Below are positions 1 to 64,000 of a stretch of 64,000 nt of DNA, in pieces. Under the pieces are notes generated by a model. It searched no databases. It had not been told where the DNA came from and saw only the letters and a list, made by a program, of their open reading frames with translations. The stretch comes from Agromyces sp. G08B096 (GTDB lineage Bacteria; Actinomycetota; Actinomycetes; Actinomycetales; Microbacteriaceae): NCBI RefSeq assembly GCF_040267705.1, contig NZ_CP158374.1, forward strand, positions 682,001 to 746,000, read 5' to 3'. Positions within the stretch are counted from its first letter, which is position 1. Every line of letters starts with the position of its first letter. A program made the translations under genes and the position numbers.

Positions 1-1
1 C

Positions 2-745
2 GTGAAGGCCGCCCACCCGGAGATGATCGCGTTCGCCGTGCCCGGCGACGCCGAATTCGGCGTGTACCCCTGGGTCTGGGGCGCCGGCGGCGAGGTGTCG
101 GTCGAAGAGGACGGCGAGTGGGTCTCGGGACTCGACAGCGCCGAGTCGCAGGAGGGCATCGGCTTCTACACCGGCCTCGCCACGGAGTACGGCTTCTCGT
201 CGGCCGGCGCGACGACGTGGAAGGAGACCGACGTCCTCGACAACTTCGTGCAGGGCAACGTCGCCATGGCACTCATGGGCTCGTGGACCCCGGCCACCAT
301 CATCGAGAAGAACGCCGACCTCGAGGGCAAGTTCGCCGCGACGCCGATCCCCGGCAAGGACGGCGGCATCTCGCCGTCGGTGCTCGGCGGCTCGCACCTG
401 TCGATGTTCGAGACGGCCGAGAACAAGGACCTCGCCTGGGCCTTCATCAAGCTCATGACCACCGGCGAGTTCGCTGAGGCGTGGGCCGAGCAGACCGGCT
501 ACTTCCCCGGCCAGACGTCGCTGCTCGAGCAGACGCTCGAGTCCGACGACCCGCTGGTGACGCCCTTCGCGACGCAGATGGTCGACGGCGGGGCATCCGT
601 GCCCGTGACGCCGAAGTTCGGCGCTGTGCAGGCGAAGAAGACCACCAACACGGCCATCCAGGCCATCCTCTCCGGGCAGAAGACGGTCGAGCAGGCCACG
701 GCCGACGCCGCCGCGGAGATGAACCAGATCATGAACGGCGACTGA
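2..745 (+). CDS. Sugar ABC transporter substrate-binding protein, C-terminal part
   Basis: This is the C-terminal 247 residues of a family 1 extracellular solute-binding protein; the gene begins before the window, so signal peptide and lipobox are not visible. The segment has the usual second-lobe features of maltose/GlcNAc-type binders: an FVQGNVAMALMGSW stretch near residues 80-95 and a final KKTTNTAIQAILSG helix followed by AAAEMNQIMNGD. It would capture a sugar outside the membrane for the two permeases that start 5 bases downstream. No ATPase is encoded here, so a shared MsiK-type ATPase probably powers it. The downstream NagZ-AnmK-MurQ genes suggest a peptidoglycan-derived amino sugar as ligand; that part is inference. 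Confidence 0.9.
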   Translation: MKAAHPEMIAFAVPGDAEFGVYPWVWGAGGEVSVEEDGEWVSGLDSAESQEGIGFYTGLATEYGFSSAGATTWKETDVLDNFVQGNVAMALMGSWTPATIIEKNADLEGKFAATPIPGKDGGISPSVLGGSHLSMFETAENKDLAWAFIKLMTTGEFAEAWAEQTGYFPGQTSLLEQTLESDDPLVTPFATQMVDGGASVPVTPKFGAVQAKKTTNTAIQAILSGQKTVEQATADAAAEMNQIMNGD

Positions 746-750
746 CCGAC

Positions 751-1722
751 GTGACCAGCACCATCCAGGCGCCGCCGGTCGCGCAGGGGGCACCCTCCCC
801 TCGCGCGGCCGGCGGCGCCGGCCGCCGCCGGAGCCCCATCGCCCGGCTCCGGCCCTGGCTCCTGCTCGCCCCCGCGCTCGCGGTGCTCGCCGTGCTCCTG
901 CTCTGGCCGCTCGTGCGCGTGGTCCTCTTCTCCCTCCAGGACTACGGCCTGCGCGAGATCGTCTCGGGCGAACCGAACTGGATCGGCCTCGCGAACTACG
1001 CCGAGGTCTTCACCGACCCCACGCTCTGGAGCGTGGTGCTGCCGAACACGTTCGGCTTCGCGATCCTCGCCGTCGCGGCGACGGTCGCGCTCGGCACCGG
1101 CGTCGCGGTGCTCATGGCTTCGCTCGGCCCGTTCTGGCGCACCGTCGTCGGCAGCGCGATCATGGTGGCCTGGGCGATGCCCGCGGTCACCGGCACCTAC
1201 GTCTGGGTCTGGATCTTCGACGCCGATCGCGGCATCTTCAACCAGACGCTGCAGGCACTCGGCCTGCAGGACGAACCCGTGAACTGGTTCACGAACCGGT
1301 GGAGCTTCTACGCCATCGTGCTGCTGAACGTCGTCCACCACGGCTTCCCGTTCGTCGCGGTCACCGTGCTCGCGGGCCTCCTCGGCGTGCCGAAGGAGAT
1401 GCTCGAGGCCGCTGAGATGGACGGCGCCGGCCCCTGGCGCCGGTTCTTCAAGGTCATCGTGCCGAACCTCCGCCAGGTGTTCTCGGTCGTGATCATCCTG
1501 TCCACCATCTGGGACTTCAAGGTGTTCGCGCAGGTGTACCTCATGCCGGGCGGTGCCGGCTCCAACCGCGAGGCGCTGAACCTCGGCGTCTGGAGTTACG
1601 TCGAGTCGTTCGGTCAGAACCGCTACGGCTTCGGCTCCGCCATCGCGGTGCTGCTCACGCTGCTCCTGCTCGTGATCACGGTCGTCTACGTCCGCACGAT
1701 GCTGAAGGAGGAGGAGCTGTGA
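751..1722 (+). CDS. Sugar ABC transporter permease, MalF/UgpA type
   Basis: This is an inner-membrane permease of the CUT1 sugar importer class, 323 residues. A Pro/Arg-rich cytoplasmic N-terminus is followed by a first membrane span near residues 37-60, and the EAA loop that docks the ATPase (EAAEMDGAGPWRRFFKVIVP) lies near residues 219-238. The GTG start at 751 is 5 bases after the stop of the binding-protein gene and begins the first plausible hydrophilic N-terminus; the frame stays open further upstream but only as a shadow of the previous gene. It pairs with the permease that overlaps its stop codon. Confidence 0.92.
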   Translation: MTSTIQAPPVAQGAPSPRAAGGAGRRRSPIARLRPWLLLAPALAVLAVLLLWPLVRVVLFSLQDYGLREIVSGEPNWIGLANYAEVFTDPTLWSVVLPNTFGFAILAVAATVALGTGVAVLMASLGPFWRTVVGSAIMVAWAMPAVTGTYVWVWIFDADRGIFNQTLQALGLQDEPVNWFTNRWSFYAIVLLNVVHHGFPFVAVTVLAGLLGVPKEMLEAAEMDGAGPWRRFFKVIVPNLRQVFSVVIILSTIWDFKVFAQVYLMPGGAGSNREALNLGVWSYVESFGQNRYGFGSAIAVLLTLLLLVITVVYVRTMLKEEEL

Positions 1723-2588
1723 CCGCCGAGCTCACCCGCGAGATCCCGCGCACCCGGCGCACCGGCCGCAAGGCGCGCGCGGCCGCCGGCAAGGCCGTGC
1801 TCGTCGTGGTCCTCCTCGCCTTCACGCTGTTCCCGGCGTTCTGGATGCTCTCGAGCGCGTTCGACGCCCAGGCGGGCGCGGGCGGGCAGACCCTGCTGCC
1901 CCGCGAGTGGTCCCTGGAGAACTTCGCGTACGTGCTCACCGAGGGCGGGTTCGACGTGTTCCTCCGGAACTCGGCCCTCGTCGCGCTCGTGACGGTCTTC
2001 GCGAGCGCCGTCCTGGCGCTCCTCGCCTCGGTCGCCGTGGCCCGGTTCCGGTTCCGGTTCCGCACGGCGATGCTGCTCATGATCCTCATCGTGCAGATGG
2101 TGCCGCTCGAGGCGCTCGTCATCCCGCTGTTCGTCCAGGTCCGCGACCTGCAGCTGCTGAACACGCTGCTCGGCCTCATGGTCGTCTACGTCGCCCTGTC
2201 GCTGCCGTTCGGCATCTGGATGCTGCGCGGCTTCGTCGCGGCCGTGCCGGTCGAGCTCGAGGAGGCCGCGTACATCGACGGCGCGAGCTGGGGGCGGATG
2301 TTCCGTTCCGTGCTGCTGCCGCTCGTGATGCCGGGCCTCGTGGCGACGAGCGTGTTCAGCTTCATCACCGCGTGGAACGAGTTCATCTTCGCCATGACGC
2401 TCCTCGGCGGAGCGACGGAGAACTACACGGTCGCCATCGGCCTGAAGCAGTTCTTCGGCGAGCACTCGAACGAGTGGGGCTACATCATGGCCGCGTCGAC
2501 GATCATCACGGTGCCCGTCATGATCTTCTTCGTCATCGTGCAGCGCCGCCTGTCGAGCGGGCTCGTCGCCGGTGCGGTGAAGGGGTAG
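1719..2588 (+). CDS. Sugar ABC transporter permease, MalG/UgpE type
   Basis: This second CUT1 permease has 289 residues. Its GTG start shares four bases (GTGA) with the stop of the previous gene, with GGAGGAG just upstream, so the pair is translationally coupled. Six hydrophobic spans are visible, and the EAA loop (EEAAYIDGASWGRMFRSVLL) lies near residues 180-199. The C-terminus is short, ending in GLVAGAVKG. With the neighbouring permease it should form the membrane channel of the importer; only 2 bases separate it from nagZ, which puts import and intracellular hydrolysis in one transcript. Confidence 0.93.
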   Translation: MTAELTREIPRTRRTGRKARAAAGKAVLVVVLLAFTLFPAFWMLSSAFDAQAGAGGQTLLPREWSLENFAYVLTEGGFDVFLRNSALVALVTVFASAVLALLASVAVARFRFRFRTAMLLMILIVQMVPLEALVIPLFVQVRDLQLLNTLLGLMVVYVALSLPFGIWMLRGFVAAVPVELEEAAYIDGASWGRMFRSVLLPLVMPGLVATSVFSFITAWNEFIFAMTLLGGATENYTVAIGLKQFFGEHSNEWGYIMAASTIITVPVMIFFVIVQRRLSSGLVAGAVKG

Positions 2589-2590
2589 GG

Positions 2591-4129
2591 ATGCCGCGCC
2601 GCGACGACCCCGCGCTGCGGGAGCTGGTGAACGCCGTCATCTGGCCGGGGTTCCTCGGCCGGCGGGTGCCCGACTGGCTGCGGCGCGAGCTCGACGCCGG
2701 GCTCGCGGGCGCCGTGCTGTTCGCCCAGAACCTGGGCGACCGGGCCGAACGACGAGCGCTCGCCGCAGCCCTGCACGCCGGACGCGACGACGTGCTCGTC
2801 GGCATCGACGAGGAGGGCGGCAACGTCACGCGGCTCGAGGCGAGGTCGGGCTCGACGCTGCCCGGCGCGTGGCAGCTCGGCTTTATCGACGAGGCGGCCG
2901 CGACCGAGGCCGTCGGCCGCGAGCTCGCCCGGCGCTCGCTCGCCGTCGGGGCGAACGTGGTGCTCGGACCCGTGGCCGATGTGAACGTCGACCCGGCGAA
3001 CCCGGTGATCGGGGTGCGCAGCTTCGGCGACGAGCCCGAGCTGGTCTCGCGGCACGTCGCGGCGACGGTGCGTGGCATCCAGAGCGCCGGCGCGGCGGCC
3101 TGCGTCAAGCACTTCCCGGGTCACGGCGACACCCACGTCGACTCCCACCACGCGCTGCCGGAGCTCAGGATGCCCCTCGCCGAGCTCGAGCGGGTGCACC
3201 TGCCGCCCTTCGAGGCGGCGATCGCCGCGGGGGTGCGCGCCGTCATGACCGGGCATCTCGTGCTGCCGGAGTGGGGGGAGCTCCCCGCGACGTTGAACCC
3301 GGTGGCGCTCGGGCGGCTCCGCGCGCTCGGCTTCGAGGGCGCGATCGTCACCGACGCGCTCGACATGGCGGCCGTCCGGGCGACGGTCGGCGCGGGGCGC
3401 GGGGCGGTGCTCGCGGTGCAGGCCGGTGCCGATCTGCTGTGCATCGGGAACCCGGCGAACCCCGGCGCCCACGCGGCGCCCGACCAGGACGCGCTCGACT
3501 TCGCCGAGGTGCAGTCCGCGCTGCTCGACGCGATCGCGAGCGGCGAGCTCGAGGTCTCGGTGCTCGAGCGCGCCGCCGCGCGGGTGCGGGCGCTCGCCGC
3601 CGGGACGGGGTCCGGCGGGACCGGCGCCGGCACCGACGTCGACGCCCGGAGGACGGCCGCCAGCGGGTCGGGTTCGGCCGCTGCGGCGCCCGACGACGTC
3701 GACGCGGCATCCCTCGTGCGCCGGGCGATCTCCGTGCACGGCGATCTGCCCGAGGTGTCCGGCGCGGCCGTCGTCCTCGACGTGCGCCGGCGGCCGACGC
3801 TGGCCGTCGACAGCGGCGCCGACTACGTGGCGGCGGCGCTGAGCGGCGGAGGGACGGTCCGACGGATCGAGCCCGAGGAGGGCGAAGCCGGTGAGGTCGC
3901 CGCGGCCGTCGCGGCGGGCGGACCCGTCGTCGTCCTCGCCGACGCGTTCGAGACGTCGCCTGGGCAGCGGTCGGTCGTCGACGCGGTCCGCGATGCGGCC
4001 GTGCCGGCGGTGCTCGTGCACGTCGGCGTGCCGCTCGCCGAACCGCCGGCACTGCCGCTCGTCGAGACGCGGGCGGCGAGCCGTGTGGCGGCCGAAGCCG
4101 CGGGCGCCGTGCTCCGGGGAACCTTCTGA
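2591..4129 (+). CDS. nagZ: Glycoside hydrolase family 3, NagZ-type beta-N-acetylhexosaminidase
   Basis: This enzyme should remove GlcNAc from GlcNAc-(anhydro)MurNAc compounds. The GH3 N-domain carries GIDEEGGNVTRLE near residue 75 and the NagZ signature KHFPGHGDTHVDSHHALP near residues 173-190, which holds the mobile-loop Asp/His general acid pair. No signal peptide is seen, so it acts in the cytoplasm, unlike the secreted Bacillus NagZ. At 512 residues it is longer than the roughly 340-residue Gram-negative form: after a Gly/Ser/Ala-rich linker near residues 337-375 comes a second alpha/beta domain of about 130 residues resembling GH3-C. The ATG at 2591 sits 2 bases after the permease stop; the long upstream open frame is an overlap artefact. 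Confidence 0.93.
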   Translation: MPRRDDPALRELVNAVIWPGFLGRRVPDWLRRELDAGLAGAVLFAQNLGDRAERRALAAALHAGRDDVLVGIDEEGGNVTRLEARSGSTLPGAWQLGFIDEAAATEAVGRELARRSLAVGANVVLGPVADVNVDPANPVIGVRSFGDEPELVSRHVAATVRGIQSAGAAACVKHFPGHGDTHVDSHHALPELRMPLAELERVHLPPFEAAIAAGVRAVMTGHLVLPEWGELPATLNPVALGRLRALGFEGAIVTDALDMAAVRATVGAGRGAVLAVQAGADLLCIGNPANPGAHAAPDQDALDFAEVQSALLDAIASGELEVSVLERAAARVRALAAGTGSGGTGAGTDVDARRTAASGSGSAAAAPDDVDAASLVRRAISVHGDLPEVSGAAVVLDVRRRPTLAVDSGADYVAAALSGGGTVRRIEPEEGEAGEVAAAVAAGGPVVVLADAFETSPGQRSVVDAVRDAAVPAVLVHVGVPLAEPPALPLVETRAASRVAAEAAGAVLRGTF

Positions 4130-5394
4130 TGAGGATCGTCTCGCTGCAGTCCGGCACGTCGGCCGACGGCATCGACGTCGCCGTCGTCGACGTCGGCGCC
4201 GTCGATATGCGGCCTGGCGAGCCGGGGGCCGCATCCGCCGACGACGCCGCCGACGCCGCCGTTCGGCTCGACCCGGTGCTGCTGCGCACCGTGCCGTGGG
4301 CGGCCGCGCTCCGGCGGGAGCTCCTCGACGCGGCGCTCGGCGCCCGTCTCGACGCGGGCGACTGGTGCCGGCTCGACACCCGGCTCGGGCAGGCGTTCGC
4401 CGCAGCCGCCGAGGAGGCGATCGCCGAGTCCGGCGGCCACGCCGACCTGATCGTCTCGCACGGACAGACCGCGCACCACTGGGTCGAGGACGGCCATGCC
4501 CGGGGCACGCTGCAGCTCGGCGAACCGGCGTGGATCGCCGAGCGCACCGGCGCGCCCGTGCTCTCGCACCTCCGCGCCGCCGACATCGCCGCCGGCGGCG
4601 AAGGCGCCCCGCTCATGGCGGTGTTCGACCGCCTCTGGCTGATCGGCGAAGCGCGTCGCATCGGACGCCCGCTCGCGACCGTCAATCTCGGCGGCATCGC
4701 GAACGTGCAGGTCGTCGCGCCAGACGGCGGCGTGCTCGCGTTCGACAGCGGTCCGGGCAACGCCCTGCTCGACGAGGCCGTCGCTCGCGCCACGGAAGGC
4801 GCCGAGGCCTACGACCGTGACGGACGCCGGGCCGCGTCGGGCCGTGTGCACGGGACGCTCCTCGCGGAGCTCCGGGCGCACCCGTACTTCGCGGCTGCGA
4901 CGCCGAAGACGACCGGGCGCGAGACCTTCCATCTCGGCGTGGTCGATGCCGCGGCCGATCGAGCCGGCGCGCGCGACCTGCCGCTCGACGACCTCGCGGC
5001 GACGCTCGCTGAGCTGACGGCGCTCGCGGTGGCGGAGGCGCTCGACGGCACCGGCGCGGCCGAGCTCGTCGTCTCGGGCGGCGGGGCGCTGAATCCGGCG
5101 CTCCTGGCCCGGCTCGCCGATCACGCCGGGCGGCGGGGCATCCGCGTCGTCTCGAGCGCCGAACGCGGCCTCGATCCCGCGTTCAAGGAGTCGCTCATGT
5201 TCGGGCTCCTCGGCTACCTGTCGTGGCACCGGGTGCCGGTGCGCGTCGCGGGGCCCGCGTCCCGGATCGCCGGACGCATCACCCCGGGGCCGGCATCGTT
5301 CGCGTTGCCGGAGCCGCTCGGTGGCGTGGCATCCGTCGTCGTCGGCGCTGGTGCCGCGGACGACGGGGCCGCGGGTGGAGGGGGAGCAGCATGA
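4129..5394 (+). CDS. anmK: Anhydro-N-acetylmuramic acid kinase
   Basis: AnmK opens the 1,6-anhydro ring of anhMurNAc with ATP to give MurNAc-6-phosphate. The N-terminal MRIVSLQSGTSADGIDVAVV is the family phosphate-binding start, SHGQTAHHW follows near residue 107, LGGIANVQV lies near residue 186 and TPKTTGRETFHLG near residue 257. The ATG shares one base with the nagZ stop (TGATG). At 421 residues it is longer than the usual about 370, because of an Ala/Gly/Asp-rich insertion near residues 26-45 and a Gly/Ala-rich tail. Its product is the substrate of MurQ, encoded next. Confidence 0.95.
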   Translation: MRIVSLQSGTSADGIDVAVVDVGAVDMRPGEPGAASADDAADAAVRLDPVLLRTVPWAAALRRELLDAALGARLDAGDWCRLDTRLGQAFAAAAEEAIAESGGHADLIVSHGQTAHHWVEDGHARGTLQLGEPAWIAERTGAPVLSHLRAADIAAGGEGAPLMAVFDRLWLIGEARRIGRPLATVNLGGIANVQVVAPDGGVLAFDSGPGNALLDEAVARATEGAEAYDRDGRRAASGRVHGTLLAELRAHPYFAAATPKTTGRETFHLGVVDAAADRAGARDLPLDDLAATLAELTALAVAEALDGTGAAELVVSGGGALNPALLARLADHAGRRGIRVVSSAERGLDPAFKESLMFGLLGYLSWHRVPVRVAGPASRIAGRITPGPASFALPEPLGGVASVVVGAGAADDGAAGGGGAA

Positions 5395-6422
5395 CCACGA
5401 CCGAGCCCGGCGGGGCCGACGGGGCGGGGAGGACCCGGGACGGGTGGGCCGAGGCGGCCGGCGAGACCGGCGCCGCCTCCCGCGAGGCGCTCCGCGACGT
5501 GCTCGCAGAGCTCGCGACCGAAGCGGTCGACGACCGTCTCGCCGACTTCGACCTCCGCTCCACCGAGGCGCAGGTCGCGACGATGATCGAGGAGTCCGCG
5601 GTCGCCGTCTCCGCGGTGGAGGCTGCGGGACCGCAGATCGCCGCGGCCGTCGACGCCGTCGTCGCGCGGCTCCGGGCGGGCGGTCGCCTGATCTACACCG
5701 GTGCCGGGACCGCGGGACGGCTCGGCGTCCTCGACGCCAGCGAGATCCCGCCGACGTTCGGCACCGACCCGGCGCTCGTCGTCGGCGTCATCGCGGGTGG
5801 GGAGGCGGCGCTCCGGAACGCCGTCGAGAACGCCGAGGACGATCCAGAGCTCGGCGCCGCCGACCTCGCGGCGATCGGGGTGGGGCCGGGTGACGCGGTC
5901 GTCGGCATCTCGGCGTCCGGGCGGACACCCTACGTCGTCGGTGCGCTCCGGCACGCCGCCTCCGCCGGGGCGCTCACGGTGGCGCTGGCCGGCAATCGCG
6001 GCTCGGCGATCGGCGCGGTCGCCGACCTCGCGGTCGAGGTCGAAGTGGGCCCGGAGGTCGTCGCCGGCTCGACCCGGCTGAAGGCGGGCACCGCCCAGAA
6101 GCTCGTGCTGAACGCGATCTCGACCATCGCGATGGTGCGTCTCGGCAAGGTCCACGGCAACCTCATGGTCGAGGTGCAGGCGACGAACGACAAGCTCAGG
6201 GCGCGCGCCGAGCGGATCGTCATGCTGGCGACCGGCGTCGATGCCGAAGCCGCGGCCGCCGCGCTCGCCGCGACGGACGGGAGCGTCAAGGCCGCGATCC
6301 TCGTGACCCTGACGGGGGTCGCGCCGCACCTCGCCCGGGCGGCCCTGGAGCGCGAAGATGGGGTGCTGCGCGATGCGATCCGCCGCGTCCAGACCGATCC
6401 GGAGGAGCCCGATGTCCCCTGA
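5391..6422 (+). CDS. murQ: N-acetylmuramic acid 6-phosphate etherase
   Basis: MurQ cleaves the D-lactyl ether of MurNAc-6-phosphate, giving GlcNAc-6-phosphate and D-lactate in the cytoplasm. The SIS domain holds IYTGAGTAGRLGVLDASEIP near residues 102-121, GISASGRTPYVVGAL near residue 171 and the signature STRLKAGTAQKLVLNAISTI near residues 226-245. The ATG at 5391 overlaps the anmK stop as ATGA and follows GGGGGAG; the about 45 extra N-terminal residues against E. coli MurQ are Gly/Ala/Glu-rich. The end overlaps the regulator gene by 11 bases. Confidence 0.96.
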   Translation: MTTTEPGGADGAGRTRDGWAEAAGETGAASREALRDVLAELATEAVDDRLADFDLRSTEAQVATMIEESAVAVSAVEAAGPQIAAAVDAVVARLRAGGRLIYTGAGTAGRLGVLDASEIPPTFGTDPALVVGVIAGGEAALRNAVENAEDDPELGAADLAAIGVGPGDAVVGISASGRTPYVVGALRHAASAGALTVALAGNRGSAIGAVADLAVEVEVGPEVVAGSTRLKAGTAQKLVLNAISTIAMVRLGKVHGNLMVEVQATNDKLRARAERIVMLATGVDAEAAAAALAATDGSVKAAILVTLTGVAPHLARAALEREDGVLRDAIRRVQTDPEEPDVP

Positions 6423-7299
6423 CGTGCTGTCCGGAGTCCGGCAGGCGCTGCCCAGGCTGAGCTCGTCCGAGGCGCGGGTCGCCGAGGCCATCATCGACGA
6501 CCCGTCGCTCGTGGTCGACCTCACCATCACCGATCTCGCGCGCCGCTGCGGCACGTCGCTGTCGACCGTGGCGCGGTTCTGCCAGACCCTCGGCTACACG
6601 GGGTACCGCGAGTTCCGCATGGCCGTCGCGAGCGCGGTGAGCCGCGAGCAGGCCGAGCGCGACCGGTTCGGCCTCGCGGAGTCCGACATCAGCCCCGACG
6701 ACGCCGCGACGGAGGTGATCGCCAAGATCGCGTTCCAGGAGACGCTCGCGATCGAGCAGACGGCTCAGGGCCTCGACGCGACCGCGCTCGACCGGGTGGC
6801 CGACGCGATCGCCTCCGCCCGGCACGTCGACCTCTACGGCTTCGGCGCGTCCGGCCTCACCGCGCAGGACCTCCAGCAGAAGCTCGCGCGCATCGGCGTC
6901 TCCGCCGCGTGCTCGGTCGACATCCACCTCGCGCTGGTGTCTGCGGCGCTCCGCGCGCCGGGCGACGTGGCGATCGCGGTCTCCCACACCGGAGAGACGA
7001 CCGAGACGCTCGATGCGCTGCAGGTCGCGCGGGGTGCGGGCGCGTTCACGGTCGCCGTCACGAACTCGCCCGAGTCGCCGATCGCGGAGGCGGCCGACGT
7101 GGTGCTCGCCACGCACGCGCGCGAGTCGAGCTACCGCATGGGTGCCATGTCGAGCCGCATCGCCCAGCTCGCGCTCGTCGACTTCCTGTTCGTGCGGGTC
7201 GCCCAGCGCCGGCACGACGAGATGTCGGTGCCGCTCCGCCGTACGCGCGAGGTCACGGCCACCCACCGGGTCGGCGGGCGCCGGCGGCACGCCGGCTGA
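6412..7299 (+). CDS. murR: MurR/RpiR-family transcriptional regulator
   Basis: This 295-residue regulator has an N-terminal RpiR helix-turn-helix (LARRCGTSLSTVARFCQTLGY near residues 43-63) and a C-terminal SIS domain from about residue 130, with DLYGFGASGLTAQDLQQKL and AVSHTGETTETLDAL. SIS domains of this family bind phosphosugars; MurR of E. coli senses MurNAc-6-phosphate. The ATG at 6412 lies 5 bases after GGAGGAG, inside the 3' end of murQ. As last gene of the salvage operon it probably controls that operon from a site upstream of the window. Confidence 0.92.
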   Translation: MSPDVLSGVRQALPRLSSSEARVAEAIIDDPSLVVDLTITDLARRCGTSLSTVARFCQTLGYTGYREFRMAVASAVSREQAERDRFGLAESDISPDDAATEVIAKIAFQETLAIEQTAQGLDATALDRVADAIASARHVDLYGFGASGLTAQDLQQKLARIGVSAACSVDIHLALVSAALRAPGDVAIAVSHTGETTETLDALQVARGAGAFTVAVTNSPESPIAEAADVVLATHARESSYRMGAMSSRIAQLALVDFLFVRVAQRRHDEMSVPLRRTREVTATHRVGGRRRHAG

Positions 7300-7329
7300 C
7301 GGGGGCCGGCGGCACGCCGGGTGATGGGC
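7280..7329 (+). repeat. 25-bp tandem duplication at the 3' end of murR
   Basis: Two adjacent 25-base units (7280-7304 and 7305-7329) match at 22 positions and share the exact core GCCGGCGGCACGCCGG. The first unit contains the murR stop codon; the second lies just after it. The core is itself an inverted repeat, CCGGCG-GCA-CGCCGG, so each unit could form a small hairpin after the operon. Confidence 0.75.
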
Positions 7330-7464
7330 GCGAGGGGCGCGCCGACGGGCGCTGGGTGGCGCGTCAACCCCGTGCGCGTGCCGGTGGCCGCCCGTAGCAT
7401 CGGAGGCATCCGGTCGCGAGACCGCCCAGCGGCGGAGCATCCGCCGCCCCGAGGGGAGGCATCC

Positions 7465-7983
7465 GTGTCGCGCAACGTCCGCGTCTTCGACTGTCCGCCC
7501 GACGCCGTCTTCGAGGTGCTCGCCGACGCGTGGCTCTATCCCTCCTGGGTGGTGGGTGCGTCGCGCATGCGCGATGTGGACGCCTCGTGGCCCGCGCCCG
7601 AGGCGCGGCTGCATCACTCGATCGGGGTCTGGCCGGTGCTCATCGACGACGAGACGCGTTCGCTGGAGTGGCAGCCGCCGCTCCGCATGCGGATGCGGCC
7701 GAGCGGCTGGCCCCTCGGCGAGGCTCGCGTCCTCATGGAGGTGAAGCCCCGCGGGGCCGGGTGCGTCGTGCGCATGCAGGAGGAGGTCGTCGCGGGCCCC
7801 GGCTCCTGGGTGCCTGCGCCGCTCATGGACGTGCTCCTGCACCTGCGGAACGCCGAGTCGCTCCGCCGGCTCGCCTTCCTCGCCGAGGGCCGGCATCGCA
7901 CGGGCCAAGACGACACCCGCCCGGTCCCGGGTCCGGAGTCGCAGGCGGCGGGCGCCGATCCGGCCGGCGCGGAGGCGCGATGA
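7465..7983 (+). CDS. SRPBCC (polyketide cyclase/START-like) family protein
   Basis: This 172-residue protein starts SRNVRVFDCPPDAVFEVLADAW, typical of the SRPBCC lipid- or polyketide-binding fold, and continues with alternating strands to an Ala/Gly/Pro-rich tail. Its ligand is unknown. The GTG at 7465 is preferred to an upstream ATG at 7324 because GAGGGGAGG lies 5 bases before it and a TAGCAT -10 box lies at 7395-7400; the upstream part has no family similarity. Its stop overlaps the start of the FAD oxidoreductase gene (ATGA), so the two are co-translated and may work on the same hydrophobic substrate. Confidence 0.85.
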   Translation: MSRNVRVFDCPPDAVFEVLADAWLYPSWVVGASRMRDVDASWPAPEARLHHSIGVWPVLIDDETRSLEWQPPLRMRMRPSGWPLGEARVLMEVKPRGAGCVVRMQEEVVAGPGSWVPAPLMDVLLHLRNAESLRRLAFLAEGRHRTGQDDTRPVPGPESQAAGADPAGAEAR

Positions 7984-9449
7984 GCCGGATGCCTCGCGCC
8001 GAGCTCGACGCGGTCGTCGTCGGTGCCGGCCCGAACGGGCTGGCCGCGGCGGTGACCCTCGCGCGGGCCGGCCTGTCGGTGCGGGTCTACGAGCGCAACC
8101 CCACCCCGGGCGGCGGCGCGCGGACGGCCGAGGTCACCTTGCCGGGCTTCCGGCACGACATCTGCTCGGCCGTGCACCCGCTCGCCCTCGCCTCGCGGTT
8201 CTTCCGGGAGTTCGGCCTGGCGAGGCGGATCGAGCTGACCGTCCCCGAGCTCTCCTTCGGCCACCCGCTCGACGGCGGTCGCGCCGCGCTCGCCTGGCGC
8301 GACCTGGAGCGCACCGTCGACGGCCTCGGCCGCGACGGCGCCGCCTACGGCGGGCTCATGGGCCCGCTCGCCGAGCATGCGGGCGGCGTCGCCGACTTCA
8401 CCGGCTCGCAGTTGCTCCGCGTCCCCGCAGACCCGCTCACGGCGGCACGGTTCGGCCTGTCCTCGCTGGAGCAGGGCACCGCGCTCTGGAACGCGCGCTT
8501 CAGCGAGGATGCCGCGCCCGCGCTCCTCACGGGCGTCTCGGCGCACGCCATCCTGCCGTTGCCGAGCGTCGCGGCCGCAGGCGCCGGCCTGTCGCTCGCC
8601 GCGTATGCGCACAGCGTCGGCTGGCCGGTCCCGGTCGGCGGGAGCCAAGCCATCGTCGACGCCCTCGTCGACGACCTCGTCGCGCACGGCGGCGAGGTGG
8701 TGACGGGGCATGAGGTGCGCACCCTCGACGAGCTGCCGGCCTCACGGGCGGTCCTGCTGGACGTCACGCCACGCGCCCTCGCACGGATCGCGGAGAGCCG
8801 GCTGCCCGAGCGCTACCTCGCGGCGCTCGACACGTTCCGCTACGGCAACGGCGTGGCGAAGGTCGACTTCGCGCTGTCCGAGCCCGTGCCGTGGGCGAAC
8901 CCCGCGCTGCGGGAGGCTGGCACCGTGCATGTGGGCGGCACCCGGGCCGAGATCGCGGCTGCCGAGAACGCGGTGACCGCTGGGCGGCACCCGGATGCCC
9001 CGTACGTCCTCGTGTCGCAGCCGAGCCGGTTCGACCCGTCGCGGGCGCCCGAGGGCAAGCACGTCCTCTGGGCGTACACGCACGTGCCGCGCGGATCGAG
9101 CATCGACCGGGCGGAGGCCGTCACGGCGCAGCTCGAACGGTTCGCGCCGGGGTTCCGCGACACGATCCTCGCGACGACCTCGAGCACGGCCGTCGACGTC
9201 GAGCGGTACAACCCGAACTACGTCCTCGGCGACATCGCCTCCGGAGAGCCCGACCTGCGCCAGCTGGTACGGCGGCCCGTGCTCTCGACCGACCCGTGGC
9301 GCACGCCCGCGCGCGGGGTCTACCTCTGCGGCGCCTCCACCGCGCCGGGCCCTGGGGTGCACGGGCTGAACGGCTGGTACGCCGCCCGCAGCGCGCTCAG
9401 ACACGAGTTCGGCACCCGTCTACTGCCCGACCTCTCGCCGCGCAGCTGA
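7980..9449 (+). CDS. FAD-dependent phytoene-dehydrogenase-like oxidoreductase
   Basis: This 489-residue flavoprotein has the N-terminal dinucleotide-binding motif VVGAGPNGLAAAVTLARAGL near residues 13-32, an ERNPTPGGGART stretch, and a C-terminal FAD contact GVYLCGASTAPGPGVHGLNG near residues 447-466. This layout is that of the CrtI/phytoene desaturase-like superfamily, here the branch often annotated NAD(P)/FAD-dependent oxidoreductase. No other carotenoid genes are near, so a desaturase role should not be assumed. It overlaps the SRPBCC gene by four bases. Confidence 0.87.
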   Translation: MSRMPRAELDAVVVGAGPNGLAAAVTLARAGLSVRVYERNPTPGGGARTAEVTLPGFRHDICSAVHPLALASRFFREFGLARRIELTVPELSFGHPLDGGRAALAWRDLERTVDGLGRDGAAYGGLMGPLAEHAGGVADFTGSQLLRVPADPLTAARFGLSSLEQGTALWNARFSEDAAPALLTGVSAHAILPLPSVAAAGAGLSLAAYAHSVGWPVPVGGSQAIVDALVDDLVAHGGEVVTGHEVRTLDELPASRAVLLDVTPRALARIAESRLPERYLAALDTFRYGNGVAKVDFALSEPVPWANPALREAGTVHVGGTRAEIAAAENAVTAGRHPDAPYVLVSQPSRFDPSRAPEGKHVLWAYTHVPRGSSIDRAEAVTAQLERFAPGFRDTILATTSSTAVDVERYNPNYVLGDIASGEPDLRQLVRRPVLSTDPWRTPARGVYLCGASTAPGPGVHGLNGWYAARSALRHEFGTRLLPDLSPRS

Positions 9450-9466
9450 CCGCCGCGCGGCACGTC

Positions 9467-9760
9467 TCAGATCTCGGCGACCTCGAGCTCGACCTCGACC
9501 GGGCCGCCCTCGACGAGGCCCTCGGCATCGCGCACGGCCTTCTTCATCGGCAGCACATAGGCGCCCTCGGTGGAGTCGGGGAACACCGAGGTCGACCAGG
9601 TCGATCCGCCGACGCGCACCCGGACGCGGACCGCACCGAACCCCCGGGGCGGCAAGGGCACCTCGCGGATGTCGGCCGACGCCTCCTCGGGCACGGTGAC
9701 GAAGAACCAGTTGGCCTGGGACCGCCACTCCCAGAGCGGTGCGGTGAACCGGAAGCGCAT
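9467..9760 (-). CDS. DUF1905 domain protein
   Basis: This 97-residue protein reads MRFRFTAPLWEWRSQANWFF at its start, with VTVPEEASADI, PRGFGAVRVRVRVGG and EGAYVLPMKKAVRDAEG following; these are the hallmarks of DUF1905, a small beta-barrel family of unknown function. A much longer open frame on this strand reads through from 10714 but upstream of 9760 it is only a shadow of the epimerase gene. It converges on the FAD oxidoreductase gene with 17 bases between the stops. Confidence 0.85.
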   Translation of the reverse strand: MRFRFTAPLWEWRSQANWFFVTVPEEASADIREVPLPPRGFGAVRVRVRVGGSTWSTSVFPDSTEGAYVLPMKKAVRDAEGLVEGGPVEVELEVAEI

Positions 9761-9846
9761 GCCGCGAGCGTACCGGCGACCCCCGACGGCCGGCCGGCCG
9801 GCTGAGGGTCTCGGTGAAGAATCGATGCGGCGTCGTGCGCCGCCGA

Positions 9847-10692
9847 TCAGCGCCCGACCGCGTCCCGCCAGGAGTGCCGCGGCTCGTATCCGAGCTCGCG
9901 CCGTGCCTTCTCGATCGAGAGCAGCGTGTCGTGCTCGCCCAGCTTGCCGCGCACCTCGACGCCGGGGAAGACCTCGGACACGAGCTCGGCGTTCGGGCGG
10001 CTCATCACGGTGTCCGCCGCGGCGATCACGTACCGCTCGAACCCCGGTCGCGCGGCCGCGAGGGCGCGGCTCACGGCCTGGGCGCCGTCGCGGGCGTCGA
10101 CGTAGCCCCACAGGTTCCATTTGCGCAGCGACGCGTCGGCGTCGAACGCGGGGAAGGCCGCGTAGTCCTCGGGGTCCATGACGTCCGAGAAGCGCAGCGC
10201 GGTGATCGAGAGCTCGGGGTCCCACCGCACGAGCTGGATCGCGAGCTGCTCCTCGAGGTGCTTCACGAGGGAGTACGTCGTCTCGGGGCTCGTGACGTCC
10301 TCGTCGACCGGGATGTAGGGCGGCGGGGTGTCGAACGGCAGCCCGAGCACCGTTTCGCTCGAGGCCGTCACCACGCGCTTCACCCCGGCCCGGCGGGCGG
10401 CCTGGAGCACGTTGAACGTCGAGAGCAGGTTGTTGTGGAAGGTCGCGACGTCGCTCATCAGCCCCGGCGCGGGCACGGCGGCGAGGTGGACGATCGCGTC
10501 GACCCCGGCGTGATGCTCGTCGATGCCGGCCACTGCGTCGAGGACCTGCCCGGCGTCGGTGAGGTCGACGAGCACGACGCTGCCGCGCTCGCCGGAGCGA
10601 TCGAGGTTCACCACCTCGTGCCCTTCCTCGCGAAGCGTGCGGACGACGGTGCGGCCGAGTTTGCCCGATCCGCCGGTGACGATGATGCGCAT
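9847..10692 (-). CDS. NAD-dependent epimerase/dehydratase family protein
   Basis: This 281-residue extended short-chain dehydrogenase starts MRIIVTGGSGKLGRTVVRTL, the NAD-binding GxxGxxG loop, with LVDLTD and DAIVHLAAVPAPG following and the catalytic TYSLVKHLEE (YxxxK) near residues 142-151. It resembles UDP-glucose 4-epimerase or uronate dehydrogenase relatives; the substrate cannot be read from the sequence. The ATG at 10692 is preferred over a TTG four codons upstream because it begins directly at the Rossmann strand. It is divergent from udgX. Confidence 0.87.
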   Translation of the reverse strand: MRIIVTGGSGKLGRTVVRTLREEGHEVVNLDRSGERGSVVLVDLTDAGQVLDAVAGIDEHHAGVDAIVHLAAVPAPGLMSDVATFHNNLLSTFNVLQAARRAGVKRVVTASSETVLGLPFDTPPPYIPVDEDVTSPETTYSLVKHLEEQLAIQLVRWDPELSITALRFSDVMDPEDYAAFPAFDADASLRKWNLWGYVDARDGAQAVSRALAAARPGFERYVIAAADTVMSRPNAELVSEVFPGVEVRGKLGEHDTLLSIEKARRELGYEPRHSWRDAVGR

Positions 10693-10754
10693 GCGCCCAG
10701 TCAACCACCGTCAACCCCTGGGAGCCGCGGATGCCTCGTGCCTACGCTGACCGC

Positions 10755-11414
10755 ATGACCGAGGTCGACCGCCCGGGCGCCGAGCGATGGGTGCCGCCCG
10801 ACGCCGATGTCGCCGCGCTCCGCCGGGCCGTTCCGGACTGCCGCGGCTGCGAGCTGTGGCGGGACGCCACGCAGGCGGTCTTCTCCACGGGCTCGCCGGA
10901 GGCGTCGGTGATGCTCGTGGGGGAGCAGCCCGGCGACCGCGAGGACCGCGAGGGCGAGCCCTTCGTCGGCCCGGCGGGGCGGGTGCTGGATGACGCGCTG
11001 GCCGCGGCCGGCATCGCTCGTGCCGACGCCTACCTCACGAACGCGGTCAAGCACTTCCGCTTCGAGCTGCGCGGCAAGCGGCGCATTCATGAGAAGCCCG
11101 CGGTCGGCCACCTCGTCGCCTGCCGGCCGTGGCTCGCGGCCGAGCTCCGTGCGGTGCATCCGTCGGTCGTCGTCGGCCTCGGCGCCACCGCCGCGCGGTC
11201 GCTCCTCGGCAGTCCCGTGCGACTCGGCGACCTGCGCGGGCGCGTGCTGCCGCCACCGGAAGGGGCGCCCGCTCCCGTCGTGCTCACCCAGCACCCGTCG
11301 GCTGTGCTGCGGGTCCGGGACGCGGACGAACGCGGGGCGGCTTTCGACGCGCTCGTCGCCGACCTCGCGATCGCGGCCGAGGCCGTGAAGCATCCCCACA
11401 GCTTCGCTCCCTAG
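10755..11414 (+). CDS. udgX: UdgX-type uracil-DNA glycosylase
   Basis: This 219-residue protein carries the UdgX hallmarks: GEQPGDRED at residues 57-65, EPFVGPAGRVLDDAL, NAVKHFRFE and the diagnostic KRRIHEKP loop at residues 108-115. In Mycobacterium smegmatis UdgX the His of the RRIH loop forms a covalent bond with the uracil-containing DNA; the equivalent here is H112. Cys29, Cys32 and Cys123 are candidate iron-sulfur ligands. The TACGCT at 10743-10748 ends 6 bases before the ATG, so the message is probably leaderless. Its own TAG stop forms part of the next gene's -10 box. Confidence 0.93.
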   Translation: MTEVDRPGAERWVPPDADVAALRRAVPDCRGCELWRDATQAVFSTGSPEASVMLVGEQPGDREDREGEPFVGPAGRVLDDALAAAGIARADAYLTNAVKHFRFELRGKRRIHEKPAVGHLVACRPWLAAELRAVHPSVVVGLGATAARSLLGSPVRLGDLRGRVLPPPEGAPAPVVLTQHPSAVLRVRDADERGAAFDALVADLAIAAEAVKHPHSFAP

Positions 11415-11455
11415 GCTCGGGATCCCTGGCAGACCCCTGATGAAGGAGCCTTCCC

Positions 11456-11845
11456 ATGCAGTGCCCCAACGACGGAGCCGTGCTCGTGATGAGCGAGCGC
11501 AGCGGGATCGAGATCGACTACTGCCCGCAGTGCCGTGGCGTGTGGCTCGACCGCGGCGAGCTCGACAAGATCATCGAGCGCGCCGGGCAGGAGTTCCAGC
11601 CGCAGGCGCAGCGGCCCGTCCCGCCGCAGGCGGCACCGCAGGCGCCGCAGGGCTATCCGGCGCAGCCGCAGGGCGCTCCGCAGGGCCAGTCGCAGAACCC
11701 CATGGACCTGCTGCGCCAGATGACGGGCGGCGACCGCCGGTACGACGACCGCCGCTACGACGAGCGCCGCTCGGACGATCGCGGGTACGACCAGGGGTAC
11801 CGCCGGAAGAAGAAGGACAACTGGCTGAGCGACCTGTTCGACTGA
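11456..11845 (+). CDS. Zinc-ribbon (zf-TFIIB) protein with Gln/Pro and Arg/Asp-rich tail
   Basis: The first 45 residues form a zf-TFIIB zinc ribbon: CPNDG at residues 3-7, then YCPQCRGVWLDRGELDKII, giving the CxxD...CxxC pattern of this family. The rest of the 129 residues is low complexity: a Gln/Pro/Ala stretch (about 50-80) and a Tyr/Asp/Arg-rich segment with RYDDRRYDERR, ending in NWLSDLFD. Function of the family is unknown. A TAGGCT box at 11412-11417 and AAGGAG near 11442 give this gene its own promoter and ribosome site. Confidence 0.85.
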   Translation: MQCPNDGAVLVMSERSGIEIDYCPQCRGVWLDRGELDKIIERAGQEFQPQAQRPVPPQAAPQAPQGYPAQPQGAPQGQSQNPMDLLRQMTGGDRRYDDRRYDERRSDDRGYDQGYRRKKKDNWLSDLFD

Positions 11846-11872
11846 GCAAGCCGTTCGACTGGGGTCGGAGGG

Positions 11873-12309
11873 TCAGACCCGCACGGTCCGCACCGTGCGA
11901 TGCAGGGCCCTGACCGCCCGCACGAGGCCGCTCAGCACCAGCCCGATCACCGCGCCCGCGGTGTTCGCGAGCAGGTCGCGCGGGTCGGAGATGCGGTCGT
12001 CGATCGGGATCTGCGCCAGCTCGATCGCCGTGCTCACCGCCCCGGCGGCACCGAGCGCCCAGATCCACCGCCGAGGCCCCGCGAGCATGGCGAACAGCAC
12101 GCCGACGGGGACGAACATCGCGATGTTCGCCGCGAACTCGAGCGGGGACCCCGTGGTCCAGGTCGAGCGGTCGAGCCAGATCGACGGCGTGAGCACGCCG
12201 CGCGCCGCCTCGTAGCCGATGGCGTGCCAGGACACGGTCCGAGCGTCGCCCACGCCACGAGGGCGAGGTAGCCCGCGGTCACGAGCGCGAGCGTCGGGCG
12301 GCGGGACAT
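11873..12309 (-). pseudogene. VanZ-family membrane protein, apparent one-base frameshift
   Basis: Two minus-strand frames together give one VanZ-like protein. The first, from the ATG at 12309, encodes MSRRPTLALVTAGYLALVAW plus ATLGP, a typical VanZ first membrane span. The second, readable from 12253 to 11873, gives SWHAIGYEAARGVLTP, FAANIAMFVPVGVLFAML and ELAQIPIDDRISDPRDLLAN, the VanZ core. The frame change falls near 12235-12250. Either the gene is broken, or one base is missing from the assembly, or translation starts at the internal ATG 12253 and gives a 126-residue protein lacking the first span. VanZ-like proteins are small membrane proteins of mostly unknown role. Confidence 0.6.
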
Positions 12310-12381
12310 GCTTCCAGCATCCTCCGCCTGGCTATGAAGCCGCCGCAGACCCGCGGGGGAACTCCTGGGAGCGGTCCGGGA

Positions 12382-13632
12382 TCAGGCGGTGGCGACCGTG
12401 ACGGATCCCGTCCCGGTCGCGGCGGCAGCCGTCGCGCGGCGACGCGATGCGGCCGCGCCGGCCGCGGCGACCGCCATGACGACGACCGCGAGGGCGGTGA
12501 TCACCGCGCCCACCCAGATCGGCGACGTGTACCCGAGCCCCGCGGTGATCGCGACCCCGCCCGCCCAGGCGCCGAGCGCGTTGCCGAGGTTGAACGCTGC
12601 GATGTTGGCCCCGGAGGCGAGCGTCGGCGCCGTCCGCGCGTACGACATGACCCGGCTCTGGAGCGCAGGCACCGTTCCGAAGCCGAAGCCGCCCATCGCG
12701 ATGAGGAGCACGATCGTCGCCGCCTGGCTGCCGGCCAGCAGACCGAACAGCACCAGGATCACCACGAGGGCCGAGAGGAAGACGAGCAGGGTGCCGTCGA
12801 TCGAGCGGTCGGCGAGGCGTCCGCCGATCCAGTTGCCGACGAAGAGACCGCCCCCGAAGAGCACGAGCAGCCACGGCACGGCGGCTTCGGCGAAGCCGCC
12901 GACGTCGGTGAGCGTGTACGCGATGTAGGTGAAGGCGCCGAACATGCCGCCGAAGCCGAGCACGGTGACCACGAGGGAGAGCCAGACCTGACCCGAGCGG
13001 AATGCGCCCAGCTCGAGCCGGAGGCTCGTCCCGGCCGCGCCGGTCGCATCGGCGGTCCCGGCGCCGGCGGCAGCCACGGCCGCGGCGCGACGGCGGGGCA
13101 CCAGGAGTGCGATGCCGGCGAGCGCGATGACGCCGATCGCGGTGATCGCCCAGAACGTCGCGCGCCAGCCGAACTGCTGCCCGATGAACGTGCCGAACGG
13201 GACGCCGAGGACGTTGGCGGCGGTGAGCCCGGTGAACATGATCGCGATCGCGCGGCCGGCCCGCTCGGGGGCGACGAGGCTGGCGGCGACGACCGAGCCG
13301 ATGCCGAAGAAGGCGCCGTGGCAGAGGGCGGCGATGACGCGCCCCGTGAGCATGAGCTCGTAGCCCGGGGCGAGGGCGGAGACGGCGTTGCCGGCGATGA
13401 AGAGACCGAGCAGTCCCATGAGCACGGGCTTCCGCGGGAGGCGCGTGGTCGCGGCGGTGAGGCCGAGGGCGCCGACGACGACTGCGAGGGCGTAGCCGGA
13501 GATCAGCCAGCCGGCCGCGGCCTCGGTGACGCCGAAGGTCGCGGCGACCTCGGGCAGCAGGCCCATGATGACGAACTCGGTCAGCCCGATGCCGAAGCCG
13601 CCGAGGGCGAGGGCGATGAGGCCTCCGGGCAT
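12382..13632 (-). CDS. MFS transporter, DHA1 (AraJ/YdhP-like) family
   Basis: This 416-residue protein has twelve likely membrane spans and the DHA1 drug/sugar exporter pattern: LTEFVIMGLLPEVAATFGV near the start, GWLISGYALAVVVGAL, the GRVIAALCHGAFFGIGSVVA helix and GRLADRSIDG between spans 6 and 8. Substrate is unknown; relatives export sugars or drugs. The ATG at 13632 has GGAGG 8 bases upstream; the longer frame to 13914 is a shadow of the marR gene. It is divergent from a MarR gene, the usual pairing for a repressor and its efflux target. Confidence 0.9.
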   Translation of the reverse strand: MPGGLIALALGGFGIGLTEFVIMGLLPEVAATFGVTEAAAGWLISGYALAVVVGALGLTAATTRLPRKPVLMGLLGLFIAGNAVSALAPGYELMLTGRVIAALCHGAFFGIGSVVAASLVAPERAGRAIAIMFTGLTAANVLGVPFGTFIGQQFGWRATFWAITAIGVIALAGIALLVPRRRAAAVAAAGAGTADATGAAGTSLRLELGAFRSGQVWLSLVVTVLGFGGMFGAFTYIAYTLTDVGGFAEAAVPWLLVLFGGGLFVGNWIGGRLADRSIDGTLLVFLSALVVILVLFGLLAGSQAATIVLLIAMGGFGFGTVPALQSRVMSYARTAPTLASGANIAAFNLGNALGAWAGGVAITAGLGYTSPIWVGAVITALAVVVMAVAAAGAAASRRRATAAAATGTGSVTVATA

Positions 13633-13663
13633 GGTGATACCTCCGGTAGAGTGGGGTGGGTAG

Positions 13664-13712
13664 TTGCACGCGCGCACTATTGCGACGGCGGGTAGAATAC
13701 TTGCACACGCAA
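13664..13712. promoter_or_regulatory. Candidate MarR operator region between MFS and marR genes
   Basis: The 148-base gap between the divergent genes holds TTGCACACGCAA at 13701-13712, an inverted repeat with arms TTGC/GCAA and four bases between, and a related half TTGCACGCGC at 13664-13673. A TAGAAT at 13693-13698 could be a -10 box for marR. Placement between divergent genes suggests a shared repressor site; the binding protein is inferred. Confidence 0.5.
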
Positions 13713-13780
13713 ATAGAAAGCGCAAGCAACTCACTCCGTCGCGCAGGTGCGCCGACCGGAGTCGACACGAGGAGGACCGC

Positions 13781-14233
13781 ATGGGCATCGCCGACGACGC
13801 CGTCGAAGTGCGCGCGCAGGGCTGGCGCACGCTCGCGGCGCTGCACGGGTTGATCGAGGCCGAGCTCGAGCGCGCGCTCGACGCCTCCGCAGGTCTCTCC
13901 GTCGTCGAGTACACCGTGCTCGACGCCCTCAGCCGTCAGGACGGCTGGCACATGCGGATGCAGCAGCTCGCGCGCGCCGCAGCACTCAGCCCGAGTGCCA
14001 CCACCCGCCTGGTCAACCGGCTCGAAGATCGGGCGCTGCTCACCCGGGTGCTGTGCGCCGACGATCGTCGCGGCATCTACACCGAGCTGACCTCCGCCGG
14101 CCGGGCCCTCTACGAGCGCGCGCGGCCGGTGCACGACGAGACGCTCGAGCGCGTGCTCGACGAGGCCGAGGCGCGCCCCGAGCTCGCGCCCGTGGTACGC
14201 GCCCTGCACGAAGCGCCCGCGCTGCTCGGCTGA
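13781..14233 (+). CDS. MarR-family transcriptional regulator
   Basis: This 150-residue regulator shows the MarR winged helix: LSVVEYTVLDALSRQDGW near residue 38, the recognition helix region LARAAALSPSATTRLVNRLE near residues 66-85, and the wing DDRRGIYTELTSAGRALYER. The ATG at 13781 follows GAGGAGG at a good distance; the longer open frame upstream lies in the promoter region. It most likely represses the divergent MFS gene and itself. Confidence 0.92.
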   Translation: MGIADDAVEVRAQGWRTLAALHGLIEAELERALDASAGLSVVEYTVLDALSRQDGWHMRMQQLARAAALSPSATTRLVNRLEDRALLTRVLCADDRRGIYTELTSAGRALYERARPVHDETLERVLDEAEARPELAPVVRALHEAPALLG

Positions 14234-14273
14234 GCGGCCCGGCCGGATTCAATGCCCCCGACGGGGCATCCGC

Positions 14274-14699
14274 TCAGCTCGGTTCGCCGCCTGCGATGTT
14301 CACCATCCAGCTGACGCCGAACCGGTCGACGAGCATGCCGAAGGCGTCGCCCCATGGCGCGACCTCCAGGGGCACCACCTCCGAACCGCCCTCGCGCAGC
14401 GCATCCCAGTAGCCGCGGAGCACGGCGTCGTCCTCCGACTCGCCTGAGAGCGAGATCGAGATGCCCGCCGGTGCCGCATACGGCGTGCCCGGTGGCGTGT
14501 CCGCGGCCATCAGGGTGAGACCGTTCGGCGTCGTGAGCTGGCCGTGCATGATCTTCTCTCCGTCGGCGGGGTCCTCGGACATGCCGAACTCGGCGAATGT
14601 CGAGGTGCTGAGCTCGCCGCCGAACACGGAGCGGTAGAACTCCAGTGCCTCCCGGGCGTTCGCCTCGAAGCTGAGGTACGGGTTGAGCGTGACGGACAT
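14274..14699 (-). CDS. VOC family protein, PhnB-like
   Basis: This 141-residue protein has the PhnB/DUF1338-like glyoxalase fold: NPYLSFEANAREALEFYRSV at the start, FGMSEDPADGEKIMHGQL in the middle, and WGDAFGMLVDRFGVSWMVNI at the end. Such proteins are often called 3-demethylubiquinone-9 methyltransferase-like, but they are not proven enzymes. It is encoded opposite to the marR and arsR genes, 40 bases from the marR stop. The gene directly upstream of the ArsR promoter reads away from it. Confidence 0.87.
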   Translation of the reverse strand: MSVTLNPYLSFEANAREALEFYRSVFGGELSTSTFAEFGMSEDPADGEKIMHGQLTTPNGLTLMAADTPPGTPYAAPAGISISLSGESEDDAVLRGYWDALREGGSEVVPLEVAPWGDAFGMLVDRFGVSWMVNIAGGEPS

Positions 14700-14780
14700 G
14701 GCGTCCTCCTCCGGTCGCGTGGCGTACGCGCCGATTCTCGTCCTCCGCGGCGCGGAACGCGAGCAAATCTCGGTGCAGCG

Positions 14781-14830
14781 TTGACAGCACTCGGGGACCG
14801 GCGTACGTTGTAATCAACAAGATGGTTGAT
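14781..14830 (+). promoter_or_regulatory. ArsR-operon promoter with overlapping operator
   Basis: A consensus -35 TTGACA at 14781-14786 and TACGTT at 14804-14809 are separated by 17 bases. Immediately downstream, over the expected transcription start, lies the inverted repeat ATCAAC-N6-GTTGAT at 14813-14830. The ArsR start codon follows 14 bases later with AAGGAG between. This arrangement fits repression of the operon by its own first product. Confidence 0.75.
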
Positions 14831-14844
14831 CAAGGAGTCAGTTG

Positions 14845-15246
14845 ATGATTGTGGATCCGAGCGCCGACGATCGGCTCGACCGGGCCTTCATGGCCCTGGC
14901 CGACCCCGTCCGTCGGCGCATCGTGGCCCGGCTGAGCCGCGGCCCGGCCACCGTCAACGAACTGGCCGAACCGTTCGCCATCACCAAGCAGGCGGTGTCC
15001 AAGCACATCCAGGTGCTCGAGCAGGCCGAGCTCGTCACGCGTACGCGCGACGCGCAGCGCCGGCCCGTGCATCTGAACGCTGCGACGCTCGAAGCGCTCA
15101 CCGCCTGGATCGACCGCTACCGGCTGATCCACGAGCAGCGATTCCGTGCACTGGACGCGCTGCTCGGCACCATCGCCGACCCCGGCACCGGCGACGCCGA
15201 CACGGATGCTGCCGCCGGAGCAACCGACAAGGAGCAGGAGCAATGA
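14845..15246 (+). CDS. ArsR-family transcriptional regulator
   Basis: This 133-residue regulator has a compact ArsR winged helix: FMALADPVRRRIVARLSRGP at residues 15-34, ITKQAVSKHIQVLEQAELV at residues 49-67 and a basic wing TRDAQRRPVHLN. No metal-binding Cys motif is present, so it belongs to the metal-independent group commonly paired with AHSA1 proteins. The tail is Asp/Ala-rich. Start ATG 14845 follows AAGGAG; TTG at 14842 is a less likely alternative. The stop overlaps the next gene's ATG. Confidence 0.92.
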   Translation: MIVDPSADDRLDRAFMALADPVRRRIVARLSRGPATVNELAEPFAITKQAVSKHIQVLEQAELVTRTRDAQRRPVHLNAATLEALTAWIDRYRLIHEQRFRALDALLGTIADPGTGDADTDAAAGATDKEQEQ

Positions 15247-15731
15247 GCAATCCCGTCACCATCAACGCCCCCGAGGGGCTGCCGTTCATCGAGATCGTGC
15301 GCGAGTTCGACGCCCCCGTCGAGGCCGTCTTCCGCGCGCACCGCGAGCCCGAGCTCGTGAAGCAGTGGCTCGGCCCGAACGGCTACGAGATGACCATCGA
15401 GCGCTGGGACTTCACCACCCAGGGTGGCTACCGCTACCTCCACCGCGACCCCGACGGCGGCGAATGGGCCTTCAACGGCACCTTCCACTCCGTCCGCGAG
15501 AACGAGTTCGCCGTCCAGACCTTCGAGTTCGAGGGCGTGCCCGACGTCGTGGCGATCGAGACCATGACGTTCGAAGACCTGGGCAACGGCCGCAGCCGGC
15601 TCACCGGCCACTCGACCTACCCGAGCGTCGAAGCCCGCGACGGCATGGTCGCCTCCGGCATGGAGCGCGGAGTCACCGAAGGCTTCGAGCGGCTCGACGC
15701 CCTCGTCGCGGGCCCGGCGCGGGAGGCCTGA
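15243..15731 (+). CDS. SRPBCC / AHSA1-domain protein
   Basis: This 162-residue protein carries the AHSA1 START-like fold: IEIVREFDAPVEAVFRAHRE near residues 18-37, VKQWLGPNGYEMTIERWDF, GGYRYLHRDPDGGEWAFNG and RLTGHSTYPSVEARDGMV, ending MERGVTEGFERLDALV. ArsR-AHSA1 pairs are very common in actinobacteria; the ligand is not known. The ATG overlaps the arsR stop by four bases. Confidence 0.9.
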   Translation: MSNPVTINAPEGLPFIEIVREFDAPVEAVFRAHREPELVKQWLGPNGYEMTIERWDFTTQGGYRYLHRDPDGGEWAFNGTFHSVRENEFAVQTFEFEGVPDVVAIETMTFEDLGNGRSRLTGHSTYPSVEARDGMVASGMERGVTEGFERLDALVAGPAREA

Positions 15732-15732
15732 G

Positions 15733-16188
15733 ATGGACTGGACGCTCGAGGTCGTCATTGTCCCCGTGAGCGACGTCGACCGGGCGATCGAGTTCTACCG
15801 CGACCGGCTCGGCTTCGTGCTCGACCACGACACGCACGCCGGCGAGCACCGGTTCGCCCAGCTGACCCCGGTGGGGTCGGGGTGCTCCATCGTGATCGGC
15901 ACGCTGCCCGCGCAGAACGAGATGGCGCCCGGGTCGCTGAAGGGCGTGCAGCTCGTCGTCGCCGACGCCGAGGAGGCCCGCGCCGAGCTCGTGGGGCGCG
16001 GCGTCGAGTGCAGCGAGATCCAGGTCATCGACCCGCGCGACGGCGGCACGTTCTTCGGATTCCAGGATCCCGACGGCAACTCCTGGGCGGTGCAGCAGAT
16101 CCGCGACCGCGCGAGGCATCCGCTCATCCCCGTCGAGGCGCGCCGCCGCTTCGGCGCCGAGCAGGAGAGCGCCGAGCCGTCGGCCTGA
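15733..16188 (+). CDS. VOC/glyoxalase superfamily protein
   Basis: This 151-residue protein opens VVIVPVSDVDRAIEFYRDRL (residues 7-26), has GSGCSIVIGT and GVQLVVADAEEARAELVGRG in the middle, and ends DGGTFFGFQDPDGNSWAVQQ, which is the vicinal oxygen chelate fold. It could be a dioxygenase, glyoxalase or resistance protein; the substrate is unknown. It starts one base after the AHSA1 stop and completes the ArsR operon, before a strong hairpin. Confidence 0.9.
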   Translation: MDWTLEVVIVPVSDVDRAIEFYRDRLGFVLDHDTHAGEHRFAQLTPVGSGCSIVIGTLPAQNEMAPGSLKGVQLVVADAEEARAELVGRGVECSEIQVIDPRDGGTFFGFQDPDGNSWAVQQIRDRARHPLIPVEARRRFGAEQESAEPSA

Positions 16189-16208
16189 CGTGCGCTCCAG
16201 CGCCGACG

Positions 16209-16235
16209 GACCCGGCTCCCGCGAGGAGCCGGGTC
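16209..16235 (+). terminator. Hairpin terminator after the ArsR-AHSA1-VOC operon
   Basis: A perfect 11-base-pair stem, GACCCGGCTCC paired with GGAGCCGGGTC, encloses a five-base loop. It begins 21 bases after the VOC stop and precedes the phzF start. There is no clear T tract, as is usual in this GC range. Confidence 0.7.
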
Positions 16236-16256
16236 CGTCCGTGCGAGGATCGACGC

Positions 16257-17096
16257 ATGCCCGCCGAGCCCGAGATACTGCGGTACGCCGCGTTCACCGC
16301 CGATCCCGCCGGCGGGAATCCCGCCGGCGTCGTGCTCGACGCGGCGGGCCTCGACGACGACGCCATGCAACGCATCGCCGCCGAGGTCGACTACGCCGAG
16401 ACGGCGTTCGTGGTCGGCACCGACGCCGACGGCGCACGGCGCATCCGCTACTTCTCGCCCATCGCGGAGGTGCCGTTCTGCGGACACGCGACTATTGCGA
16501 CGGCCGTCGTGCTCGCCGAGCGAGCGGGCGCAGGCGAACTCCGGTTCCGCACCGCGGTCGGCGACGTCGTGATCGAGACGGATGCCTCGGCGACCGCCGC
16601 CTTCACCAGCGTCGAGCCGCGCGTGGCCGACCTCGCCGACGACGTGCTCGACCGGCTGCTCGACCTGCTGGGCCTCGACCGAGCCGATCTCGACCCCCGC
16701 TTCCCGCCTCGGGTCGCCTTCGCCGGGAACCCCCACCCGGTGCTCGTCGTCGCCGACGCCGACCGGTTCGACGGGTTCGCGTTCGATCCGGCCGCGGTGC
16801 GCGCCCTCATGGACGCCGAGGGGTGGCCGGGCACCGTGAGCGTGCTCCGCGAGCTCGGGGCCGGTGCCTGGGAGGCCCGCAACCTCTTCCCCGTCGGCCG
16901 GATCACCGAAGACCCGGCGACGGGCTCGGCGGCGGCCGCCTTCGGCGGCTACCTCCGCGGGCTCGGCCGCGTCGATCCGCCGGCGCGAGTGCGCATCCAC
17001 CAGGGCAGGCACGTGGGTCGGCCGAGCGTCCTCGACGTCACGATTCCCCCGACGGGCGGCATCACGGTCACCGGCACCGCGGTGCGGATCGCGTGA
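16257..17096 (+). CDS. PhzF-family isomerase/epimerase
   Basis: This 279-residue protein has the two-lobed diaminopimelate-epimerase-like PhzF fold: NPAGVVLDAAGLDDDAMQRI near residues 21-40, then EVDYAETAFVV with the catalytic Glu of the family, PFCGHATIATAVVLAER near residue 76, and ITEDPATGSAAAAFGGYLRG near residues 217-236. Relatives include phenazine-biosynthesis PhzF and many isomerases of unknown substrate. No phenazine genes are near. The ATG at 16257 begins just after the hairpin terminator. Confidence 0.9.
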   Translation: MPAEPEILRYAAFTADPAGGNPAGVVLDAAGLDDDAMQRIAAEVDYAETAFVVGTDADGARRIRYFSPIAEVPFCGHATIATAVVLAERAGAGELRFRTAVGDVVIETDASATAAFTSVEPRVADLADDVLDRLLDLLGLDRADLDPRFPPRVAFAGNPHPVLVVADADRFDGFAFDPAAVRALMDAEGWPGTVSVLRELGAGAWEARNLFPVGRITEDPATGSAAAAFGGYLRGLGRVDPPARVRIHQGRHVGRPSVLDVTIPPTGGITVTGTAVRIA

Positions 17097-17167
17097 TCGA
17101 GTCGCCGTTCGTCGATCAGCCGTTGCGAGCGAGCCCCGATCGGGCGAAGATGACCCGGGGGGAAATG

Positions 17168-17581
17168 ATGGGGGAATCGAAGGCATCCGGCGCCGTGGCC
17201 CACGCACTCGCGAACGTCGAACCGCGTCTGTCGGAACGCCTCGGGCTGACCGCCGATCTCGCGGTCGCCGTGCGCGGCGAGGTGCCGGTCCCCGAGCTGG
17301 CCGAGGCGCTCGCCGACGTCGACCGGGCCCTCCCGTGGGACGCCGAACTCGTCGTCACCGTCGTCCGCACCCCCGAGCAGCTCGACGGGCTGCCGGCGTG
17401 GCTGTTGGAGTGCGGCGTCGTCGCCCCCACCTGGGTGGTGCACGGTGCGGCGCTCGAGGGCGCCGAGGGCGAGGCATCCGTGCGCGATGCGCTCCGTGAC
17501 GCCGGCTTCACGACGCTCGGCTCGTGCCGGGTGGCGGAGGGCTGGCAGGCGCTGCGCGCCGTTCCGCCGCGCTTCGCCTGA
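17168..17581 (+). CDS. Hypothetical protein
   Basis: This 137-residue acidic protein is not recognised. It has GAVAHALANVEPRLSERLGL, a middle segment ALPWDAELVVTVVRTPEQLD, WLLECGVVAPTWVVHG, and a C-terminal GFTTLGSCRVAEGWQALRAV. No signal peptide or membrane span is seen. Three in-frame ATGs exist (17150, 17165, 17168); the last is favoured by a run of six G five bases upstream. Its 3' end overlaps the converging arginase-family gene by 74 bases. Confidence 0.65.
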   Translation: MGESKASGAVAHALANVEPRLSERLGLTADLAVAVRGEVPVPELAEALADVDRALPWDAELVVTVVRTPEQLDGLPAWLLECGVVAPTWVVHGAALEGAEGEASVRDALRDAGFTTLGSCRVAEGWQALRAVPPRFA

Positions 17582-18479
17582 GCGACCCGAGCCCGGCGAG
17601 ACCGGTGCGCACGACCTCGACGATGATCGTCGCGGCGCTGCCGTCGGGGTCGAGTTCGGGGTCGTAGATCGCCAGATCGGCGCCGATCGCGTGCGGGGCG
17701 AGCTCGGCGAGCAGCGCGGCGAGGCCGGCCGGCTCGAGCCCGCCCGGGTCGGGGCTGTCGACGGCGGGCATCCACCGCGGGTCGAGCACGTCGACGTCGA
17801 CGTGGATCCAGAAGCCGTCGAGCCCGGCCGCGTCGACGACCGAGCGGATGCGTCGTGCTGCCGCGCTCGGCTCGGACGCGGCGAGGTCGTCGGCGGTGAG
17901 GACGTCGCCGAGGGTGTCGCGCAGTTCGGCGAGCTCGGCCGCGTCGTCGCGGTAGCCGGCCTGCACCGCGTCGACGGGCCGCACCAGAGGCGCGAGCCCG
18001 TCGGGCGAGCTCACCTGCTCGTGATGCAGGCCGACGGCGGCGGCGAGCGCCTCGCCGCCGAGGGTGTCGGCCGCGTCGCTCGTGGCCGGCCGGCGGAAGT
18101 CGCCGTGGCCGTCGACGTACACCAGGCCGATGCGTGCGCCGCCGCGCCGCAGGGCGAGCAGCGGGCCGAGCACGAGACTGCAGTCTCCGCCGACGACGAG
18201 CGGGGTGCGCCCGCGGTCGAGCACCGCTTCGACGCGGTCGGCGAGCGCCCGGGTGTGCGCGAGGATCGCCCGTTCGTTCCGGATCGCCTCGCCCGCGCCG
18301 GGCGCCGGCCGGTAGCGGCCCGCGAGCACCGTGCCGGCGTCGCCCGCGCTCGGGCCGAGGGCCGCCCCGAGCCCGGCCTCGCGCAGCGCCTCGGGGGCCT
18401 TCACCGTGCCGGGCACCGCCCCGGGCTCCGGCGGCCGCAGGCCGAGGTTGGTGGGCGCCCACACGATGTCGATCGACAT
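17508..18479 (-). CDS. Arginase/agmatinase/formiminoglutamase family protein
   Basis: This 323-residue ureohydrolase-fold protein has the metal-site segments VVGGDCSLVLG near residue 94, YVDGHGDFRRP near residue 121 and IHVDVDVLDPRWMP near residue 224. Classical arginases read GGDHS and DAHxD at the first two; here Cys replaces the first His ligand and Gly the Ala. This variant is familiar in actinobacterial arginase-family proteins, whose substrates are mostly unproven. Conserved SPDPGGLEP follows the third motif. The C-terminus is Pro/Ser-rich and lies antisense to the end of the preceding plus-strand gene. Confidence 0.87.
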   Translation of the reverse strand: MSIDIVWAPTNLGLRPPEPGAVPGTVKAPEALREAGLGAALGPSAGDAGTVLAGRYRPAPGAGEAIRNERAILAHTRALADRVEAVLDRGRTPLVVGGDCSLVLGPLLALRRGGARIGLVYVDGHGDFRRPATSDAADTLGGEALAAAVGLHHEQVSSPDGLAPLVRPVDAVQAGYRDDAAELAELRDTLGDVLTADDLAASEPSAAARRIRSVVDAAGLDGFWIHVDVDVLDPRWMPAVDSPDPGGLEPAGLAALLAELAPHAIGADLAIYDPELDPDGSAATIIVEVVRTGLAGLGSLRRSAAERRAAPASPPPPGTSRAS

Positions 18480-18568
18480 GCCGACATCCTGCCCGGCACC
18501 CCCGACAGCGGCACCTCCGGCAGCGGCGCCGGCAGCGGCGCCGGCCGGCCGCGGGTAGCCTCGAGACC

Positions 18569-19558
18569 ATGCAGACCCGCGTTCTCGGCCGCACCGGCCG
18601 CACCGTCTCCGTCATCGGCCTCGGCACCTGGCAGCTCGGCGCCGACTGGGGCGAGGTCGACGAGGCCGACGCCCTCGCCGTGCTCGACGCGGCCGCCGGG
18701 TCGGGGGTGAGTGTCTTCGACACCGCCGACGTCTACGGCGACGGCCGCAGCGAGTCGCTCATCGGTCGATGGCTGCGCGAGCACCCCGACGCGGGGGTGA
18801 CGGTGGCCACCAAGATGGGTCGGCGCGTGCCGCAGCTCGTCGAGCACTACACCCTCGAGAACTTCCGCGCCTGGACCGACCGCTCCAGGCGCAACCTCGG
18901 CGTCGACACGCTCGACCTCGTGCAGCTGCACTGCCCGCCGACCGCGCTCTACGGCGACGACCGCGTGTTCGACGCGCTCGACACGCTCGTGTCCGAGGGG
19001 GCGATCGCCGCCTACGGCGTGAGCGTCGAGCTCGTGGACGAGGCGCTCGCGGCCATCGCTCGGCCGAACGTGGCGAGCGTCCAGATCATCCTGAACGCCT
19101 TCCGGCTGAAGCCGCTCGACGAGGTGCTGCCCGCGGCGCAGGCCGCGGGCGTCGGCATCATCGCACGCGTCCCGCTCGCGAGCGGGCTGCTCTCGGGCCG
19201 GTACACGCTCGACACCACCTTCGCCGAGAACGACCACCGGACCTTCAACCGGCACGGGGAGTCCTTCGACGTCGGCGAGACCTTCTCGGGCGTCGACTAC
19301 GAGACCGGCGTGCGCGCCGCGGCGGAGTTCAGTGCGCTCGCGGCCGCTGCGGCGCCCGAGGCCACCCCCGCGCAGGTCGCGCTGGCGTGGGTCGCCGCGC
19401 AGCCGGGCGTGAGCACGGTCATCCCGGGTGCCCGGACCCCCGAGCAGGCCCGCGCGAATGCCGCGGCCGGATCGCTCGACCTGCCGTCGTCGTTCTTCGA
19501 CGCGGTGCGCGAGCTCTACGACCGCGAGCTGCGGGCGTCGATCCACCCGCGCTGGTGA
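18569..19558 (+). CDS. Aldo/keto reductase
   Basis: This 329-residue NADPH-dependent oxidoreductase begins MQTRVLGRTGRTVSVIGLGT. The catalytic residues are visible: Asp and Tyr in FDTADVYGDGRSESLIGRWL near residue 50, Lys in VATKMGRR and His in LVQLHCPPTAL. The C-terminal cofactor site reads STVIPGARTPEQARANAAA. The TAGCCT box at 18556-18561 ends 7 bases before the ATG, so translation is probably leaderless; no ribosome site is seen. Substrate is unknown. Confidence 0.92.
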   Translation: MQTRVLGRTGRTVSVIGLGTWQLGADWGEVDEADALAVLDAAAGSGVSVFDTADVYGDGRSESLIGRWLREHPDAGVTVATKMGRRVPQLVEHYTLENFRAWTDRSRRNLGVDTLDLVQLHCPPTALYGDDRVFDALDTLVSEGAIAAYGVSVELVDEALAAIARPNVASVQIILNAFRLKPLDEVLPAAQAAGVGIIARVPLASGLLSGRYTLDTTFAENDHRTFNRHGESFDVGETFSGVDYETGVRAAAEFSALAAAAAPEATPAQVALAWVAAQPGVSTVIPGARTPEQARANAAAGSLDLPSSFFDAVRELYDRELRASIHPRW

Positions 19559-19721
19559 ACCGCGGACCCGTGGTCCGACGGGCGGATTCTCGCGAAAACT
19601 GACCCCTTCGGGGGTCATTCCCGATAGATTGCATGCGTGCGCATGCCGTTGGGGGGCGTGCACGCAGCAGGTGCGCGAGCACACGCGTTCAGAACGGGCA
19701 TGTTCAGATTCGGGGGAACGA

Positions 19722-20477
19722 ATGGACGAAGTCAGGGAACCGGCTGAGGTGGCGACCGCCACGAGCACGAGGAGCCGGATGCCCCGGCGCCTGGCTGCAC
19801 TGGCCTGCGTGGGCGCACTGGCGCTCGCGGTCGGCATCGCGGGGCAGGCGAACGCCTCCGAGGCCGCGTCGGCGCGATCGACGGTGACGGATGCCGCGGC
19901 CGGCGCGACCATGGGGCTCGGCGCCGCGGGGGTCGACGTCGCCGCGCTGCGGCTCGGGTCGGCGACCCACCTCGCCGCCGAGACGTCGGCGACGGCGCAG
20001 GCGCTCGCGGGCGAGGCATCCGCCGTGCTCGGTGCCGATCAGGTGGCCGCCCTCGTCGAGGCCCGTGCCGCGCTGCTCGGCGCGGCGACCACCGCCGCGA
20101 CGCCGGCGCCGATCCTCGCCGCGCGCTCCGCGCTGGCCGCAGAGGCCGAACGGGTCGCCGCGGCGCTCGCCGAGTTCCGCGCCGCCGAGGCCGCGCGCCT
20201 CGCGGCCGAGGCGGAGGCCGCGCGCCTGGCCGCGGAGCAGGCCGCTGCCGCGGCCGCTGCTGCGGCCGAGGAGGAGGTGTCGGAGTGGACCGGCGGCGAC
20301 GAGGCTGTCTCAGCCCCGGCACCCGCGGCCCCGGCCGCCGAGGCCTCTGGCTCCGACGCCTCGGCGTACCCCGGGCTGCCCGCCGCTCCGCGCCCCGAGG
20401 ACTGCGGTCCGTGCGTCGGGCGCGAGATGGTGCCGGTCTTCCACAACGGCACCTGGCGCTGGGGCTGCCGCGCGTAG
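19722..20477 (+). CDS. Exported or membrane-anchored Ala-rich coiled-coil protein
   Basis: This 251-residue protein has a cytoplasmic N-terminus of about 22 residues with RSRMPRR, then a hydrophobic segment LAALACVGALALAVGIAGQA ending in a possible cleavage site (QANASEA). A long Ala/Glu/Arg-rich helix follows at about 125-190 (AEFRAAEAARLAAEAEAARL), then a Pro/Ala linker and a short Cys-bearing end, PRPEDCGPCVGREMVPVFHN and GTWRWGCRA. It resembles no family I recognise; the three Cys near the end could form a disulfide. The ATG follows CGGGGGAACGA. Confidence 0.72.
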   Translation: MDEVREPAEVATATSTRSRMPRRLAALACVGALALAVGIAGQANASEAASARSTVTDAAAGATMGLGAAGVDVAALRLGSATHLAAETSATAQALAGEASAVLGADQVAALVEARAALLGAATTAATPAPILAARSALAAEAERVAAALAEFRAAEAARLAAEAEAARLAAEQAAAAAAAAAEEEVSEWTGGDEAVSAPAPAAPAAEASGSDASAYPGLPAAPRPEDCGPCVGREMVPVFHNGTWRWGCRA

Positions 20478-20497
20478 CACCTGATCGAAGCGACCGA

Positions 20498-20530
20498 GAG
20501 GCCGCCGGCGACCTGTTCGCCGGCGGCCTC
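20498..20530. terminator. Bidirectional hairpin between converging genes
   Basis: A perfect 14-base-pair stem (GAGGCCGCCGGCGA paired with TCGCCGGCGGCCTC) with a five-base loop lies between the stop of the Ala-rich protein gene and the stop of the converging phosphoketolase gene. It can act on both transcripts. Confidence 0.75.
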
Positions 20531-20573
20531 CGTCGTTCGTGAGCTCAGCGTGGCGGCGGCCCGTCGAGCGGGC

Positions 20574-23036
20574 TCAGGGGAGCTGCGGCGGGCCGACCCA
20601 GTCGGGGTCCTCCCCGTGCTCGTACGCGTACCGGCGTGCCTCGGCGCGCGCCTGCCGCCAGTCGTCGGCGATCTCGGCGACGCCGGGCCGATCGGCCAGG
20701 CCGGGGACGCGGTGCAGCACGTCGAGCGCGAGCCGGTAGCGGTCGAGGTCGTTCAGGTGCACCATGTCGAACGGCGTCGTCGTGGTGCCGCGTTCGATGA
20801 AGCCCCGCACGTGCAGCTGCTCATGTCCCGTTCGGCGGTAGGCGAGCTGGTGCACCAGCGACGGGTAGCCGTGGAACGCGAAGATCACGGGCCGGTCGGC
20901 GGTGAACAGGGCGTCGAACGCCTCGTGCGGGAGCCCGTGGGGGTGATGCTCGGGATCTTGCAGGCGCATCAGGTCGACGATGTTCACGACCCGTACCGAA
21001 AGGTCGGGCAGCCGCTCCCGGAGCAGCTGGGCGGCCGCGATCGCCTCGATCGTGGGCACGTCGCCCGCCGCGGCGAGCACGACGTCGGGCACGGATGCGC
21101 CGGGGTCTGCCGGATCGAAGCCCGGTTCGTTACCCGCCCACGGCCAGACCCCGAGCCCGGCCGCCACGTGCGCCCTCGCCTCCTCGAGCGAGAGCCAGGC
21201 GGGCTGGGGCTGCTTGCCGGCGACGACGACGTTCACGCGGTTCTGCGTGTCGAACGCGTGGTGCATCACCTCGAGCAGCGTGTTGGCGTCGGGCGGCAGG
21301 TAGACCCGCACGATCTCCGCCTGCTTGTTGACCACGACGTTCAGGAAGCCCGGATCCTGGTGCGAGAAGCCGTTGTGGTCCTGGCGCCACACGTGCGACG
21401 AGAGCAGGTAGTTCAGGCTCGCGACATCGCCCCGCCAGGGCACCTCCTTCGCCGACTCGAGCCACTTCGCGTGCTGGTTGAACATCGAGTCGACGAGGTG
21501 GACGAACGCCTCGTAGCTGGTGATCAGGCCGTGCCGTCCGGTGAGCAGGTACCCCTCGAGCAGGCCCTGCATGAGGTGCTCGCTCAGCGCCTCGATCACG
21601 GCGCCCTCTCGCGCGAGATGCTGGTCGAACGGATGCCCCTCCTCCTGCCACGCCCGGTGCGTGACGTCGAACACGGCGTCGAGCCGGTTCGAGAGCACCT
21701 CGTCGGGGCCGAAGAGGCGGAACGTGCCGGGGTTTCGTCGCAGCACGTCGGCGAGCCAGCCGCCGAGCACGCGCGTGCCCTCCGCGATGGTGCGGCGCGA
21801 GCCATCCGTCTGCACCGCGTGGCCGTCGGTGTCGGGCAGCACGATGCTCCGGGCGATGCCGCCGTTCGCGAACGGGGAGGCGCTCATCCGCAGGTGCCCG
21901 TGGGGGCGCAGCGCCTCGAGCTCGGCGACGGGAGCGCCGGCGTCGTCGAAGAGCTCCTCGGGGCGGTAGGAGCGCAGCCAGGCTTCGAGCTGGGCGAGGT
22001 GCGCCGGGTTGTCGCGCACGCCCGCGAGCGGCACCTGGTGCGCCCGGAAGCTGCCCTCGACCGGCACCCCGTCGACGACCCTCGGACCTGTCCACCCCTT
22101 GGGGGTGCGGAGCACGATGAGGGGCCACCGGGCGCCCGACGCCCGCGGGTCGTCGAACGCCCCGGCCGCGCCCTCCTCGGCGATCCGCTCGAGGCGGTCG
22201 TACGCCTCGTCGACGGCCTCGGCCATCGCGCGGTGGACGTGCATCGGGTCCTCGCCGTCGAATCCGCCGGTGACGAGCAGCGGCTCGTAGCCGTTGCCCC
22301 GGACGAAGTCGACGAGCTCGGATTCGGGGATGCGGGCGAGCAGCGTCGGGTTCGCGATCTTCCAGCCGTTCAGATGCAGGATCGGCAGCACCGCACCGTC
22401 GGTGCGCGGGCTGAGGAACGCGTTCGCGCGCCAGCTCGCGTTCAGCGGCCCCGTCTCCGCCTCGCCGTCGCCGACGACGCACGCCGCCACGAGACCCGGA
22501 TGATCGAGCGCGGCGCCGTAGGCGTGCATGAGGGAGTAGCCGAGCTCGCCGCCTTCGTTGATGGAGCCGGGCGTCTCCGGGGCCGCGTGCGACGGGATGC
22601 CGCCGGGGAAGGAGAACTGGCGGAAGAGCCTGCCCATGCCCTCGGCATCACGGGTGACCTCGGGGAAGAGCTCGGAGTACGTTCCGTCGAGCCACGTGTT
22701 CGCGACCATCGCGGGGCCGCCGTGCCCGGGCCCGCAGACGTAGATCGTCGCGGTGCCGCGTTCGACGATCGCGCGGTTCAGGTGCGCGTAGACGAGGTTC
22801 AGGCCGGGCGACGTGCCCCAGTGCCCGAGCAGCCGGGGCTTGATGTCCCCGGGTTCCAACGGCCGGGCGAGGCTCTGGTTCCGCATGAGGTAGATCTGGC
22901 CGACCGACAGGAAGTTCGCCGCACGCCACCAGGCGTCGACCACCTCGAGCGGCACCGCAGCGCGGCCGGTCGGGCTTGGTTCGGCGCGCGGCTCCCTCAT
23001 CGCCCGCGGGTCCGAGCCGGTGCCGGACGGTGTCAC
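20574..23036 (-). CDS. xfp: Phosphoketolase
   Basis: This 820-residue thiamine-diphosphate enzyme splits xylulose-5-phosphate or fructose-6-phosphate with phosphate to acetyl phosphate plus a triose or tetrose phosphate. Signature segments are visible: LLGHWGTSPGLNLVYAHLNR near residue 70, GPGHGGPAMVANTWLDGTYS, the XFP motif EGGELGYSLMHAYGAALDHP near residues 162-181, and GDGEAETGPL for cofactor binding. Length matches the family (about 800). No acetate kinase is adjacent. The GTG start overlaps the stop of the upstream membrane-protein gene (GTGA); no separate ribosome site is seen, so coupling is likely. ATG at 23000 is an alternative. Confidence 0.95.
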   Translation of the reverse strand: MTPSGTGSDPRAMREPRAEPSPTGRAAVPLEVVDAWWRAANFLSVGQIYLMRNQSLARPLEPGDIKPRLLGHWGTSPGLNLVYAHLNRAIVERGTATIYVCGPGHGGPAMVANTWLDGTYSELFPEVTRDAEGMGRLFRQFSFPGGIPSHAAPETPGSINEGGELGYSLMHAYGAALDHPGLVAACVVGDGEAETGPLNASWRANAFLSPRTDGAVLPILHLNGWKIANPTLLARIPESELVDFVRGNGYEPLLVTGGFDGEDPMHVHRAMAEAVDEAYDRLERIAEEGAAGAFDDPRASGARWPLIVLRTPKGWTGPRVVDGVPVEGSFRAHQVPLAGVRDNPAHLAQLEAWLRSYRPEELFDDAGAPVAELEALRPHGHLRMSASPFANGGIARSIVLPDTDGHAVQTDGSRRTIAEGTRVLGGWLADVLRRNPGTFRLFGPDEVLSNRLDAVFDVTHRAWQEEGHPFDQHLAREGAVIEALSEHLMQGLLEGYLLTGRHGLITSYEAFVHLVDSMFNQHAKWLESAKEVPWRGDVASLNYLLSSHVWRQDHNGFSHQDPGFLNVVVNKQAEIVRVYLPPDANTLLEVMHHAFDTQNRVNVVVAGKQPQPAWLSLEEARAHVAAGLGVWPWAGNEPGFDPADPGASVPDVVLAAAGDVPTIEAIAAAQLLRERLPDLSVRVVNIVDLMRLQDPEHHPHGLPHEAFDALFTADRPVIFAFHGYPSLVHQLAYRRTGHEQLHVRGFIERGTTTTPFDMVHLNDLDRYRLALDVLHRVPGLADRPGVAEIADDWRQARAEARRYAYEHGEDPDWVGPPQLP

Positions 23037-23527
23037 GGCGCGGGCGCCGACTCGACGGACCCGACGCCGGGCGAGGCGACCACGGACCGTCGGCGGGCGG
23101 CGAGCAGGAGGCCCCAGCTCAGCACGATCGCGAGCACCCCGACGCCGATCGCGAAGAGGGCGATGCCGAACGAGACGACCGACGTGAACAGCGACGTGCG
23201 CAGGTACGATCCGGTCGCCGCGGTCTCGCGGAGCGGGTCGTCGCGGTCGAGCTCGGCGTACGTCTTGCCGTCGGTCATCGAGAGCACGTGCTGGCGGATC
23301 GCCTCGGCCTCGCTGTAGGCCGTGAGCGGCCCGGCGACCTCGGCGCCCGGGAAGAAGGGCGCGTCGTCGCTGACGGTGATCTGCTCGGCCCGCAGTTCGC
23401 TCGAGACCGCGACCCAGGCGATCGCGCCGACGAGGATGAACACGATCCCGAGGACGATGCCGATGATGCCGGCGGCGCGGATGCCCCCGGTCCCCTCGGC
23501 GCGGCTGGTTTCGACGGTCTGGCTCAT
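23033..23527 (-). CDS. Two-span membrane protein, aminopeptidase-unrelated hypothetical
   Basis: This 164-residue protein has a membrane span at about 20-41 (GIIGIVLGIVFILVGAIAWV), an extracytoplasmic middle with EQITVSDDAPFFPGAEVAGP and HVLSMTDGKTYAEL, then a second span near residues 120-145. This layout with the ISDDA/PFFPG segment is common in actinobacterial membrane proteins of unknown function. It precedes the phosphoketolase gene with a four-base overlap, which is the only clue to its role. The ATG at 23527 is chosen; an in-frame ATG 18 codons upstream is possible. Confidence 0.75.
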   Translation of the reverse strand: MSQTVETSRAEGTGGIRAAGIIGIVLGIVFILVGAIAWVAVSSELRAEQITVSDDAPFFPGAEVAGPLTAYSEAEAIRQHVLSMTDGKTYAELDRDDPLRETAATGSYLRTSLFTSVVSFGIALFAIGVGVLAIVLSWGLLLAARRRSVVASPGVGSVESAPAP

Positions 23528-23638
23528 GACTGGATTCCCCCCGGTCCCCATCGCGAGGCCCAGGCGCCTCACGCGACGCAATCTACCCGGCGCACTCCGG
23601 CGAGGGAAGCATCCGCTCGCCCGGCTAGGCTGGCCGCG

Positions 23639-23683
23639 ATGACGAGACCGCGCAGCACCCGCCGTGCGGAGGGGTGCGCGTGA
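23639..23683 (+). CDS. 14-codon leader ORF coupled to the AEC transporter gene
   Basis: An ATG 7 bases after the TAGGCT box at 23626-23631 opens a 14-residue frame, MTRPRSTRRAEGCA, whose TGA stop at 23681-23683 overlaps the GTG start of the transporter gene (GTGA). It is Arg-rich. Translation of this leader would bring ribosomes to the transporter start. The product is probably not functional in itself. Confidence 0.5.
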   Translation: MTRPRSTRRAEGCA

Positions 23684-24603
23684 TCGACATCCTCACCGGG
23701 TTCGCGGTGATCGGGCTCGCGGTGCTGGTCGGCTGGATCGCCGCCCGCAGCGGCGTCCTGCCGCCGGAGGCGCGCCAGGTGCTCGCCCGGCTGAACTTCT
23801 CGGTGCTCGGGCCGTTCCTGCTGTTCTCCGTGCTCTCGGCGGCCGACGTCGCCTCGCTGTTCTCGACGCTGCTGCCGGTCTCCGCGCTCGCGGCTGCGGC
23901 GATGATGCTGGTCTTCGCGCTGGTCTCCCTCCGCGTCTGGCGTCGCAGCGTCGGCCATACCGTCATCGGCTCGCTCGCCTCGGGCTACGTCAACGGCAAC
24001 AACTTCGGCATTCCGATCGCGGTGTACATGCTGGGCGACGCCGCGTACGCGGCGCCGATCGTGCTGCTGCAGCTGCTGCTGTTCGCTCCGGTGGGGCTCG
24101 CGATCCTCGGGGCGCGGGTCGAGGGCCGCACCTCGGTGCGCCAGATCGTGCGCGGCACGCTGCTGAACCCGATCATCGTCGGCTCGCTGCTCGGCGTGGC
24201 GGTCGCCGTATCCGGGATCGAGCTGCCCGCGTTCGTCCGCGAGCCGGTCGATCTGATCGGCCATGCGGCGGTGCCGCTGATGCTCATCGCGTTCGGCATG
24301 TCGCTGCACGGCCGGCGGCTGCTGGAACCCGGCACCGACCGGCGCGACGTGCTCCTCGCGACGGCCCTGCAGCTCGTCGCGATGCCGGCGGCCGCGTGGG
24401 CGATCGGGGCGTTCGGGTTCGGGCTCGAGGGCCACGAGCTCTACGCCGTGACGGTGCTCGGCGCCCTGCCGACCGCGCAGAACGTGTTCGTGTTCGCGCA
24501 GCGCTACGACACGGCCGAGACGCTGGCTCGCGATACTGTCTTCCTCACCACCGCCGGGTCGTTGCCGGCACTCGTCATCGTCGCCCTGCTCCTCGGCGGG
24601 TGA
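23680..24603 (+). CDS. AEC-family (auxin efflux carrier-like) transporter
   Basis: This 307-residue protein has about ten membrane spans in two halves of five, as in the bile acid/AEC fold. LNFSVLGPFLLFSVLSAADV lies near residue 41, LASGYVNGNNFGIPIAVYML near residue 103 and the matching half LGALPTAQNVFVFAQRYDTA near residue 260; the broken helices with NGNN/AQNVF are typical. Relatives export organic acids such as malate. The GTG at 23680 is preferred over GTG 23674 because GGAGGGG lies 5 bases before it and the leader ORF stop overlaps it. Confidence 0.87.
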   Translation: MIDILTGFAVIGLAVLVGWIAARSGVLPPEARQVLARLNFSVLGPFLLFSVLSAADVASLFSTLLPVSALAAAAMMLVFALVSLRVWRRSVGHTVIGSLASGYVNGNNFGIPIAVYMLGDAAYAAPIVLLQLLLFAPVGLAILGARVEGRTSVRQIVRGTLLNPIIVGSLLGVAVAVSGIELPAFVREPVDLIGHAAVPLMLIAFGMSLHGRRLLEPGTDRRDVLLATALQLVAMPAAAWAIGAFGFGLEGHELYAVTVLGALPTAQNVFVFAQRYDTAETLARDTVFLTTAGSLPALVIVALLLGG

Positions 24604-24659
24604 CGGCGGTGACGGCGGGCCGCGCGCGCCGGCGGGGGAACCGGCGGAGAGGATGAGGC

Positions 24660-25412
24660 ATGCCGTTCCAGCGTGACGACGGGGGAGTCCTCGACGAGCT
24701 CGCCCTCGCGCAGCGCCCGGCGGACGGCGACCGGTTCGAGCTGCGCGAGCCGTTCGTCTACCTCGATCCCCGATCGGGCGTGAGGTACCGGGTCCCGGCC
24801 GCGGGGGAGGCGGACGCCCGTGCCACCGATCTCGCATCGGTGCCGCATCCGCTCTGGAGCCTCGTGGCGAGCTACGGCCGACAGTCGGCGCCGGCGCTCC
24901 TGCACGACCATCGCTCGCAGATCGCCGAGCAGCTGGCCGAGCGCGACCGGTCCGCGGCGCTCGCCCAGCGACGGGAGGACGACCGGGTGTTCCGCACGGC
25001 GCTCCGCGAGCAGGGCGTGCCGCTCGTCCGCGCGTGGCTGATGTGGGCGTGGGTCTCCGCCGATCGCGAGCGGACGTTCCGCGGCGCGCTCGGGTGGGTG
25101 TTCCTCGGGCAGGCGGTGCTCGGTGCGCTCGCGGTCATGGCGGGGATCGTGCTGGCGTGGTGGCATCCGGTGTGGCTCGCCCTCGCCGCGGGCGCGCTGC
25201 TCGCGGCGCTGCTCTGGGGGCGGCTCGCGCCGCTGCAGCTCCTGCTGACCGGCTCGGGTGCGGTGCTCGCGCCCATCGTCGTCGTCCACCTGGTGCCGCT
25301 CGCGGTGTTCCGCGGCATCGAGGCGGTGGTGGAGCTGGTGTCGGGCGGCGACCCGGCGGGGGTCGTCCGCCCGACGGTCGCTCAGCGGCGCCGGCGACGC
25401 AGCGCGCCGTAG
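24660..25412 (+). CDS. DUF1353 domain protein with C-terminal membrane spans
   Basis: This 250-residue protein begins with a DUF1353 region: FELREPFVYLDPRSGVRYRV, then ATDLASVPHPLWSLVASYGR near residue 57 and APALLHDHRSQI near residue 77. This family resembles phage tail or peptidase-related proteins of unknown function. From about residue 140 there are three hydrophobic segments (GWVFLGQAVLGALAVMAGIV and following), so it is membrane anchored. The end overlaps the converging gene by 31 bases. Confidence 0.75.
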   Translation: MPFQRDDGGVLDELALAQRPADGDRFELREPFVYLDPRSGVRYRVPAAGEADARATDLASVPHPLWSLVASYGRQSAPALLHDHRSQIAEQLAERDRSAALAQRREDDRVFRTALREQGVPLVRAWLMWAWVSADRERTFRGALGWVFLGQAVLGALAVMAGIVLAWWHPVWLALAAGALLAALLWGRLAPLQLLLTGSGAVLAPIVVVHLVPLAVFRGIEAVVELVSGGDPAGVVRPTVAQRRRRRSAP

Positions 25413-25669
25413 GCGCCGAGCAGCTTCGGCACGACGACGTACACGGCGAGCGGCACGACGACGAGGGTGAGCACGAAAGCGCGCAGCACCGGATGCCACG
25501 ACTCGGAGATCGGGGCGAGGGCGAGCATGCCGAGGCTGACGAGCGGGAAGATCGCGAGCCACGTGACGACGGCGCGGACGTGCACCGAGGGCGGCGTGAC
25601 CCCGGGCGCGATGGGCGCGGTCGCGGGCGCCGGGTCGGGGACGACGGGGGTTGGGGTGGTGCTGGTCAT
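25382..25669 (-). CDS. Small membrane protein, hypothetical
   Basis: This 95-residue protein has a Pro/Thr-rich N-terminus, then two likely membrane spans (VVTWLAIFPLVSLGMLAL and FVLTLVVVPLAVYVVVPKLL) and a basic end YGALRRRRR. It has the look of DUF2798-type two-span proteins, but the match is not certain. It is divergent from a tetR gene, and the twin operators between them suggest that TetR controls it. The ATG at 25669 is assumed; ATG 25678 is possible. Confidence 0.65.
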   Translation of the reverse strand: MTSTTPTPVVPDPAPATAPIAPGVTPPSVHVRAVVTWLAIFPLVSLGMLALAPISESWHPVLRAFVLTLVVVPLAVYVVVPKLLGAYGALRRRRR

Positions 25670-25696
25670 GGGCGGCATCCATTCGGTCTGAAATTC

Positions 25697-25752
25697 CAAC
25701 TGAATGGTTGTAAGTGAAGCACGCACGGGAGTATTCCGCAACTGTCTGGTTG
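25697..25752. promoter_or_regulatory. Twin TetR operators
   Basis: Two copies of the motif CAACTGNNTGGTTG occur at 25697-25710 and 25739-25752, each with arms CAAC/GTTG around six bases. Their centres are 42 bases apart, about four helix turns, so bound dimers would face the same side. The second copy ends 8 bases before TAGGAT (25761-25766), the probable -10 box of tetR, whose ATG follows 6 bases later. Confidence 0.7.
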
Positions 25753-25772
25753 GAAATTGATAGGATGCCGGT

Positions 25773-26378
25773 ATGGCCTGGGACACCGAGCGCACGAAGC
25801 GGTTGCTGCTCGACGCCGCGACCGAGGAATTCACCAGGCACGGCCCGGCCGGCGCCCGGGTGGATCGCATCGCGGCGGCCGCGGGCGTCAACAAGGAGCG
25901 CATCTACCAGTACTTCGGCAACAAAGACGCACTGTTCCGGGCCGTGCTCCAGGCCGAGCTCCGGGCTTCGATGGACGACGTGCCCATGACGGGCACCGGG
26001 CCCGAAGCCGTCGGCGACTACGCCGGCCGCCTGTTCGACCACCACCTCGAGAACGGCCGCATCCCGCGGCTGGTGTTCTGGGAAGGACTCGAGCGCGGCG
26101 ACGACCCGGGCGACGAGGAGCGCCTGCGCTACCACGCCAGGAAGCTCGACGCGTTCCAGGCCATGCTGCCCGGCGTCGCACGGCCGGCCGCCGCCGACCT
26201 GCTCCTCACCATCGTGAGCCTCGTGAACGCCTGGCCCGTGCTCGGTCAGCTCGACCGGTTCCTCTGCGGCACCGCCGAAGACGCGGGTGCCCGGGAGCTC
26301 TCGGAGCGGCGCGCCGCGCGCCGCCGGGCCGTCGTCGCGACCGTGACCGCGGCCGCCCGCGAGGCCGCCGAGAGCTGA
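25773..26378 (+). CDS. TetR-family transcriptional regulator
   Basis: This 201-residue regulator has the TetR DNA-binding helices at the N-terminus: TKRLLLDAATEEFTRHGPAG near residue 8, then VDRIAAAAGVNKERIYQYFG (residues 30-49) and NKDALFRAVL. The C-terminal ligand domain resembles TetR_C_35-type domains, with LLLTIVSLVNAWPVLGQLDR. The TAGGAT box ends 6 bases before the ATG, so the message is likely leaderless. It probably represses itself and the divergent 95-residue membrane protein gene. Confidence 0.92.
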   Translation: MAWDTERTKRLLLDAATEEFTRHGPAGARVDRIAAAAGVNKERIYQYFGNKDALFRAVLQAELRASMDDVPMTGTGPEAVGDYAGRLFDHHLENGRIPRLVFWEGLERGDDPGDEERLRYHARKLDAFQAMLPGVARPAAADLLLTIVSLVNAWPVLGQLDRFLCGTAEDAGARELSERRAARRRAVVATVTAAAREAAES

Positions 26379-26753
26379 CGGCGGCGACCGGGACGAGTTC
26401 CGAGTTCAGGGGTATCCCTGATGTCCGGCGATCCGGGCGGGCGTAGCGTCGAACCCGATCGAGGCCGCCGCGCTGCAGGGGGAACTGTCTGCGGTGCCGA
26501 GATCACCGAGAGCCGGCCCCGCCAGGACCCCGAACGAATGGCGGAGGCCGGCTCCCCCATTCCGGGCGCCGCCGCCCCACCGACGGCGGGGTTCGCCGGC
26601 CGCCACCGCGCCGGGCCCGCTTCTCAGGGTCCGCCCCGGGTGGATCGAGGGGGTGCCACGGATGCCGCCGCGGCGCCGGCCCCGTACCGTCGGCCGAACC
26701 GGCAGCCCGCCGGACGGACCCGCACACCCGACCGCCGACCATCTGGAGCCCCC
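26379..26753 (+). other. Gap with a palindrome-promoter, no supported gene
   Basis: An open frame crosses this 375-base stretch but reads as low-complexity Pro/Arg/Gly with no family match, so no gene is called. The first part holds a regulatory palindrome and a -10-like TAGCGT (separate entry). The remaining roughly 300 bases would be an unusually long leader for the LGFP-protein gene. Confidence 0.5.
26406..26449 (+). promoter_or_regulatory. Palindrome TCAGGG-N4-CCCTGA with downstream -10 box
   Basis: A perfect inverted repeat, TCAGGG-GTAT-CCCTGA, lies at 26406-26421, and TAGCGT at 26444-26449 is a -10 candidate. The palindrome centre is about 43 bases before the expected start, the position of an activator site next to the -35 region. 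The regulator is not known. Confidence 0.45.
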
Positions 26754-27176
26754 ATGAACCCCACCGCCGTCGACGCCGACCGCCCCGTCCGCACCGTGAC
26801 CTGGGACGACTTCCGTCGCGCCCTCCGGTTCGGCACCACCGGCGGCATCGTGGAGGCCATCCCCGCGATGACCGCGAAACGAGCGGAGCATCCCGAGGTG
26901 GGCGAGCCCGTCGGCCCGGCGGCCGAGTTCCCCGGCGGCCGCTACGCGCGCGAGTTCGAACGCGGCACGATCATCTGGACCGCTGACGCCGGAGCCGTGT
27001 GTCTGCACGGGATGGTGCGCGACATCTGGGTCCTGCTCGGCGGGCGGTCGGGCCGGCTCGGCCTCCCGCTCGGCGACGTGGCCACCGACGAGGCGTCGGG
27101 CGGCGCGGAGGCGGTGTTCGAGGGCGGCCGCGTGGCGTGGTCGGCGCCCGGCGGGCCGGTCGTGACGTTCGCCTGA
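26754..27176 (+). CDS. LGFP-repeat-like protein
   Basis: This 140-residue protein has no signal peptide. Its C-terminal half contains segments typical of LGFP repeats: GGRYAREFERGTIIWTADAG near residue 62, VRDIWVLLGGRSGRLGLPLG near residue 87 and AVFEGGRVAWSAPGG. LGFP repeats are usually found in secreted actinobacterial cell-wall proteins, so an intracellular, single-domain form is unusual. GGAG lies 5-6 bases before the ATG. Just after the stop, 27174-27230 holds short irregular GCCTGACG-type repeats. Confidence 0.7.
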   Translation: MNPTAVDADRPVRTVTWDDFRRALRFGTTGGIVEAIPAMTAKRAEHPEVGEPVGPAAEFPGGRYAREFERGTIIWTADAGAVCLHGMVRDIWVLLGGRSGRLGLPLGDVATDEASGGAEAVFEGGRVAWSAPGGPVVTFA

Positions 27177-27275
27177 CGCCTGACGCTTGATGCGTGAGGC
27201 CTGCCGCCTGAGGCGTGACGCCCGGCGGCGGGGTGGGCGTGCGGACGCTCAGCCGCGATGCGGCAGACTCGACGG

Positions 27276-29810
27276 ATGACCGAGCCGCTGCTCTCCCGCC
27301 TTCCCGAGGGCGCCGACGCCGACCCGGACGCGCTGTACGCCGGGTTCGTCGAGTGGGCCGAGGAACGCGGCCTTCCCCTCTACCCGGCGCAGGACGAGGC
27401 GGTCATCGAGCTGGTCTCCGGCGCGAACGTCATCCTCTCCACGCCCACCGGCACCGGCAAGTCCCTCGTCGCGGTCGCCGCCCACGCCGTCGCCGTCGCC
27501 CGGGGCGGACGCACGTACTACACCGCGCCCATCAAGGCGCTCGTCTCGGAGAAGTTCTTCCAGCTCGCCGACATCTTCGGCGCCGCGAACGTCGGCATGG
27601 TCACGGGCGACAGCTCAGTCAACGCCGATGCGCCCATCATCTGCTGCACCGCGGAGATCCTCGCGAACCTCGCCCTCCGCCAAGGATCCGACGCCGACAT
27701 CGACCAGGTCGTCATGGACGAGTTCCACTACTACGGCGACCCCGACCGCGGCTGGGCGTGGCAGGTGCCGCTGCTCGTGCTGCACCGCGCCCAGTTCCTG
27801 CTGATGTCGGCGACCCTCGGCGACGTCTCGCCCATCGCCGAGGACCTCACCCGGCGGACCGGCCGCGAGACGGCGCAGGTCACCGGGGTCGAGCGGCCGG
27901 TGCCGCTGTCGTTCTCCTATGCGAAGACGCCCGTGCAGGAGACCGTCGAGGAGCTCCTCGAGACGCGGCAGGCGCCCGTGTACATCGTCCACTTCTCGCA
28001 GGCCGCCGCGATGGAACGCGCCCAGGCGCTGTCCTCCATCCGGGTGATCACCCGCGAGCAGCGCGACGAGATCGGCGAGGCGATCGGCGGATTCCGGTTC
28101 ACGACCGCGTTCGGCAAGACGCTCTCCCGGCTGGTGCGGGCGGGCATCGGCGTGCACCACGCCGGCATGCTGCCCCGGTACCGGCGACTCGTGGAGACCC
28201 TCGCCCAGCGAGGGCTCCTGAAGGTGATCTGCGGCACCGATACCCTCGGCGTCGGCATCAACGTCCCGATCCGCTCGGTGCTCATCACCGCGCTCGCCAA
28301 GTACGACGGGCAGCGGATGCGTCAGCTGAGCGCTCGCGAGTTCCACCAGATCGCCGGCCGCGCCGGCCGCGCCGGCTACGACACGGCCGGCACCGTCGTG
28401 GTCCTCGCCCCCGAGCACGAGATCGAGAACGAGCAGGCGATCCGCAAGGCGGGCGACGACCCGAAGAAGCTGAAGAAGGTCGTGCGGAAGAAGGCGCCGG
28501 CCGGCTTCGTCACCTGGGGCGAGGGCTCGTTCGAGCGGCTCATCGGCGCCGACCCCGAGCCGCTCGTTCCCCAGCTGAAGCTCACTGCAGCGATGCTCAT
28601 CAACGTCATCGCCCGCGGCGGCGACGTCGTGGGAGGCATCCGCTCGCTCGTCTTCGACAACCACGAGCCGCGCGCCCGGCGCTTCGCGCTCGCCCGCCGC
28701 GCACTGGAGATCCTGCGCACCCTCCGCGACGCCGGCGTCGTCGTGCTCGAGCGCGACGCCGAGACGGCGCTCGGCGTGCGGGTGCGGCTCACCGTCGACC
28801 TGCAGCCGAACTTCGCGCTGAACCAGCCGCTGTCGCCGTTCGCGCTCGCCGCGATCGAGCTGCTCGACCCCGAGACGAGCGAGCAGGGCACCGGGCACTA
28901 CGCGCTCGACGTCGTGTCGATCATCGAGTCCACGCTCGACGATCCCCGGCCGATCCTCTCGCAGCAGGAGTTCCGCGCGCGCGGCGAGGCCGTCGCGGCC
29001 ATGAAGCAGGACGGCGTGGAGTACGACGAGCGGATGGCGCTCCTCGAGGACGTGACCTACCCGAAGCCGCTCGCCGACCTGTTGACGCACGCGTTCGAGA
29101 CGTTCGCGTCGAGCCAGCCGTGGGTGCGCGACTTCGAGCTGCGGCCGAAGTCGGTCGTGCGCGACATGTTCGAACGTGCGATGTCGTTCGGCGAATACGT
29201 CGCCCAGTACCAGCTCGCCCGCAGCGAGGGCCTGGTGCTGCGCTACCTCTCCGACGCGTACCGGGCGATCCGGCAGACCGTGCCCGACGAGGCGAAGGAC
29301 GACGAGCTGCACGACCTCATCGAGTGGCTCGGCGAGCTCGTCCGCCAGGTCGACTCGAGCCTCGTCGACGAGTGGGCGGAGCTCGTCGATCCGACGCTGC
29401 ACGACGAGGCCGCCGAGGAGGCCGTCGTGCCGCCCCCGCCGCCCTCCGTCGTCACGAACCGCCGCGCCTTCACGGTGCTCGTGCGCAACGAGCTGTTCCG
29501 CCGGGTGCAGCTCGCGGCGCTCGAGCGCGACGACGAGCTCGCCGAGCTCGACCCCGAGGTCGACTGGCCGGCCGCCCTCGACGCGTACTACGCGGAGCAT
29601 GACGCCATCGGCGTCGACGCGGCGGCACGGTCGCCGCGACTGGTCGCGATCGATGAGACGGATGCCCCGGCCGGGCTCTGGCGCGTGGAGCAGACCCTCG
29701 ACGACCCGGCGGGCGACCACGACTGGCGCATCCGTGCCGAGGTCGACCTGGTCGCGTCCGCGGAGGAGGGGGCCGCGGTGGTGCGTGTGACCGAGGTCGT
29801 CAGGCTGTAG
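27276..29810 (+). CDS. Ski2-like DEAD/DEAH-box helicase with DUF3516
   Basis: This 844-residue helicase has the superfamily 2 motifs in order: LYPAQDEAV (Q-like), STPTGTGKSLVA (Walker A, near residue 55), APIKALVSEKFF, TGDSSVNADAPIICCT, MDEFHYYGDPDRGWAWQ (motif II, near residue 147), LMSATLGD, VHHAGMLPRYRRLVE, GTDTLGVGINVPIRSVLIT and HQIAGRAGRAGYDT. The C-terminal half is the DUF3516 region found in actinobacterial homologues. It probably remodels RNA or DNA; the substrate is unproven. The CAGACT box at 27264-27269 ends 6 bases before the ATG, marking a leaderless start. Confidence 0.92.
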   Translation: MTEPLLSRLPEGADADPDALYAGFVEWAEERGLPLYPAQDEAVIELVSGANVILSTPTGTGKSLVAVAAHAVAVARGGRTYYTAPIKALVSEKFFQLADIFGAANVGMVTGDSSVNADAPIICCTAEILANLALRQGSDADIDQVVMDEFHYYGDPDRGWAWQVPLLVLHRAQFLLMSATLGDVSPIAEDLTRRTGRETAQVTGVERPVPLSFSYAKTPVQETVEELLETRQAPVYIVHFSQAAAMERAQALSSIRVITREQRDEIGEAIGGFRFTTAFGKTLSRLVRAGIGVHHAGMLPRYRRLVETLAQRGLLKVICGTDTLGVGINVPIRSVLITALAKYDGQRMRQLSAREFHQIAGRAGRAGYDTAGTVVVLAPEHEIENEQAIRKAGDDPKKLKKVVRKKAPAGFVTWGEGSFERLIGADPEPLVPQLKLTAAMLINVIARGGDVVGGIRSLVFDNHEPRARRFALARRALEILRTLRDAGVVVLERDAETALGVRVRLTVDLQPNFALNQPLSPFALAAIELLDPETSEQGTGHYALDVVSIIESTLDDPRPILSQQEFRARGEAVAAMKQDGVEYDERMALLEDVTYPKPLADLLTHAFETFASSQPWVRDFELRPKSVVRDMFERAMSFGEYVAQYQLARSEGLVLRYLSDAYRAIRQTVPDEAKDDELHDLIEWLGELVRQVDSSLVDEWAELVDPTLHDEAAEEAVVPPPPPSVVTNRRAFTVLVRNELFRRVQLAALERDDELAELDPEVDWPAALDAYYAEHDAIGVDAAARSPRLVAIDETDAPAGLWRVEQTLDDPAGDHDWRIRAEVDLVASAEEGAAVVRVTEVVRL

Positions 29811-29887
29811 CGGCGCGGCCGATCGGCCGTGCGGCGGTGCGCCGGGCCGGGCCTGGCTCGAGTGCCGGGTGACCGGTGCCGGGCGGC

Positions 29888-30862
29888 TCAGGCGAGGGCG
29901 AGCAGGCCCGCGGCGGCGAGGGCCAGCACGAGTCCGACCCACTGCACCGGCGCGATCCGCTCGCGCAGCACGATGGCCGCGAGCAGGATCGTGCCGGCCG
30001 GGTACATGGCGCCGAGGACCGCGGCGACCGAGAGGTCGCCCGCGCGGATGCCGCCGAGCAGCAGCGCGTTCGCCGCGACATCCACGAGGCCGCAGGCGAT
30101 CGCGAGGCGGAGGCCGGTGCGCCGGGCGGCGGCCATCGCGGCCCCCGTCGAGGCCGCCGGCTGCGCGGCCGCGCCCGGCCGAGATCCGGCCGTGCGGCGC
30201 CGGCCGGTCGCGGTCGCGAACGCCACGAGTCCCGCGACCGCGAACAGCACCGCAGCGTCCGCGGCCCGGTTCATCACGAGGGGCACGAGCCCCGACTCGT
30301 CGGAGGTCTGGTCGATCACGATGTAGTAGGTGCCGATCGCGAGGCCCGAACCCGTCGCGAGCGCGAGCCCCCGCGCCGACGGCCGCACGGCGCCGCGCTC
30401 GGGGACGAACCCGACGAGGACGACGGCGACGAGCGCGACCGCGAGGCCCCAGCCGCCGAGCGGTCCGAGCCGCTCACCGGTGGCGAGGCCCCACGCCATC
30501 GGCACCACGGCCGAGACCACGGCGGTCAGCGGCGAGAGGATGCTCATCGGCCCGATCGCGAGCGCCGCGTAGAGCAGCCCGATCGCCGCCGCGTTCACGA
30601 CACCCGAGAGCGCCCCCCACGCGACGTCCGGGCCATCCCAGCGCCCGCCGAGCAGCGGCAGCAGCACGATCAACGCGACGGCCCCGGTGATCGCGGCGAT
30701 CGCGGCCGCGAGCACGGCGCCGATGCGCTTGGCGGCCAACCCGCCGAGGAAGTCGGCCGCGCCGAAGACGAGGGCGCCCGAGAGGGAGAGCACGGCGGTC
30801 AGCATCGGCGCCAGCCAACCCAGCGGGATCGGCGCCGTCCGGCGGCCCGTCGCCCTGCTCAC
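29888..30862 (-). CDS. EamA/DMT-family transporter
   Basis: This 324-residue protein has ten predicted membrane spans in two EamA halves: LSLSGALVFGAADFLGGLAA near the start, AIGPMSILSPLTAVVSAVVP near residue 107 and the C-terminal GDLSVAAVLGAMYPAGTILL with RERIAPVQWVGLVLAL. A hydrophilic loop rich in Arg/Ala separates the halves near residue 225. The substrate is unknown; relatives export amino acids or metabolites. The GTG start at 30862 lies inside the palindrome TGCTC-N4-GAGCA (30856-30869). It converges on the helicase gene. Confidence 0.88.
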   Translation of the reverse strand: MSRATGRRTAPIPLGWLAPMLTAVLSLSGALVFGAADFLGGLAAKRIGAVLAAAIAAITGAVALIVLLPLLGGRWDGPDVAWGALSGVVNAAAIGLLYAALAIGPMSILSPLTAVVSAVVPMAWGLATGERLGPLGGWGLAVALVAVVLVGFVPERGAVRPSARGLALATGSGLAIGTYYIVIDQTSDESGLVPLVMNRAADAAVLFAVAGLVAFATATGRRRTAGSRPGAAAQPAASTGAAMAAARRTGLRLAIACGLVDVAANALLLGGIRAGDLSVAAVLGAMYPAGTILLAAIVLRERIAPVQWVGLVLALAAAGLLALA

Positions 30863-30998
30863 ATGAGCAGATTTCGGCGGTCGTTCACCCGCACTCTTCC
30901 GGCGCGACGGAGGCTGTGCCTAGGCTGGCCGCACTGCCCCGCCCCGCGACGTCTCCCTCGTCGCAGGGGACGTCGTCGGGGGCCCTCGGAGGAAACCC

Positions 30999-33269
30999 AT
31001 GCATCGTCGGACCGCCCGGCGCCTGACCGGGGTGGCGCTGGCCACCACCGGGGCGCTCGCCATCGGAATGCTCGGCGCCGCGCCCGCCCAGGCCGCGCCC
31101 GAGACCATCAACCTCGTGACCGTGAACGACTTCCACGGCCGCATCGAGCGCGACGGAGCCGCGGGCGGCGTCGCCGCCCTCGCCACCGCCGTCAACCAGT
31201 TCCGCGCGTCGAACCCGAACACCGTGTTCGCGGCGGCCGGCGACCTCATCGGCGCCTCGACCTTCACCTCCTTCATCCAGCAGGACGTGCCCACCATCGA
31301 GGCGCTGAACGCGGCCGGGCTCGACGTCAGCGCCGCGGGCAACCACGAGTTCGACCAGGGCTGGGCCGACCTGCAGGGTCGGGTGCAAGACCTCGCCGAC
31401 TGGGAGTACATCTCCTCGAACGTCTTCCTGAAGGGCACCGACGACACCGCGCTCGCCGAGTCGTGGACGACTACGCTGCCGAACGGCGTGACGATGGGCT
31501 TCGTCGGCGCCGTCACCGAGGAGCTGCCCTCGCTCGTGAGCCCCGCCGGCATCGCCGACCTCGAGGTGCGCGACATCGTCACGTCCGTGAACGCGGCCGC
31601 CGGGCGCCTGAGCGACGACGACCCCGCCAACGGCGAGGCCGACATCGTCGTGCTCCTCGTCCACGAGGGTGCGGCGACCACGAGCATCGCCTCGGCCACC
31701 GATCCGGCGTCGGCCTTCGGCCAGATCGTCCTCGGCGCGAGCGACGACATCGACGCGATCGTCTCCGGCCACACGCACCTCGCCTACAACCACGTCATCG
31801 ACGGGCGCCCGGTCATCTCGAGCGGTCAGTACGGCGAGAAGTTCAGCAACATGGTGATCCAGTACGACCCGGTCACCGACGAGCTGCTCAGCATGCAGAA
31901 CACCGTCTACGACGCGGCCATCAAGGACGCCAGGGGCAACGTCATCGGGTACAACTACACCGAAGACCCGGCGCTCGCGGCGCTGGTCGCCGGATACAAG
32001 GCCGACGCCGACGTGCTCGGCGCCGTCGAGCTCGGCGATATCACCGCCGACTTCAACCGCGCCCTCCAGCCCGACGTCGATGCGAACGGCAACCCGGTAC
32101 CCGGCAAGACCGCCGAGTCCCGCGGCGCGGAGTCGACGCTCGGCAACTTCGTCGCCGACGTGCAGCTCTGGTCGGCGAACCAGGACGGCCAGGCAGACAT
32201 CGCGTTCATGAACCCGGGTGGCCTCCGCACCAACCTCGCGTACGCGCCCGACGGCACGGTGACCTACCGAGAGGCCGCCAACGTGCAGCCCTTCGCCAAC
32301 ACCCTGTTCACCCTGACGCTCACCGGCGCGCAGGTGAAGCAGGTGCTCGAGGAGCAGTGGCAGCCGGCCGGCGCAAGCCGTCCCTTCCTGAAGCTCGGCG
32401 TGAGCGCGGGCCTCGAGTACACGTTCGACCCCGCCGCCCCGGCCGGCTCGCACATCACGGGCATCACGTTCAACGGCGCCCCGCTCGACCCGGCGGGCAG
32501 CTACCGCATCGTGGCGAACTCGTTCCTCGCCGCCGGCGGCGACAACTTCCCCACGCTCCCCAAGGGCACCGACCGCAGCGACACCGGCAAGGTCGACCTG
32601 CAGTCGATGGTCGACTGGTTCGCCGCGAACGGCGTCGCCACGCCCGATCTCGCCCAGCGCTCGGTCGGCGTGCACCTCTCCGGCCCCGACGCCGACGGGT
32701 ACGACCCGGGCGACCAGCTGACGGTCGACCTCTCCGCGCTCGACTTCTCGACCACCGAGCCGGCCGCCGGCGAGGTCGTGGTCACGCTGGGCGGCGTCGA
32801 GCTCGGTCGTTCGACGATCGACCGCACGCTCGTCCGCCTCGTCGACGGCGTCGGCACGGCGAGCATCACCGCGGCGATCCCCGCGGGCCTCTACGGCTCG
32901 CAGGAGCTCGTGGTCTCGGTGCCCGCGACGGGCACCGAGGCCCGCCTGACGGTCGAGCTGAACCCCGAGCCGGTCGACACGTTCGTGTTCGGCATCGCCA
33001 ACAAGCTCATCACCTCGAGCACCCAGCCGGTCACGTACTCGGGCGTGGTCGTCGCCGACGGCGGCGCCGCACCCGTGGGCACGATCACCGTCATGGACCG
33101 CGGCACGATGATGGCGACCATGGAGCTGACCGCCGACGCGAACGGCCGGTTCTCCGTCGACCTCGGCACGATGGACCGCGGCGTGCACCTGCTGCGCGTG
33201 GAGTTCTCGGGCGGCCCGGGCTTCGAGGACGCGCGGAGCCTGCCGTTCCCGGTGATCGTGAAGCGCTGA
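30999..33269 (+). CDS. Secreted bifunctional metallophosphatase/5'-nucleotidase
   Basis: This 756-residue exported enzyme has a signal peptide (MHRRTARRLTGVALATTGAL, cleavage after AQA near residue 31). The metallophosphatase domain shows VNDFHGRIERDG, AAGDLIGAS, GNHEFDQGW near residue 115 and GHTHLAYNH near residue 254, the dimetal ligands. A 5'-nucleotidase C-domain follows, with GNFVADVQLWSANQDGQADI and AAGGDNFPTL. The last about 200 residues are beta-sandwich-like (SQELVVSVPATGTEARLTVE), with no LPxTG anchor. TAGGCT at 30921-30926 and CGGAGGAAA before the ATG supply promoter and ribosome site. It likely releases phosphate from extracellular nucleotides. Confidence 0.94.
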   Translation: MHRRTARRLTGVALATTGALAIGMLGAAPAQAAPETINLVTVNDFHGRIERDGAAGGVAALATAVNQFRASNPNTVFAAAGDLIGASTFTSFIQQDVPTIEALNAAGLDVSAAGNHEFDQGWADLQGRVQDLADWEYISSNVFLKGTDDTALAESWTTTLPNGVTMGFVGAVTEELPSLVSPAGIADLEVRDIVTSVNAAAGRLSDDDPANGEADIVVLLVHEGAATTSIASATDPASAFGQIVLGASDDIDAIVSGHTHLAYNHVIDGRPVISSGQYGEKFSNMVIQYDPVTDELLSMQNTVYDAAIKDARGNVIGYNYTEDPALAALVAGYKADADVLGAVELGDITADFNRALQPDVDANGNPVPGKTAESRGAESTLGNFVADVQLWSANQDGQADIAFMNPGGLRTNLAYAPDGTVTYREAANVQPFANTLFTLTLTGAQVKQVLEEQWQPAGASRPFLKLGVSAGLEYTFDPAAPAGSHITGITFNGAPLDPAGSYRIVANSFLAAGGDNFPTLPKGTDRSDTGKVDLQSMVDWFAANGVATPDLAQRSVGVHLSGPDADGYDPGDQLTVDLSALDFSTTEPAAGEVVVTLGGVELGRSTIDRTLVRLVDGVGTASITAAIPAGLYGSQELVVSVPATGTEARLTVELNPEPVDTFVFGIANKLITSSTQPVTYSGVVVADGGAAPVGTITVMDRGTMMATMELTADANGRFSVDLGTMDRGVHLLRVEFSGGPGFEDARSLPFPVIVKR

Positions 33270-33282
33270 TCGCCTGACCGCG

Positions 33283-33330
33283 ACGCGGAACGGGCCGGTT
33301 CCCCCCACGGGGAGCCGGCCCGTTCCGCGT
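33283..33330 (+). terminator. Strong hairpin terminator after the 5'-nucleotidase gene
   Basis: The arms ACGCGGAACGGGCCGG (33283-33298) and CCGGCCCGTTCCGCGT (33315-33330) pair perfectly over 16 bases. The loop can add an inner TCCCC/GGGGA stem. It begins 14 bases after the stop codon and isolates this gene from the converging ABC operon. Confidence 0.82.
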
Positions 33331-33393
33331 TCGCCGGCCAGCGGCTACGACGTACGGCCCGAAGCGCTGGGCACGTGCACCGCGCATCAGCGG

Positions 33394-34293
33394 TCAGCGG
33401 ATCAGGGTCTCCGCCACCGCCGCGGTCGCCGTCTCGAACTCGCCCCGCCGAGCGATCACCTGGTGCGGGTCCCAGCCCTCGCCCGGAACCGAGGAGATGA
33501 GCAGCCGCGTGTACGGGTGCTGCGGCGAGCCGAGGACCTCGCGGGTCAGCCCCTGCTCCACCACCTCACCGCGATAGAGCACGAGCACGCGATCCGCGAC
33601 CTCCTCGACGACCGCGAGGTCGTGGCTCACGAACAGCGCCGCGATGCCCGACTCCCGGCGGATCTCCGCGATGAGGTCGAGGATCTGCGCCTGCACCGAC
33701 ACGTCGAGCGCGGAGACGGCCTCGTCGAGCACGAGAACGGCGGGCTCCACTGCGAGCGCACGCGCGATGGCGACGCGCTGTCGTTGGCCGCCGCTCAGCT
33801 GGTGCGGCTTCAGCCCGCCTTGACGCTCGCTGAGGCGGACGCGGTCGAGCAATTCCGCCGCCCGCGTCTTCGCCCCGGTGCGATCGGCGAGGCCGTGCAG
33901 GCGGATCGCGGAGACGAGCGTCTGCTCGACGGTGAGCCGGCGGTCGAGCGATCCGTACGGATCCTGGAAGACCATCTGCGCCTGCCGCGCGCGGCGCAGT
34001 CTCGCCGTCCGGCCGCGGGCGGGGGAGAAGCGGTCCTCGCCCGCGATGACGAGGGAGCCCGAGTCGGCGCGTTCGAGGCCGACGAGCATCCGTGCGATCG
34101 TCGACTTGCCGGAGCCCGACTCGCCGACGAGGCCGAGCACCTCACCGGCCGCGATCCGGAACGAGACATCCGAGGCCGCGACGACCGGCGGTCGGCCGTG
34201 CCCCATGACGAATGCGCGGCGGAGACCGTTCGCCGTCACGACGGGCGGACGGCCCGGCGCCGCGGCGGCGGTGGTGTCGATCTCGATGCTCAT
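33394..34293 (-). CDS. Oligopeptide-type ABC transporter ATP-binding protein, DppF/OppF
   Basis: This 299-residue ATPase has Walker A GLVGESGSGKSTIARMLVGL near residue 56, the Q-loop MVFQDPYGSLDRRLTVEQTL, the signature HQLSGGQRQRVAIARALAVE near residue 167, Walker B VLVLDEAVSALDVSVQAQIL and switch His in FVSHDLAVVEEVADRVLVLY. The C-terminal PQHPYTRLLISSVPGEGWDP segment is typical of peptide/nickel importers. It is the last gene of the six-gene operon and overlaps the preceding ATPase gene by four bases. Confidence 0.94.
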   Translation of the reverse strand: MSIEIDTTAAAAPGRPPVVTANGLRRAFVMGHGRPPVVAASDVSFRIAAGEVLGLVGESGSGKSTIARMLVGLERADSGSLVIAGEDRFSPARGRTARLRRARQAQMVFQDPYGSLDRRLTVEQTLVSAIRLHGLADRTGAKTRAAELLDRVRLSERQGGLKPHQLSGGQRQRVAIARALAVEPAVLVLDEAVSALDVSVQAQILDLIAEIRRESGIAALFVSHDLAVVEEVADRVLVLYRGEVVEQGLTREVLGSPQHPYTRLLISSVPGEGWDPHQVIARRGEFETATAAVAETLIR

Positions 34294-35078
34294 GCGCTCG
34301 CCCTCCCGAGGCTCGGAACCGCCGCGAGCAGCGCCTTCGTGTACGGCTGCGTCGCCCCGTGGAACAGGGCGGGGCCCGCGAGCTCCTCGACGATGCGTCC
34401 CCGGTGCAGCACGATCACGCGGTCGCAGTACGCCGCGGCCAGGTGCAGGTCGTGCGTGATGAAGAGAATCCCGAGGCCGCGCTCACGCTGCTGGTCGCGC
34501 AGGATCGCGAGGACCTCGGCCTGGGTCGTGACGTCCAGCGCGCTCGTCGCCTCGTCGGCGAAGAGCAGCTGCGGACGTGTCGTGAGCGCGGCCGCGATGA
34601 CCACCCGCTGCAGCATCCCGCCGGAGAGCTCATGGGGAAACTGCCGGAGCCGGTGCTGCGGCCGTGTAATGCCGACGGCGTCGAGGAGCTCCACGCCGAT
34701 GCGGGTCGCCTCGTCCTTCCGGACGCCGTGCACGCGGACGAGCCGCTCCGTGAGCGAATCGCCGATCCGGCGGACCGGGTTCAGCGCACCGCGAGGATCC
34801 TGCTGGATCAGGCCAACCTCGCCGGCACGGATCTCCCGGAGCTCGCGTTCGCCGGCACCGAGCACGTCGCGTCCGGCGATGCGCACGCTCCCCGTGACGG
34901 TTGCGTTCGGCGGCAGCAGCCGGAGGGCTGCGCGTACGGTGCTCGACTTCCCCGAACCCGACTCGCCCACGAGGCCCACGGTCTCGCCGCGCTCGACGGT
35001 GACATCGACGCCGTCGAGGATCGCGGCGTCGCCGTACGCGAGGCGCAGCGCCTCGATCTGCAGCAGCGGGGCGGTCAT
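34290..35078 (-). CDS. Oligopeptide-type ABC transporter ATP-binding protein, DppD/OppD
   Basis: This 262-residue ATPase shows Walker A GLVGESGSGKSSTVRAALRL, the Q-loop LIQQDPRGALNPVRRIGDSL, signature HELSGGMLQRVVIAAALTTR, Walker B LLFADEATSALDVTTQAEVL and FITHDLHLAAAYCDRVIVLH. It lacks the C-terminal oligopeptide extension after TQPYTKALLAAVPSLGRASA, so it is at the short end for the family. The ATG at 35078 overlaps the permease stop by four bases. Confidence 0.94.
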   Translation of the reverse strand: MTAPLLQIEALRLAYGDAAILDGVDVTVERGETVGLVGESGSGKSSTVRAALRLLPPNATVTGSVRIAGRDVLGAGERELREIRAGEVGLIQQDPRGALNPVRRIGDSLTERLVRVHGVRKDEATRIGVELLDAVGITRPQHRLRQFPHELSGGMLQRVVIAAALTTRPQLLFADEATSALDVTTQAEVLAILRDQQRERGLGILFITHDLHLAAAYCDRVIVLHRGRIVEELAGPALFHGATQPYTKALLAAVPSLGRASA

Positions 35079-35929
35079 GCGCGTGCCTCCAGACGCTCGG
35101 CCAGCCGGACGCCGACGATGTTCACGGCCACAACGACGGCCGCGATCGCGAGCCCGGGAACGAGGGTCGGCGCGAAGTGCCCGAGCACGATGCCGTCCTG
35201 CCCCTCCTGCACCATGAGGCCCCATTCCGAGCTCGGCGGCTGCGCGCCGAACCCGAGGTAGCTGAGCGTCGCGAGACTCATGAGCCCCTCGCCGAAGAGC
35301 ACGACGAGGTACCCGAGCAGCGGCGGAGTCATGTTGGGCAGGACGCGGCGCACCGCGATGGCGAGCGGGGACACGCCCTGCACGCGGTACGCGTCGACAT
35401 AGGGTCGCGCCAGCTCCGACAGGGCGATGCTCCGGGTGAACTTCGCGATGACCGGCGCGTACGCGAGGGCGAGGGCGAGGATCGCGGTCCACGGTCCCTT
35501 CCCGAACACGGCGACCACCAGCACGACGAAGAGCAGGCCCGGGAAGGCGAACATGACGTCCGTGATCCGTGCGAGCAGCACATCCACCCAGCCGCCGTTC
35601 CACGCGGCGACCAGGCCGATGGCGACGCCGAGCACGGTCGCCCCGGTGAGGAGCAGGAACGGGCCCATGAGACTCTCCCGGGTGCCGAGGAGCAACCGCG
35701 ACAGCAGGTCCCGGCCGAGCTGGTCGGTGCCGAGCGGATGGGCGGCGCTCGGTCCGGCCCAGATCGCGGCGAAGTCGATGCGGTCGGGCGGGTACGGCGC
35801 GATGAGCGGCGCCAATGCGGCGACGAGGACGACGAGGGCGAGGAAGCCGAGCGAGATCCAGTACAGCGGGTCGCGTCGTCTCGCGAGCCCGTCGCGACGC
35901 GTCAGCGCCGTGGTGGCGGTCGTGGTCAT
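35075..35929 (-). CDS. Oligopeptide-type ABC transporter permease, DppC/OppC
   Basis: This 284-residue permease has a DppC-type N-terminal span, then HPLGTDQLGRDLLSRLLLGT near residues 68-87, a family hallmark, and the EAA-like loop YVDAYRVQGVSPLAIAVRRV with LPNMTPPLLG following. GLMVQEGQDGI near the end is typical. It forms the translocation pore with the DppB-type partner, and its ATG overlaps that gene's stop by four bases. The longer open frame to 36673 is a shadow. Confidence 0.94.
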   Translation of the reverse strand: MTTTATTALTRRDGLARRRDPLYWISLGFLALVVLVAALAPLIAPYPPDRIDFAAIWAGPSAAHPLGTDQLGRDLLSRLLLGTRESLMGPFLLLTGATVLGVAIGLVAAWNGGWVDVLLARITDVMFAFPGLLFVVLVVAVFGKGPWTAILALALAYAPVIAKFTRSIALSELARPYVDAYRVQGVSPLAIAVRRVLPNMTPPLLGYLVVLFGEGLMSLATLSYLGFGAQPPSSEWGLMVQEGQDGIVLGHFAPTLVPGLAIAAVVVAVNIVGVRLAERLEARA

Positions 35930-36876
35930 GAGGTCTTCACCCGGTTTCCGATCCGCGGGTCGAGGAGGGGCAGGAGGAGGTCGACGACCGTTGTCACGAT
36001 CATGTACGCGACGACCATGTAGAGCAGGACCGCCTGCACGACGGGGAAGTCGTGCGTGTTGATCGCGTCGACGAGGAGCGAGCCGATGCCGCTGATGCCG
36101 AACACCGACTCGACGACGACGGTGCCGGCGAGCAGGCTCGCGATGACGAGGGCCACCATCGTCACGATCGGTCCCCAGGCGTTGCGGAGCACGTGACGCA
36201 CGACGACGGCCGCGCCGCCCATGCCGGTGCTTCGAGCCGCCTCGACATGCTCCGAGTCGAACTGCTCGACCATCGACTGCCGCGTGACTCGGCTCACGAT
36301 CGCGAGCGCCCCGACCGACAGGGCGATCGCCGGCAGCGTCAGGTGGTGCAGGCCGTCGAGGAACCCGTCGCCGGCGCCTGTCACGGGGAACCAGCCGAGT
36401 TGCACCGAGAAGAACGAGACGAGCAGGATGCCGACGACGAACGACGGGAAGGATGCCGCGAGCGTCGTCGCGCCGACGATCGCCGAGTCGGTCGCCCGCC
36501 CGCGTCGGACGGCCGCCCAGACGCCGAGGCCGATGCCGACGACGGTGAACAGCACCGCCGCGTAGGCGACGAGCGCGAGGGTCGCCGGCATCCGGCTGGC
36601 CATGATGTCGGCGACGGGCTGGTGGTACTGGAAGGAGGTGCCGAGGTCGCCGCCGAGCGCGCCCGACAGCCACAACCAGTACTGCACGAGCAGCGGCTGG
36701 TCGAGGTGGTACTCGGCGCGCACCGCGGCGATGCGCTCGGGCGTGAGGTTCTCCGGGTTGCCGATGAGGAAGGTCACCGGGTCGCCGGGGGCCGCGTACA
36801 TGGCCGCGAAGATGATGAAGGATGCCACCACCAGCGTCACGGCCATGCCCGCGACCCGCCTGAGCGCTGCGAGCAT
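35926..36876 (-). CDS. Oligopeptide-type ABC transporter permease, DppB/OppB
   Basis: This 316-residue permease begins MLAALRRVAGMAVTLVVASF and shows the DppB family segments AAPGDPVTFLIGNPENLTPE, YHLDQPLLVQYWLWLSGALG, GDLGTSFQYHQPV and the loop EHVEAARSTGMGGAAVVVRH near residue 202. GIGSLLVDAINTHDFPVVQA closes it. The ATG at 36876 lies 2 bases after the binding-protein stop; an upstream start at 36912 would overlap that gene and is less likely. Confidence 0.93.
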   Translation of the reverse strand: MLAALRRVAGMAVTLVVASFIIFAAMYAAPGDPVTFLIGNPENLTPERIAAVRAEYHLDQPLLVQYWLWLSGALGGDLGTSFQYHQPVADIMASRMPATLALVAYAAVLFTVVGIGLGVWAAVRRGRATDSAIVGATTLAASFPSFVVGILLVSFFSVQLGWFPVTGAGDGFLDGLHHLTLPAIALSVGALAIVSRVTRQSMVEQFDSEHVEAARSTGMGGAAVVVRHVLRNAWGPIVTMVALVIASLLAGTVVVESVFGISGIGSLLVDAINTHDFPVVQAVLLYMVVAYMIVTTVVDLLLPLLDPRIGNRVKTS

Positions 36877-36878
36877 GC

Positions 36879-38522
36879 TCAGCCCTGCGCCGTTCCGAGG
36901 TCGGCGGCCCACGGGTAGTAGAGGTATGCCGCCGAGGACGGCACGCCCGTGAGGTCGGAGCGCAGCGCGAGCGTCGACGGGCTCTGCGCGACAGGGATCC
37001 AGGGCGTCGCCTCGACCCAGCGGCGCTGCAGCTCGATCGCGAGGTCGGCCCGTTCGGCGTCGTCGGTGGCGGCGAACGCCTCCTTCACGAGCGCGTCGTA
37101 CTCGGGGTCGCTGAAGCCGACGAAGTTCACCGTGGCCGTCGACGCACCGTTCTTGTAGAAGCCGACCGGGTCGTTCTTGGAGATGTAGTACTCGTCGGAG
37201 AACAGATCGGCCTGACCGCGGACCGCGTCGTCGGAGTAGAAGTCGCCGTACTGCGCCGACGGGATGGTGACGATCTCCGCCTCCAGCCCGATGCTCTGCG
37301 CCGCGGCGACGAGCGCGTTCGAGACGACGTTGCGCACGGAACCGCCGTCGCTCGCGACGACGATCGGCTCGTCGGGGGCGCCGGCCTCCTCGATGAGCGC
37401 CTTCGCGGCGGCCAGGTCGTCAGCGCTCGGCGATGCGGGGGCACCTTCCAGTTCCTCGTAGGCGGCCTGGAAGGCCTCGGCCTCGTACCCCCAGGCGCCG
37501 GAGCCGATGGGCGTCTTCCACGGCTGAGCCAGACCGCCGAACGCGGCGGTGGCGATGCCCGTGCGGTCGAGGGCGAGCGAGAGCGCCTGACGGATGCGCT
37601 CGTCCGCCAGCGGTCCCCGCTCAGTCGCGAGCAGCACCCAGGCGTTCGTGGACGGGCCCTGCGCGAGCGAGACGGAGTCGACCGACTGGAGCGGGATCGC
37701 CGACGCGGGCGAATCCAGGTACGACCCGTCGGCCTCGCCCGCGGTGAGCGCGTTCACGACGGCGGACTGGTCGGCCCACCGGAACACGATCTCGTCGGCC
37801 AGCACCTCGCGCGAGGCATCCCAGTAGTGCTCGGCCTTCTCGATGGTGAGGCTCGTGCCGGGCTTCCATTCGCCGAGCGTGTACGGGCCGGAGCACGCGT
37901 CGGGCGTTCCCGGGGATCCGTACGCGTCGCCCTGCGCCTCGACGACGCGGGGGTTCAGCACCATGCCGCCGTTGCCGGCCATCGCCTGGATGAAGATCGC
38001 GTCGCGCTGGGCCATCGTGACCGTGATCTCGCGGTCGCCGGTCTGCTCCATCGCGACGACGTTCGCGTACTCGTCGGATTCGTCCGCGCCGTCGGCGGCG
38101 TGCCGCTGCATGCTCCAGAGCACGTCGGCGGCCGTCATGGGACTGCCGTCGTGGAAGGTGACGCCGTCGCGGATGGTGAACACCACGTGGGTGGCGTCGA
38201 CCCATTCGGCCGACTCCGCGAGGTGCGGCACGGTGGTGAGGTCGGGCTGTACGGCCATCAGCCGCTCGCAGACGTTCGCGAACACCGTGTTCTCCGCGGC
38301 GCCGCTGTCGATGTCGAAGTCGAAGGTGGCGGGTTCGGCGGGCAGCATCCACGTCACCTGCTCGACGGGGCCGCGCGCCGCCGGTGTGCTGGGGCCGAAC
38401 GGCAGATCCATGGCGGGGGTCGCGCTGGGTGCGGGGTCGCCGGCGGTGCAGCCGGTCAGCAGCAGGGCGCCAGCGGTCGCGATCGCGAGGATCGCGCCGC
38501 GGCTGCGGGTGGGGGTGGTCAT
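36879..38522 (-). CDS. ABC transporter substrate-binding lipoprotein, family 5
   Basis: This 547-residue solute-binding protein has a lipoprotein signal with lipobox LLTGC (Cys near residue 25), so it is anchored outside the membrane. The SBP_bac_5 pattern is clear: ESAEWVDATHVVFTIRDGVT, FHDGSPMTAADVLWSMQRHA near residue 122, GPYTLGEWKPGTSLTIEKAE and RIRQALSLALDRTGIATAAF near residue 314. Ligands in this family include di- and oligopeptides, nickel and some sugars; the sequence does not decide. Its start overlaps the stop of the acyltransferase gene by four bases. Confidence 0.94.
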   Translation of the reverse strand: MTTPTRSRGAILAIATAGALLLTGCTAGDPAPSATPAMDLPFGPSTPAARGPVEQVTWMLPAEPATFDFDIDSGAAENTVFANVCERLMAVQPDLTTVPHLAESAEWVDATHVVFTIRDGVTFHDGSPMTAADVLWSMQRHAADGADESDEYANVVAMEQTGDREITVTMAQRDAIFIQAMAGNGGMVLNPRVVEAQGDAYGSPGTPDACSGPYTLGEWKPGTSLTIEKAEHYWDASREVLADEIVFRWADQSAVVNALTAGEADGSYLDSPASAIPLQSVDSVSLAQGPSTNAWVLLATERGPLADERIRQALSLALDRTGIATAAFGGLAQPWKTPIGSGAWGYEAEAFQAAYEELEGAPASPSADDLAAAKALIEEAGAPDEPIVVASDGGSVRNVVSNALVAAAQSIGLEAEIVTIPSAQYGDFYSDDAVRGQADLFSDEYYISKNDPVGFYKNGASTATVNFVGFSDPEYDALVKEAFAATDDAERADLAIELQRRWVEATPWIPVAQSPSTLALRSDLTGVPSSAAYLYYPWAADLGTAQG

Positions 38523-39727
38523 CGGTGAGCCTCCATCGGCGTGGTGAGCAGGGGGGTGTGGCGGGAGCCCGGACCGTCGAAGACGTTCCAGGGCAGGATC
38601 TCGTACGGGTGGTCGCACGGCGTTCCGTTCGTGACGAAGTAGTCGCCGGTCGTGAGGTCGACGCAGCTGGAGAGCAGGGTCGACCACTGCCGCACCGCCG
38701 GACGTCGTTCGTCGGGGTGGGTGCAGACGGATTCGGGGTAGCCCAGGTGGTCGGACATGGCCGCGTGGATCCGTGCGAGCGCCTCGTCGCGCCCGGTTGC
38801 GGAGCGCACGTGCTCGAGGCCCTGCCGCGCCCGCGGCACGCGGAACAGGGAGTCGGCCGAGACGGGCCGGTAGCGGCCGGCGAGCTGGGGCGGCACGGAG
38901 GCCTGGTAGTGGTTGCCGTGCACCAGCAGACCCGCATCGGGGTAGACCCAGTCCACCCCGGCGGGCGTGATCTCGAGGTCGATCGAGAAGCCCGAGCGAT
39001 CGGTCAGCAGTGCGTTGCTCGAGATGTGCGGCGTCGTGCGGACCAAGGTGTTGATCGCGTCGGGCAGTTCGCTCTGGTTGAGCGTCATGCGGCGGATGAA
39101 GGTCTGCGGGAGTCCGACCGTGCGGTCGAAGCGTCCGCCGAGGCCGTTGGCGTTCAGTGCGAGCCCGGCCGAGTTCACGCCATGTCGGCCGATCTGGCCG
39201 GCCTCCAGCTGCATGATGAGCGTCGGCAGCGGGTCCTGCACCACGCGCACCACGACGACGGTGGGTTGGGTGAGCGTCCGCCAGTCCCAGTTCTGCCCGG
39301 CGTAGACATGTCCGTCGCCCGAGGCATCCGCCGTGATCGAGAAGCTGGTGCAGCCGTCGGAGGCGTCGCGCTCGTCCTCTTCGGCGTCGGAGGCAGGCGT
39401 GCCGGTGGCCCGCTTCGACGAGGCCTGGTCGTAGATGATCTCGCCCCTGAGGTTCAGGACCATGAGGTCGAGCAGGTCGCGCCCGCTGCCCGCGGCGAGG
39501 CCTTCGAGCTCGGTGACGAGGTCGGGCGCGGCGTCGCGGCAGCGCGCGATCCAGGCCGTGGCGTGCTCGCGGGCGGCGGTCCAGGTGAGTCCGGCCTGCT
39601 GGCCGAACGCCTCCTCGTAGTAGCCGACGGCCTGGTCGATGAGGTCGGCGGCGCCCTCGCCGTACTGCGTGCCGCGCTCGAAGGGGGTGCCGCTCACCTC
39701 GAGGGTGCGGATGCTGGTGCTCGTCAT
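38519..39727 (-). CDS. C45-family autoproteolytic acyltransferase/hydrolase
   Basis: This 402-residue Ntn-hydrolase is related to penicillin acyltransferase. The expected self-cleavage site with the nucleophile Cys is DGCTSFSI (C126), preceded by an N-terminal prodomain with YGEGAADLIDQAVGYYEEAF and LMVLNLRGEIIYDQ. Conserved YAGQNWDWRT near residue 144, GLALNANGLGG and VHGNHY near residue 263 fit peptidase family C45. An Asp/Glu-rich loop near residues 113-124 lies just before the cleavage site. No signal peptide is seen, so it works in the cytoplasm, probably on a compound brought in by the adjoining importer. Confidence 0.9.
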   Translation of the reverse strand: MTSTSIRTLEVSGTPFERGTQYGEGAADLIDQAVGYYEEAFGQQAGLTWTAAREHATAWIARCRDAAPDLVTELEGLAAGSGRDLLDLMVLNLRGEIIYDQASSKRATGTPASDAEEDERDASDGCTSFSITADASGDGHVYAGQNWDWRTLTQPTVVVVRVVQDPLPTLIMQLEAGQIGRHGVNSAGLALNANGLGGRFDRTVGLPQTFIRRMTLNQSELPDAINTLVRTTPHISSNALLTDRSGFSIDLEITPAGVDWVYPDAGLLVHGNHYQASVPPQLAGRYRPVSADSLFRVPRARQGLEHVRSATGRDEALARIHAAMSDHLGYPESVCTHPDERRPAVRQWSTLLSSCVDLTTGDYFVTNGTPCDHPYEILPWNVFDGPGSRHTPLLTTPMEAHR

Positions 39728-39790
39728 CGGGCGACGTGGACCTCCCATGCCGGATACGATGAGCCCGGCTTCAGTGTCGGAATGTTTGTT

Positions 39791-39808
39791 ACGAGTTAGG
39801 ATGCTCGT
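39791..39808. promoter_or_regulatory. Candidate RpiR operator
   Basis: The 84-base gap between the divergent acyltransferase and rpiR genes holds ACGAG-N8-CTCGT at 39791-39808, over a -10-like TAGGAT at 39797-39802. The rpiR ATG follows 9 bases after that box with no clear ribosome site. A repressor here could act on both directions. Confidence 0.4.
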
Positions 39809-39811
39809 GAA

Positions 39812-40714
39812 ATGGATGATACGCAGAACGCACCCGCTGTAACAAGCGATACGCGAAATCCGGGCGTGATCGAACTGCGGACGCGTGTGCGCACCGCCTG
39901 GGACGGACTGTCCCGCGCCGAGCAGGCCGTCGGCGGCCTGCTCGCGGGCAGCACGGCCGAACGGATCCTCTTCGCCACGGCTGCCGAGCTCGGCACCGAG
40001 ACCGGCACCAGCAATGCGACCGTGATCCGCACCCTGCAGAAGCTCGGCTACGCGGGCCTCGCCGAGGTCAAGCGACACGTCGCCGCCCCGTTCACCGAGG
40101 CGGTCGCCCCGGAAGAGCGGGTCAGGCAGCGACTCGACCGCGCGGGCGAGGATGTCGGCCGGATCGCCGAGAGCGTGTGGAACGAGGCCCACGACCAGCT
40201 CGAGCTGGCTCGCCGCTCGCTCCCGGTCGAGGACGCCACGGCCGCCGCCTCCCTCATCGCCCGGGCGGGACAGGTCTACACCTACGGCGTCGGCGCCTCG
40301 ACGCTCGCCGCCGCGCATCTGGCGCTCCGACTCGGACGCGCCGGTCGCTCGGCGCGGCATCTGGACGCCGACGGCTTCCGGCTGGCCGATGGGCTGCTGC
40401 CCCTCCGCTCCGGCGACGTCGCCGTCGTGTTCGCGCCCGGGCGGGTCAATCCCGAGGTGGAGACCATCATCGGCCGCGCGCGCGAGGTCGGCGCGCAGGT
40501 GGTGCTCGTCACCGATGAGCTGCGCGATCGGCTCGGCTCCCGCGTGGCCGTCTCCCTGCACGCGCCGCACACGCCCACGGGGCTCACCGCCGAGGTGCTC
40601 GCCTCGATCCTGGTGGGCGACGTCCTCGCCCAGGTCGTGTCGGCGATGTCCCCGGAACTCGCCGTCGAGACGTCGCACACCCTCACGGTCCTCCGCAGCC
40701 GGCTCGGCTACTGA
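39812..40714 (+). CDS. MurR/RpiR-family transcriptional regulator
   Basis: This 300-residue regulator has an RpiR helix-turn-helix (LFATAAELGTETGTSNATVI and RTLQKLGYAGLAEVKRHVA, about residues 50-90) and a SIS domain from about residue 145 (VYTYGVGASTLAAAHLALRL, FAPGRVNPEVETIIGRAREV). SIS domains bind phosphorylated sugars, so this regulator divergent from a peptide-type importer suggests a ligand with a sugar part. It is distinct from murR earlier in the window. Confidence 0.9.
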   Translation: MDDTQNAPAVTSDTRNPGVIELRTRVRTAWDGLSRAEQAVGGLLAGSTAERILFATAAELGTETGTSNATVIRTLQKLGYAGLAEVKRHVAAPFTEAVAPEERVRQRLDRAGEDVGRIAESVWNEAHDQLELARRSLPVEDATAAASLIARAGQVYTYGVGASTLAAAHLALRLGRAGRSARHLDADGFRLADGLLPLRSGDVAVVFAPGRVNPEVETIIGRAREVGAQVVLVTDELRDRLGSRVAVSLHAPHTPTGLTAEVLASILVGDVLAQVVSAMSPELAVETSHTLTVLRSRLGY

Positions 40715-40811
40715 CGGCGTCCACCTCTCCACACGCCGGCACGCCGGGGCGGTCGGCCGGGCCGCTCGCCCGCGGGCGGCGCCGTCGGCCCCCGTCGTTA
40801 CACTCGAACGG

Positions 40812-42833
<2,022 letters not shown>

Positions 42834-42861
42834 CATGGCGCCACCGTCACCGGGAGGCGCC

Positions 42862-43301
42862 ATGTCGCAGCAGTTCGGACCACAACGACCCATCGGCGTG
42901 ACCATCGTCACCGCCCTCGTCTGGATCGGCGGCGTGCTCGACGTGCTCGCCGGCATCCTGTTGCTCGTGGCGTCGGCCGACGCTGCGGCGGCAGACGCCT
43001 TCGGCGGGACGGCAGGGCTCGTGACGGCGGCGATCGCCACCATCCTCGTCGGCGTGATCTCGATCGTGATCGGCTTCGGGCTGCTGCGGGTAACCCCGTC
43101 TCCCGAATCGCCGTCACGGTCATCGAGGCGATCTCGATCGCCATGTCCATCATGCTGGCGGTGATGCAGCCGGCGAGCCTGCTGAGCGAGCTCCTCAGTA
43201 TCCTCGTCGCCGTCGCCGTGATCGCGCTGCTCTACACGCGGGAGTCCACGCGGTTCTTCAAGGATCTCGCGCCCGACGAGCCCGATGTCGACGCGCGCTG
43301 A
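42862..43301 (+). pseudogene. Four-span membrane protein, frameshifted paralogue of the next gene
   Basis: From the ATG at 42862 (after GGGAGG) the frame reads MSQQFGPQRPIGVTIVTALV, then ISIVIGFGLLR, and is lost at a GGG run at 43088-43090. One added G would restore a frame reading GNPVSRIAVTVIEAISIAMS to a stop at 43301, giving a complete protein of about 146 residues. That reconstruction aligns along its length with the next gene's product (GLLNGNQAARMIVTVLQVFS). Either the gene is recently broken or a homopolymer base is missing from the assembly. TAGCAT at 42831-42836 is its -10 box. Confidence 0.7.
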
Positions 43302-43391
43302 GCCGGGCGCGCGGTTCTCGCCGCCCGGTGCCCGCACCCGCTAGCATCTGGCCAAGGGGGCGTCGCGCCGCGCGACGCGGGGGAGGATCCC

Positions 43392-43799
43392 ATGGCTGAT
43401 CGTTCGCTTCGTCCGGCCGGGGTGACGGTGGTCGCCGTCATCGCCTGGATCTCGGGCGCGCTCGACATGATCTCGGGCATCATCATGCTGTTCATGCTGC
43501 CGGTCGCGTCCGTCGTCGAGCAGTACGGCGGCAGCGGGCAGCTGCTCGCCGCGGCGATCGGCTCGATCATCGTGGGCCTCATCACCGTGATCGTGGCGGG
43601 GGGACTCCTGAACGGCAACCAGGCGGCCCGGATGATCGTCACCGTCCTGCAGGTGTTCTCGATCATCGGCTCGCTGTTCTTCGCGATCGCGTACCGCGAG
43701 ACGCCGACGGCGTGGACCGAGTGGCTCGGCATCCTCGTCGCGGTGGTCGTGCTCATCCTGCTGTGGTCGCGGAAGGCGAGCGCGTTCTTCCGCAGCTGA
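43392..43799 (+). CDS. Four-span membrane protein, hypothetical
   Basis: This 135-residue protein has four likely membrane spans: VTVVAVIAWISGALDMISGI, GSIIVGLITVIVAGGLL, IVTVLQVFSIIGSLFFAIAY and LGILVAVVVLILLWS, with a basic end SRKASAFFRS. It resembles DUF7144-like actinobacterial membrane proteins, without certainty. It is the intact paralogue of the frameshifted gene 90 bases upstream. TAGCAT at 43342-43347 and GGGAGGA before the ATG give it its own promoter and ribosome site. Confidence 0.78.
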   Translation: MADRSLRPAGVTVVAVIAWISGALDMISGIIMLFMLPVASVVEQYGGSGQLLAAAIGSIIVGLITVIVAGGLLNGNQAARMIVTVLQVFSIIGSLFFAIAYRETPTAWTEWLGILVAVVVLILLWSRKASAFFRS

Positions 43800-43849
43800 G
43801 GCGCTCGGCCCGCCGCCCGGGCTTGTGGATCGTCCATGGTGCGGCTGTA

Positions 43850-43909
43850 CCGGTTTTGTAGAGCCTCCACAGGCGTCAGCGATGACGTCCGAGGCCGGTT
43901 TGTAGGGCC
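43850..43909 (+). promoter_or_regulatory. Direct repeats in the acyl-CoA dehydrogenase promoter region
   Basis: CCGGTTTTGTAGAGCC (43850-43865) and CCGGTTTGTAGGGCC (43895-43909) are near-identical direct repeats 45 bases apart in the 187-base gap before the acyl-CoA dehydrogenase gene. They could be binding sites of a fatty-acid-responsive regulator, or two copies of a promoter element. No regulator gene adjoins. Confidence 0.5.
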
Positions 43910-43986
43910 GTGACCGACGTTTGCCGTGGCGTCGCACGCCCGTCCTACGTTGGAAGACGGCCACGAACGCTCATGGAGGACTTCCG

Positions 43987-46113
43987 ATGGTAGACACGGC
44001 ATCCCGTACCGAGACCGCCTCGCCGGAGGCGAGCGTCCCGCCCGTCCCCGGCAAGGCGGCGAGCGCACCGGTCCCCGCACCGCCGGCTTCGGCCCGTCCG
44101 TCGGGACCGACCGTCGATGTGGCGGCCCTCGGCCGCCAGCTGCTCGGCACGTGGGCCGATATCCGGCTCGAGGCGCGCGAGCGCGCGGCGAAGCCCGACC
44201 TGCAGCGCATCGAGGGCCAGACGATGGCCGAGCACCGCCAGCGGGTGTACGAGCAGCTGAAGATCCTCGTCGAGCACGGCGCCGTGCAGAAGGCCTTCCC
44301 CAAGTCCCTCGGCGGGCAGGACGACCACGGCGGCAACATCGCCGCGTTCGAGGAGCTCGTCATCGCCGACCCGAGCCTGCAGATCAAGTCGGGCGTGCAG
44401 TGGGGTCTGTTCGGTGCCGCCGTGCTCCACCTCGGCACCCAGACGCACCACGAGCGGTTCCTGCCGGCGATCATGTCGCTCGAGGTGCCCGGCGCGTTCG
44501 CGATGACGGAGACGGGGCACGGGTCGGATGTCGCGGCGATCGGCACCACCGCCACGTACGACGAGGCCACCCAGGAGTTCGTCATCAACACGCCCTTCCG
44601 CGGAGCATGGAAGGACTACCTCGGCAACGCAGCCGTCCACGGTCAGGACGCGGTCGTCTTCGCGCAGCTCATCACGAAGGGCGTGAACCACGGTGTGCAC
44701 GCCTTCTATGTGCACCTGCGCGACGCGGACGGCGAGTTCCTGCCCGGCGTCGGCGGGGAGGACGACGGACTGAAGGGCGGCCTCAACGGCATCGACAACG
44801 GCCGGCTGCACTTCACCGACGTGCGCGTGCCGCGCGACTACCTGCTGAACCGCTACGGCGACGTCGCGCCCGACGGCACGTATTCCAGCCCGATCCAGAG
44901 CCCTGGCCGGCGCTTCTTCACGATGCTCGGCACGCTGGTGCAGGGCCGCGTCTCGCTCGACGGCGCCTCGACGGCCGCCGCGGCGATGGCGCTGACCATC
45001 GCGATCCGCTACGGCACGCAGCGCCGGCAGTTCAACGGCGCGAGCGAGACTGACGAGGAGGTGCTGCTCGATTACCAGCGGCACCAGCGGCGTCTGCTGC
45101 CGAAGCTCGCCACGGTGTACGCGCAGACCTTCGCGCACGACGAGTTCCTGGTGAAGTTCGACGCCGTCTTCTCGGGCAAGGCCGCGAGCGATGAAGACCG
45201 CGAAGACCTCGAGACCATCGCGGCGGCGCTGAAGCCCCTGTCGACCTGGCACGCGCTCGAGACGTTGCAGGAGGCGCGCGAGGCGTGCGGCGGCGCGGGC
45301 TTCCTCGCCGAGAACCGTCTGGTCGGCCTCCGGCAGGACCTCGACATCTACGTCACCTTCGAGGGCGACAACAACGTGCTGCTCCAGCTGGTCGCGAAGC
45401 GGCTGCTGACGGACTACTCCAAGCAGTTCAAGGAGGCGGGCTTCGGCGTGCTCGCGCGGTACGCCGTCGGGCAGGCCGCCGACAAGGCGCTGCACGGCGT
45501 GGGCCTCCGCCGGCTCGGCCAGAACCTCTCCGACCTCGGCTCGACGGCCCGCTCCGTGACCGGGCTGCGCGACGAGCAGACCCAGCACGAGCTGCTCGCC
45601 GACCGCGTCGAGACGATGATCGCCGAGATCGCCGGCCGCCTGCGCGAAGCGCGGAAGCTGCCGAAGGCCGATGCGGCCGCCGTGTTCAATCGCAACCAGA
45701 ACGAGCTCATCGAGGCCGCCCGCGCCCACGCCGAACTGCTGCAGTGGGAGGCGTTCACCCGCGCGCTCGGCCGCACGACGGATCCCGGCACGAAGCAGGT
45801 CCTCACCTGGGTGCGCGACCTGTTCGGCCTCGGGCTCATCGAGAAGCACGCGGCGTGGTACCTCATCAACGGACGGCTCTCGCCGCAGCGGGCGCAGGCG
45901 GTGACGGCGTACATCGACCGCCTCCTCGAGCGGCTGCGTCCGTACGCGCTCGACCTGGTCGACGCGTTCGGGTACACCGACGAGCACCTGCGGGCGAAGA
46001 TCGCCTCCGGTGCCGAGCAGGCGCGTCAAGACGAGGCCCGCGCCTACTACGCGGAGCAGCGCCGGGCGGGCACGCTCCCCGTCCCGGAGAAGAAGGCCAA
46101 GGCGAAGAAGTAG
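43987..46113 (+). CDS. Acyl-CoA dehydrogenase/oxidase family protein, long form
   Basis: This 708-residue flavoprotein probably oxidises acyl-CoA in fatty-acid beta-oxidation. After a Pro/Ala-rich N-terminus come VQKAFPKSLGGQDDHGGNIA, AFAMTETGHGSDVAAIGTTA near residue 175 (FAD/substrate site), FNGASETDEEVLLDYQRHQR, EACGGAGFLAENRLVGLRQD near residue 433 and YVTFEGDNNVLLQLVAKRLL near residue 456. The FEGDN segment and the extra C-terminal helical domain of about 200 residues resemble acyl-CoA oxidases more than ordinary short dehydrogenases. The tail is Lys-rich (PEKKAKAKK). GGAGGA lies 5 bases before the ATG. Confidence 0.9.
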   Translation: MVDTASRTETASPEASVPPVPGKAASAPVPAPPASARPSGPTVDVAALGRQLLGTWADIRLEARERAAKPDLQRIEGQTMAEHRQRVYEQLKILVEHGAVQKAFPKSLGGQDDHGGNIAAFEELVIADPSLQIKSGVQWGLFGAAVLHLGTQTHHERFLPAIMSLEVPGAFAMTETGHGSDVAAIGTTATYDEATQEFVINTPFRGAWKDYLGNAAVHGQDAVVFAQLITKGVNHGVHAFYVHLRDADGEFLPGVGGEDDGLKGGLNGIDNGRLHFTDVRVPRDYLLNRYGDVAPDGTYSSPIQSPGRRFFTMLGTLVQGRVSLDGASTAAAAMALTIAIRYGTQRRQFNGASETDEEVLLDYQRHQRRLLPKLATVYAQTFAHDEFLVKFDAVFSGKAASDEDREDLETIAAALKPLSTWHALETLQEAREACGGAGFLAENRLVGLRQDLDIYVTFEGDNNVLLQLVAKRLLTDYSKQFKEAGFGVLARYAVGQAADKALHGVGLRRLGQNLSDLGSTARSVTGLRDEQTQHELLADRVETMIAEIAGRLREARKLPKADAAAVFNRNQNELIEAARAHAELLQWEAFTRALGRTTDPGTKQVLTWVRDLFGLGLIEKHAAWYLINGRLSPQRAQAVTAYIDRLLERLRPYALDLVDAFGYTDEHLRAKIASGAEQARQDEARAYYAEQRRAGTLPVPEKKAKAKK

Positions 46114-46154
46114 CGCGAGGCGGCGACCGGGGCGCGATGCGGCAGACTGAGGCC

Positions 46155-46877
46155 GTGTCGCGCCCTGTCCGTGTCCTCCTCGCCGTCCTCGGCGTGCTCG
46201 CGCTGCTGGTCGTCGTGTTCCTCGTCTACGCGCACACCGTGATGATGGGCGAGCGCCCCGCCGCGCTCCGCGCGTGGACGGACGACGCGGTCGAGATCAC
46301 CTCGACCGAGACGGGCATCGTCATCGCGCCGGTCGAGGGCGACACGGGCGAAGGGCTCGTGTTCGTGCCGGGCGCGAAGGTCGACCCGTACGCGTACCTC
46401 GACAAGCTCGCCGGCGTCGCCGAGGCATCCGGACTCACCGTCGTGATCACGAAACCGACCCTCAATCTCGCGTTCTTCGACACGCGACCGCTCGCGGCGT
46501 TCACCGCGCTCGCACCCGAGGTCGACCGCTGGTACGTCGGCGGCCACTCCCTCGGCGGGGTGCGGGCCTGTCAGTTGGCGGCGGATGAGGAGGCTGTCGG
46601 GCTCATCCTGTTCGGCTCGTACTGCGCCACCGACCTCTCCGAGTCCGACCTCCGAGTGCTGAGCGTGTCGGGTACCGCCGACGGGCTCTCGACACCGGCG
46701 AAGATCGACGCCGCCAGCGGGCTCCTCCCGGCCGACGCCGTGTTCACCGAGCTCGAGGGCGTCAATCACGCGGACTTCGGCGATTACGGGGCGCAGCCCG
46801 GCGACGGCGCATCCGGCGTCGATGACGAGACGGCGCGCCGGCTCATCGCCGAGGCGGTCGCCGACTTCGTCGACTGA
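46155..46877 (+). CDS. Membrane-anchored alpha/beta hydrolase
   Basis: This 240-residue protein has an N-terminal membrane anchor (VRVLLAVLGVLALLVVVFLV) and an alpha/beta hydrolase domain: GLVFVPGAKVDPYAYLDKLA, nucleophile elbow WYVGGHSLGGVRACQLAADE near residue 125, SVSGTADGLSTPAKID with the acid residue and GVNHADFGDYG with the His. It matches the alpha/beta hydrolase_5 type. The GTG at 46155 lies 6 bases after CAGACT (46143-46148), as at the DUF3516 helicase gene; the ATG at 46137 would lie inside that promoter. Confidence 0.86.
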   Translation: MSRPVRVLLAVLGVLALLVVVFLVYAHTVMMGERPAALRAWTDDAVEITSTETGIVIAPVEGDTGEGLVFVPGAKVDPYAYLDKLAGVAEASGLTVVITKPTLNLAFFDTRPLAAFTALAPEVDRWYVGGHSLGGVRACQLAADEEAVGLILFGSYCATDLSESDLRVLSVSGTADGLSTPAKIDAASGLLPADAVFTELEGVNHADFGDYGAQPGDGASGVDDETARRLIAEAVADFVD

Positions 46878-46903
46878 GACCTCCGCGGAGCGGAGCGTCG
46901 CGG

Positions 46904-47074
46904 CTACTCGGCGGGCGGCTTCATGATGGCGCCCGCCGCGACGCCGACGACGACGCCGGCCGGCAGCCACAGCCAGAACCCGGTCCAGAGGCTGATGCCG
47001 ACGCCCACGAGCAGGCCGACGATCGCGCCGACGATGAGCTGCGTGCGTCGCGCCCGCGACATGGGTTCGGCCAT
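46904..47074 (-). CDS. 56-residue two-span membrane protein
   Basis: This short gene encodes MAEPMSRARRTQLIVGAIVG, then LLVGVGISLWTGFWLWLPAG and VVVGVAAGAIMKPPAE, with two hydrophobic hairpin segments and a basic N-terminus. A TAGGCT box (47081-47086, minus strand) ends 6 bases before the ATG, the same leaderless layout as its neighbours, which supports it as a real gene. It lies between the hydrolase and mdh genes. Function is unknown. Confidence 0.7.
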   Translation of the reverse strand: MAEPMSRARRTQLIVGAIVGLLVGVGISLWTGFWLWLPAGVVVGVAAGAIMKPPAE

Positions 47075-47101
47075 GCCGACAGCCTACGCCGCGGCATCCC
47101 G

Positions 47102-48124
<1,023 letters not shown>

Positions 48125-48163
48125 CTACGCCGGGCACTCCGAGGCGGCCTCTACCGTTGCGGC

Positions 48164-49438
48164 ATGAGGGACCTCTATCCGGAGATCGAGCCGCTGGAAA
48201 CCGGCATGCTCGATGTGGGCGACGGCCAGCACATCTACTGGGAGGTCTCGGGCAACCGCGACGGCAAGCCGGTCGTCTTCCTGCACGGCGGCCCCGGTGG
48301 CGGCACGACGCCCGAGCACCGCCGGCTGTTCGACCCCGAGCGCTACCGCATCGTGCTCTTCGACCAGCGCGGCTGCGGGTTCTCGATCCCGCACGCCTCC
48401 GAGCCGGCCGCCGACCTGTCCGCCAACACCACCTGGCACCTCGTCGCCGATATGGAGCGACTGCGCGACCACCTCGGCATCGAGCGGTGGCAGGTGTTCG
48501 GCGGGTCGTGGGGCAGCGCCCTCGCCCTCGCGTACGCCGAGACGCATCCCGAGCGGGTCACCGAGCTCGTGCTCCGCGGCATCTTCACCCTGCGCCGCTC
48601 GGAGCTCGACTGGTTCTACGAGGGCGGCGCCGCCGCGATCTACCCCGACCTCTGGGAGGACTTCGTCGCGCCCGTGCCGCTGCTCGAGCGCGCGCACCTG
48701 ATCGAGGCGTACGGGCGGCTCCTGTCGGATCCCGACCCTGAGGTGCACCAGCCGGCGGCCATCGCCTGGTCCCGGTGGGAGTCGTCGACGATCACCCTGC
48801 TGCCCCAGGTCGAGAACATCGCGAAGTTCACCGCACCCGAGTACGCGACGGCGTTCGCTCGCATCGAGAACCACTACTTCCGGCACGGGGGCTGGTGGGA
48901 CGAGGGGCAGCTGATCCGCGACGCCGAGCGGTTGCGCGGCATCCCGGCGGTGATCGTGCAGGGCCGGTACGACCTCTGCACGCCCGTCATGACCGCGTGG
49001 GACCTACATCGTGCCTGGCCGGAGGCGGAGCTTCGGATCATCGGCGACGCCGGCCACGCGTTCGACGAGCCCGGCATCCTCGACGCGCTGATCGAGGCGA
49101 CCGACCGGTTCGCGGGCGGATACACCGGCGATGCGCGGCCCGCGGCTGCGACGGCCGCCTTCGGAGACCAGCGATTCGACGGTGACGCCGGCGATGAGGC
49201 GGATGATTCCGACGGGGCCGCGGACGATCTCGACGACGATGCGGATGACGCCGAGGCCGACGATGACGACGACGACGATGACGATGACGACGATGACGAC
49301 GACGACGCCGGCGATGACGACGACGAGGATGACGACGCCGACGCCGCCGGCGACGACGACGATGACGATGACGACGATGACGATGACGACGACGACGACC
49401 TCGTCAAGGCCCGGCGCCGGGAGGACGACGACGAGTAG
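48164..49438 (+). CDS. pip: Prolyl aminopeptidase with a poly-Asp C-terminal tail
   Basis: The first about 320 residues are a standard proline iminopeptidase, which removes N-terminal proline: VVFLHGGPGGGTTPEHRRLF is the oxyanion loop, FDQRGCGFSIPHA follows, the nucleophile is S115 in VFGGSWGSALALAYAETHPE, and GRYDLCTPVMTAWDLH plus GDAGHAFDEPG carry the Asp and His. From about residue 338 a tail of nearly 90 residues is almost wholly Asp with some Ala, Gly and Glu, including two runs of 16 Asp, and ends LVKARRREDDDE. Ordinary members stop near 320 residues. TACCGT at 48152-48157 ends 6 bases before the ATG. Confidence 0.94.
   Translation: MRDLYPEIEPLETGMLDVGDGQHIYWEVSGNRDGKPVVFLHGGPGGGTTPEHRRLFDPERYRIVLFDQRGCGFSIPHASEPAADLSANTTWHLVADMERLRDHLGIERWQVFGGSWGSALALAYAETHPERVTELVLRGIFTLRRSELDWFYEGGAAAIYPDLWEDFVAPVPLLERAHLIEAYGRLLSDPDPEVHQPAAIAWSRWESSTITLLPQVENIAKFTAPEYATAFARIENHYFRHGGWWDEGQLIRDAERLRGIPAVIVQGRYDLCTPVMTAWDLHRAWPEAELRIIGDAGHAFDEPGILDALIEATDRFAGGYTGDARPAAATAAFGDQRFDGDAGDEADDSDGAADDLDDDADDAEADDDDDDDDDDDDDDDDAGDDDDEDDDADAAGDDDDDDDDDDDDDDDDLVKARRREDDDE
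49259..49399 (+). repeat. GAC/GAT trinucleotide repeat encoding poly-Asp
   Basis: Two uninterrupted blocks of 16 Asp codons lie at 49259-49306 and 49352-49399, separated by a mixed Asp/Ala/Gly segment. Both GAC and GAT are used, so the peptide, not only the DNA, appears to be kept. Such a tract is prone to slippage and assembly error. Confidence 0.85.
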
Positions 49439-49447
49439 CGTCGTGGC

Positions 49448-50329
49448 ATGACGTTCAACCCGAACTCCGACATCTCGGGCGGCAGGACGAGCCACCGGGG
49501 CCGGAACACGGGCCTCGCGCTCGGCGGCGGAGGACTCGGCGTGATCGCGCTGTTCGTGATCTCGCAGTTCCTCGGCGTCGACCTCACGGGGCTCGCCGGC
49601 GGCGGCGGTCAGCAGGCGGCGCCCGACACCGAGCTCGAGCAGTGCCTCACCGGCGAGGACGCGAACGAGCGCGTCGACTGCCGGATGAAGGGCGCGGCCG
49701 CGTCGCTCGAGGTCTACTGGTCGGCCGCGGCGCCCGAGCAGCTCGGCATCGCGTACCAGGCGCCGCAGCCGGTCGTGCTGTTCGACCAGTCGACGACGAC
49801 GGGCTGCGGCGGTGCGACGAGCGCGACGGGGCCGTTCTACTGCCCGCCCGACCAGACGATCTACCTCGACGTGACGTTCTTCGACGAGCTCGAGAGCCGT
49901 TTCGGGGCGAGCGACGGACCGCTCGCCGAGATGTACGTGCTCGCCCACGAGTGGGGCCACCACGTGCAGAACCTCGCGGGTATCCTCGAGGCGGCGCAGG
50001 ACGGCCAGACGGGCCCGACGTCGAACGGTGTGCGCGTCGAGCTGCAGGCCGACTGCTTCGCGGGCGCCTGGGTCGCGAACGCGGCCCAGACGACCGACGA
50101 CCAGGGCGTGTCGTTCCTGCAGCCGCCCACGCAGGCGCAGATCGATCAGGCGCTGAGCGCGGCGGCGGCGGTCGGCGACGACCGGATCCAGGAGACGACG
50201 CAGGGCCAGGTGACGCCGCACACGTTCACGCACGGCACGAGCGAGCAGCGTCAGCGCTGGTTCTCGATCGGCTACGAGCAGGGTGCCGCGGCGTGCGACA
50301 CCTTCCGCGTCGACGGCTCGGAGCTGTAG
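49448..50329 (+). CDS. Neutral zinc metallopeptidase (YpfJ family)
   Basis: This 293-residue protein has a single N-terminal anchor (GLGVIALFVISQFLGVDLTG) after a hydrophilic start MTFNPNSDISGGRTSHRGRN, so the catalytic domain is outside the membrane. The zinc motif is LAHEWGHHVQNLAG near residue 165, with the distal ELQADCFAGAWVANA supplying the third ligand. GPFYCPPDQTIYLDVTFFDE is typical of the family. The -10 box TAGCGT (49436-49441) includes the TAG stop of the pip gene and ends 6 bases before the ATG. Confidence 0.92.
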   Translation: MTFNPNSDISGGRTSHRGRNTGLALGGGGLGVIALFVISQFLGVDLTGLAGGGGQQAAPDTELEQCLTGEDANERVDCRMKGAAASLEVYWSAAAPEQLGIAYQAPQPVVLFDQSTTTGCGGATSATGPFYCPPDQTIYLDVTFFDELESRFGASDGPLAEMYVLAHEWGHHVQNLAGILEAAQDGQTGPTSNGVRVELQADCFAGAWVANAAQTTDDQGVSFLQPPTQAQIDQALSAAAAVGDDRIQETTQGQVTPHTFTHGTSEQRQRWFSIGYEQGAAACDTFRVDGSEL

Positions 50330-50350
50330 GCCGGGCCGTGCTCGCGGCGG

Positions 50351-51052
50351 CTATGCGGAAGGCAGCGCCGATGCGATCGCCTGACCGAGCTGCACGGGCT
50401 TGGTGAACTGCGGCCAGTGGCCGGTCGGCAGATCGATGTAGTCGACCTGTGCGACCCGCGCGAGTTCGGCGACCCAGGGTTGACCGGCCGCGATCGCCTC
50501 GATCACCATAGCGCTCGGGAACTCGCACGCGATGACGGTGACGGGTACCTCGAACCGGCGCTCGTCGGTGAGGCGCATCGGATCGCTCGCCACGCGAGCG
50601 GGCTCCGGGACGGCGCGGGCACGGAACGCGGCCCGGAGCTCGTCGTCGAGGTCGACGAGATCGGCGTCGTCGAAGACCGACCAGTCGGGCAGCGGCACCT
50701 CGCCGTCGACGACGGGAAGCGCATCGTTGATGGACTCGCCCTCACCGAGAGGGCCTGCGTCGACGTAGACGATCTTCGCGATGCGGTCGGGGCGGGCGTC
50801 GGCGACGCCGTGTGCCACGGGCCCTCCGCCCGAGTGGCCCACCAGCGCCACCGGCCCGTCGAGTCGGTCGACGAGATCGACGACCGCCGCGATGTGGTCG
50901 GCGAGCCCGATGCCCGAGCGGTCGGCGTCGACCGACTCGAGGCCGGGCAGGGTGACGGGGTGGAGCCGGTGACCGGTCTCGTCGAGGACCGGGGTCACCT
51001 GCTCCCACGAGGAGGCGTCGAGCCAGAAACCGGGGATGAGGATGACGTCCAT
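50351..51052 (-). CDS. Alpha/beta fold hydrolase
   Basis: This 233-residue cytoplasmic hydrolase starts MDVILIPGFWLDASSWEQVT, has the nucleophile elbow VALVGHSGGGPVAHGVADAR near residue 67, an acid-rich cap segment SVFDDADLVDLDDELRAAFR, and the catalytic His in LPTGHWPQFTKP near the end. It resembles esterase or methylketone hydrolase-type proteins; the substrate is unknown. Its start overlaps the end of the EamA gene by 58 bases on the same strand. Confidence 0.85.
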   Translation of the reverse strand: MDVILIPGFWLDASSWEQVTPVLDETGHRLHPVTLPGLESVDADRSGIGLADHIAAVVDLVDRLDGPVALVGHSGGGPVAHGVADARPDRIAKIVYVDAGPLGEGESINDALPVVDGEVPLPDWSVFDDADLVDLDDELRAAFRARAVPEPARVASDPMRLTDERRFEVPVTVIACEFPSAMVIEAIAAGQPWVAELARVAQVDYIDLPTGHWPQFTKPVQLGQAIASALPSA

Positions 51053-52047
51053 GCGCCGACGCTATCCGGTTCTGCCGACACGGCGGACACCACCGGCCCG
51101 GGCACCGGCGGCTCGCCCGACGAAGGCGCCGAGACAGCCCGCCGCGGCGCCCCCGCGGCCAGCACCGCGATGCCCGCCGCGAGCACCGCGAGCCCGACCC
51201 ACGCCGCGACCGGGAGCTGCTCACCGAGCAGGAGCACCCCGAGCAGTCCGGCGGTGAGGGGCTCGGCGAGCGTGAGGGTCGAGACCGTCGCGGGTGCGAG
51301 GCCGCGGAGGCCGGCACCGAAGAGCACGTAGGCGAGGGTCGTGGTGACCAGGCCGAGCCAGAGCGCCATGGCGATCCCCGGGCCGGTGCCGAGCCACGAG
51401 GCATCCGTCATCGCGAGCACGGGAGCGCTCGCGACCGCGGCGACGCCGAACAGGGCGCCCACGCTGCCCGTCGAGCTCCAGCCCCGGTCGATGAGCGTCT
51501 TCGCGGCGATCGTGTAGACCGCGTACGACGCGCCGGCGCCGACCGATGCGGCGAGACCGAGCGGATCGGCCGGGGCGCCGACGCCGTCGGTGGCGAGCGC
51601 AAGGATCAGGACCCCGGCGGTGGCGATCGCGGTGGCGACGAGCCACCGGGGTCCGGGGAATCGTCGGGAGAGCGCCCAGTCGAGCGCCCCGGTGAGGACG
51701 GGCGCGGAACCGAGGGCGACGACCGTGCCGACGGCCACGCCGTTCGCGGCCGTGCCGGCGAAGAACGCGGGCTGGTAGGCCACGACGCCCGCGCCGCCGA
51801 CGGCCACGACGAGCCAGGTGGGGATGCGGCGGACGCCGCCGGGCGACGGCGCGGCGGGTGTCCCGTCCGCGCGGCGCCGTCGCCCGGCGACGAGCTGGAG
51901 GCCGGCGATGAGCGCGAGCGCGCCACCGCCGATGACGAGTCGCGCCGCGCCGATCGAGAGCGGATCGGCGTCGGGTCCGAGCGCCTGGGCCGTGCCCGTC
52001 GTGCCGAAGCACACGGACGCCAGCAGGACCGCGAGGACGAAGCGCAT
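50995..52047 (-). CDS. EamA/DMT-family transporter
   Basis: This 350-residue protein has ten membrane spans in two EamA halves, beginning MRFVLAVLLASVCFGTTGTA, with YQPAFFAGTAANGVAVGTVV near residue 100 and LAPATVSTLTLAEPLTAGLL near residue 257. The C-terminal about 45 residues are a Ser/Pro-rich tail that extends into the next gene in another frame. Relatives export amino acids or purine metabolites. The ATG at 52047 follows a -10-like TAACAAT that overlaps a perfect palindrome. Confidence 0.88.
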   Translation of the reverse strand: MRFVLAVLLASVCFGTTGTAQALGPDADPLSIGAARLVIGGGALALIAGLQLVAGRRRRADGTPAAPSPGGVRRIPTWLVVAVGGAGVVAYQPAFFAGTAANGVAVGTVVALGSAPVLTGALDWALSRRFPGPRWLVATAIATAGVLILALATDGVGAPADPLGLAASVGAGASYAVYTIAAKTLIDRGWSSTGSVGALFGVAAVASAPVLAMTDASWLGTGPGIAMALWLGLVTTTLAYVLFGAGLRGLAPATVSTLTLAEPLTAGLLGVLLLGEQLPVAAWVGLAVLAAGIAVLAAGAPRRAVSAPSSGEPPVPGPVVSAVSAEPDSVGAWTSSSSPVSGSTPPRGSR

Positions 52048-52052
52048 GCCGG

Positions 52053-52067
52053 GATTGTTACACAATC
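52053..52067. promoter_or_regulatory. Palindromic operator upstream of the EamA gene
   Basis: GATTGT-TAC-ACAATC is a perfect inverted repeat with three central bases, placed 5 bases before the EamA start and over its likely -10 region. It resembles operators of small winged-helix repressors. The regulator is not encoded next to it. Confidence 0.55.
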
Positions 52068-52130
52068 TGCGGCTGTCCGCACCGGCGCGCACTGTGCCAC
52101 ACTCGAATCCGGGGAACGATCGGGGGAATC

Positions 52131-54617
52131 GTGACGGATCCGCGCGCGCCGGAGATCCGGACCGCCGCGCCCCTCCGCCCCACGGGACTCACCGCCGACG
52201 AGGTCGCCGAACGCGTCGCCGACGGCCGGGTGAACACCGCGACGGATGCCTCGAGCCGCAGCATCTGGTCGATCCTCCGCGCGAACGTCTTCACCTTCTT
52301 CAACGCCATCGTCCTCGCGGGGTTCACGCTCCTCCTGGTGCTCGGCTACTGGCAGGATGCCCTGTTCGGGCTCGCCGCGATCGGCAACGCGGTCGTCGGC
52401 GTCGCCCAGGAGTACCGCGCGAAGCGCGCGCTCGACCGGCTCGCGCTCCTCCACGCGCCGCGGGCGCGGGTGGTCCGCGACGGCGTCATCCAGGAGATCG
52501 ACGTGCGTCGCGTCGTGCTCGACGACGTGCTCGTCGTGCGGTCGGGCGACCAGGTCACGGCCGACGCCGCCGTGCTCGACTCGACCAGGCTCGAGGTCGA
52601 CGAATCGCTCCTCACGGGCGAGTCGGAGCCGATCGACAAGGAGCCGGGCGATGCGCTCCTGTCGGGCTCCATCGTGGTCGGCGGCGAGGGCCTCGCGCGG
52701 GTCACGGCCGTCGGCGAGGCGGCGTTCGCCGCGCGGCTCACGGCCGAGGCGAAGCGGTTCTCGCTCGTGGCATCCGAGCTGCGCACCTCGATCGACCGCA
52801 TCCTGAAGTGGATCACCTGGGCGATCCTGCCGATCATGCTCGTCGTCGTGAACGCGAACATGCAGGCGGCCGGCGGCTGGGAGCACGCGATCAGCACGGG
52901 GGAGTGGCGCGAGGCGGCCGTGGCGTCGGTCGCGGCGGTCATCGCGATGATCCCGCTCGGCCTCGTCCTCATGACGAGCATCGCCTTCGCCGTCGGTGCG
53001 ATGAAGCTCGGTGCGCATCAGGTGCTCGTGCAGGAGCTGCCGGCCGTCGAGGGCCTCGCCCGCGTCGACGTGATCTGCCTCGACAAGACCGGCACGATCA
53101 CGAGCGGCGAGGTGCGCTTCGACGGCGCGCACCCGCTCGGGCGCGACCTGCCGGCCGGTTGGGAGCTGGCCCTCGCGTGGTACGGCGCCGACCCCTCCGC
53201 GAATGCGACCGCGAGATGCCTCGCCGACGAGTACACGGATGCCCCGCCCCGGACGATCGAGCGGATCGAGTTCTCGTCCGCCCGGAAGTGGAGCGCCGTC
53301 GCGCTGGAGTCGCCCGCGAGCGGCACCTGGGTGCTCGGCGCCCCCGAGTTCGTCTTCACCGGCGCCGCAGCTGCGGGGGCGGAGGCATCCGCCGCGCTGG
53401 CCCTCGCGACGGAGCTCGCCGCCACCGGCCGGCGCACGTTAGTGCTCGCGCACTCGCCCGCTTCGCTCGACGCGGCGGCCGCAGAGGCGGCGGTGCTGCC
53501 CGCGGACCTCCGCCCCGCCGTGCTGCTGACCTTCCGCGAGGCGGTGCGCCCCGACGCGGCATCCACGCTCCGCTACTTCGCGCAGGAGGGCGTCGGCGTC
53601 CGCATCATCTCTGGCGACAACCCGCTCACCGTCGCCGCCGTCGCCCGCGATGTCGGCCTCGACGCAGGGCGCGGCTTCGACGCGCGCGACCTGCCGGACG
53701 ATCCCGACGAGCTCGGCCGCGTGCTCGACGAGCACCTCGTCTTCGGCCGTGTGACGCCGTCGCAGAAGCGCGAGATGGTGACCGCCCTGCAAGGTCGAGG
53801 GCACACGGTCGCGATGACCGGCGACGGCGTCAACGACGCGCTCGCCATCAAGGAGGCCGACCTGGGCATCGCGATGGAGTCCGGCTCGGCCGCCACGAAG
53901 GCCGTCGCCCGCATCGTGCTGCTCGACAGCCGGTTCTCCCACCTGCCGGGTGTCGTCGTCGAGGGCCGCCGCGTCATCGCGAACATCGAGCGCGTCTCGA
54001 TGCTCTTCCTTTCCAAGACCAGCTACGCCATCACCATGTCGGTGCTGTTCGGCATCCTGCTCTGGCCATTCCCGCTGCTGCCGCGGCAGCTCTCCGTCAC
54101 CGACGGGCTCACCATCGGCATCCCGGCGTTCCTGCTCGCGCTGCTGCCGAACGCGCGCCGCTACGTCCCGGGGTTCCTGAAACGCTCGCTCTCGTTCGCG
54201 ATCCCCGCCGGGCTCGTCGTCGCGGGGGCGATCGCGTACGTCTCGGGGCATGCGCGCGCCCTCGGCGAACCCGAGGAGGCGGTGCGCACCGCGAGCATGG
54301 TGACCCTCGCCCTCGTGGGGCTGTGGATCCTCACCGTGCTGTCGCGGCCGTTCACCTGGATCAAGGCGGGGGTCGTCCTCGCGATGGTCGCCGGTCTCGT
54401 GCTCGTGCTCACCGTGCCGATCGCGATCGAGTTCCTCGAGCTCGTGATGCCCGCGCCCGACACGCTCATCGACATGGCGATCGCGGTGCCCGTGTCGTGG
54501 GTGCTCATCGAGGCCATCGGATTCTGGCATCGCCGGCGGTTCGGGACGGCGTCGGAGATCGCCGAGCCCGAGCGGCGGCGGCGCGGCGACGGGCCCGGGG
54601 CCGCCGCGGGCAGCTGA
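52131..54617 (+). CDS. P-type cation-transporting ATPase, CtpE-like
   Basis: This 828-residue pump has the P-type motifs: LLTGESEPIDKEPGD in the actuator domain near residue 161, the phosphorylated Asp D318 in CLDKTGTITSG, and TGDGVNDALAIKEADLGIAM near residue 563. Transmembrane helix 4 reads AMIPLGLVLMTS, with P275-L276 where calcium pumps have Pro-Glu; LVQELPAVEGLARVD just before DKTGT is typical of the CtpE/Exp7 group, linked to calcium in mycobacteria and streptococci. The ion here is not decided. The GTG at 52131 follows CGGGGGAA. The C-terminus is Arg/Gly-rich. Confidence 0.9.
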   Translation: MTDPRAPEIRTAAPLRPTGLTADEVAERVADGRVNTATDASSRSIWSILRANVFTFFNAIVLAGFTLLLVLGYWQDALFGLAAIGNAVVGVAQEYRAKRALDRLALLHAPRARVVRDGVIQEIDVRRVVLDDVLVVRSGDQVTADAAVLDSTRLEVDESLLTGESEPIDKEPGDALLSGSIVVGGEGLARVTAVGEAAFAARLTAEAKRFSLVASELRTSIDRILKWITWAILPIMLVVVNANMQAAGGWEHAISTGEWREAAVASVAAVIAMIPLGLVLMTSIAFAVGAMKLGAHQVLVQELPAVEGLARVDVICLDKTGTITSGEVRFDGAHPLGRDLPAGWELALAWYGADPSANATARCLADEYTDAPPRTIERIEFSSARKWSAVALESPASGTWVLGAPEFVFTGAAAAGAEASAALALATELAATGRRTLVLAHSPASLDAAAAEAAVLPADLRPAVLLTFREAVRPDAASTLRYFAQEGVGVRIISGDNPLTVAAVARDVGLDAGRGFDARDLPDDPDELGRVLDEHLVFGRVTPSQKREMVTALQGRGHTVAMTGDGVNDALAIKEADLGIAMESGSAATKAVARIVLLDSRFSHLPGVVVEGRRVIANIERVSMLFLSKTSYAITMSVLFGILLWPFPLLPRQLSVTDGLTIGIPAFLLALLPNARRYVPGFLKRSLSFAIPAGLVVAGAIAYVSGHARALGEPEEAVRTASMVTLALVGLWILTVLSRPFTWIKAGVVLAMVAGLVLVLTVPIAIEFLELVMPAPDTLIDMAIAVPVSWVLIEAIGFWHRRRFGTASEIAEPERRRRGDGPGAAAGS

Positions 54618-54728
54618 GCGCCCGGGGCATCCGCTCGCCGCTCGTTCTGCGCCCGCATTCGGCACGGCGCCGCGTCATCCTCCATACTTTCGAGGGGCTG
54701 GTTTCCGGGGGCCTGAGCGAGGAGGAGC

Positions 54729-55772
54729 ATGCGCGCGGTGCGCTACGCCGGGTTCGGCGCCGAACCCGAGGTCGTCGAGGTCGATCGCCCCACCTGCCCG
54801 CCGCGCGGCGCCGTCGTGCGCGTACGCGCTACGGGCCTCTGCCGGAGCGACTGGCACGCCTGGATGGGGCACGACGACACCGTGCGACTGCCGCACGTGC
54901 CGGGTCACGAGTTCGCCGGCGAGGTGATCGAACTCGGCTCGGAGGTCTCGCCCGACAGCGGGTGGGCGGTGGGCGACCGCGTCACCGCTCCCTTCATCAG
55001 CGCGTGCGGGCGCTGCTCGCAGTGCCGGTCGGGCAACGAGCAGGTCTGCGACGCGCAGGAGCAGCCCGGCTTCACGTACTGGGGTTCGTTCGCCGAAGAG
55101 GTCATCGTGCACGAGGCCGAGATCAACCTCGTCCGGCTGCCCGATGCGCTCGGCTTCGTCGAGGCCGCCTCCCTCGGCTGCCGGTTCGCGACCGCGTACC
55201 GCGCCGTGGTCACCCGCGGGCGGCTCCAGCCGGGCGAGCGCATCGCCGTGCACGGCTGCGGCGGCGTCGGGCTGTCGGCCATCATGATCGCCGTCGCCGC
55301 GGGCGTCGAGACCTACGGCGTGGATGTCTCGGATGCCGCGCTCCAGGCGGTCGAGAAGCTCGGGGCCATCCCGGTGCAGGGCGGTGAGGGCGCCGCCGAG
55401 CGGGTGCGCGAGGTCAGCGAGGGCGGCGTCGAGCTCTCGATCGACGCGTTCGGCAGCATCGAGACTTCGCTCGCCTCGGTGCGGAGCCTCCGCAAGCGCG
55501 GCCGGCACGTGCAGATCGGCCTCATGACCGGGGATGCCGCGCTCGCCGCGATGCCCATGGACGCCCTCATCGCCGGCGAGCTCGAACTGCTCGGCAGCCA
55601 CGGCATGACGGTGCGCGAGTACCCCGAGATGCTGGGCGCCGTGGCGAGCGGCGCGTTCCGACCCATCGAACTGGTCGGGCGCACCATCCGCCTCGACGAC
55701 GTGCCCGCCGCGCTGGCGGCGATGGGAACGGGCGGCGGCGGGTCGGGCATGACGGTCGTCGAACTCGTCTGA
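54729..55772 (+). CDS. Zinc-dependent alcohol dehydrogenase family protein
   Basis: This 347-residue medium-chain dehydrogenase has the catalytic zinc Cys in GLCRSDWHAWMGHDD near residue 38 and the His-Glu in VPGHEFAGEV, and four structural-zinc Cys in CGRCSQCRSGNEQVCDAQ near residue 97. The NAD(P) site is HGCGGVGLSAIMIAVAAGVE near residue 175. Relatives oxidise polyols and alcohols; the substrate is unknown. GGAGGAG lies just before the ATG. Confidence 0.92.
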   Translation: MRAVRYAGFGAEPEVVEVDRPTCPPRGAVVRVRATGLCRSDWHAWMGHDDTVRLPHVPGHEFAGEVIELGSEVSPDSGWAVGDRVTAPFISACGRCSQCRSGNEQVCDAQEQPGFTYWGSFAEEVIVHEAEINLVRLPDALGFVEAASLGCRFATAYRAVVTRGRLQPGERIAVHGCGGVGLSAIMIAVAAGVETYGVDVSDAALQAVEKLGAIPVQGGEGAAERVREVSEGGVELSIDAFGSIETSLASVRSLRKRGRHVQIGLMTGDAALAAMPMDALIAGELELLGSHGMTVREYPEMLGAVASGAFRPIELVGRTIRLDDVPAALAAMGTGGGGSGMTVVELV

Positions 55773-55851
55773 ATCCACAGCCCGAGGAATTCACAGCCGC
55801 CCGGCATACCGCACCAGGTAGGCTGGCCCTATCTACAGCGGGCGGTCGCCC

Positions 55852-57024
55852 GTGAACACACCGGCTGGGAAGTCGCAAACAGGCCGGATATCGATCATCC
55901 CCCTCTCCACCGCCGGAGCCACCGGCACCCTCAGCACCACCGCAGCGGTGCTCGGATCAGTACGGGCGACGAAGCCCGGGTCCGGAGCGCCGAACCCCAC
56001 GCAGAGCTACACCGCCCTCTCCCGCGTCGTCCGCGAGTCGGGTCTGCTGCGTCGCGCCCACTGGTTCTACCTCACGATCTTCTCCGTGCTCGTGCTGGCG
56101 CTCGCCGGCACCGTGGCCGGCATGGTGCTGCTCGGCGACAGCTGGTTCCAGCTGCTCATGGCCGCGGCGCTCGGCATCGTCTTCACTCAGTTCGCCTTCC
56201 TCGCGCACGAGGCATCCCACCGCGCGGTGTTCACCTCCGGCCCCGCGAACGACCGCGCCGGCCGGCTCCTCGCCGCGTTCGTCGGCATGAGCTACGCGTG
56301 GTGGATGCACAAGCACACCCGCCACCACGCCAACCCGAACCGCATCGGCAAAGACCCCGACATCGAGTTCGACACGATTTCGTTCACCGAGGAGTCCGCG
56401 GCGAAGCAGCGCGGCGTGATCGCCTGGATCACTCGCCGGCAGGGCTACCTGTTCTTCCCGCTCCTGCTGCTCGAGGGCGTGAACCTGCACGTCACGAGCG
56501 TGCGCACACTGTTCGCCAAGCGCCGCATCGACGGCCGCGCGCTCGAGCTCTCGGTCATCGGGGCCCGTTTCGCGGTGTACCTCGGCCTGGTGTTCTGGCT
56601 CATGCCGTTCGGCATGGCCTGCGCCTTCCTCGGCGTGCAGCTTGCCGTCTTCGGCGTGTACATGGGGGCCTCGTTCGCCCCGAACCACAAGGGCATGCCC
56701 ATCGTGCCGGCCGACGTGAAGCTCGACTTCTTCCGCAAGCAGGTGCTCACCTCGCGCAACATCTCGGGCGGCGTGTGGGCGAACGCGCTCATGGGCGGGC
56801 TCAACTACCAGGTCGAGCACCACCTGTTCCCGAGCATGGCCCGGCCGTACCTCGGGCGCGCGCGCCAGATCGTCCGCGAGTACTGCCAGACGACCGGCAC
56901 GCCCTACACCGAGACGACGCTCGTCGCCTCGTACGGCATCGTCATCCGCTACCTCAACCGGGTCGGCCTCGCCGCCCGCGACCCGTTCGACTGCCCCATG
57001 GTCGGACAGTTCCGCCGGACCTGA
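55852..57024 (+). CDS. Membrane fatty-acid desaturase
   Basis: This 390-residue diiron desaturase should introduce a double bond into lipid-bound or CoA-bound acyl chains. All three His boxes are visible: HEASHRAVF near residue 121, [11 protein letters not shown] near residue 152, and [10 protein letters not shown] near residue 320, in an acyl-lipid/front-end-type pattern. Four membrane spans lie between them. The GTG at 55852 has no clear ribosome site; TAGGCT at 55819-55824 is the probable -10 box. The first 35 or so residues are Ser/Thr/Gly-rich, so a later start is possible. A cold-shock gene follows. Confidence 0.9.
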
Positions 57025-57142
57025 TGGCCGGCGCCCAGAGACCTCCCCGGCGGGGCCCCGCCGGGGAGCAGCCGTGCCCACCCTCCGGGGCGGGTGCGAC
57101 GGTTCCGCATCTCGCGGACCGAAGAACACGAAGGAAAACAAC

Positions 57143-57349
57143 ATGACCACCGGAACCGTCAAGTGGTTCAACGCCGACAAGGGCTTCGGCTTCATCACGC
57201 CGGACGACGGCACGAGCGATGTGTTCGCGCACTTCAGCGCGATCACGACGGGGGGCTTCCGCACCCTCGAGGAGAACCAGCGCGTCGAGTTCGACGTCGA
57301 GCAGAGCCCCAAGGGCCTGCAGGCTGCGAACATCCGCGTTCTGCCGTAA
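57143..57349 (+). CDS. cspA: Cold-shock protein, CspA family
   Basis: This 68-residue OB-fold protein binds single-stranded RNA or DNA and acts as an RNA chaperone. [20 protein letters not shown] holds RNP1 (KGFGFI), followed by DVFAHFSAI (RNP2) and the end [17 protein letters not shown]. The ATG follows AAGGAAA by a good distance. The 118-base leader after the desaturase stop is long enough for the structured 5' end typical of such messages. A strong hairpin lies 53 bases after the stop. Confidence 0.96.
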
Positions 57350-57402
57350 GTCGTGACCGGTCGGCCGGCGGAGCATCCGCCGGCCCACTCACGACTCGCA
57401 TC

Positions 57403-57429
57403 GAAGGCCGGCCCATGTGGCCGGCCTTC
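57403..57429 (+). terminator. Hairpin terminator of the cold-shock gene
   Basis: GAAGGCCGGCC pairs perfectly with GGCCGGCCTTC over 11 bases around the loop CATGT, followed by GTCGT. Confidence 0.78.
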
Positions 57430-57829
57430 GTCGTGCCGGCGGGTGCTACCGCAGCAGCGCGCCCGCGCTCGCGCCCGCGCTCAGCGCGAGGGCGCTCGTC
57501 GCGGCCGGTGCGGCCGCGGGTCGCCGGGCGGGGTAGGGCCCACCCGGCGCCATGGGGGTATGTCCGGGTGGGCGGCTTCGGTTCTTGCGTTCCCGATTTC
57601 GGCGCGCCGGTACCTCCCCGGAACGCGCCTGCGTTGCTATGGTGGGAAACGCCATCCGGAGCGGCGGCGGCTGGGATTCGGGTTCCCGAGCCACCTCGGT
57701 ACCCTCACGGGTGGACGACGGAGATCGAAGGCGGGGGCGAAGCCTCGGTTTCCGCTACAGACGCGCGACCCAGAGGGCAACGCGCCATCGGCGTCATCCG
57801 CGACCCAACTCGCGCGGCCGCCGGTGGCC
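57430..57829. other. About 400 bases without a supported gene
   Basis: Between two hairpins there are only short open frames (up to about 95 codons) of Arg/Gly/Pro-rich composition on both strands, without family similarity or ribosome sites. Codon-position bias is not that of the neighbouring genes. Nothing else was recognised. Confidence 0.5.
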
Positions 57830-57855
57830 GGGCCGGTGATTCCCCTCACCGGCCC
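57830..57855 (-). terminator. Hairpin terminator of the minus-strand VOC gene
   Basis: GGGCCGGTGA pairs perfectly with TCACCGGCCC over 10 bases with a six-base loop, 34 bases after the VOC stop in its direction of transcription. Confidence 0.7.
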
Positions 57856-57889
57856 GGCGGCCCTCCACTGTGGTGCCGCGGGCGAGTTG

Positions 57890-58414
57890 CTAGCGGACGG
57901 GCGCGCTGCTCCGCCCCTGACGCGCGCCGCTCAGCTCCGCGTCGAGCGTCTCCTGGGCGACTCGCATGCCATCGGCGTACACCGGCTGCTGCAGCCGGGT
58001 CCACATCTCCGCCTCTTCGACGACCTCGACCTGCGTCTGCACCCACCAGATGTTGCCGAACGGATCCCGGACCCGCCCGCCGCGCTGCCCGAACGCATTG
58101 TCGCTCAGCGCGGTGATCACGGTGCCGCCCGCCGCGACCGCCCGCTCCACCGCCGCATCGGCGTCCGAAACCCAGACGCGCAGCAGACTCGGGAGCGCCG
58201 GCCATTCGGGCCGCCGGTCGAACGCGAGGACGACGGTGTCGCCGATGCGGATCTCGGCGTGCCCGATGCCGCCGTCCTCGGTTCGCACCCGGGCGAGCTC
58301 CGCGCCGTCGAAGACCTCGGCGATGAAGTCGAGGAGCGCCCCCGTGTCATCGGTGACCAGCCACGGTGCGACGGTCGTGTAGCCCTCGGGCTGGAAAGCG
58401 GTGCGTGCGTTCAT
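57890..58414 (-). CDS. VOC family protein, PhnB/glyoxalase type
   Basis: This 174-residue protein has the VOC fold: VAPWLVTDDTGALLDFIAEV near residue 15, GIGHAEIRIGDTVVLAFDRR, VWVSDADAAVERAVAAGGTV near residue 80 and GQRGGRVRDPFGNIWWVQTQ near residue 108, a YdcJ/PhnB-like pattern. It adds a C-terminal extension of about 45 residues. AGGAGGAG lies 5 bases before the ATG at 58414, so longer readings of this frame can be rejected. The function is unknown. Confidence 0.88.
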   Translation of the reverse strand: MNARTAFQPEGYTTVAPWLVTDDTGALLDFIAEVFDGAELARVRTEDGGIGHAEIRIGDTVVLAFDRRPEWPALPSLLRVWVSDADAAVERAVAAGGTVITALSDNAFGQRGGRVRDPFGNIWWVQTQVEVVEEAEMWTRLQQPVYADGMRVAQETLDAELSGARQGRSSAPVR

Positions 58415-58560
58415 CGAGCTCCTCCTGGGTGATCGTGTGTGCTCGTGCATCACGGTAGAAGCCGATTCGGACAGGTTTCGGCCGGAATGGCGGTCGGTGT
58501 GCCGCCGTGCGGCGGCAAGCTCGAATGTGGGGCGCGGTTGCCACGCACCTCTCTGCCCGG

Positions 58561-59568
58561 CTAGCCGACCTTCACGAGCATCTTGCCGATATTGGCGCCG
58601 GTGAGGACGCCGAGCAGCGCGACCGGCGCGTTCTCGATGCCGTCGACCACCGTTTCGCGGGTGCGGAGCGAGCGGTCGGCGAGCCATGGGATCGCCCGGC
58701 CCAGGTACTCCGGCAGCAGGTCGAAATGCGACGTGACGAGCATGCCCCGCAGCGTGACTTCCTTGGTGGACGCCTCGTAGAGGTTGTTCGGGCCGGTCGG
58801 TGATTGGGCGAGGTTGTACTGGCTCACCGCGCCGACCATCGCCACTCGGCCGTGCGGCCGCATCCGCCCGATTCCGGCTTCCAGTTGGGCTCCGCCCACG
58901 TTGTCGACGAACACATCGACGCCGCCGGGTGCGAGCTCGGCGAGGCGTTCGCGGACGTCATCCGCGCGGTAGTCGATCGCTGCGTCGTATCCGAAGTCCT
59001 CGACCAGGGCTTGTGACTTCGCCGCCCCACCCGCGGAGCCGATGACTTGTGCGGCGCCGAGGAGGCGAGCGAGCTGCCCGGCGACGCTGCCCACGGCTCC
59101 GGCAGCCCCCGAGACGAAGACGACGTCACCCTGGTGCACGGGGGCGATGCGGGTGAGCGCTGCGTAGGCGGTCAGGCCGGTGGTGCCGAGGGGGCCGAGG
59201 TACGCCGTCTCGGGAACGTCACCGACGTCGATCGGCGTCGCGTGGGCGCCGGGGAGCACCGAATGCTCACGCAGGCCGGCGAAATGGCTGACTCGGGTTC
59301 CCACGGGAAGCTCCACGGATCGGGATTGGATGATCTCGCCGACGGCACTGCCCTCGAGGGCCGCGTGCAGCGGGAAGGGGGCGATGTAGGAGGGCGTGTC
59401 GTTCATGCGGCCCCGCATGTACGGGTCGACGGACAGCCACGTGTTGCGCACGAGCACTTCGCCGGGCGCGAGGCTCGGAATCGGTGCGGACACGAGCGCG
59501 AAGTCGCGGTCGCTCGGCTCGCCGATCGGGCGGTTCACCAGGTGGAGCTGCCGGGTGTGAGGCGTCAT
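58561..59568 (-). CDS. NADP-dependent oxidoreductase, zinc-free MDR family
   Basis: This 335-residue medium-chain reductase lacks the zinc Cys of alcohol dehydrogenases and resembles leukotriene B4 dehydrogenase/alkenal reductases: LSVDPYMRGRMNDTPSYIAP near residue 43, GPLGTTGLTAYAALTRIAPV near residue 125, VFVSGAAGAVGSVAGQLARL near residue 149 and DVFVDNVGGAQLEAGIGRMR. It likely reduces activated C=C bonds with NADPH. It is divergent from a marR gene across twin operators, so the MarR protein probably controls it. Confidence 0.9.
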   Translation of the reverse strand: MTPHTRQLHLVNRPIGEPSDRDFALVSAPIPSLAPGEVLVRNTWLSVDPYMRGRMNDTPSYIAPFPLHAALEGSAVGEIIQSRSVELPVGTRVSHFAGLREHSVLPGAHATPIDVGDVPETAYLGPLGTTGLTAYAALTRIAPVHQGDVVFVSGAAGAVGSVAGQLARLLGAAQVIGSAGGAAKSQALVEDFGYDAAIDYRADDVRERLAELAPGGVDVFVDNVGGAQLEAGIGRMRPHGRVAMVGAVSQYNLAQSPTGPNNLYEASTKEVTLRGMLVTSHFDLLPEYLGRAIPWLADRSLRTRETVVDGIENAPVALLGVLTGANIGKMLVKVG

Positions 59569-59621
59569 GTCCGTGCCTTTCGTGTGCCGCACTGAGCGGC
59601 GATCAGGGTGTTCGTCAACTG

Positions 59622-59673
59622 CTTGAGTGGATCAAGTAATCACACGGAACCACAGTTGCTTGAGCAAATCAAG
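59622..59673. promoter_or_regulatory. Twin MarR operators with the marR promoter
   Basis: CTTGA-N5-TCAAG occurs twice, at 59622-59636 and 59659-59673, centres 37 bases apart. The second covers the -35 TTGAGC (59660-59665), which is 17 bases from the -10 TAATCT (59683-59688); the marR ATG follows 6 bases later. The first lies closer to the divergent reductase gene. Confidence 0.78.
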
Positions 59674-59694
59674 TAGTTCGCGTAATCTGGCAGC

Positions 59695-60114
59695 ATGACG
59701 GGTTCCCTCACGCCGACGGCATCCGGTCTCGACGACGTGCTCTACGAATTCGTCGATTCCTATGACCGGGCCTACGAGGCGGCCGCGGCGAGCCAGCAGC
59801 TCAGCGTCGCTCAGGTCTGCGTGCTCATCCGGCTCGACGAGCGCCGCGGAATGAGCGGGCTCGCGAAGGAACTCGGGTGCGACGCATCCAACATCACTCA
59901 GATCGTCGCCCGTCTCGAGGCGCGCGGACTCGTCGTCCGGGAACCGGACCCCGCAGACGGCAGGGCGCGGCTGATCGCTCGCACGCCGGACGGCGATGCG
60001 GCCAGCGCGCAGTTCGACGCGGCCTTCGCCTTCGCGCGCGAAGCTCAGAGCCGGCTGACGGCAGACGAGCAGGACCACCTCGCGGTGCTGCTGCGCAAGG
60101 CCATGGGCGGCTGA
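59695..60114 (+). CDS. MarR-family transcriptional regulator
   Basis: This 139-residue regulator shows the MarR winged helix: LSVAQVCVLIRLDERRGMSG near residue 36, LAKELGCDASNITQIVARLE (residues 56-75) and the wing REPDPADGRARLIARTPDG. No Cys lies in a redox-sensing position in the N-terminal helix; one Cys is in the VCVLIRL helix. Start and promoter are fixed by the TAATCT box 6 bases upstream. It most likely represses itself and the divergent reductase. Confidence 0.92.
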   Translation: MTGSLTPTASGLDDVLYEFVDSYDRAYEAAAASQQLSVAQVCVLIRLDERRGMSGLAKELGCDASNITQIVARLEARGLVVREPDPADGRARLIARTPDGDAASAQFDAAFAFAREAQSRLTADEQDHLAVLLRKAMGG

Positions 60115-60136
60115 TCGCCCCGCGAGTCACCCGCGA

Positions 60137-60493
60137 TCACTCAGCGGGGGAAGGCTGAAGGAGCTCCTCGCCGTGCTCGTGCGCCCACGATGCCAGGGCT
60201 TGCAACGGCCCGTCATGAAAGCTCTGCCCGAGCGGGGTGAGTTCGTACGACATGCCTGGCGGGTTCCGAACCTCACGGCGCACGATGAGATTCGCCTCGC
60301 TCAACCGCGTGAGCGCTTCGGTCAGAGGCTTGTCCCTGACCTGACCGATGGTCCTCAGCAGCTCCACGCGGCGACGCGGACCCGATCCGAGGGCAGCGAG
60401 CACGACGCCATCCCACCGATGGCTGAGCACATCCGTCGCCGCCCGGACGTGACAGTCGGCGACTCGGTCATCCCCGCGCGAAACCTCGGTCAT
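60137..60493 (-). CDS. HxlR-family transcriptional regulator
   Basis: This 118-residue regulator has the HxlR winged-helix fold: CHVRAATDVLSHRWDGVVLA with the family Cys near residue 14, RVELLRTIGQVRDKPLTEAL and LSEANLIVRREVRNPPGMSY with the wing, ending ELTPLGQSFHDGPLQALASW. The ATG at 60493 starts directly before the domain; the longer frame to 60613 runs antisense to the neighbour. It is divergent from the F420-reductase-like gene, which it probably controls. Confidence 0.9.
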   Translation of the reverse strand: MTEVSRGDDRVADCHVRAATDVLSHRWDGVVLAALGSGPRRRVELLRTIGQVRDKPLTEALTRLSEANLIVRREVRNPPGMSYELTPLGQSFHDGPLQALASWAHEHGEELLQPSPAE

Positions 60494-60557
60494 GCTTCCA
60501 TCCTGGCTGCCGAGGGCACACCGTTCGGTGCGTGGGCCGGTTCGTACCGTGGACCAC

Positions 60558-61211
60558 ATGACACACGCAGGACACTCGCAGCCCTCCACGCTCAAGATCG
60601 CCATTCTCGGCACGGGTAACGTGGCTCAGGCGCTCGGCGCGAAATGGGCAGCTCACGGCCACGAGATCACCATCGGCGGGCGATCCATCGAGAAGGCCCG
60701 GGCGGCAGCCGCCGCGATCGGGTGCGGGGTGGCACCGTCTCTAGTGGCGCCCGCGGTGGAGGGCGCGGACGTCGTCCTGCTCGCGGTTCCCTGGGCAGCG
60801 GTGGACGACGTGCTCGCGCAGGCCGGCGCGCCGACCGGGGCGCTGGCGTCTCAGACGATCATCGACCCGACCAACCCCGTCGCGCACGGTGTCGGTCGCC
60901 ATCTGCTCGCAACCGGTTCCGCCGCCGAGCACATCGCTTCGCACGCCCCAGGAGCGCACGTGGTGAAAGCCTTCAATGTGCATCCCGCGACCTACTGGGA
61001 TCAGGCGACCCCGCGCGATGTCGTCACGATTGCCGGAAGCAGTCGCGAGTCGCTCGAGCTTGCGGGCATGCTCGTGCGGCACGTCGGCGCGACTCCGCAC
61101 CCGCTCGGCGGCCTCGATCGCGCGCGACAGCTCGAAGAGTTCGCAGCAACGGTGATCGCGCTGGCGTTCGGCGGCATCGATCCGAAGTCCTCAGTTCCCG
61201 GGAGCCACTGA
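60558..61211 (+). CDS. NAD(P)-binding, F420-reductase-like protein
   Basis: This 217-residue protein opens KIAILGTGNVAQALGAKWAA near residue 13, the dinucleotide loop, with HEITIGGRSIEKARAAAAAI giving the NADP-type phosphate contact. VVLLAVPWAAVDDVL and TIIDPTNPVAHGVGRHLL follow, and VVKAFNVHPATYW near residue 135 matches the NADPH:F420 reductase (NpdG) family. F420 itself is not shown by the context. TACCGT at 60545-60550 ends 7 bases before the ATG. Confidence 0.87.
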   Translation: MTHAGHSQPSTLKIAILGTGNVAQALGAKWAAHGHEITIGGRSIEKARAAAAAIGCGVAPSLVAPAVEGADVVLLAVPWAAVDDVLAQAGAPTGALASQTIIDPTNPVAHGVGRHLLATGSAAEHIASHAPGAHVVKAFNVHPATYWDQATPRDVVTIAGSSRESLELAGMLVRHVGATPHPLGGLDRARQLEEFAATVIALAFGGIDPKSSVPGSH

Positions 61212-61230
61212 CCCGCCACCGTCGCGTGCG

Positions 61231-62454
61231 TCAGCGTGCCAACCTGTCGCTTGCCCCGCTGCCCCGCACCGAGTCGTCCGCGGCCGCCGCCGCCAGCACG
61301 GCGGCGAGGCCTTCACGCAGATCGTCGACGAAGAAGTCCGGTACCTCCAGCGAGGGGAAATGCCCTCCGGCGTCGGGCTCGCACCATCGGACGATGCCGC
61401 GGAAGCGCTGCTCCGCCCACGGACGTGGGACCTTCTCGATGTCTTCGGGGTAGATCGTGATCGCCGCCGGCACATCGACGACGAGCTCGGGATCGATCCT
61501 GTTGACTCCGCCGTGGCTTTCGGCATAGATCCGCGCGGCCGAGGCGCCGGTGCGTGTGAGCCAGTACAGCGTGACGTCGGCGAGCAGGGTGTCTTTGTCG
61601 ATCCGCTCGAACGGCGACGCGTCGGTGTCACTCCACGCGGCGAACTTGTCGAGGATCCAGGCGAGCAAGCCCACGGGTGAGTCGACGAGCGAATACCCGA
61701 TCGTCTGCGGTGCGGCCGCTTGCTGCTTCGCGTACGCCGCTTGGCCGCCACCCCAGAACGTGCCGGTCTCCTCGACCCACTCTCGTTCGACGTCGGTGAG
61801 TCCGTCCGTCGACAAGCCCGGAGGCGCCTGCGCCAGCGTGGTGTGGATGCCGAGGACGTGATCGGGATGCCTCGCGCCGAGCATGGTGGTGATCACTCCG
61901 CCCCAGTCGCCGCCGTGAGCGAGGAACCGGTCGTAGCCGAGGCGGCCCATGAGCGTCACCCAGGCGCCCGCGATCTTCTCCATTCCCCAGCCGGTGGTCG
62001 TCGGCCGCTCGCTGTACCCGAACCCGGGCAAGGATGGAGCGACGACGTGAAATGCCGGAGCGCTCGGGTCTTCGGGGTTCGCCAGGTCGTCCATGACGTG
62101 CAGGAACTCGAAGATGCTGCCCGGCCAGCCGTGCGTGAGGATCAGCGGGCGGGCATCCGGGCGCCGGGATCGATGGTGCAGGAAGTGGATGCCCAGCCCG
62201 TCGATGACGGTGCGGTACTGCCCGATCTCCGCGAGGCGCGCCTCGAACGGCCTCCAGTCGAACGCGGTCCGCCAGTAGTGCACGAGCTCGGTGAGATCGG
62301 CGAGCGGAACGCCTTGGCTCCACCGGGCAGAACCCGAGGTCTCCGGGTCGACGGTCTCCGCCTCCGGGAAGCGCGCGTTGGTCAAGCGGGTACGGAGGTC
62401 GTCGAGGTCCGCTTCCGGCGTGGTGGCTTCGAACCTCTGCACGCTGTCGTCCAC
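61231..62454 (-). CDS. Epoxide hydrolase with EHN domain
   Basis: This 407-residue alpha/beta hydrolase has the N-terminal EHN domain (DLDDLRTRLTNARFPEAETV to DWRPFEARLAEIGQYRTVID, about residues 16-85), the oxyanion segment LILTHGWPGSIFEFLHVMDD near residue 106, nucleophile Asp in LAHGGDWGGVITTMLGARHP near residue 185 and catalytic His in DAGGHFPSLEVPDFFVDDL near residue 372. It adds water to epoxides in the cytoplasm. The GTG at 62454 follows GAGAGGAG; the upstream continuation of the frame is not supported. Confidence 0.92.
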   Translation of the reverse strand: MDDSVQRFEATTPEADLDDLRTRLTNARFPEAETVDPETSGSARWSQGVPLADLTELVHYWRTAFDWRPFEARLAEIGQYRTVIDGLGIHFLHHRSRRPDARPLILTHGWPGSIFEFLHVMDDLANPEDPSAPAFHVVAPSLPGFGYSERPTTTGWGMEKIAGAWVTLMGRLGYDRFLAHGGDWGGVITTMLGARHPDHVLGIHTTLAQAPPGLSTDGLTDVEREWVEETGTFWGGGQAAYAKQQAAAPQTIGYSLVDSPVGLLAWILDKFAAWSDTDASPFERIDKDTLLADVTLYWLTRTGASAARIYAESHGGVNRIDPELVVDVPAAITIYPEDIEKVPRPWAEQRFRGIVRWCEPDAGGHFPSLEVPDFFVDDLREGLAAVLAAAAADDSVRGSGASDRLAR

Positions 62455-62604
62455 GGGGCTCCTCTCGAGTTCGACCCGCGAGCAGGATGAGCTCGCGTGA
62501 GCTCGGCTCGCGTCGCGAGACCGGCTTCCCGGCGACGGTATCCGAGCCCGCCCGATCCGTTCCAGCCTCGGCGACCCGCTGGTGTGGTGTGAGATCATCA
62601 TCGG

Positions 62605-63237
62605 ATGCCGAGCGCACGGGACATCGTCACGTTCTCAGACAGTCCGCCGCCGCCCGGGGCGAGCCCATGGGTCGCGGGCGCGGAGGCGCGCGACGGCGAC
62701 ATCGCCATCGTCGAACCGGATGCCTCGTGGCCGGAGGCGTTCTCCCGCATCGCGGACCTCGTGCAGGACGCACTCGGCCCGCGGGCGTTGCAGATCGAGC
62801 ACGTCGGGTCGACCTCGGTGCCGGGCCTGCCGGCGAAGCCGATCATCGACGTCGATGTGATCGTCGCGAACCCGGCTGACGAAGCCTCCTGGCTCCCCGC
62901 TCTTGAGGCCAAGGGCTTCGTGCTCACCGTGCGCGAGCCGTGGTGGCACGAGCACCGCTGCCTGCGGCACGCCGCCCCTCGCACGAACGTCCATGTGTTC
63001 GGGCCCGATGCGCCCGAGCCCTGGAAGCACCGGATCTTCCGCGATCACCTGCGGCGCGACACCGTCGACCGCGATCTGTACGCCGCGGTCAAACGCGAGA
63101 CCGCCGCCGACGCCAACGCGCACGGCGAGACCGTGATGCAGTACAACGCCCGAAAGCAGGCCGTGATCCGTGAGATCTACGACCGTGCGTTCCGCGCCGC
63201 CGGTCTCGCGGGCGCAGGAAGCGTCTCGATCAGCTGA
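62605..63237 (+). CDS. GrpB-family nucleotidyltransferase-like protein
   Basis: This 210-residue protein contains the GrpB domain (UPF0157): ALQIEHVGSTSVPGLPAKPI near residue 64, then IDVDVIVANP with the acidic pair, HVFGPDAPEPWKHRIFRDHL near residue 128 and YAAVKRETAADANAHGETVM. The fold is related to nucleotidyltransferases, but the reaction is unknown. An about 35-residue N-terminal extension precedes the domain. Its 3' end overlaps the converging aminotransferase gene by 61 bases. Confidence 0.88.
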   Translation: MPSARDIVTFSDSPPPPGASPWVAGAEARDGDIAIVEPDASWPEAFSRIADLVQDALGPRALQIEHVGSTSVPGLPAKPIIDVDVIVANPADEASWLPALEAKGFVLTVREPWWHEHRCLRHAAPRTNVHVFGPDAPEPWKHRIFRDHLRRDTVDRDLYAAVKRETAADANAHGETVMQYNARKQAVIREIYDRAFRAAGLAGAGSVSIS

Positions 63238-64000
63238 TCGATCTCGCGGTCCGTGTTGAAGTAGTGCACGGAGGCGCGTACCACGGCGGGGAGGCCTCTG
63301 TGCTCGAGGTCGAGACGGGCGTATTCCATGACGGAGACGCTGGTGTTGATGCGCTGCTCAGTGAGCCGGCTCTGCACAGTGTGCGGGTCGATTCCGTCGA
63401 TCGTGAATGTCACGATTCCGCAGGTCCGGTCACCGCGATCGTGGACCTGGATGCCGGGTAGCTCGGCCAATCGCTGTCGCAGGGTGTCGGCGAGCGTGCT
63501 GGCGCGTTCTTCGATGTCGGAGAGTCCCCAGGATCGCGCGTACGCGACGGCCTCGCCGAGCCCGATCTTCGCGGCGACGTTCGTCTCCCAGTTCTCGAAC
63601 CGGCGTGCGTCCTCCCGGATGCGGTATCCATCCGGCGTCGTCCACGTGGCTGCGTGGAGGTCGAGGAACGGTGGTTCGAGCGCCGTGATGAAGTCGCGCC
63701 GAATGTACGCGAAACCCGTGCCCCGTGGGCCTCGGAGGAACTTCCGGCCCGTGGCGGTCAGGAAATCGCAGCCGATCTCGGTGACGTCGATGGGCATCTG
63801 TCCGACCGATTGGCACGCGTCCAGCAGGTAGGGCACACCGTATGCGCGCGCGAGGTCGCCGACCTCTTTCGCCGGATTGACGAGACCACCCTGGGTAGGG
63901 ATGTGGGTGATCGCGATGAGTCGCACGGGTCCCGTGGTCGGTGCTTCCAGTCGTCGACGGAGATCGTCGATGCTGAGCTGACCGGTCTCGTCGTCGTCGA
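63177..64000 (-). CDS. Class V aminotransferase, partial at window end
   Basis: This is the C-terminal part of a PLP enzyme; the frame continues open through the window end (DDETGQLSIDDLRRRLEAPT before the GTG often taken as a start at 63926). AITHIPTQGGLVNPAKEVGD, YLLDACQSVGQMPIDVTEIG with the PLP Asp, and the Schiff-base Lys in FLTATGRKFLRGPRGTGFAY are visible, followed by FENWETNVAAKIGLGEAVAY. It resembles isopenicillin N epimerase/cysteine desulfurase-like aminotransferases; the substrate is unknown. About 274 residues are inside the window. Confidence 0.9.
   Translation of the reverse strand, partial: DDDETGQLSIDDLRRRLEAPTTGPVRLIAITHIPTQGGLVNPAKEVGDLARAYGVPYLLDACQSVGQMPIDVTEIGCDFLTATGRKFLRGPRGTGFAYIRRDFITALEPPFLDLHAATWTTPDGYRIREDARRFENWETNVAAKIGLGEAVAYARSWGLSDIEERASTLADTLRQRLAELPGIQVHDRGDRTCGIVTFTIDGIDPHTVQSRLTEQRINTSVSVMEYARLDLEHRGLPAVVRASVHYFNTDREIDQLIETLPAPARPAARNARS

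Follow-up and report, generated by a model that had tools for sequence, protein, structure and literature searches.

Agromyces sp. G08B096 is a soil actinobacterium with a closed genome of 3.59 Mb, and the window analyzed here (64,000 nucleotides; G000:C1:682001-746000) opens inside an operon. Open reading frame and protein family calls gave the order sbp-permease-permease-nagZ-anmK-murQ-murR, with all seven genes on one strand at the left edge of the window and neighboring genes either overlapping or separated by gaps of 2 to 5 bases (Table 1). These families, their order, and the tight junctions had been claimed in an earlier note on this DNA, and Pfam and NCBIfam agree with it for all seven genes. 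The best reading of the gene set is a sugar importer together with enzymes that would turn a cell-wall disaccharide back into ordinary sugar phosphate. Extending the sequence upstream, as the earlier note had proposed, recovered the whole sbp gene (G000:C1:681450-682745; 431 aa), which starts 551 bases to the left of the window, and a two-part promoter/operator element.

Table 1. Genes of the operon and the divergent kinase gene; positions are those of the window unless prefixed G000:C1, which marks contig positions.
Feature	Position	Strand	Evidence and remarks
CUT1 solute-binding lipoprotein (SBP), 3' part	1..745	+	Pfam SBP_bac_1, E 2.3e-48; lipobox LSAC
ABC permease 1 (BPD_transp_1), GTG start	751..1722	+	Pfam PF00528, E 3.5e-16
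ABC permease 2 (BPD_transp_1, MalG-like)	1719..2588	+	Pfam PF00528, E 3.9e-20; 4-base overlap with permease 1
NagZ-type GH3 beta-N-acetylglucosaminidase, without signal peptide	2591..4129	+	Pfam GH3, E 7.5e-59; 2-base gap before
AnmK, anhydro-N-acetylmuramic acid kinase	4129..5394	+	Pfam PF03702, E 4.2e-85; 286.5 bits vs cut-off 24
MurQ, MurNAc-6-phosphate etherase	5391..6422	+	TIGR00274, 322.5 bits vs cut-off 302
MurR/RpiR-family regulator (HTH_6 + SIS), probable local repressor	6412..7299	+	Pfam HTH_6 and SIS over cut-off
BadF/NAGK-type kinase	G000:C1:680368-681363	divergent from sbp, directly upstream	Pfam; PDB and profile matches

The SBP is an SBP_bac_1 lipoprotein with an LSAC lipobox, and with the two BPD_transp_1 permeases it has the make-up of a CUT1 importer; Pfam places it in SBP_bac_1/SBP_bac_8 and not in the peptide-type SBP_bac_5. 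Permease 1 is linked to the SBP in all ortholog loci of sufficient length. An AF2 model of the SBP (pLDDT 82) has CUT1 SBPs as its nearest solved folds; many of these are specific for beta-linked oligosaccharides, and they include 5ci5 (Z 42.3, 3.4 Å over 383 residues) and the beta-glycoside binder 7c64 (Z 41.8, 2.3 Å over 383 residues). The closest solved SBPs take neutral beta-glucosides, which counts against a muro-sugar ligand, but similarity of a modeled fold alone cannot tell the ligand. No ABC ATPase is encoded in the operon. Elsewhere in the genome there are three OB_MalK-type ATPases, one of which, an orphan of the MsiK/UgpC type at C1:1034289, is the candidate partner of this importer; in streptomycetes, MsiK is the ATPase common to several sugar ABC importers (PMC6167110).

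NagZ carries the GH3 N domain with the KHFPGHGxTxxDSH signature. The His and Asp of its KHFPGHGDTHVDSH motif are invariant in the ortholog alignment, and the nearest solved structure to the protein is the GH3 GlcNAcase 6k5j. By motif and fold, it reads as NagZ-type, outside the narrow NCBIfam beta-N-acetylhexosaminidase equivalog PRK05337 (156.8 bits against a cut-off of 207). As the earlier note had stated, there is no export signal: the protein begins directly at the catalytic domain, and the aligned orthologs do likewise. AnmK is the only one in the genome, and the Asp of its FDxGPxN motif is invariant. The NCBIfam AnmK models score it at up to 408 bits, below their cut-offs, and a PDB search gave nearly equal scores for AnmK (164 bits) and levoglucosan kinase (159 bits); the operon context favors AnmK. 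The regulator does not reach the cut-off of the Escherichia coli-type MurR equivalog PRK15482 (140.8 against 408 bits), and we regard it as an RpiR-family member in the place of MurR, a putative MurR. NagA and candidates for NagB are encoded elsewhere in the genome, as is MltG, an enzyme that makes 1,6-anhydro ends.

The kinase encoded divergently from sbp is a BadF/BadG-type ATPase related to GlcNAc/MurNAc kinases. As a single sequence, it matched GlcNAc kinases in the PDB weakly, whereas with a seven-member profile the best solved match was the MurNAc/GlcNAc kinase 8zo3 (E 1e-24). It falls below the cut-off of the NCBIfam NagK equivalog (57 vs 370 bits), and its identity to the MurK of PMC10465942 is too low for confident placing of S133-P134-L135. 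It belongs to the cluster, and we predict that it is NAGK/MurK-like. Because NagZ would release free GlcNAc, such a kinase would fill a real gap in the pathway.

The promoter/operator element upstream of sbp consists of TGGAAAATCCTTGCA and GAATACTACTTCCA, whose starts lie 32 bases apart, and it is shared between genera, frequently with the 32-base register preserved. A match to the consensus of the right part with at most three mismatches was found in 68 of 91 upstream regions, compared with 0.2% of shuffles, a somewhat generous comparison as the consensus was derived from the same sequences that were scored. Plausible -35 and -10 boxes overlap with the element, whose left part at this locus also runs into the divergent kinase gene at its start. 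We infer that the putative MurR binds there. The exact half-site has a single occurrence in the whole genome. A wider MurR regulon was considered and rejected: matches with two mismatches were as frequent genome-wide as those of a reversed control.

For a broader comparison of gene order, a scan of 84,980 species genomes yielded 156 relatives, and the best 80 were taken. Together with our own and the survey loci, and with duplicates removed, this gave 77 loci whose downstream sequence is 6.5 kb or longer. Linkage was scored by tblastn because some open reading frames from simple GC-position gene calling were incorrect. The most constant companions of the SBP were nagZ (73/77) and murR (67/77), followed by murQ (34/77), anmK (28/77), and the kinase (28/77). 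The earlier note had suggested comparing gene order and had named a lack of any link between importer and anmK/murQ as evidence against its reading; one or both of these genes were linked in 35 of the 77 loci, and neither in 42. In Microbacterium, the majority of loci retain just sbp-perm-perm-nagZ-murR, usually beside an Opp-type importer. The same gene run is found in genera of three families (Microbacteriaceae, Promicromonosporaceae, and Micrococcaceae), which argues that it is not a product of chance.

AnmK accompanies the SBP even where the genes have parted. A family survey of 200 genomes contained 11 SBP orthologs at 68% identity or more, with the next best at 35% or less, and AnmK was present in 11/11 of these genomes vs 20/200 overall. 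Among 60 genomes of the genus, 26 have AnmK, 22 have the SBP, and 20 have both, which places AnmK in 20/22 genomes with the SBP vs 6/38 without it (Fisher's exact test, 9e-9, uncorrected for phylogeny). The two SBP genomes without AnmK are broken assemblies of 330 and 810 contigs with the SBP on small contigs. In 19/22, AnmK shares the contig with the SBP and lies no more than ∼6 kb downstream, and the other three SBPs are on very short contigs. AnmK was also present in 8/8 further genomes tested, including those where it is unlinked to the SBP; the complete Microbacterium genomes of the reduced type that were tested (3/3) have it elsewhere in the genome. In Oerskovia and Cellulosimicrobium, the importer stands alone and nagZ adjoins anmK elsewhere; two other genomes have the importer with anmK-murQ-murR and without nagZ at that locus. 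The Microbacterium, Oerskovia, and Cellulosimicrobium arrangements indicate that the operon splits and re-forms while the functional set persists. The loci of Frigoribacterium and M. halotolerans also hold GH20 and NagB, which is compatible with GlcNAc oligosaccharides.

Clusters of anmK and murQ without this SBP carry Opp-type ABC (SBP_bac_5), MFS, or SSF transporters, and those of the Opp type often include a candidate epimerase of the enolase superfamily (MR_MLE) and a beta-lactamase-fold protein. The type of importer tracks the AnmK phylogeny, with 5 changes vs a mean of 15.3 after shuffling, and 27 of 29 CUT1-linked AnmKs group together in a tree whose basal split is weakly supported. This pattern suggests that importers have been swapped around a constant core of enzymes. 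The earlier note's central claim, an ABC importer for muro-sugars, is thus strongly supported as regards the predicted tie to muro-sugar catabolism, by linkage, co-occurrence, AnmK phylogeny, and the conserved promoter/operator, while the ligand itself is read from sequence.

We conclude that the operon probably imports and degrades a peptide-free disaccharide of peptidoglycan, of which GlcNAc-beta-1,4-(1,6-anhydro)MurNAc is the most likely. Because nagZ is linked to the SBP more often than any other enzyme gene and its product is, by sequence, a cytoplasmic protein, the compound taken up must contain GlcNAc; the presence of AnmK and MurQ points to (anhydro)MurNAc as the other half. In the proposed pathway, the lipoprotein SBP would capture the disaccharide and the two permeases would import it, with a shared ATPase of the MsiK/UgpC type, encoded elsewhere, as the source of energy. 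In the cytoplasm, NagZ would then cleave it to anhMurNAc and GlcNAc. Conversion of GlcNAc to GlcNAc-6-P would fall to the divergent NAGK/MurK-like kinase, with plain MurNAc a possible further substrate; AnmK would convert anhMurNAc to MurNAc-6-P; and MurQ would convert the latter to GlcNAc-6-P and D-lactate. NagA and NagB, encoded elsewhere, would lead onward to glycolysis or to synthesis of the wall. The probable signal for MurR is MurNAc-6-P, and its repression of the operon would act through two half-sites that overlie the sbp promoter. The earlier note had called the route complete; all seven families are as it said, but it had overlooked both the kinase for the GlcNAc product and the lack of an ATPase in the operon.

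The role of the operon could be the same with a different ligand, a disaccharide in the non-anhydro form or one of the monosaccharides anhMurNAc and MurNAc, and with NagZ or the kinase on side jobs. This version would fit the two genomes in which anmK-murQ-murR accompany the importer but nagZ is not linked; plain MurNAc would be a substrate for a MurK-like kinase; and NgcE of Streptomyces coelicolor binds MurNAc with a Kd of 25 μM (PMC6167110). We nonetheless consider it unlikely, as nagZ is linked in 73/77 loci and its product has no export signal, which means that a GlcNAc-containing compound must enter, and linkage of AnmK argues for the anhydro form. Levoglucosan kinase being nearly the equal of AnmK in the PDB search, we also considered that the kinase might act on another anhydrosugar, e.g., levoglucosan, in an operon for plant or pyrolysis sugars. 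Such a role is barely credible given that the operon also encodes MurQ, NagZ, and MurR, and given NCBIfam AnmK scores of up to 408 bits, though these are below cut-offs, and the levoglucosan route was rejected on operon context.

NagZ enzymes are able to split chitobiose, and the importer might instead serve chitobiose or GlcNAc oligosaccharides, with NagZ as a chitobiase and the muramic genes merely gathered alongside. The many Microbacterium loci that retain just nagZ and murR, and the two that hold GH20 and NagB, could be read in this way. The genome has, however, a separate paralogous set at 962.9-970.8 kb, a second CUT1 operon in the order ROK regulator-SBP2-perm-perm-NagZ2-NagB, which suits that role and probably serves chitobiose or GlcNAc oligosaccharides itself. 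The alignment shows the SBP orthologs with an invariant His83 and His316, against V and N in SBP2, and with Thr49 and Gly211, against Asp and Glu; the window SBP thus has neutral residues at positions that are acidic in SBP2, and His at others. Such differences would suit a ligand of more anionic character, if the alignment places the residues in the pocket correctly. Given also that the regulator is of the RpiR/MurR type and that AnmK is kept in SBP genomes even when unlinked, the two broken assemblies excepted, a chitobiose importer seems quite improbable here. 

With GlcNAc-1,6-anhydroMurNAc as the preferred ligand, we lean, with slightly more confidence than doubt, toward regarding this as the first importer of the CUT1 type, powered by MsiK, to be dedicated to that disaccharide. 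It would be distributed over Microbacteriaceae, Promicromonosporaceae, and Micrococcaceae, and actinobacterial anmK-murQ clusters would have at least four kinds of importer (CUT1, Opp-type, MFS, SSF) that can replace one another.

We found no prior account of the operon, or of a CUT1 importer linked to anmK/murQ, in the open-license literature, and an earlier description elsewhere is possible. Neither the enzymes nor the logic is new; in the literature open to search, a CUT1 importer in a muro-sugar role is undescribed, with YejBEF-YepA and UspABC as near precedents. The earlier note had given AmpG and MurP as the well-known uptake routes, but these are not alone. YejBEF-YepA of Agrobacterium is a proven ABC muropeptide importer that, with its own binding protein, replaces AmpG there and feeds cytoplasmic recycling enzymes (PMC9790009). 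It is of the peptide (Yej/Opp) kind, whereas the system here is SBP_bac_1/CUT1, has no ATPase of its own, belongs to an actinobacterium, and is encoded together with the catabolic enzymes in a single operon. In Mycobacterium tuberculosis, UspABC is likewise an actinobacterial sugar ABC importer, proposed to recycle amino sugars of peptidoglycan; the available part of that report gives weak (mM) amino-sugar binding and describes no operon link to nagZ, anmK, or murQ (PMC4929945), and the likeness is one of description. A recent mycobacterial study leaves further importers of wall fragments open (PMC12617635).

The murQRP-amiE-nagZ cluster of Bacillus subtilis and murQP/murR of E. coli similarly group MurQ, MurR, and, in B. 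subtilis, NagZ, and end at GlcNAc-6-P, but they use the PTS MurP for uptake with phosphorylation and have no AnmK, and the B. subtilis NagZ is secreted (PMC5061867). DasABC-MsiK and NgcEFG-MsiK are sugar ABC importers with a shared MsiK and a beta-linked GlcNAc disaccharide as in our proposal; they take up chitobiose/GlcNAc, with no AnmK/MurQ link described (PMC6167110). S. coelicolor recycles MurNAc although it is without MurP, and its SCO4305-4308 cluster, for which MurNAc-6-P turnover was shown, resembles the present operon in joining an actinobacterial MurQ and MurR; it differs in having two other genes of unknown function and no identified importer (PMC5061867). The present locus, with the whole predicted catabolic route in one operon that occurs in culturable Agromyces, Leifsonia, and Microbacterium, is a concrete candidate for the actinobacterial importer of cell-wall sugars.

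The window's own genome holds a paralogous importer operon, encoding relatives of the binding protein and NagZ (SBP2 and NagZ2), whose substrate is likely GlcNAc/chitobiose, and similar operons were seen in genomes G148 (locus L150) and G085 (L149). At the left flank of the window, the Stealth-family gene neighbors the divergent BadF/NAGK-type kinase gene by position. The apparent splits of AnmK and NagZ frames could reflect frameshifts, sequencing errors, or decay.

Compared loci and flanking features, with coordinates.
Feature	Location	Content
Paralogous operon, window's own genome	L141:2895-10787 = G000:C1:962895-970787	ROK regulator, SBP2, permeases, NagZ2, NagB
anmK-murQ clusters	L038, L039, L044, L045, L043	MFS permease nearby in four, SSF sodium symporter in one
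anmK-murQ clusters, second kind	L040, L041, L042, L046, L142, L146, L147	Opp-type ABC importer (SBP_bac_5)
GH20 loci	L117, L121	each GH20 hexosaminidase, NagB, kinase, CUT1 importer, NagZ
AnmK and NagZ frames seemingly in two pieces, few genomes	G200:C1:3747122-3748233; G212:C1:1164972-1166176; L084 nagZ	
Stealth-family protein	L002:6585-8297, left of window, adjoins kinase	CR1-CR4 regions; putative sugar-phosphate transferase

The GH20 hexosaminidase has no obvious signal peptide at either locus, and an FAD-linked oxidase, a relative of D-lactate dehydrogenase, is additionally encoded at both. A kinase and NagB also occur in the single symporter-containing anmK-murQ cluster. Clusters with the Opp-type importer often include a candidate MR_MLE epimerase and a beta-lactamase-fold protein, with a D-lactate-dehydrogenase-like FAD/Fe-S protein in some; these clusters possibly recycle muropeptide instead of disaccharide.
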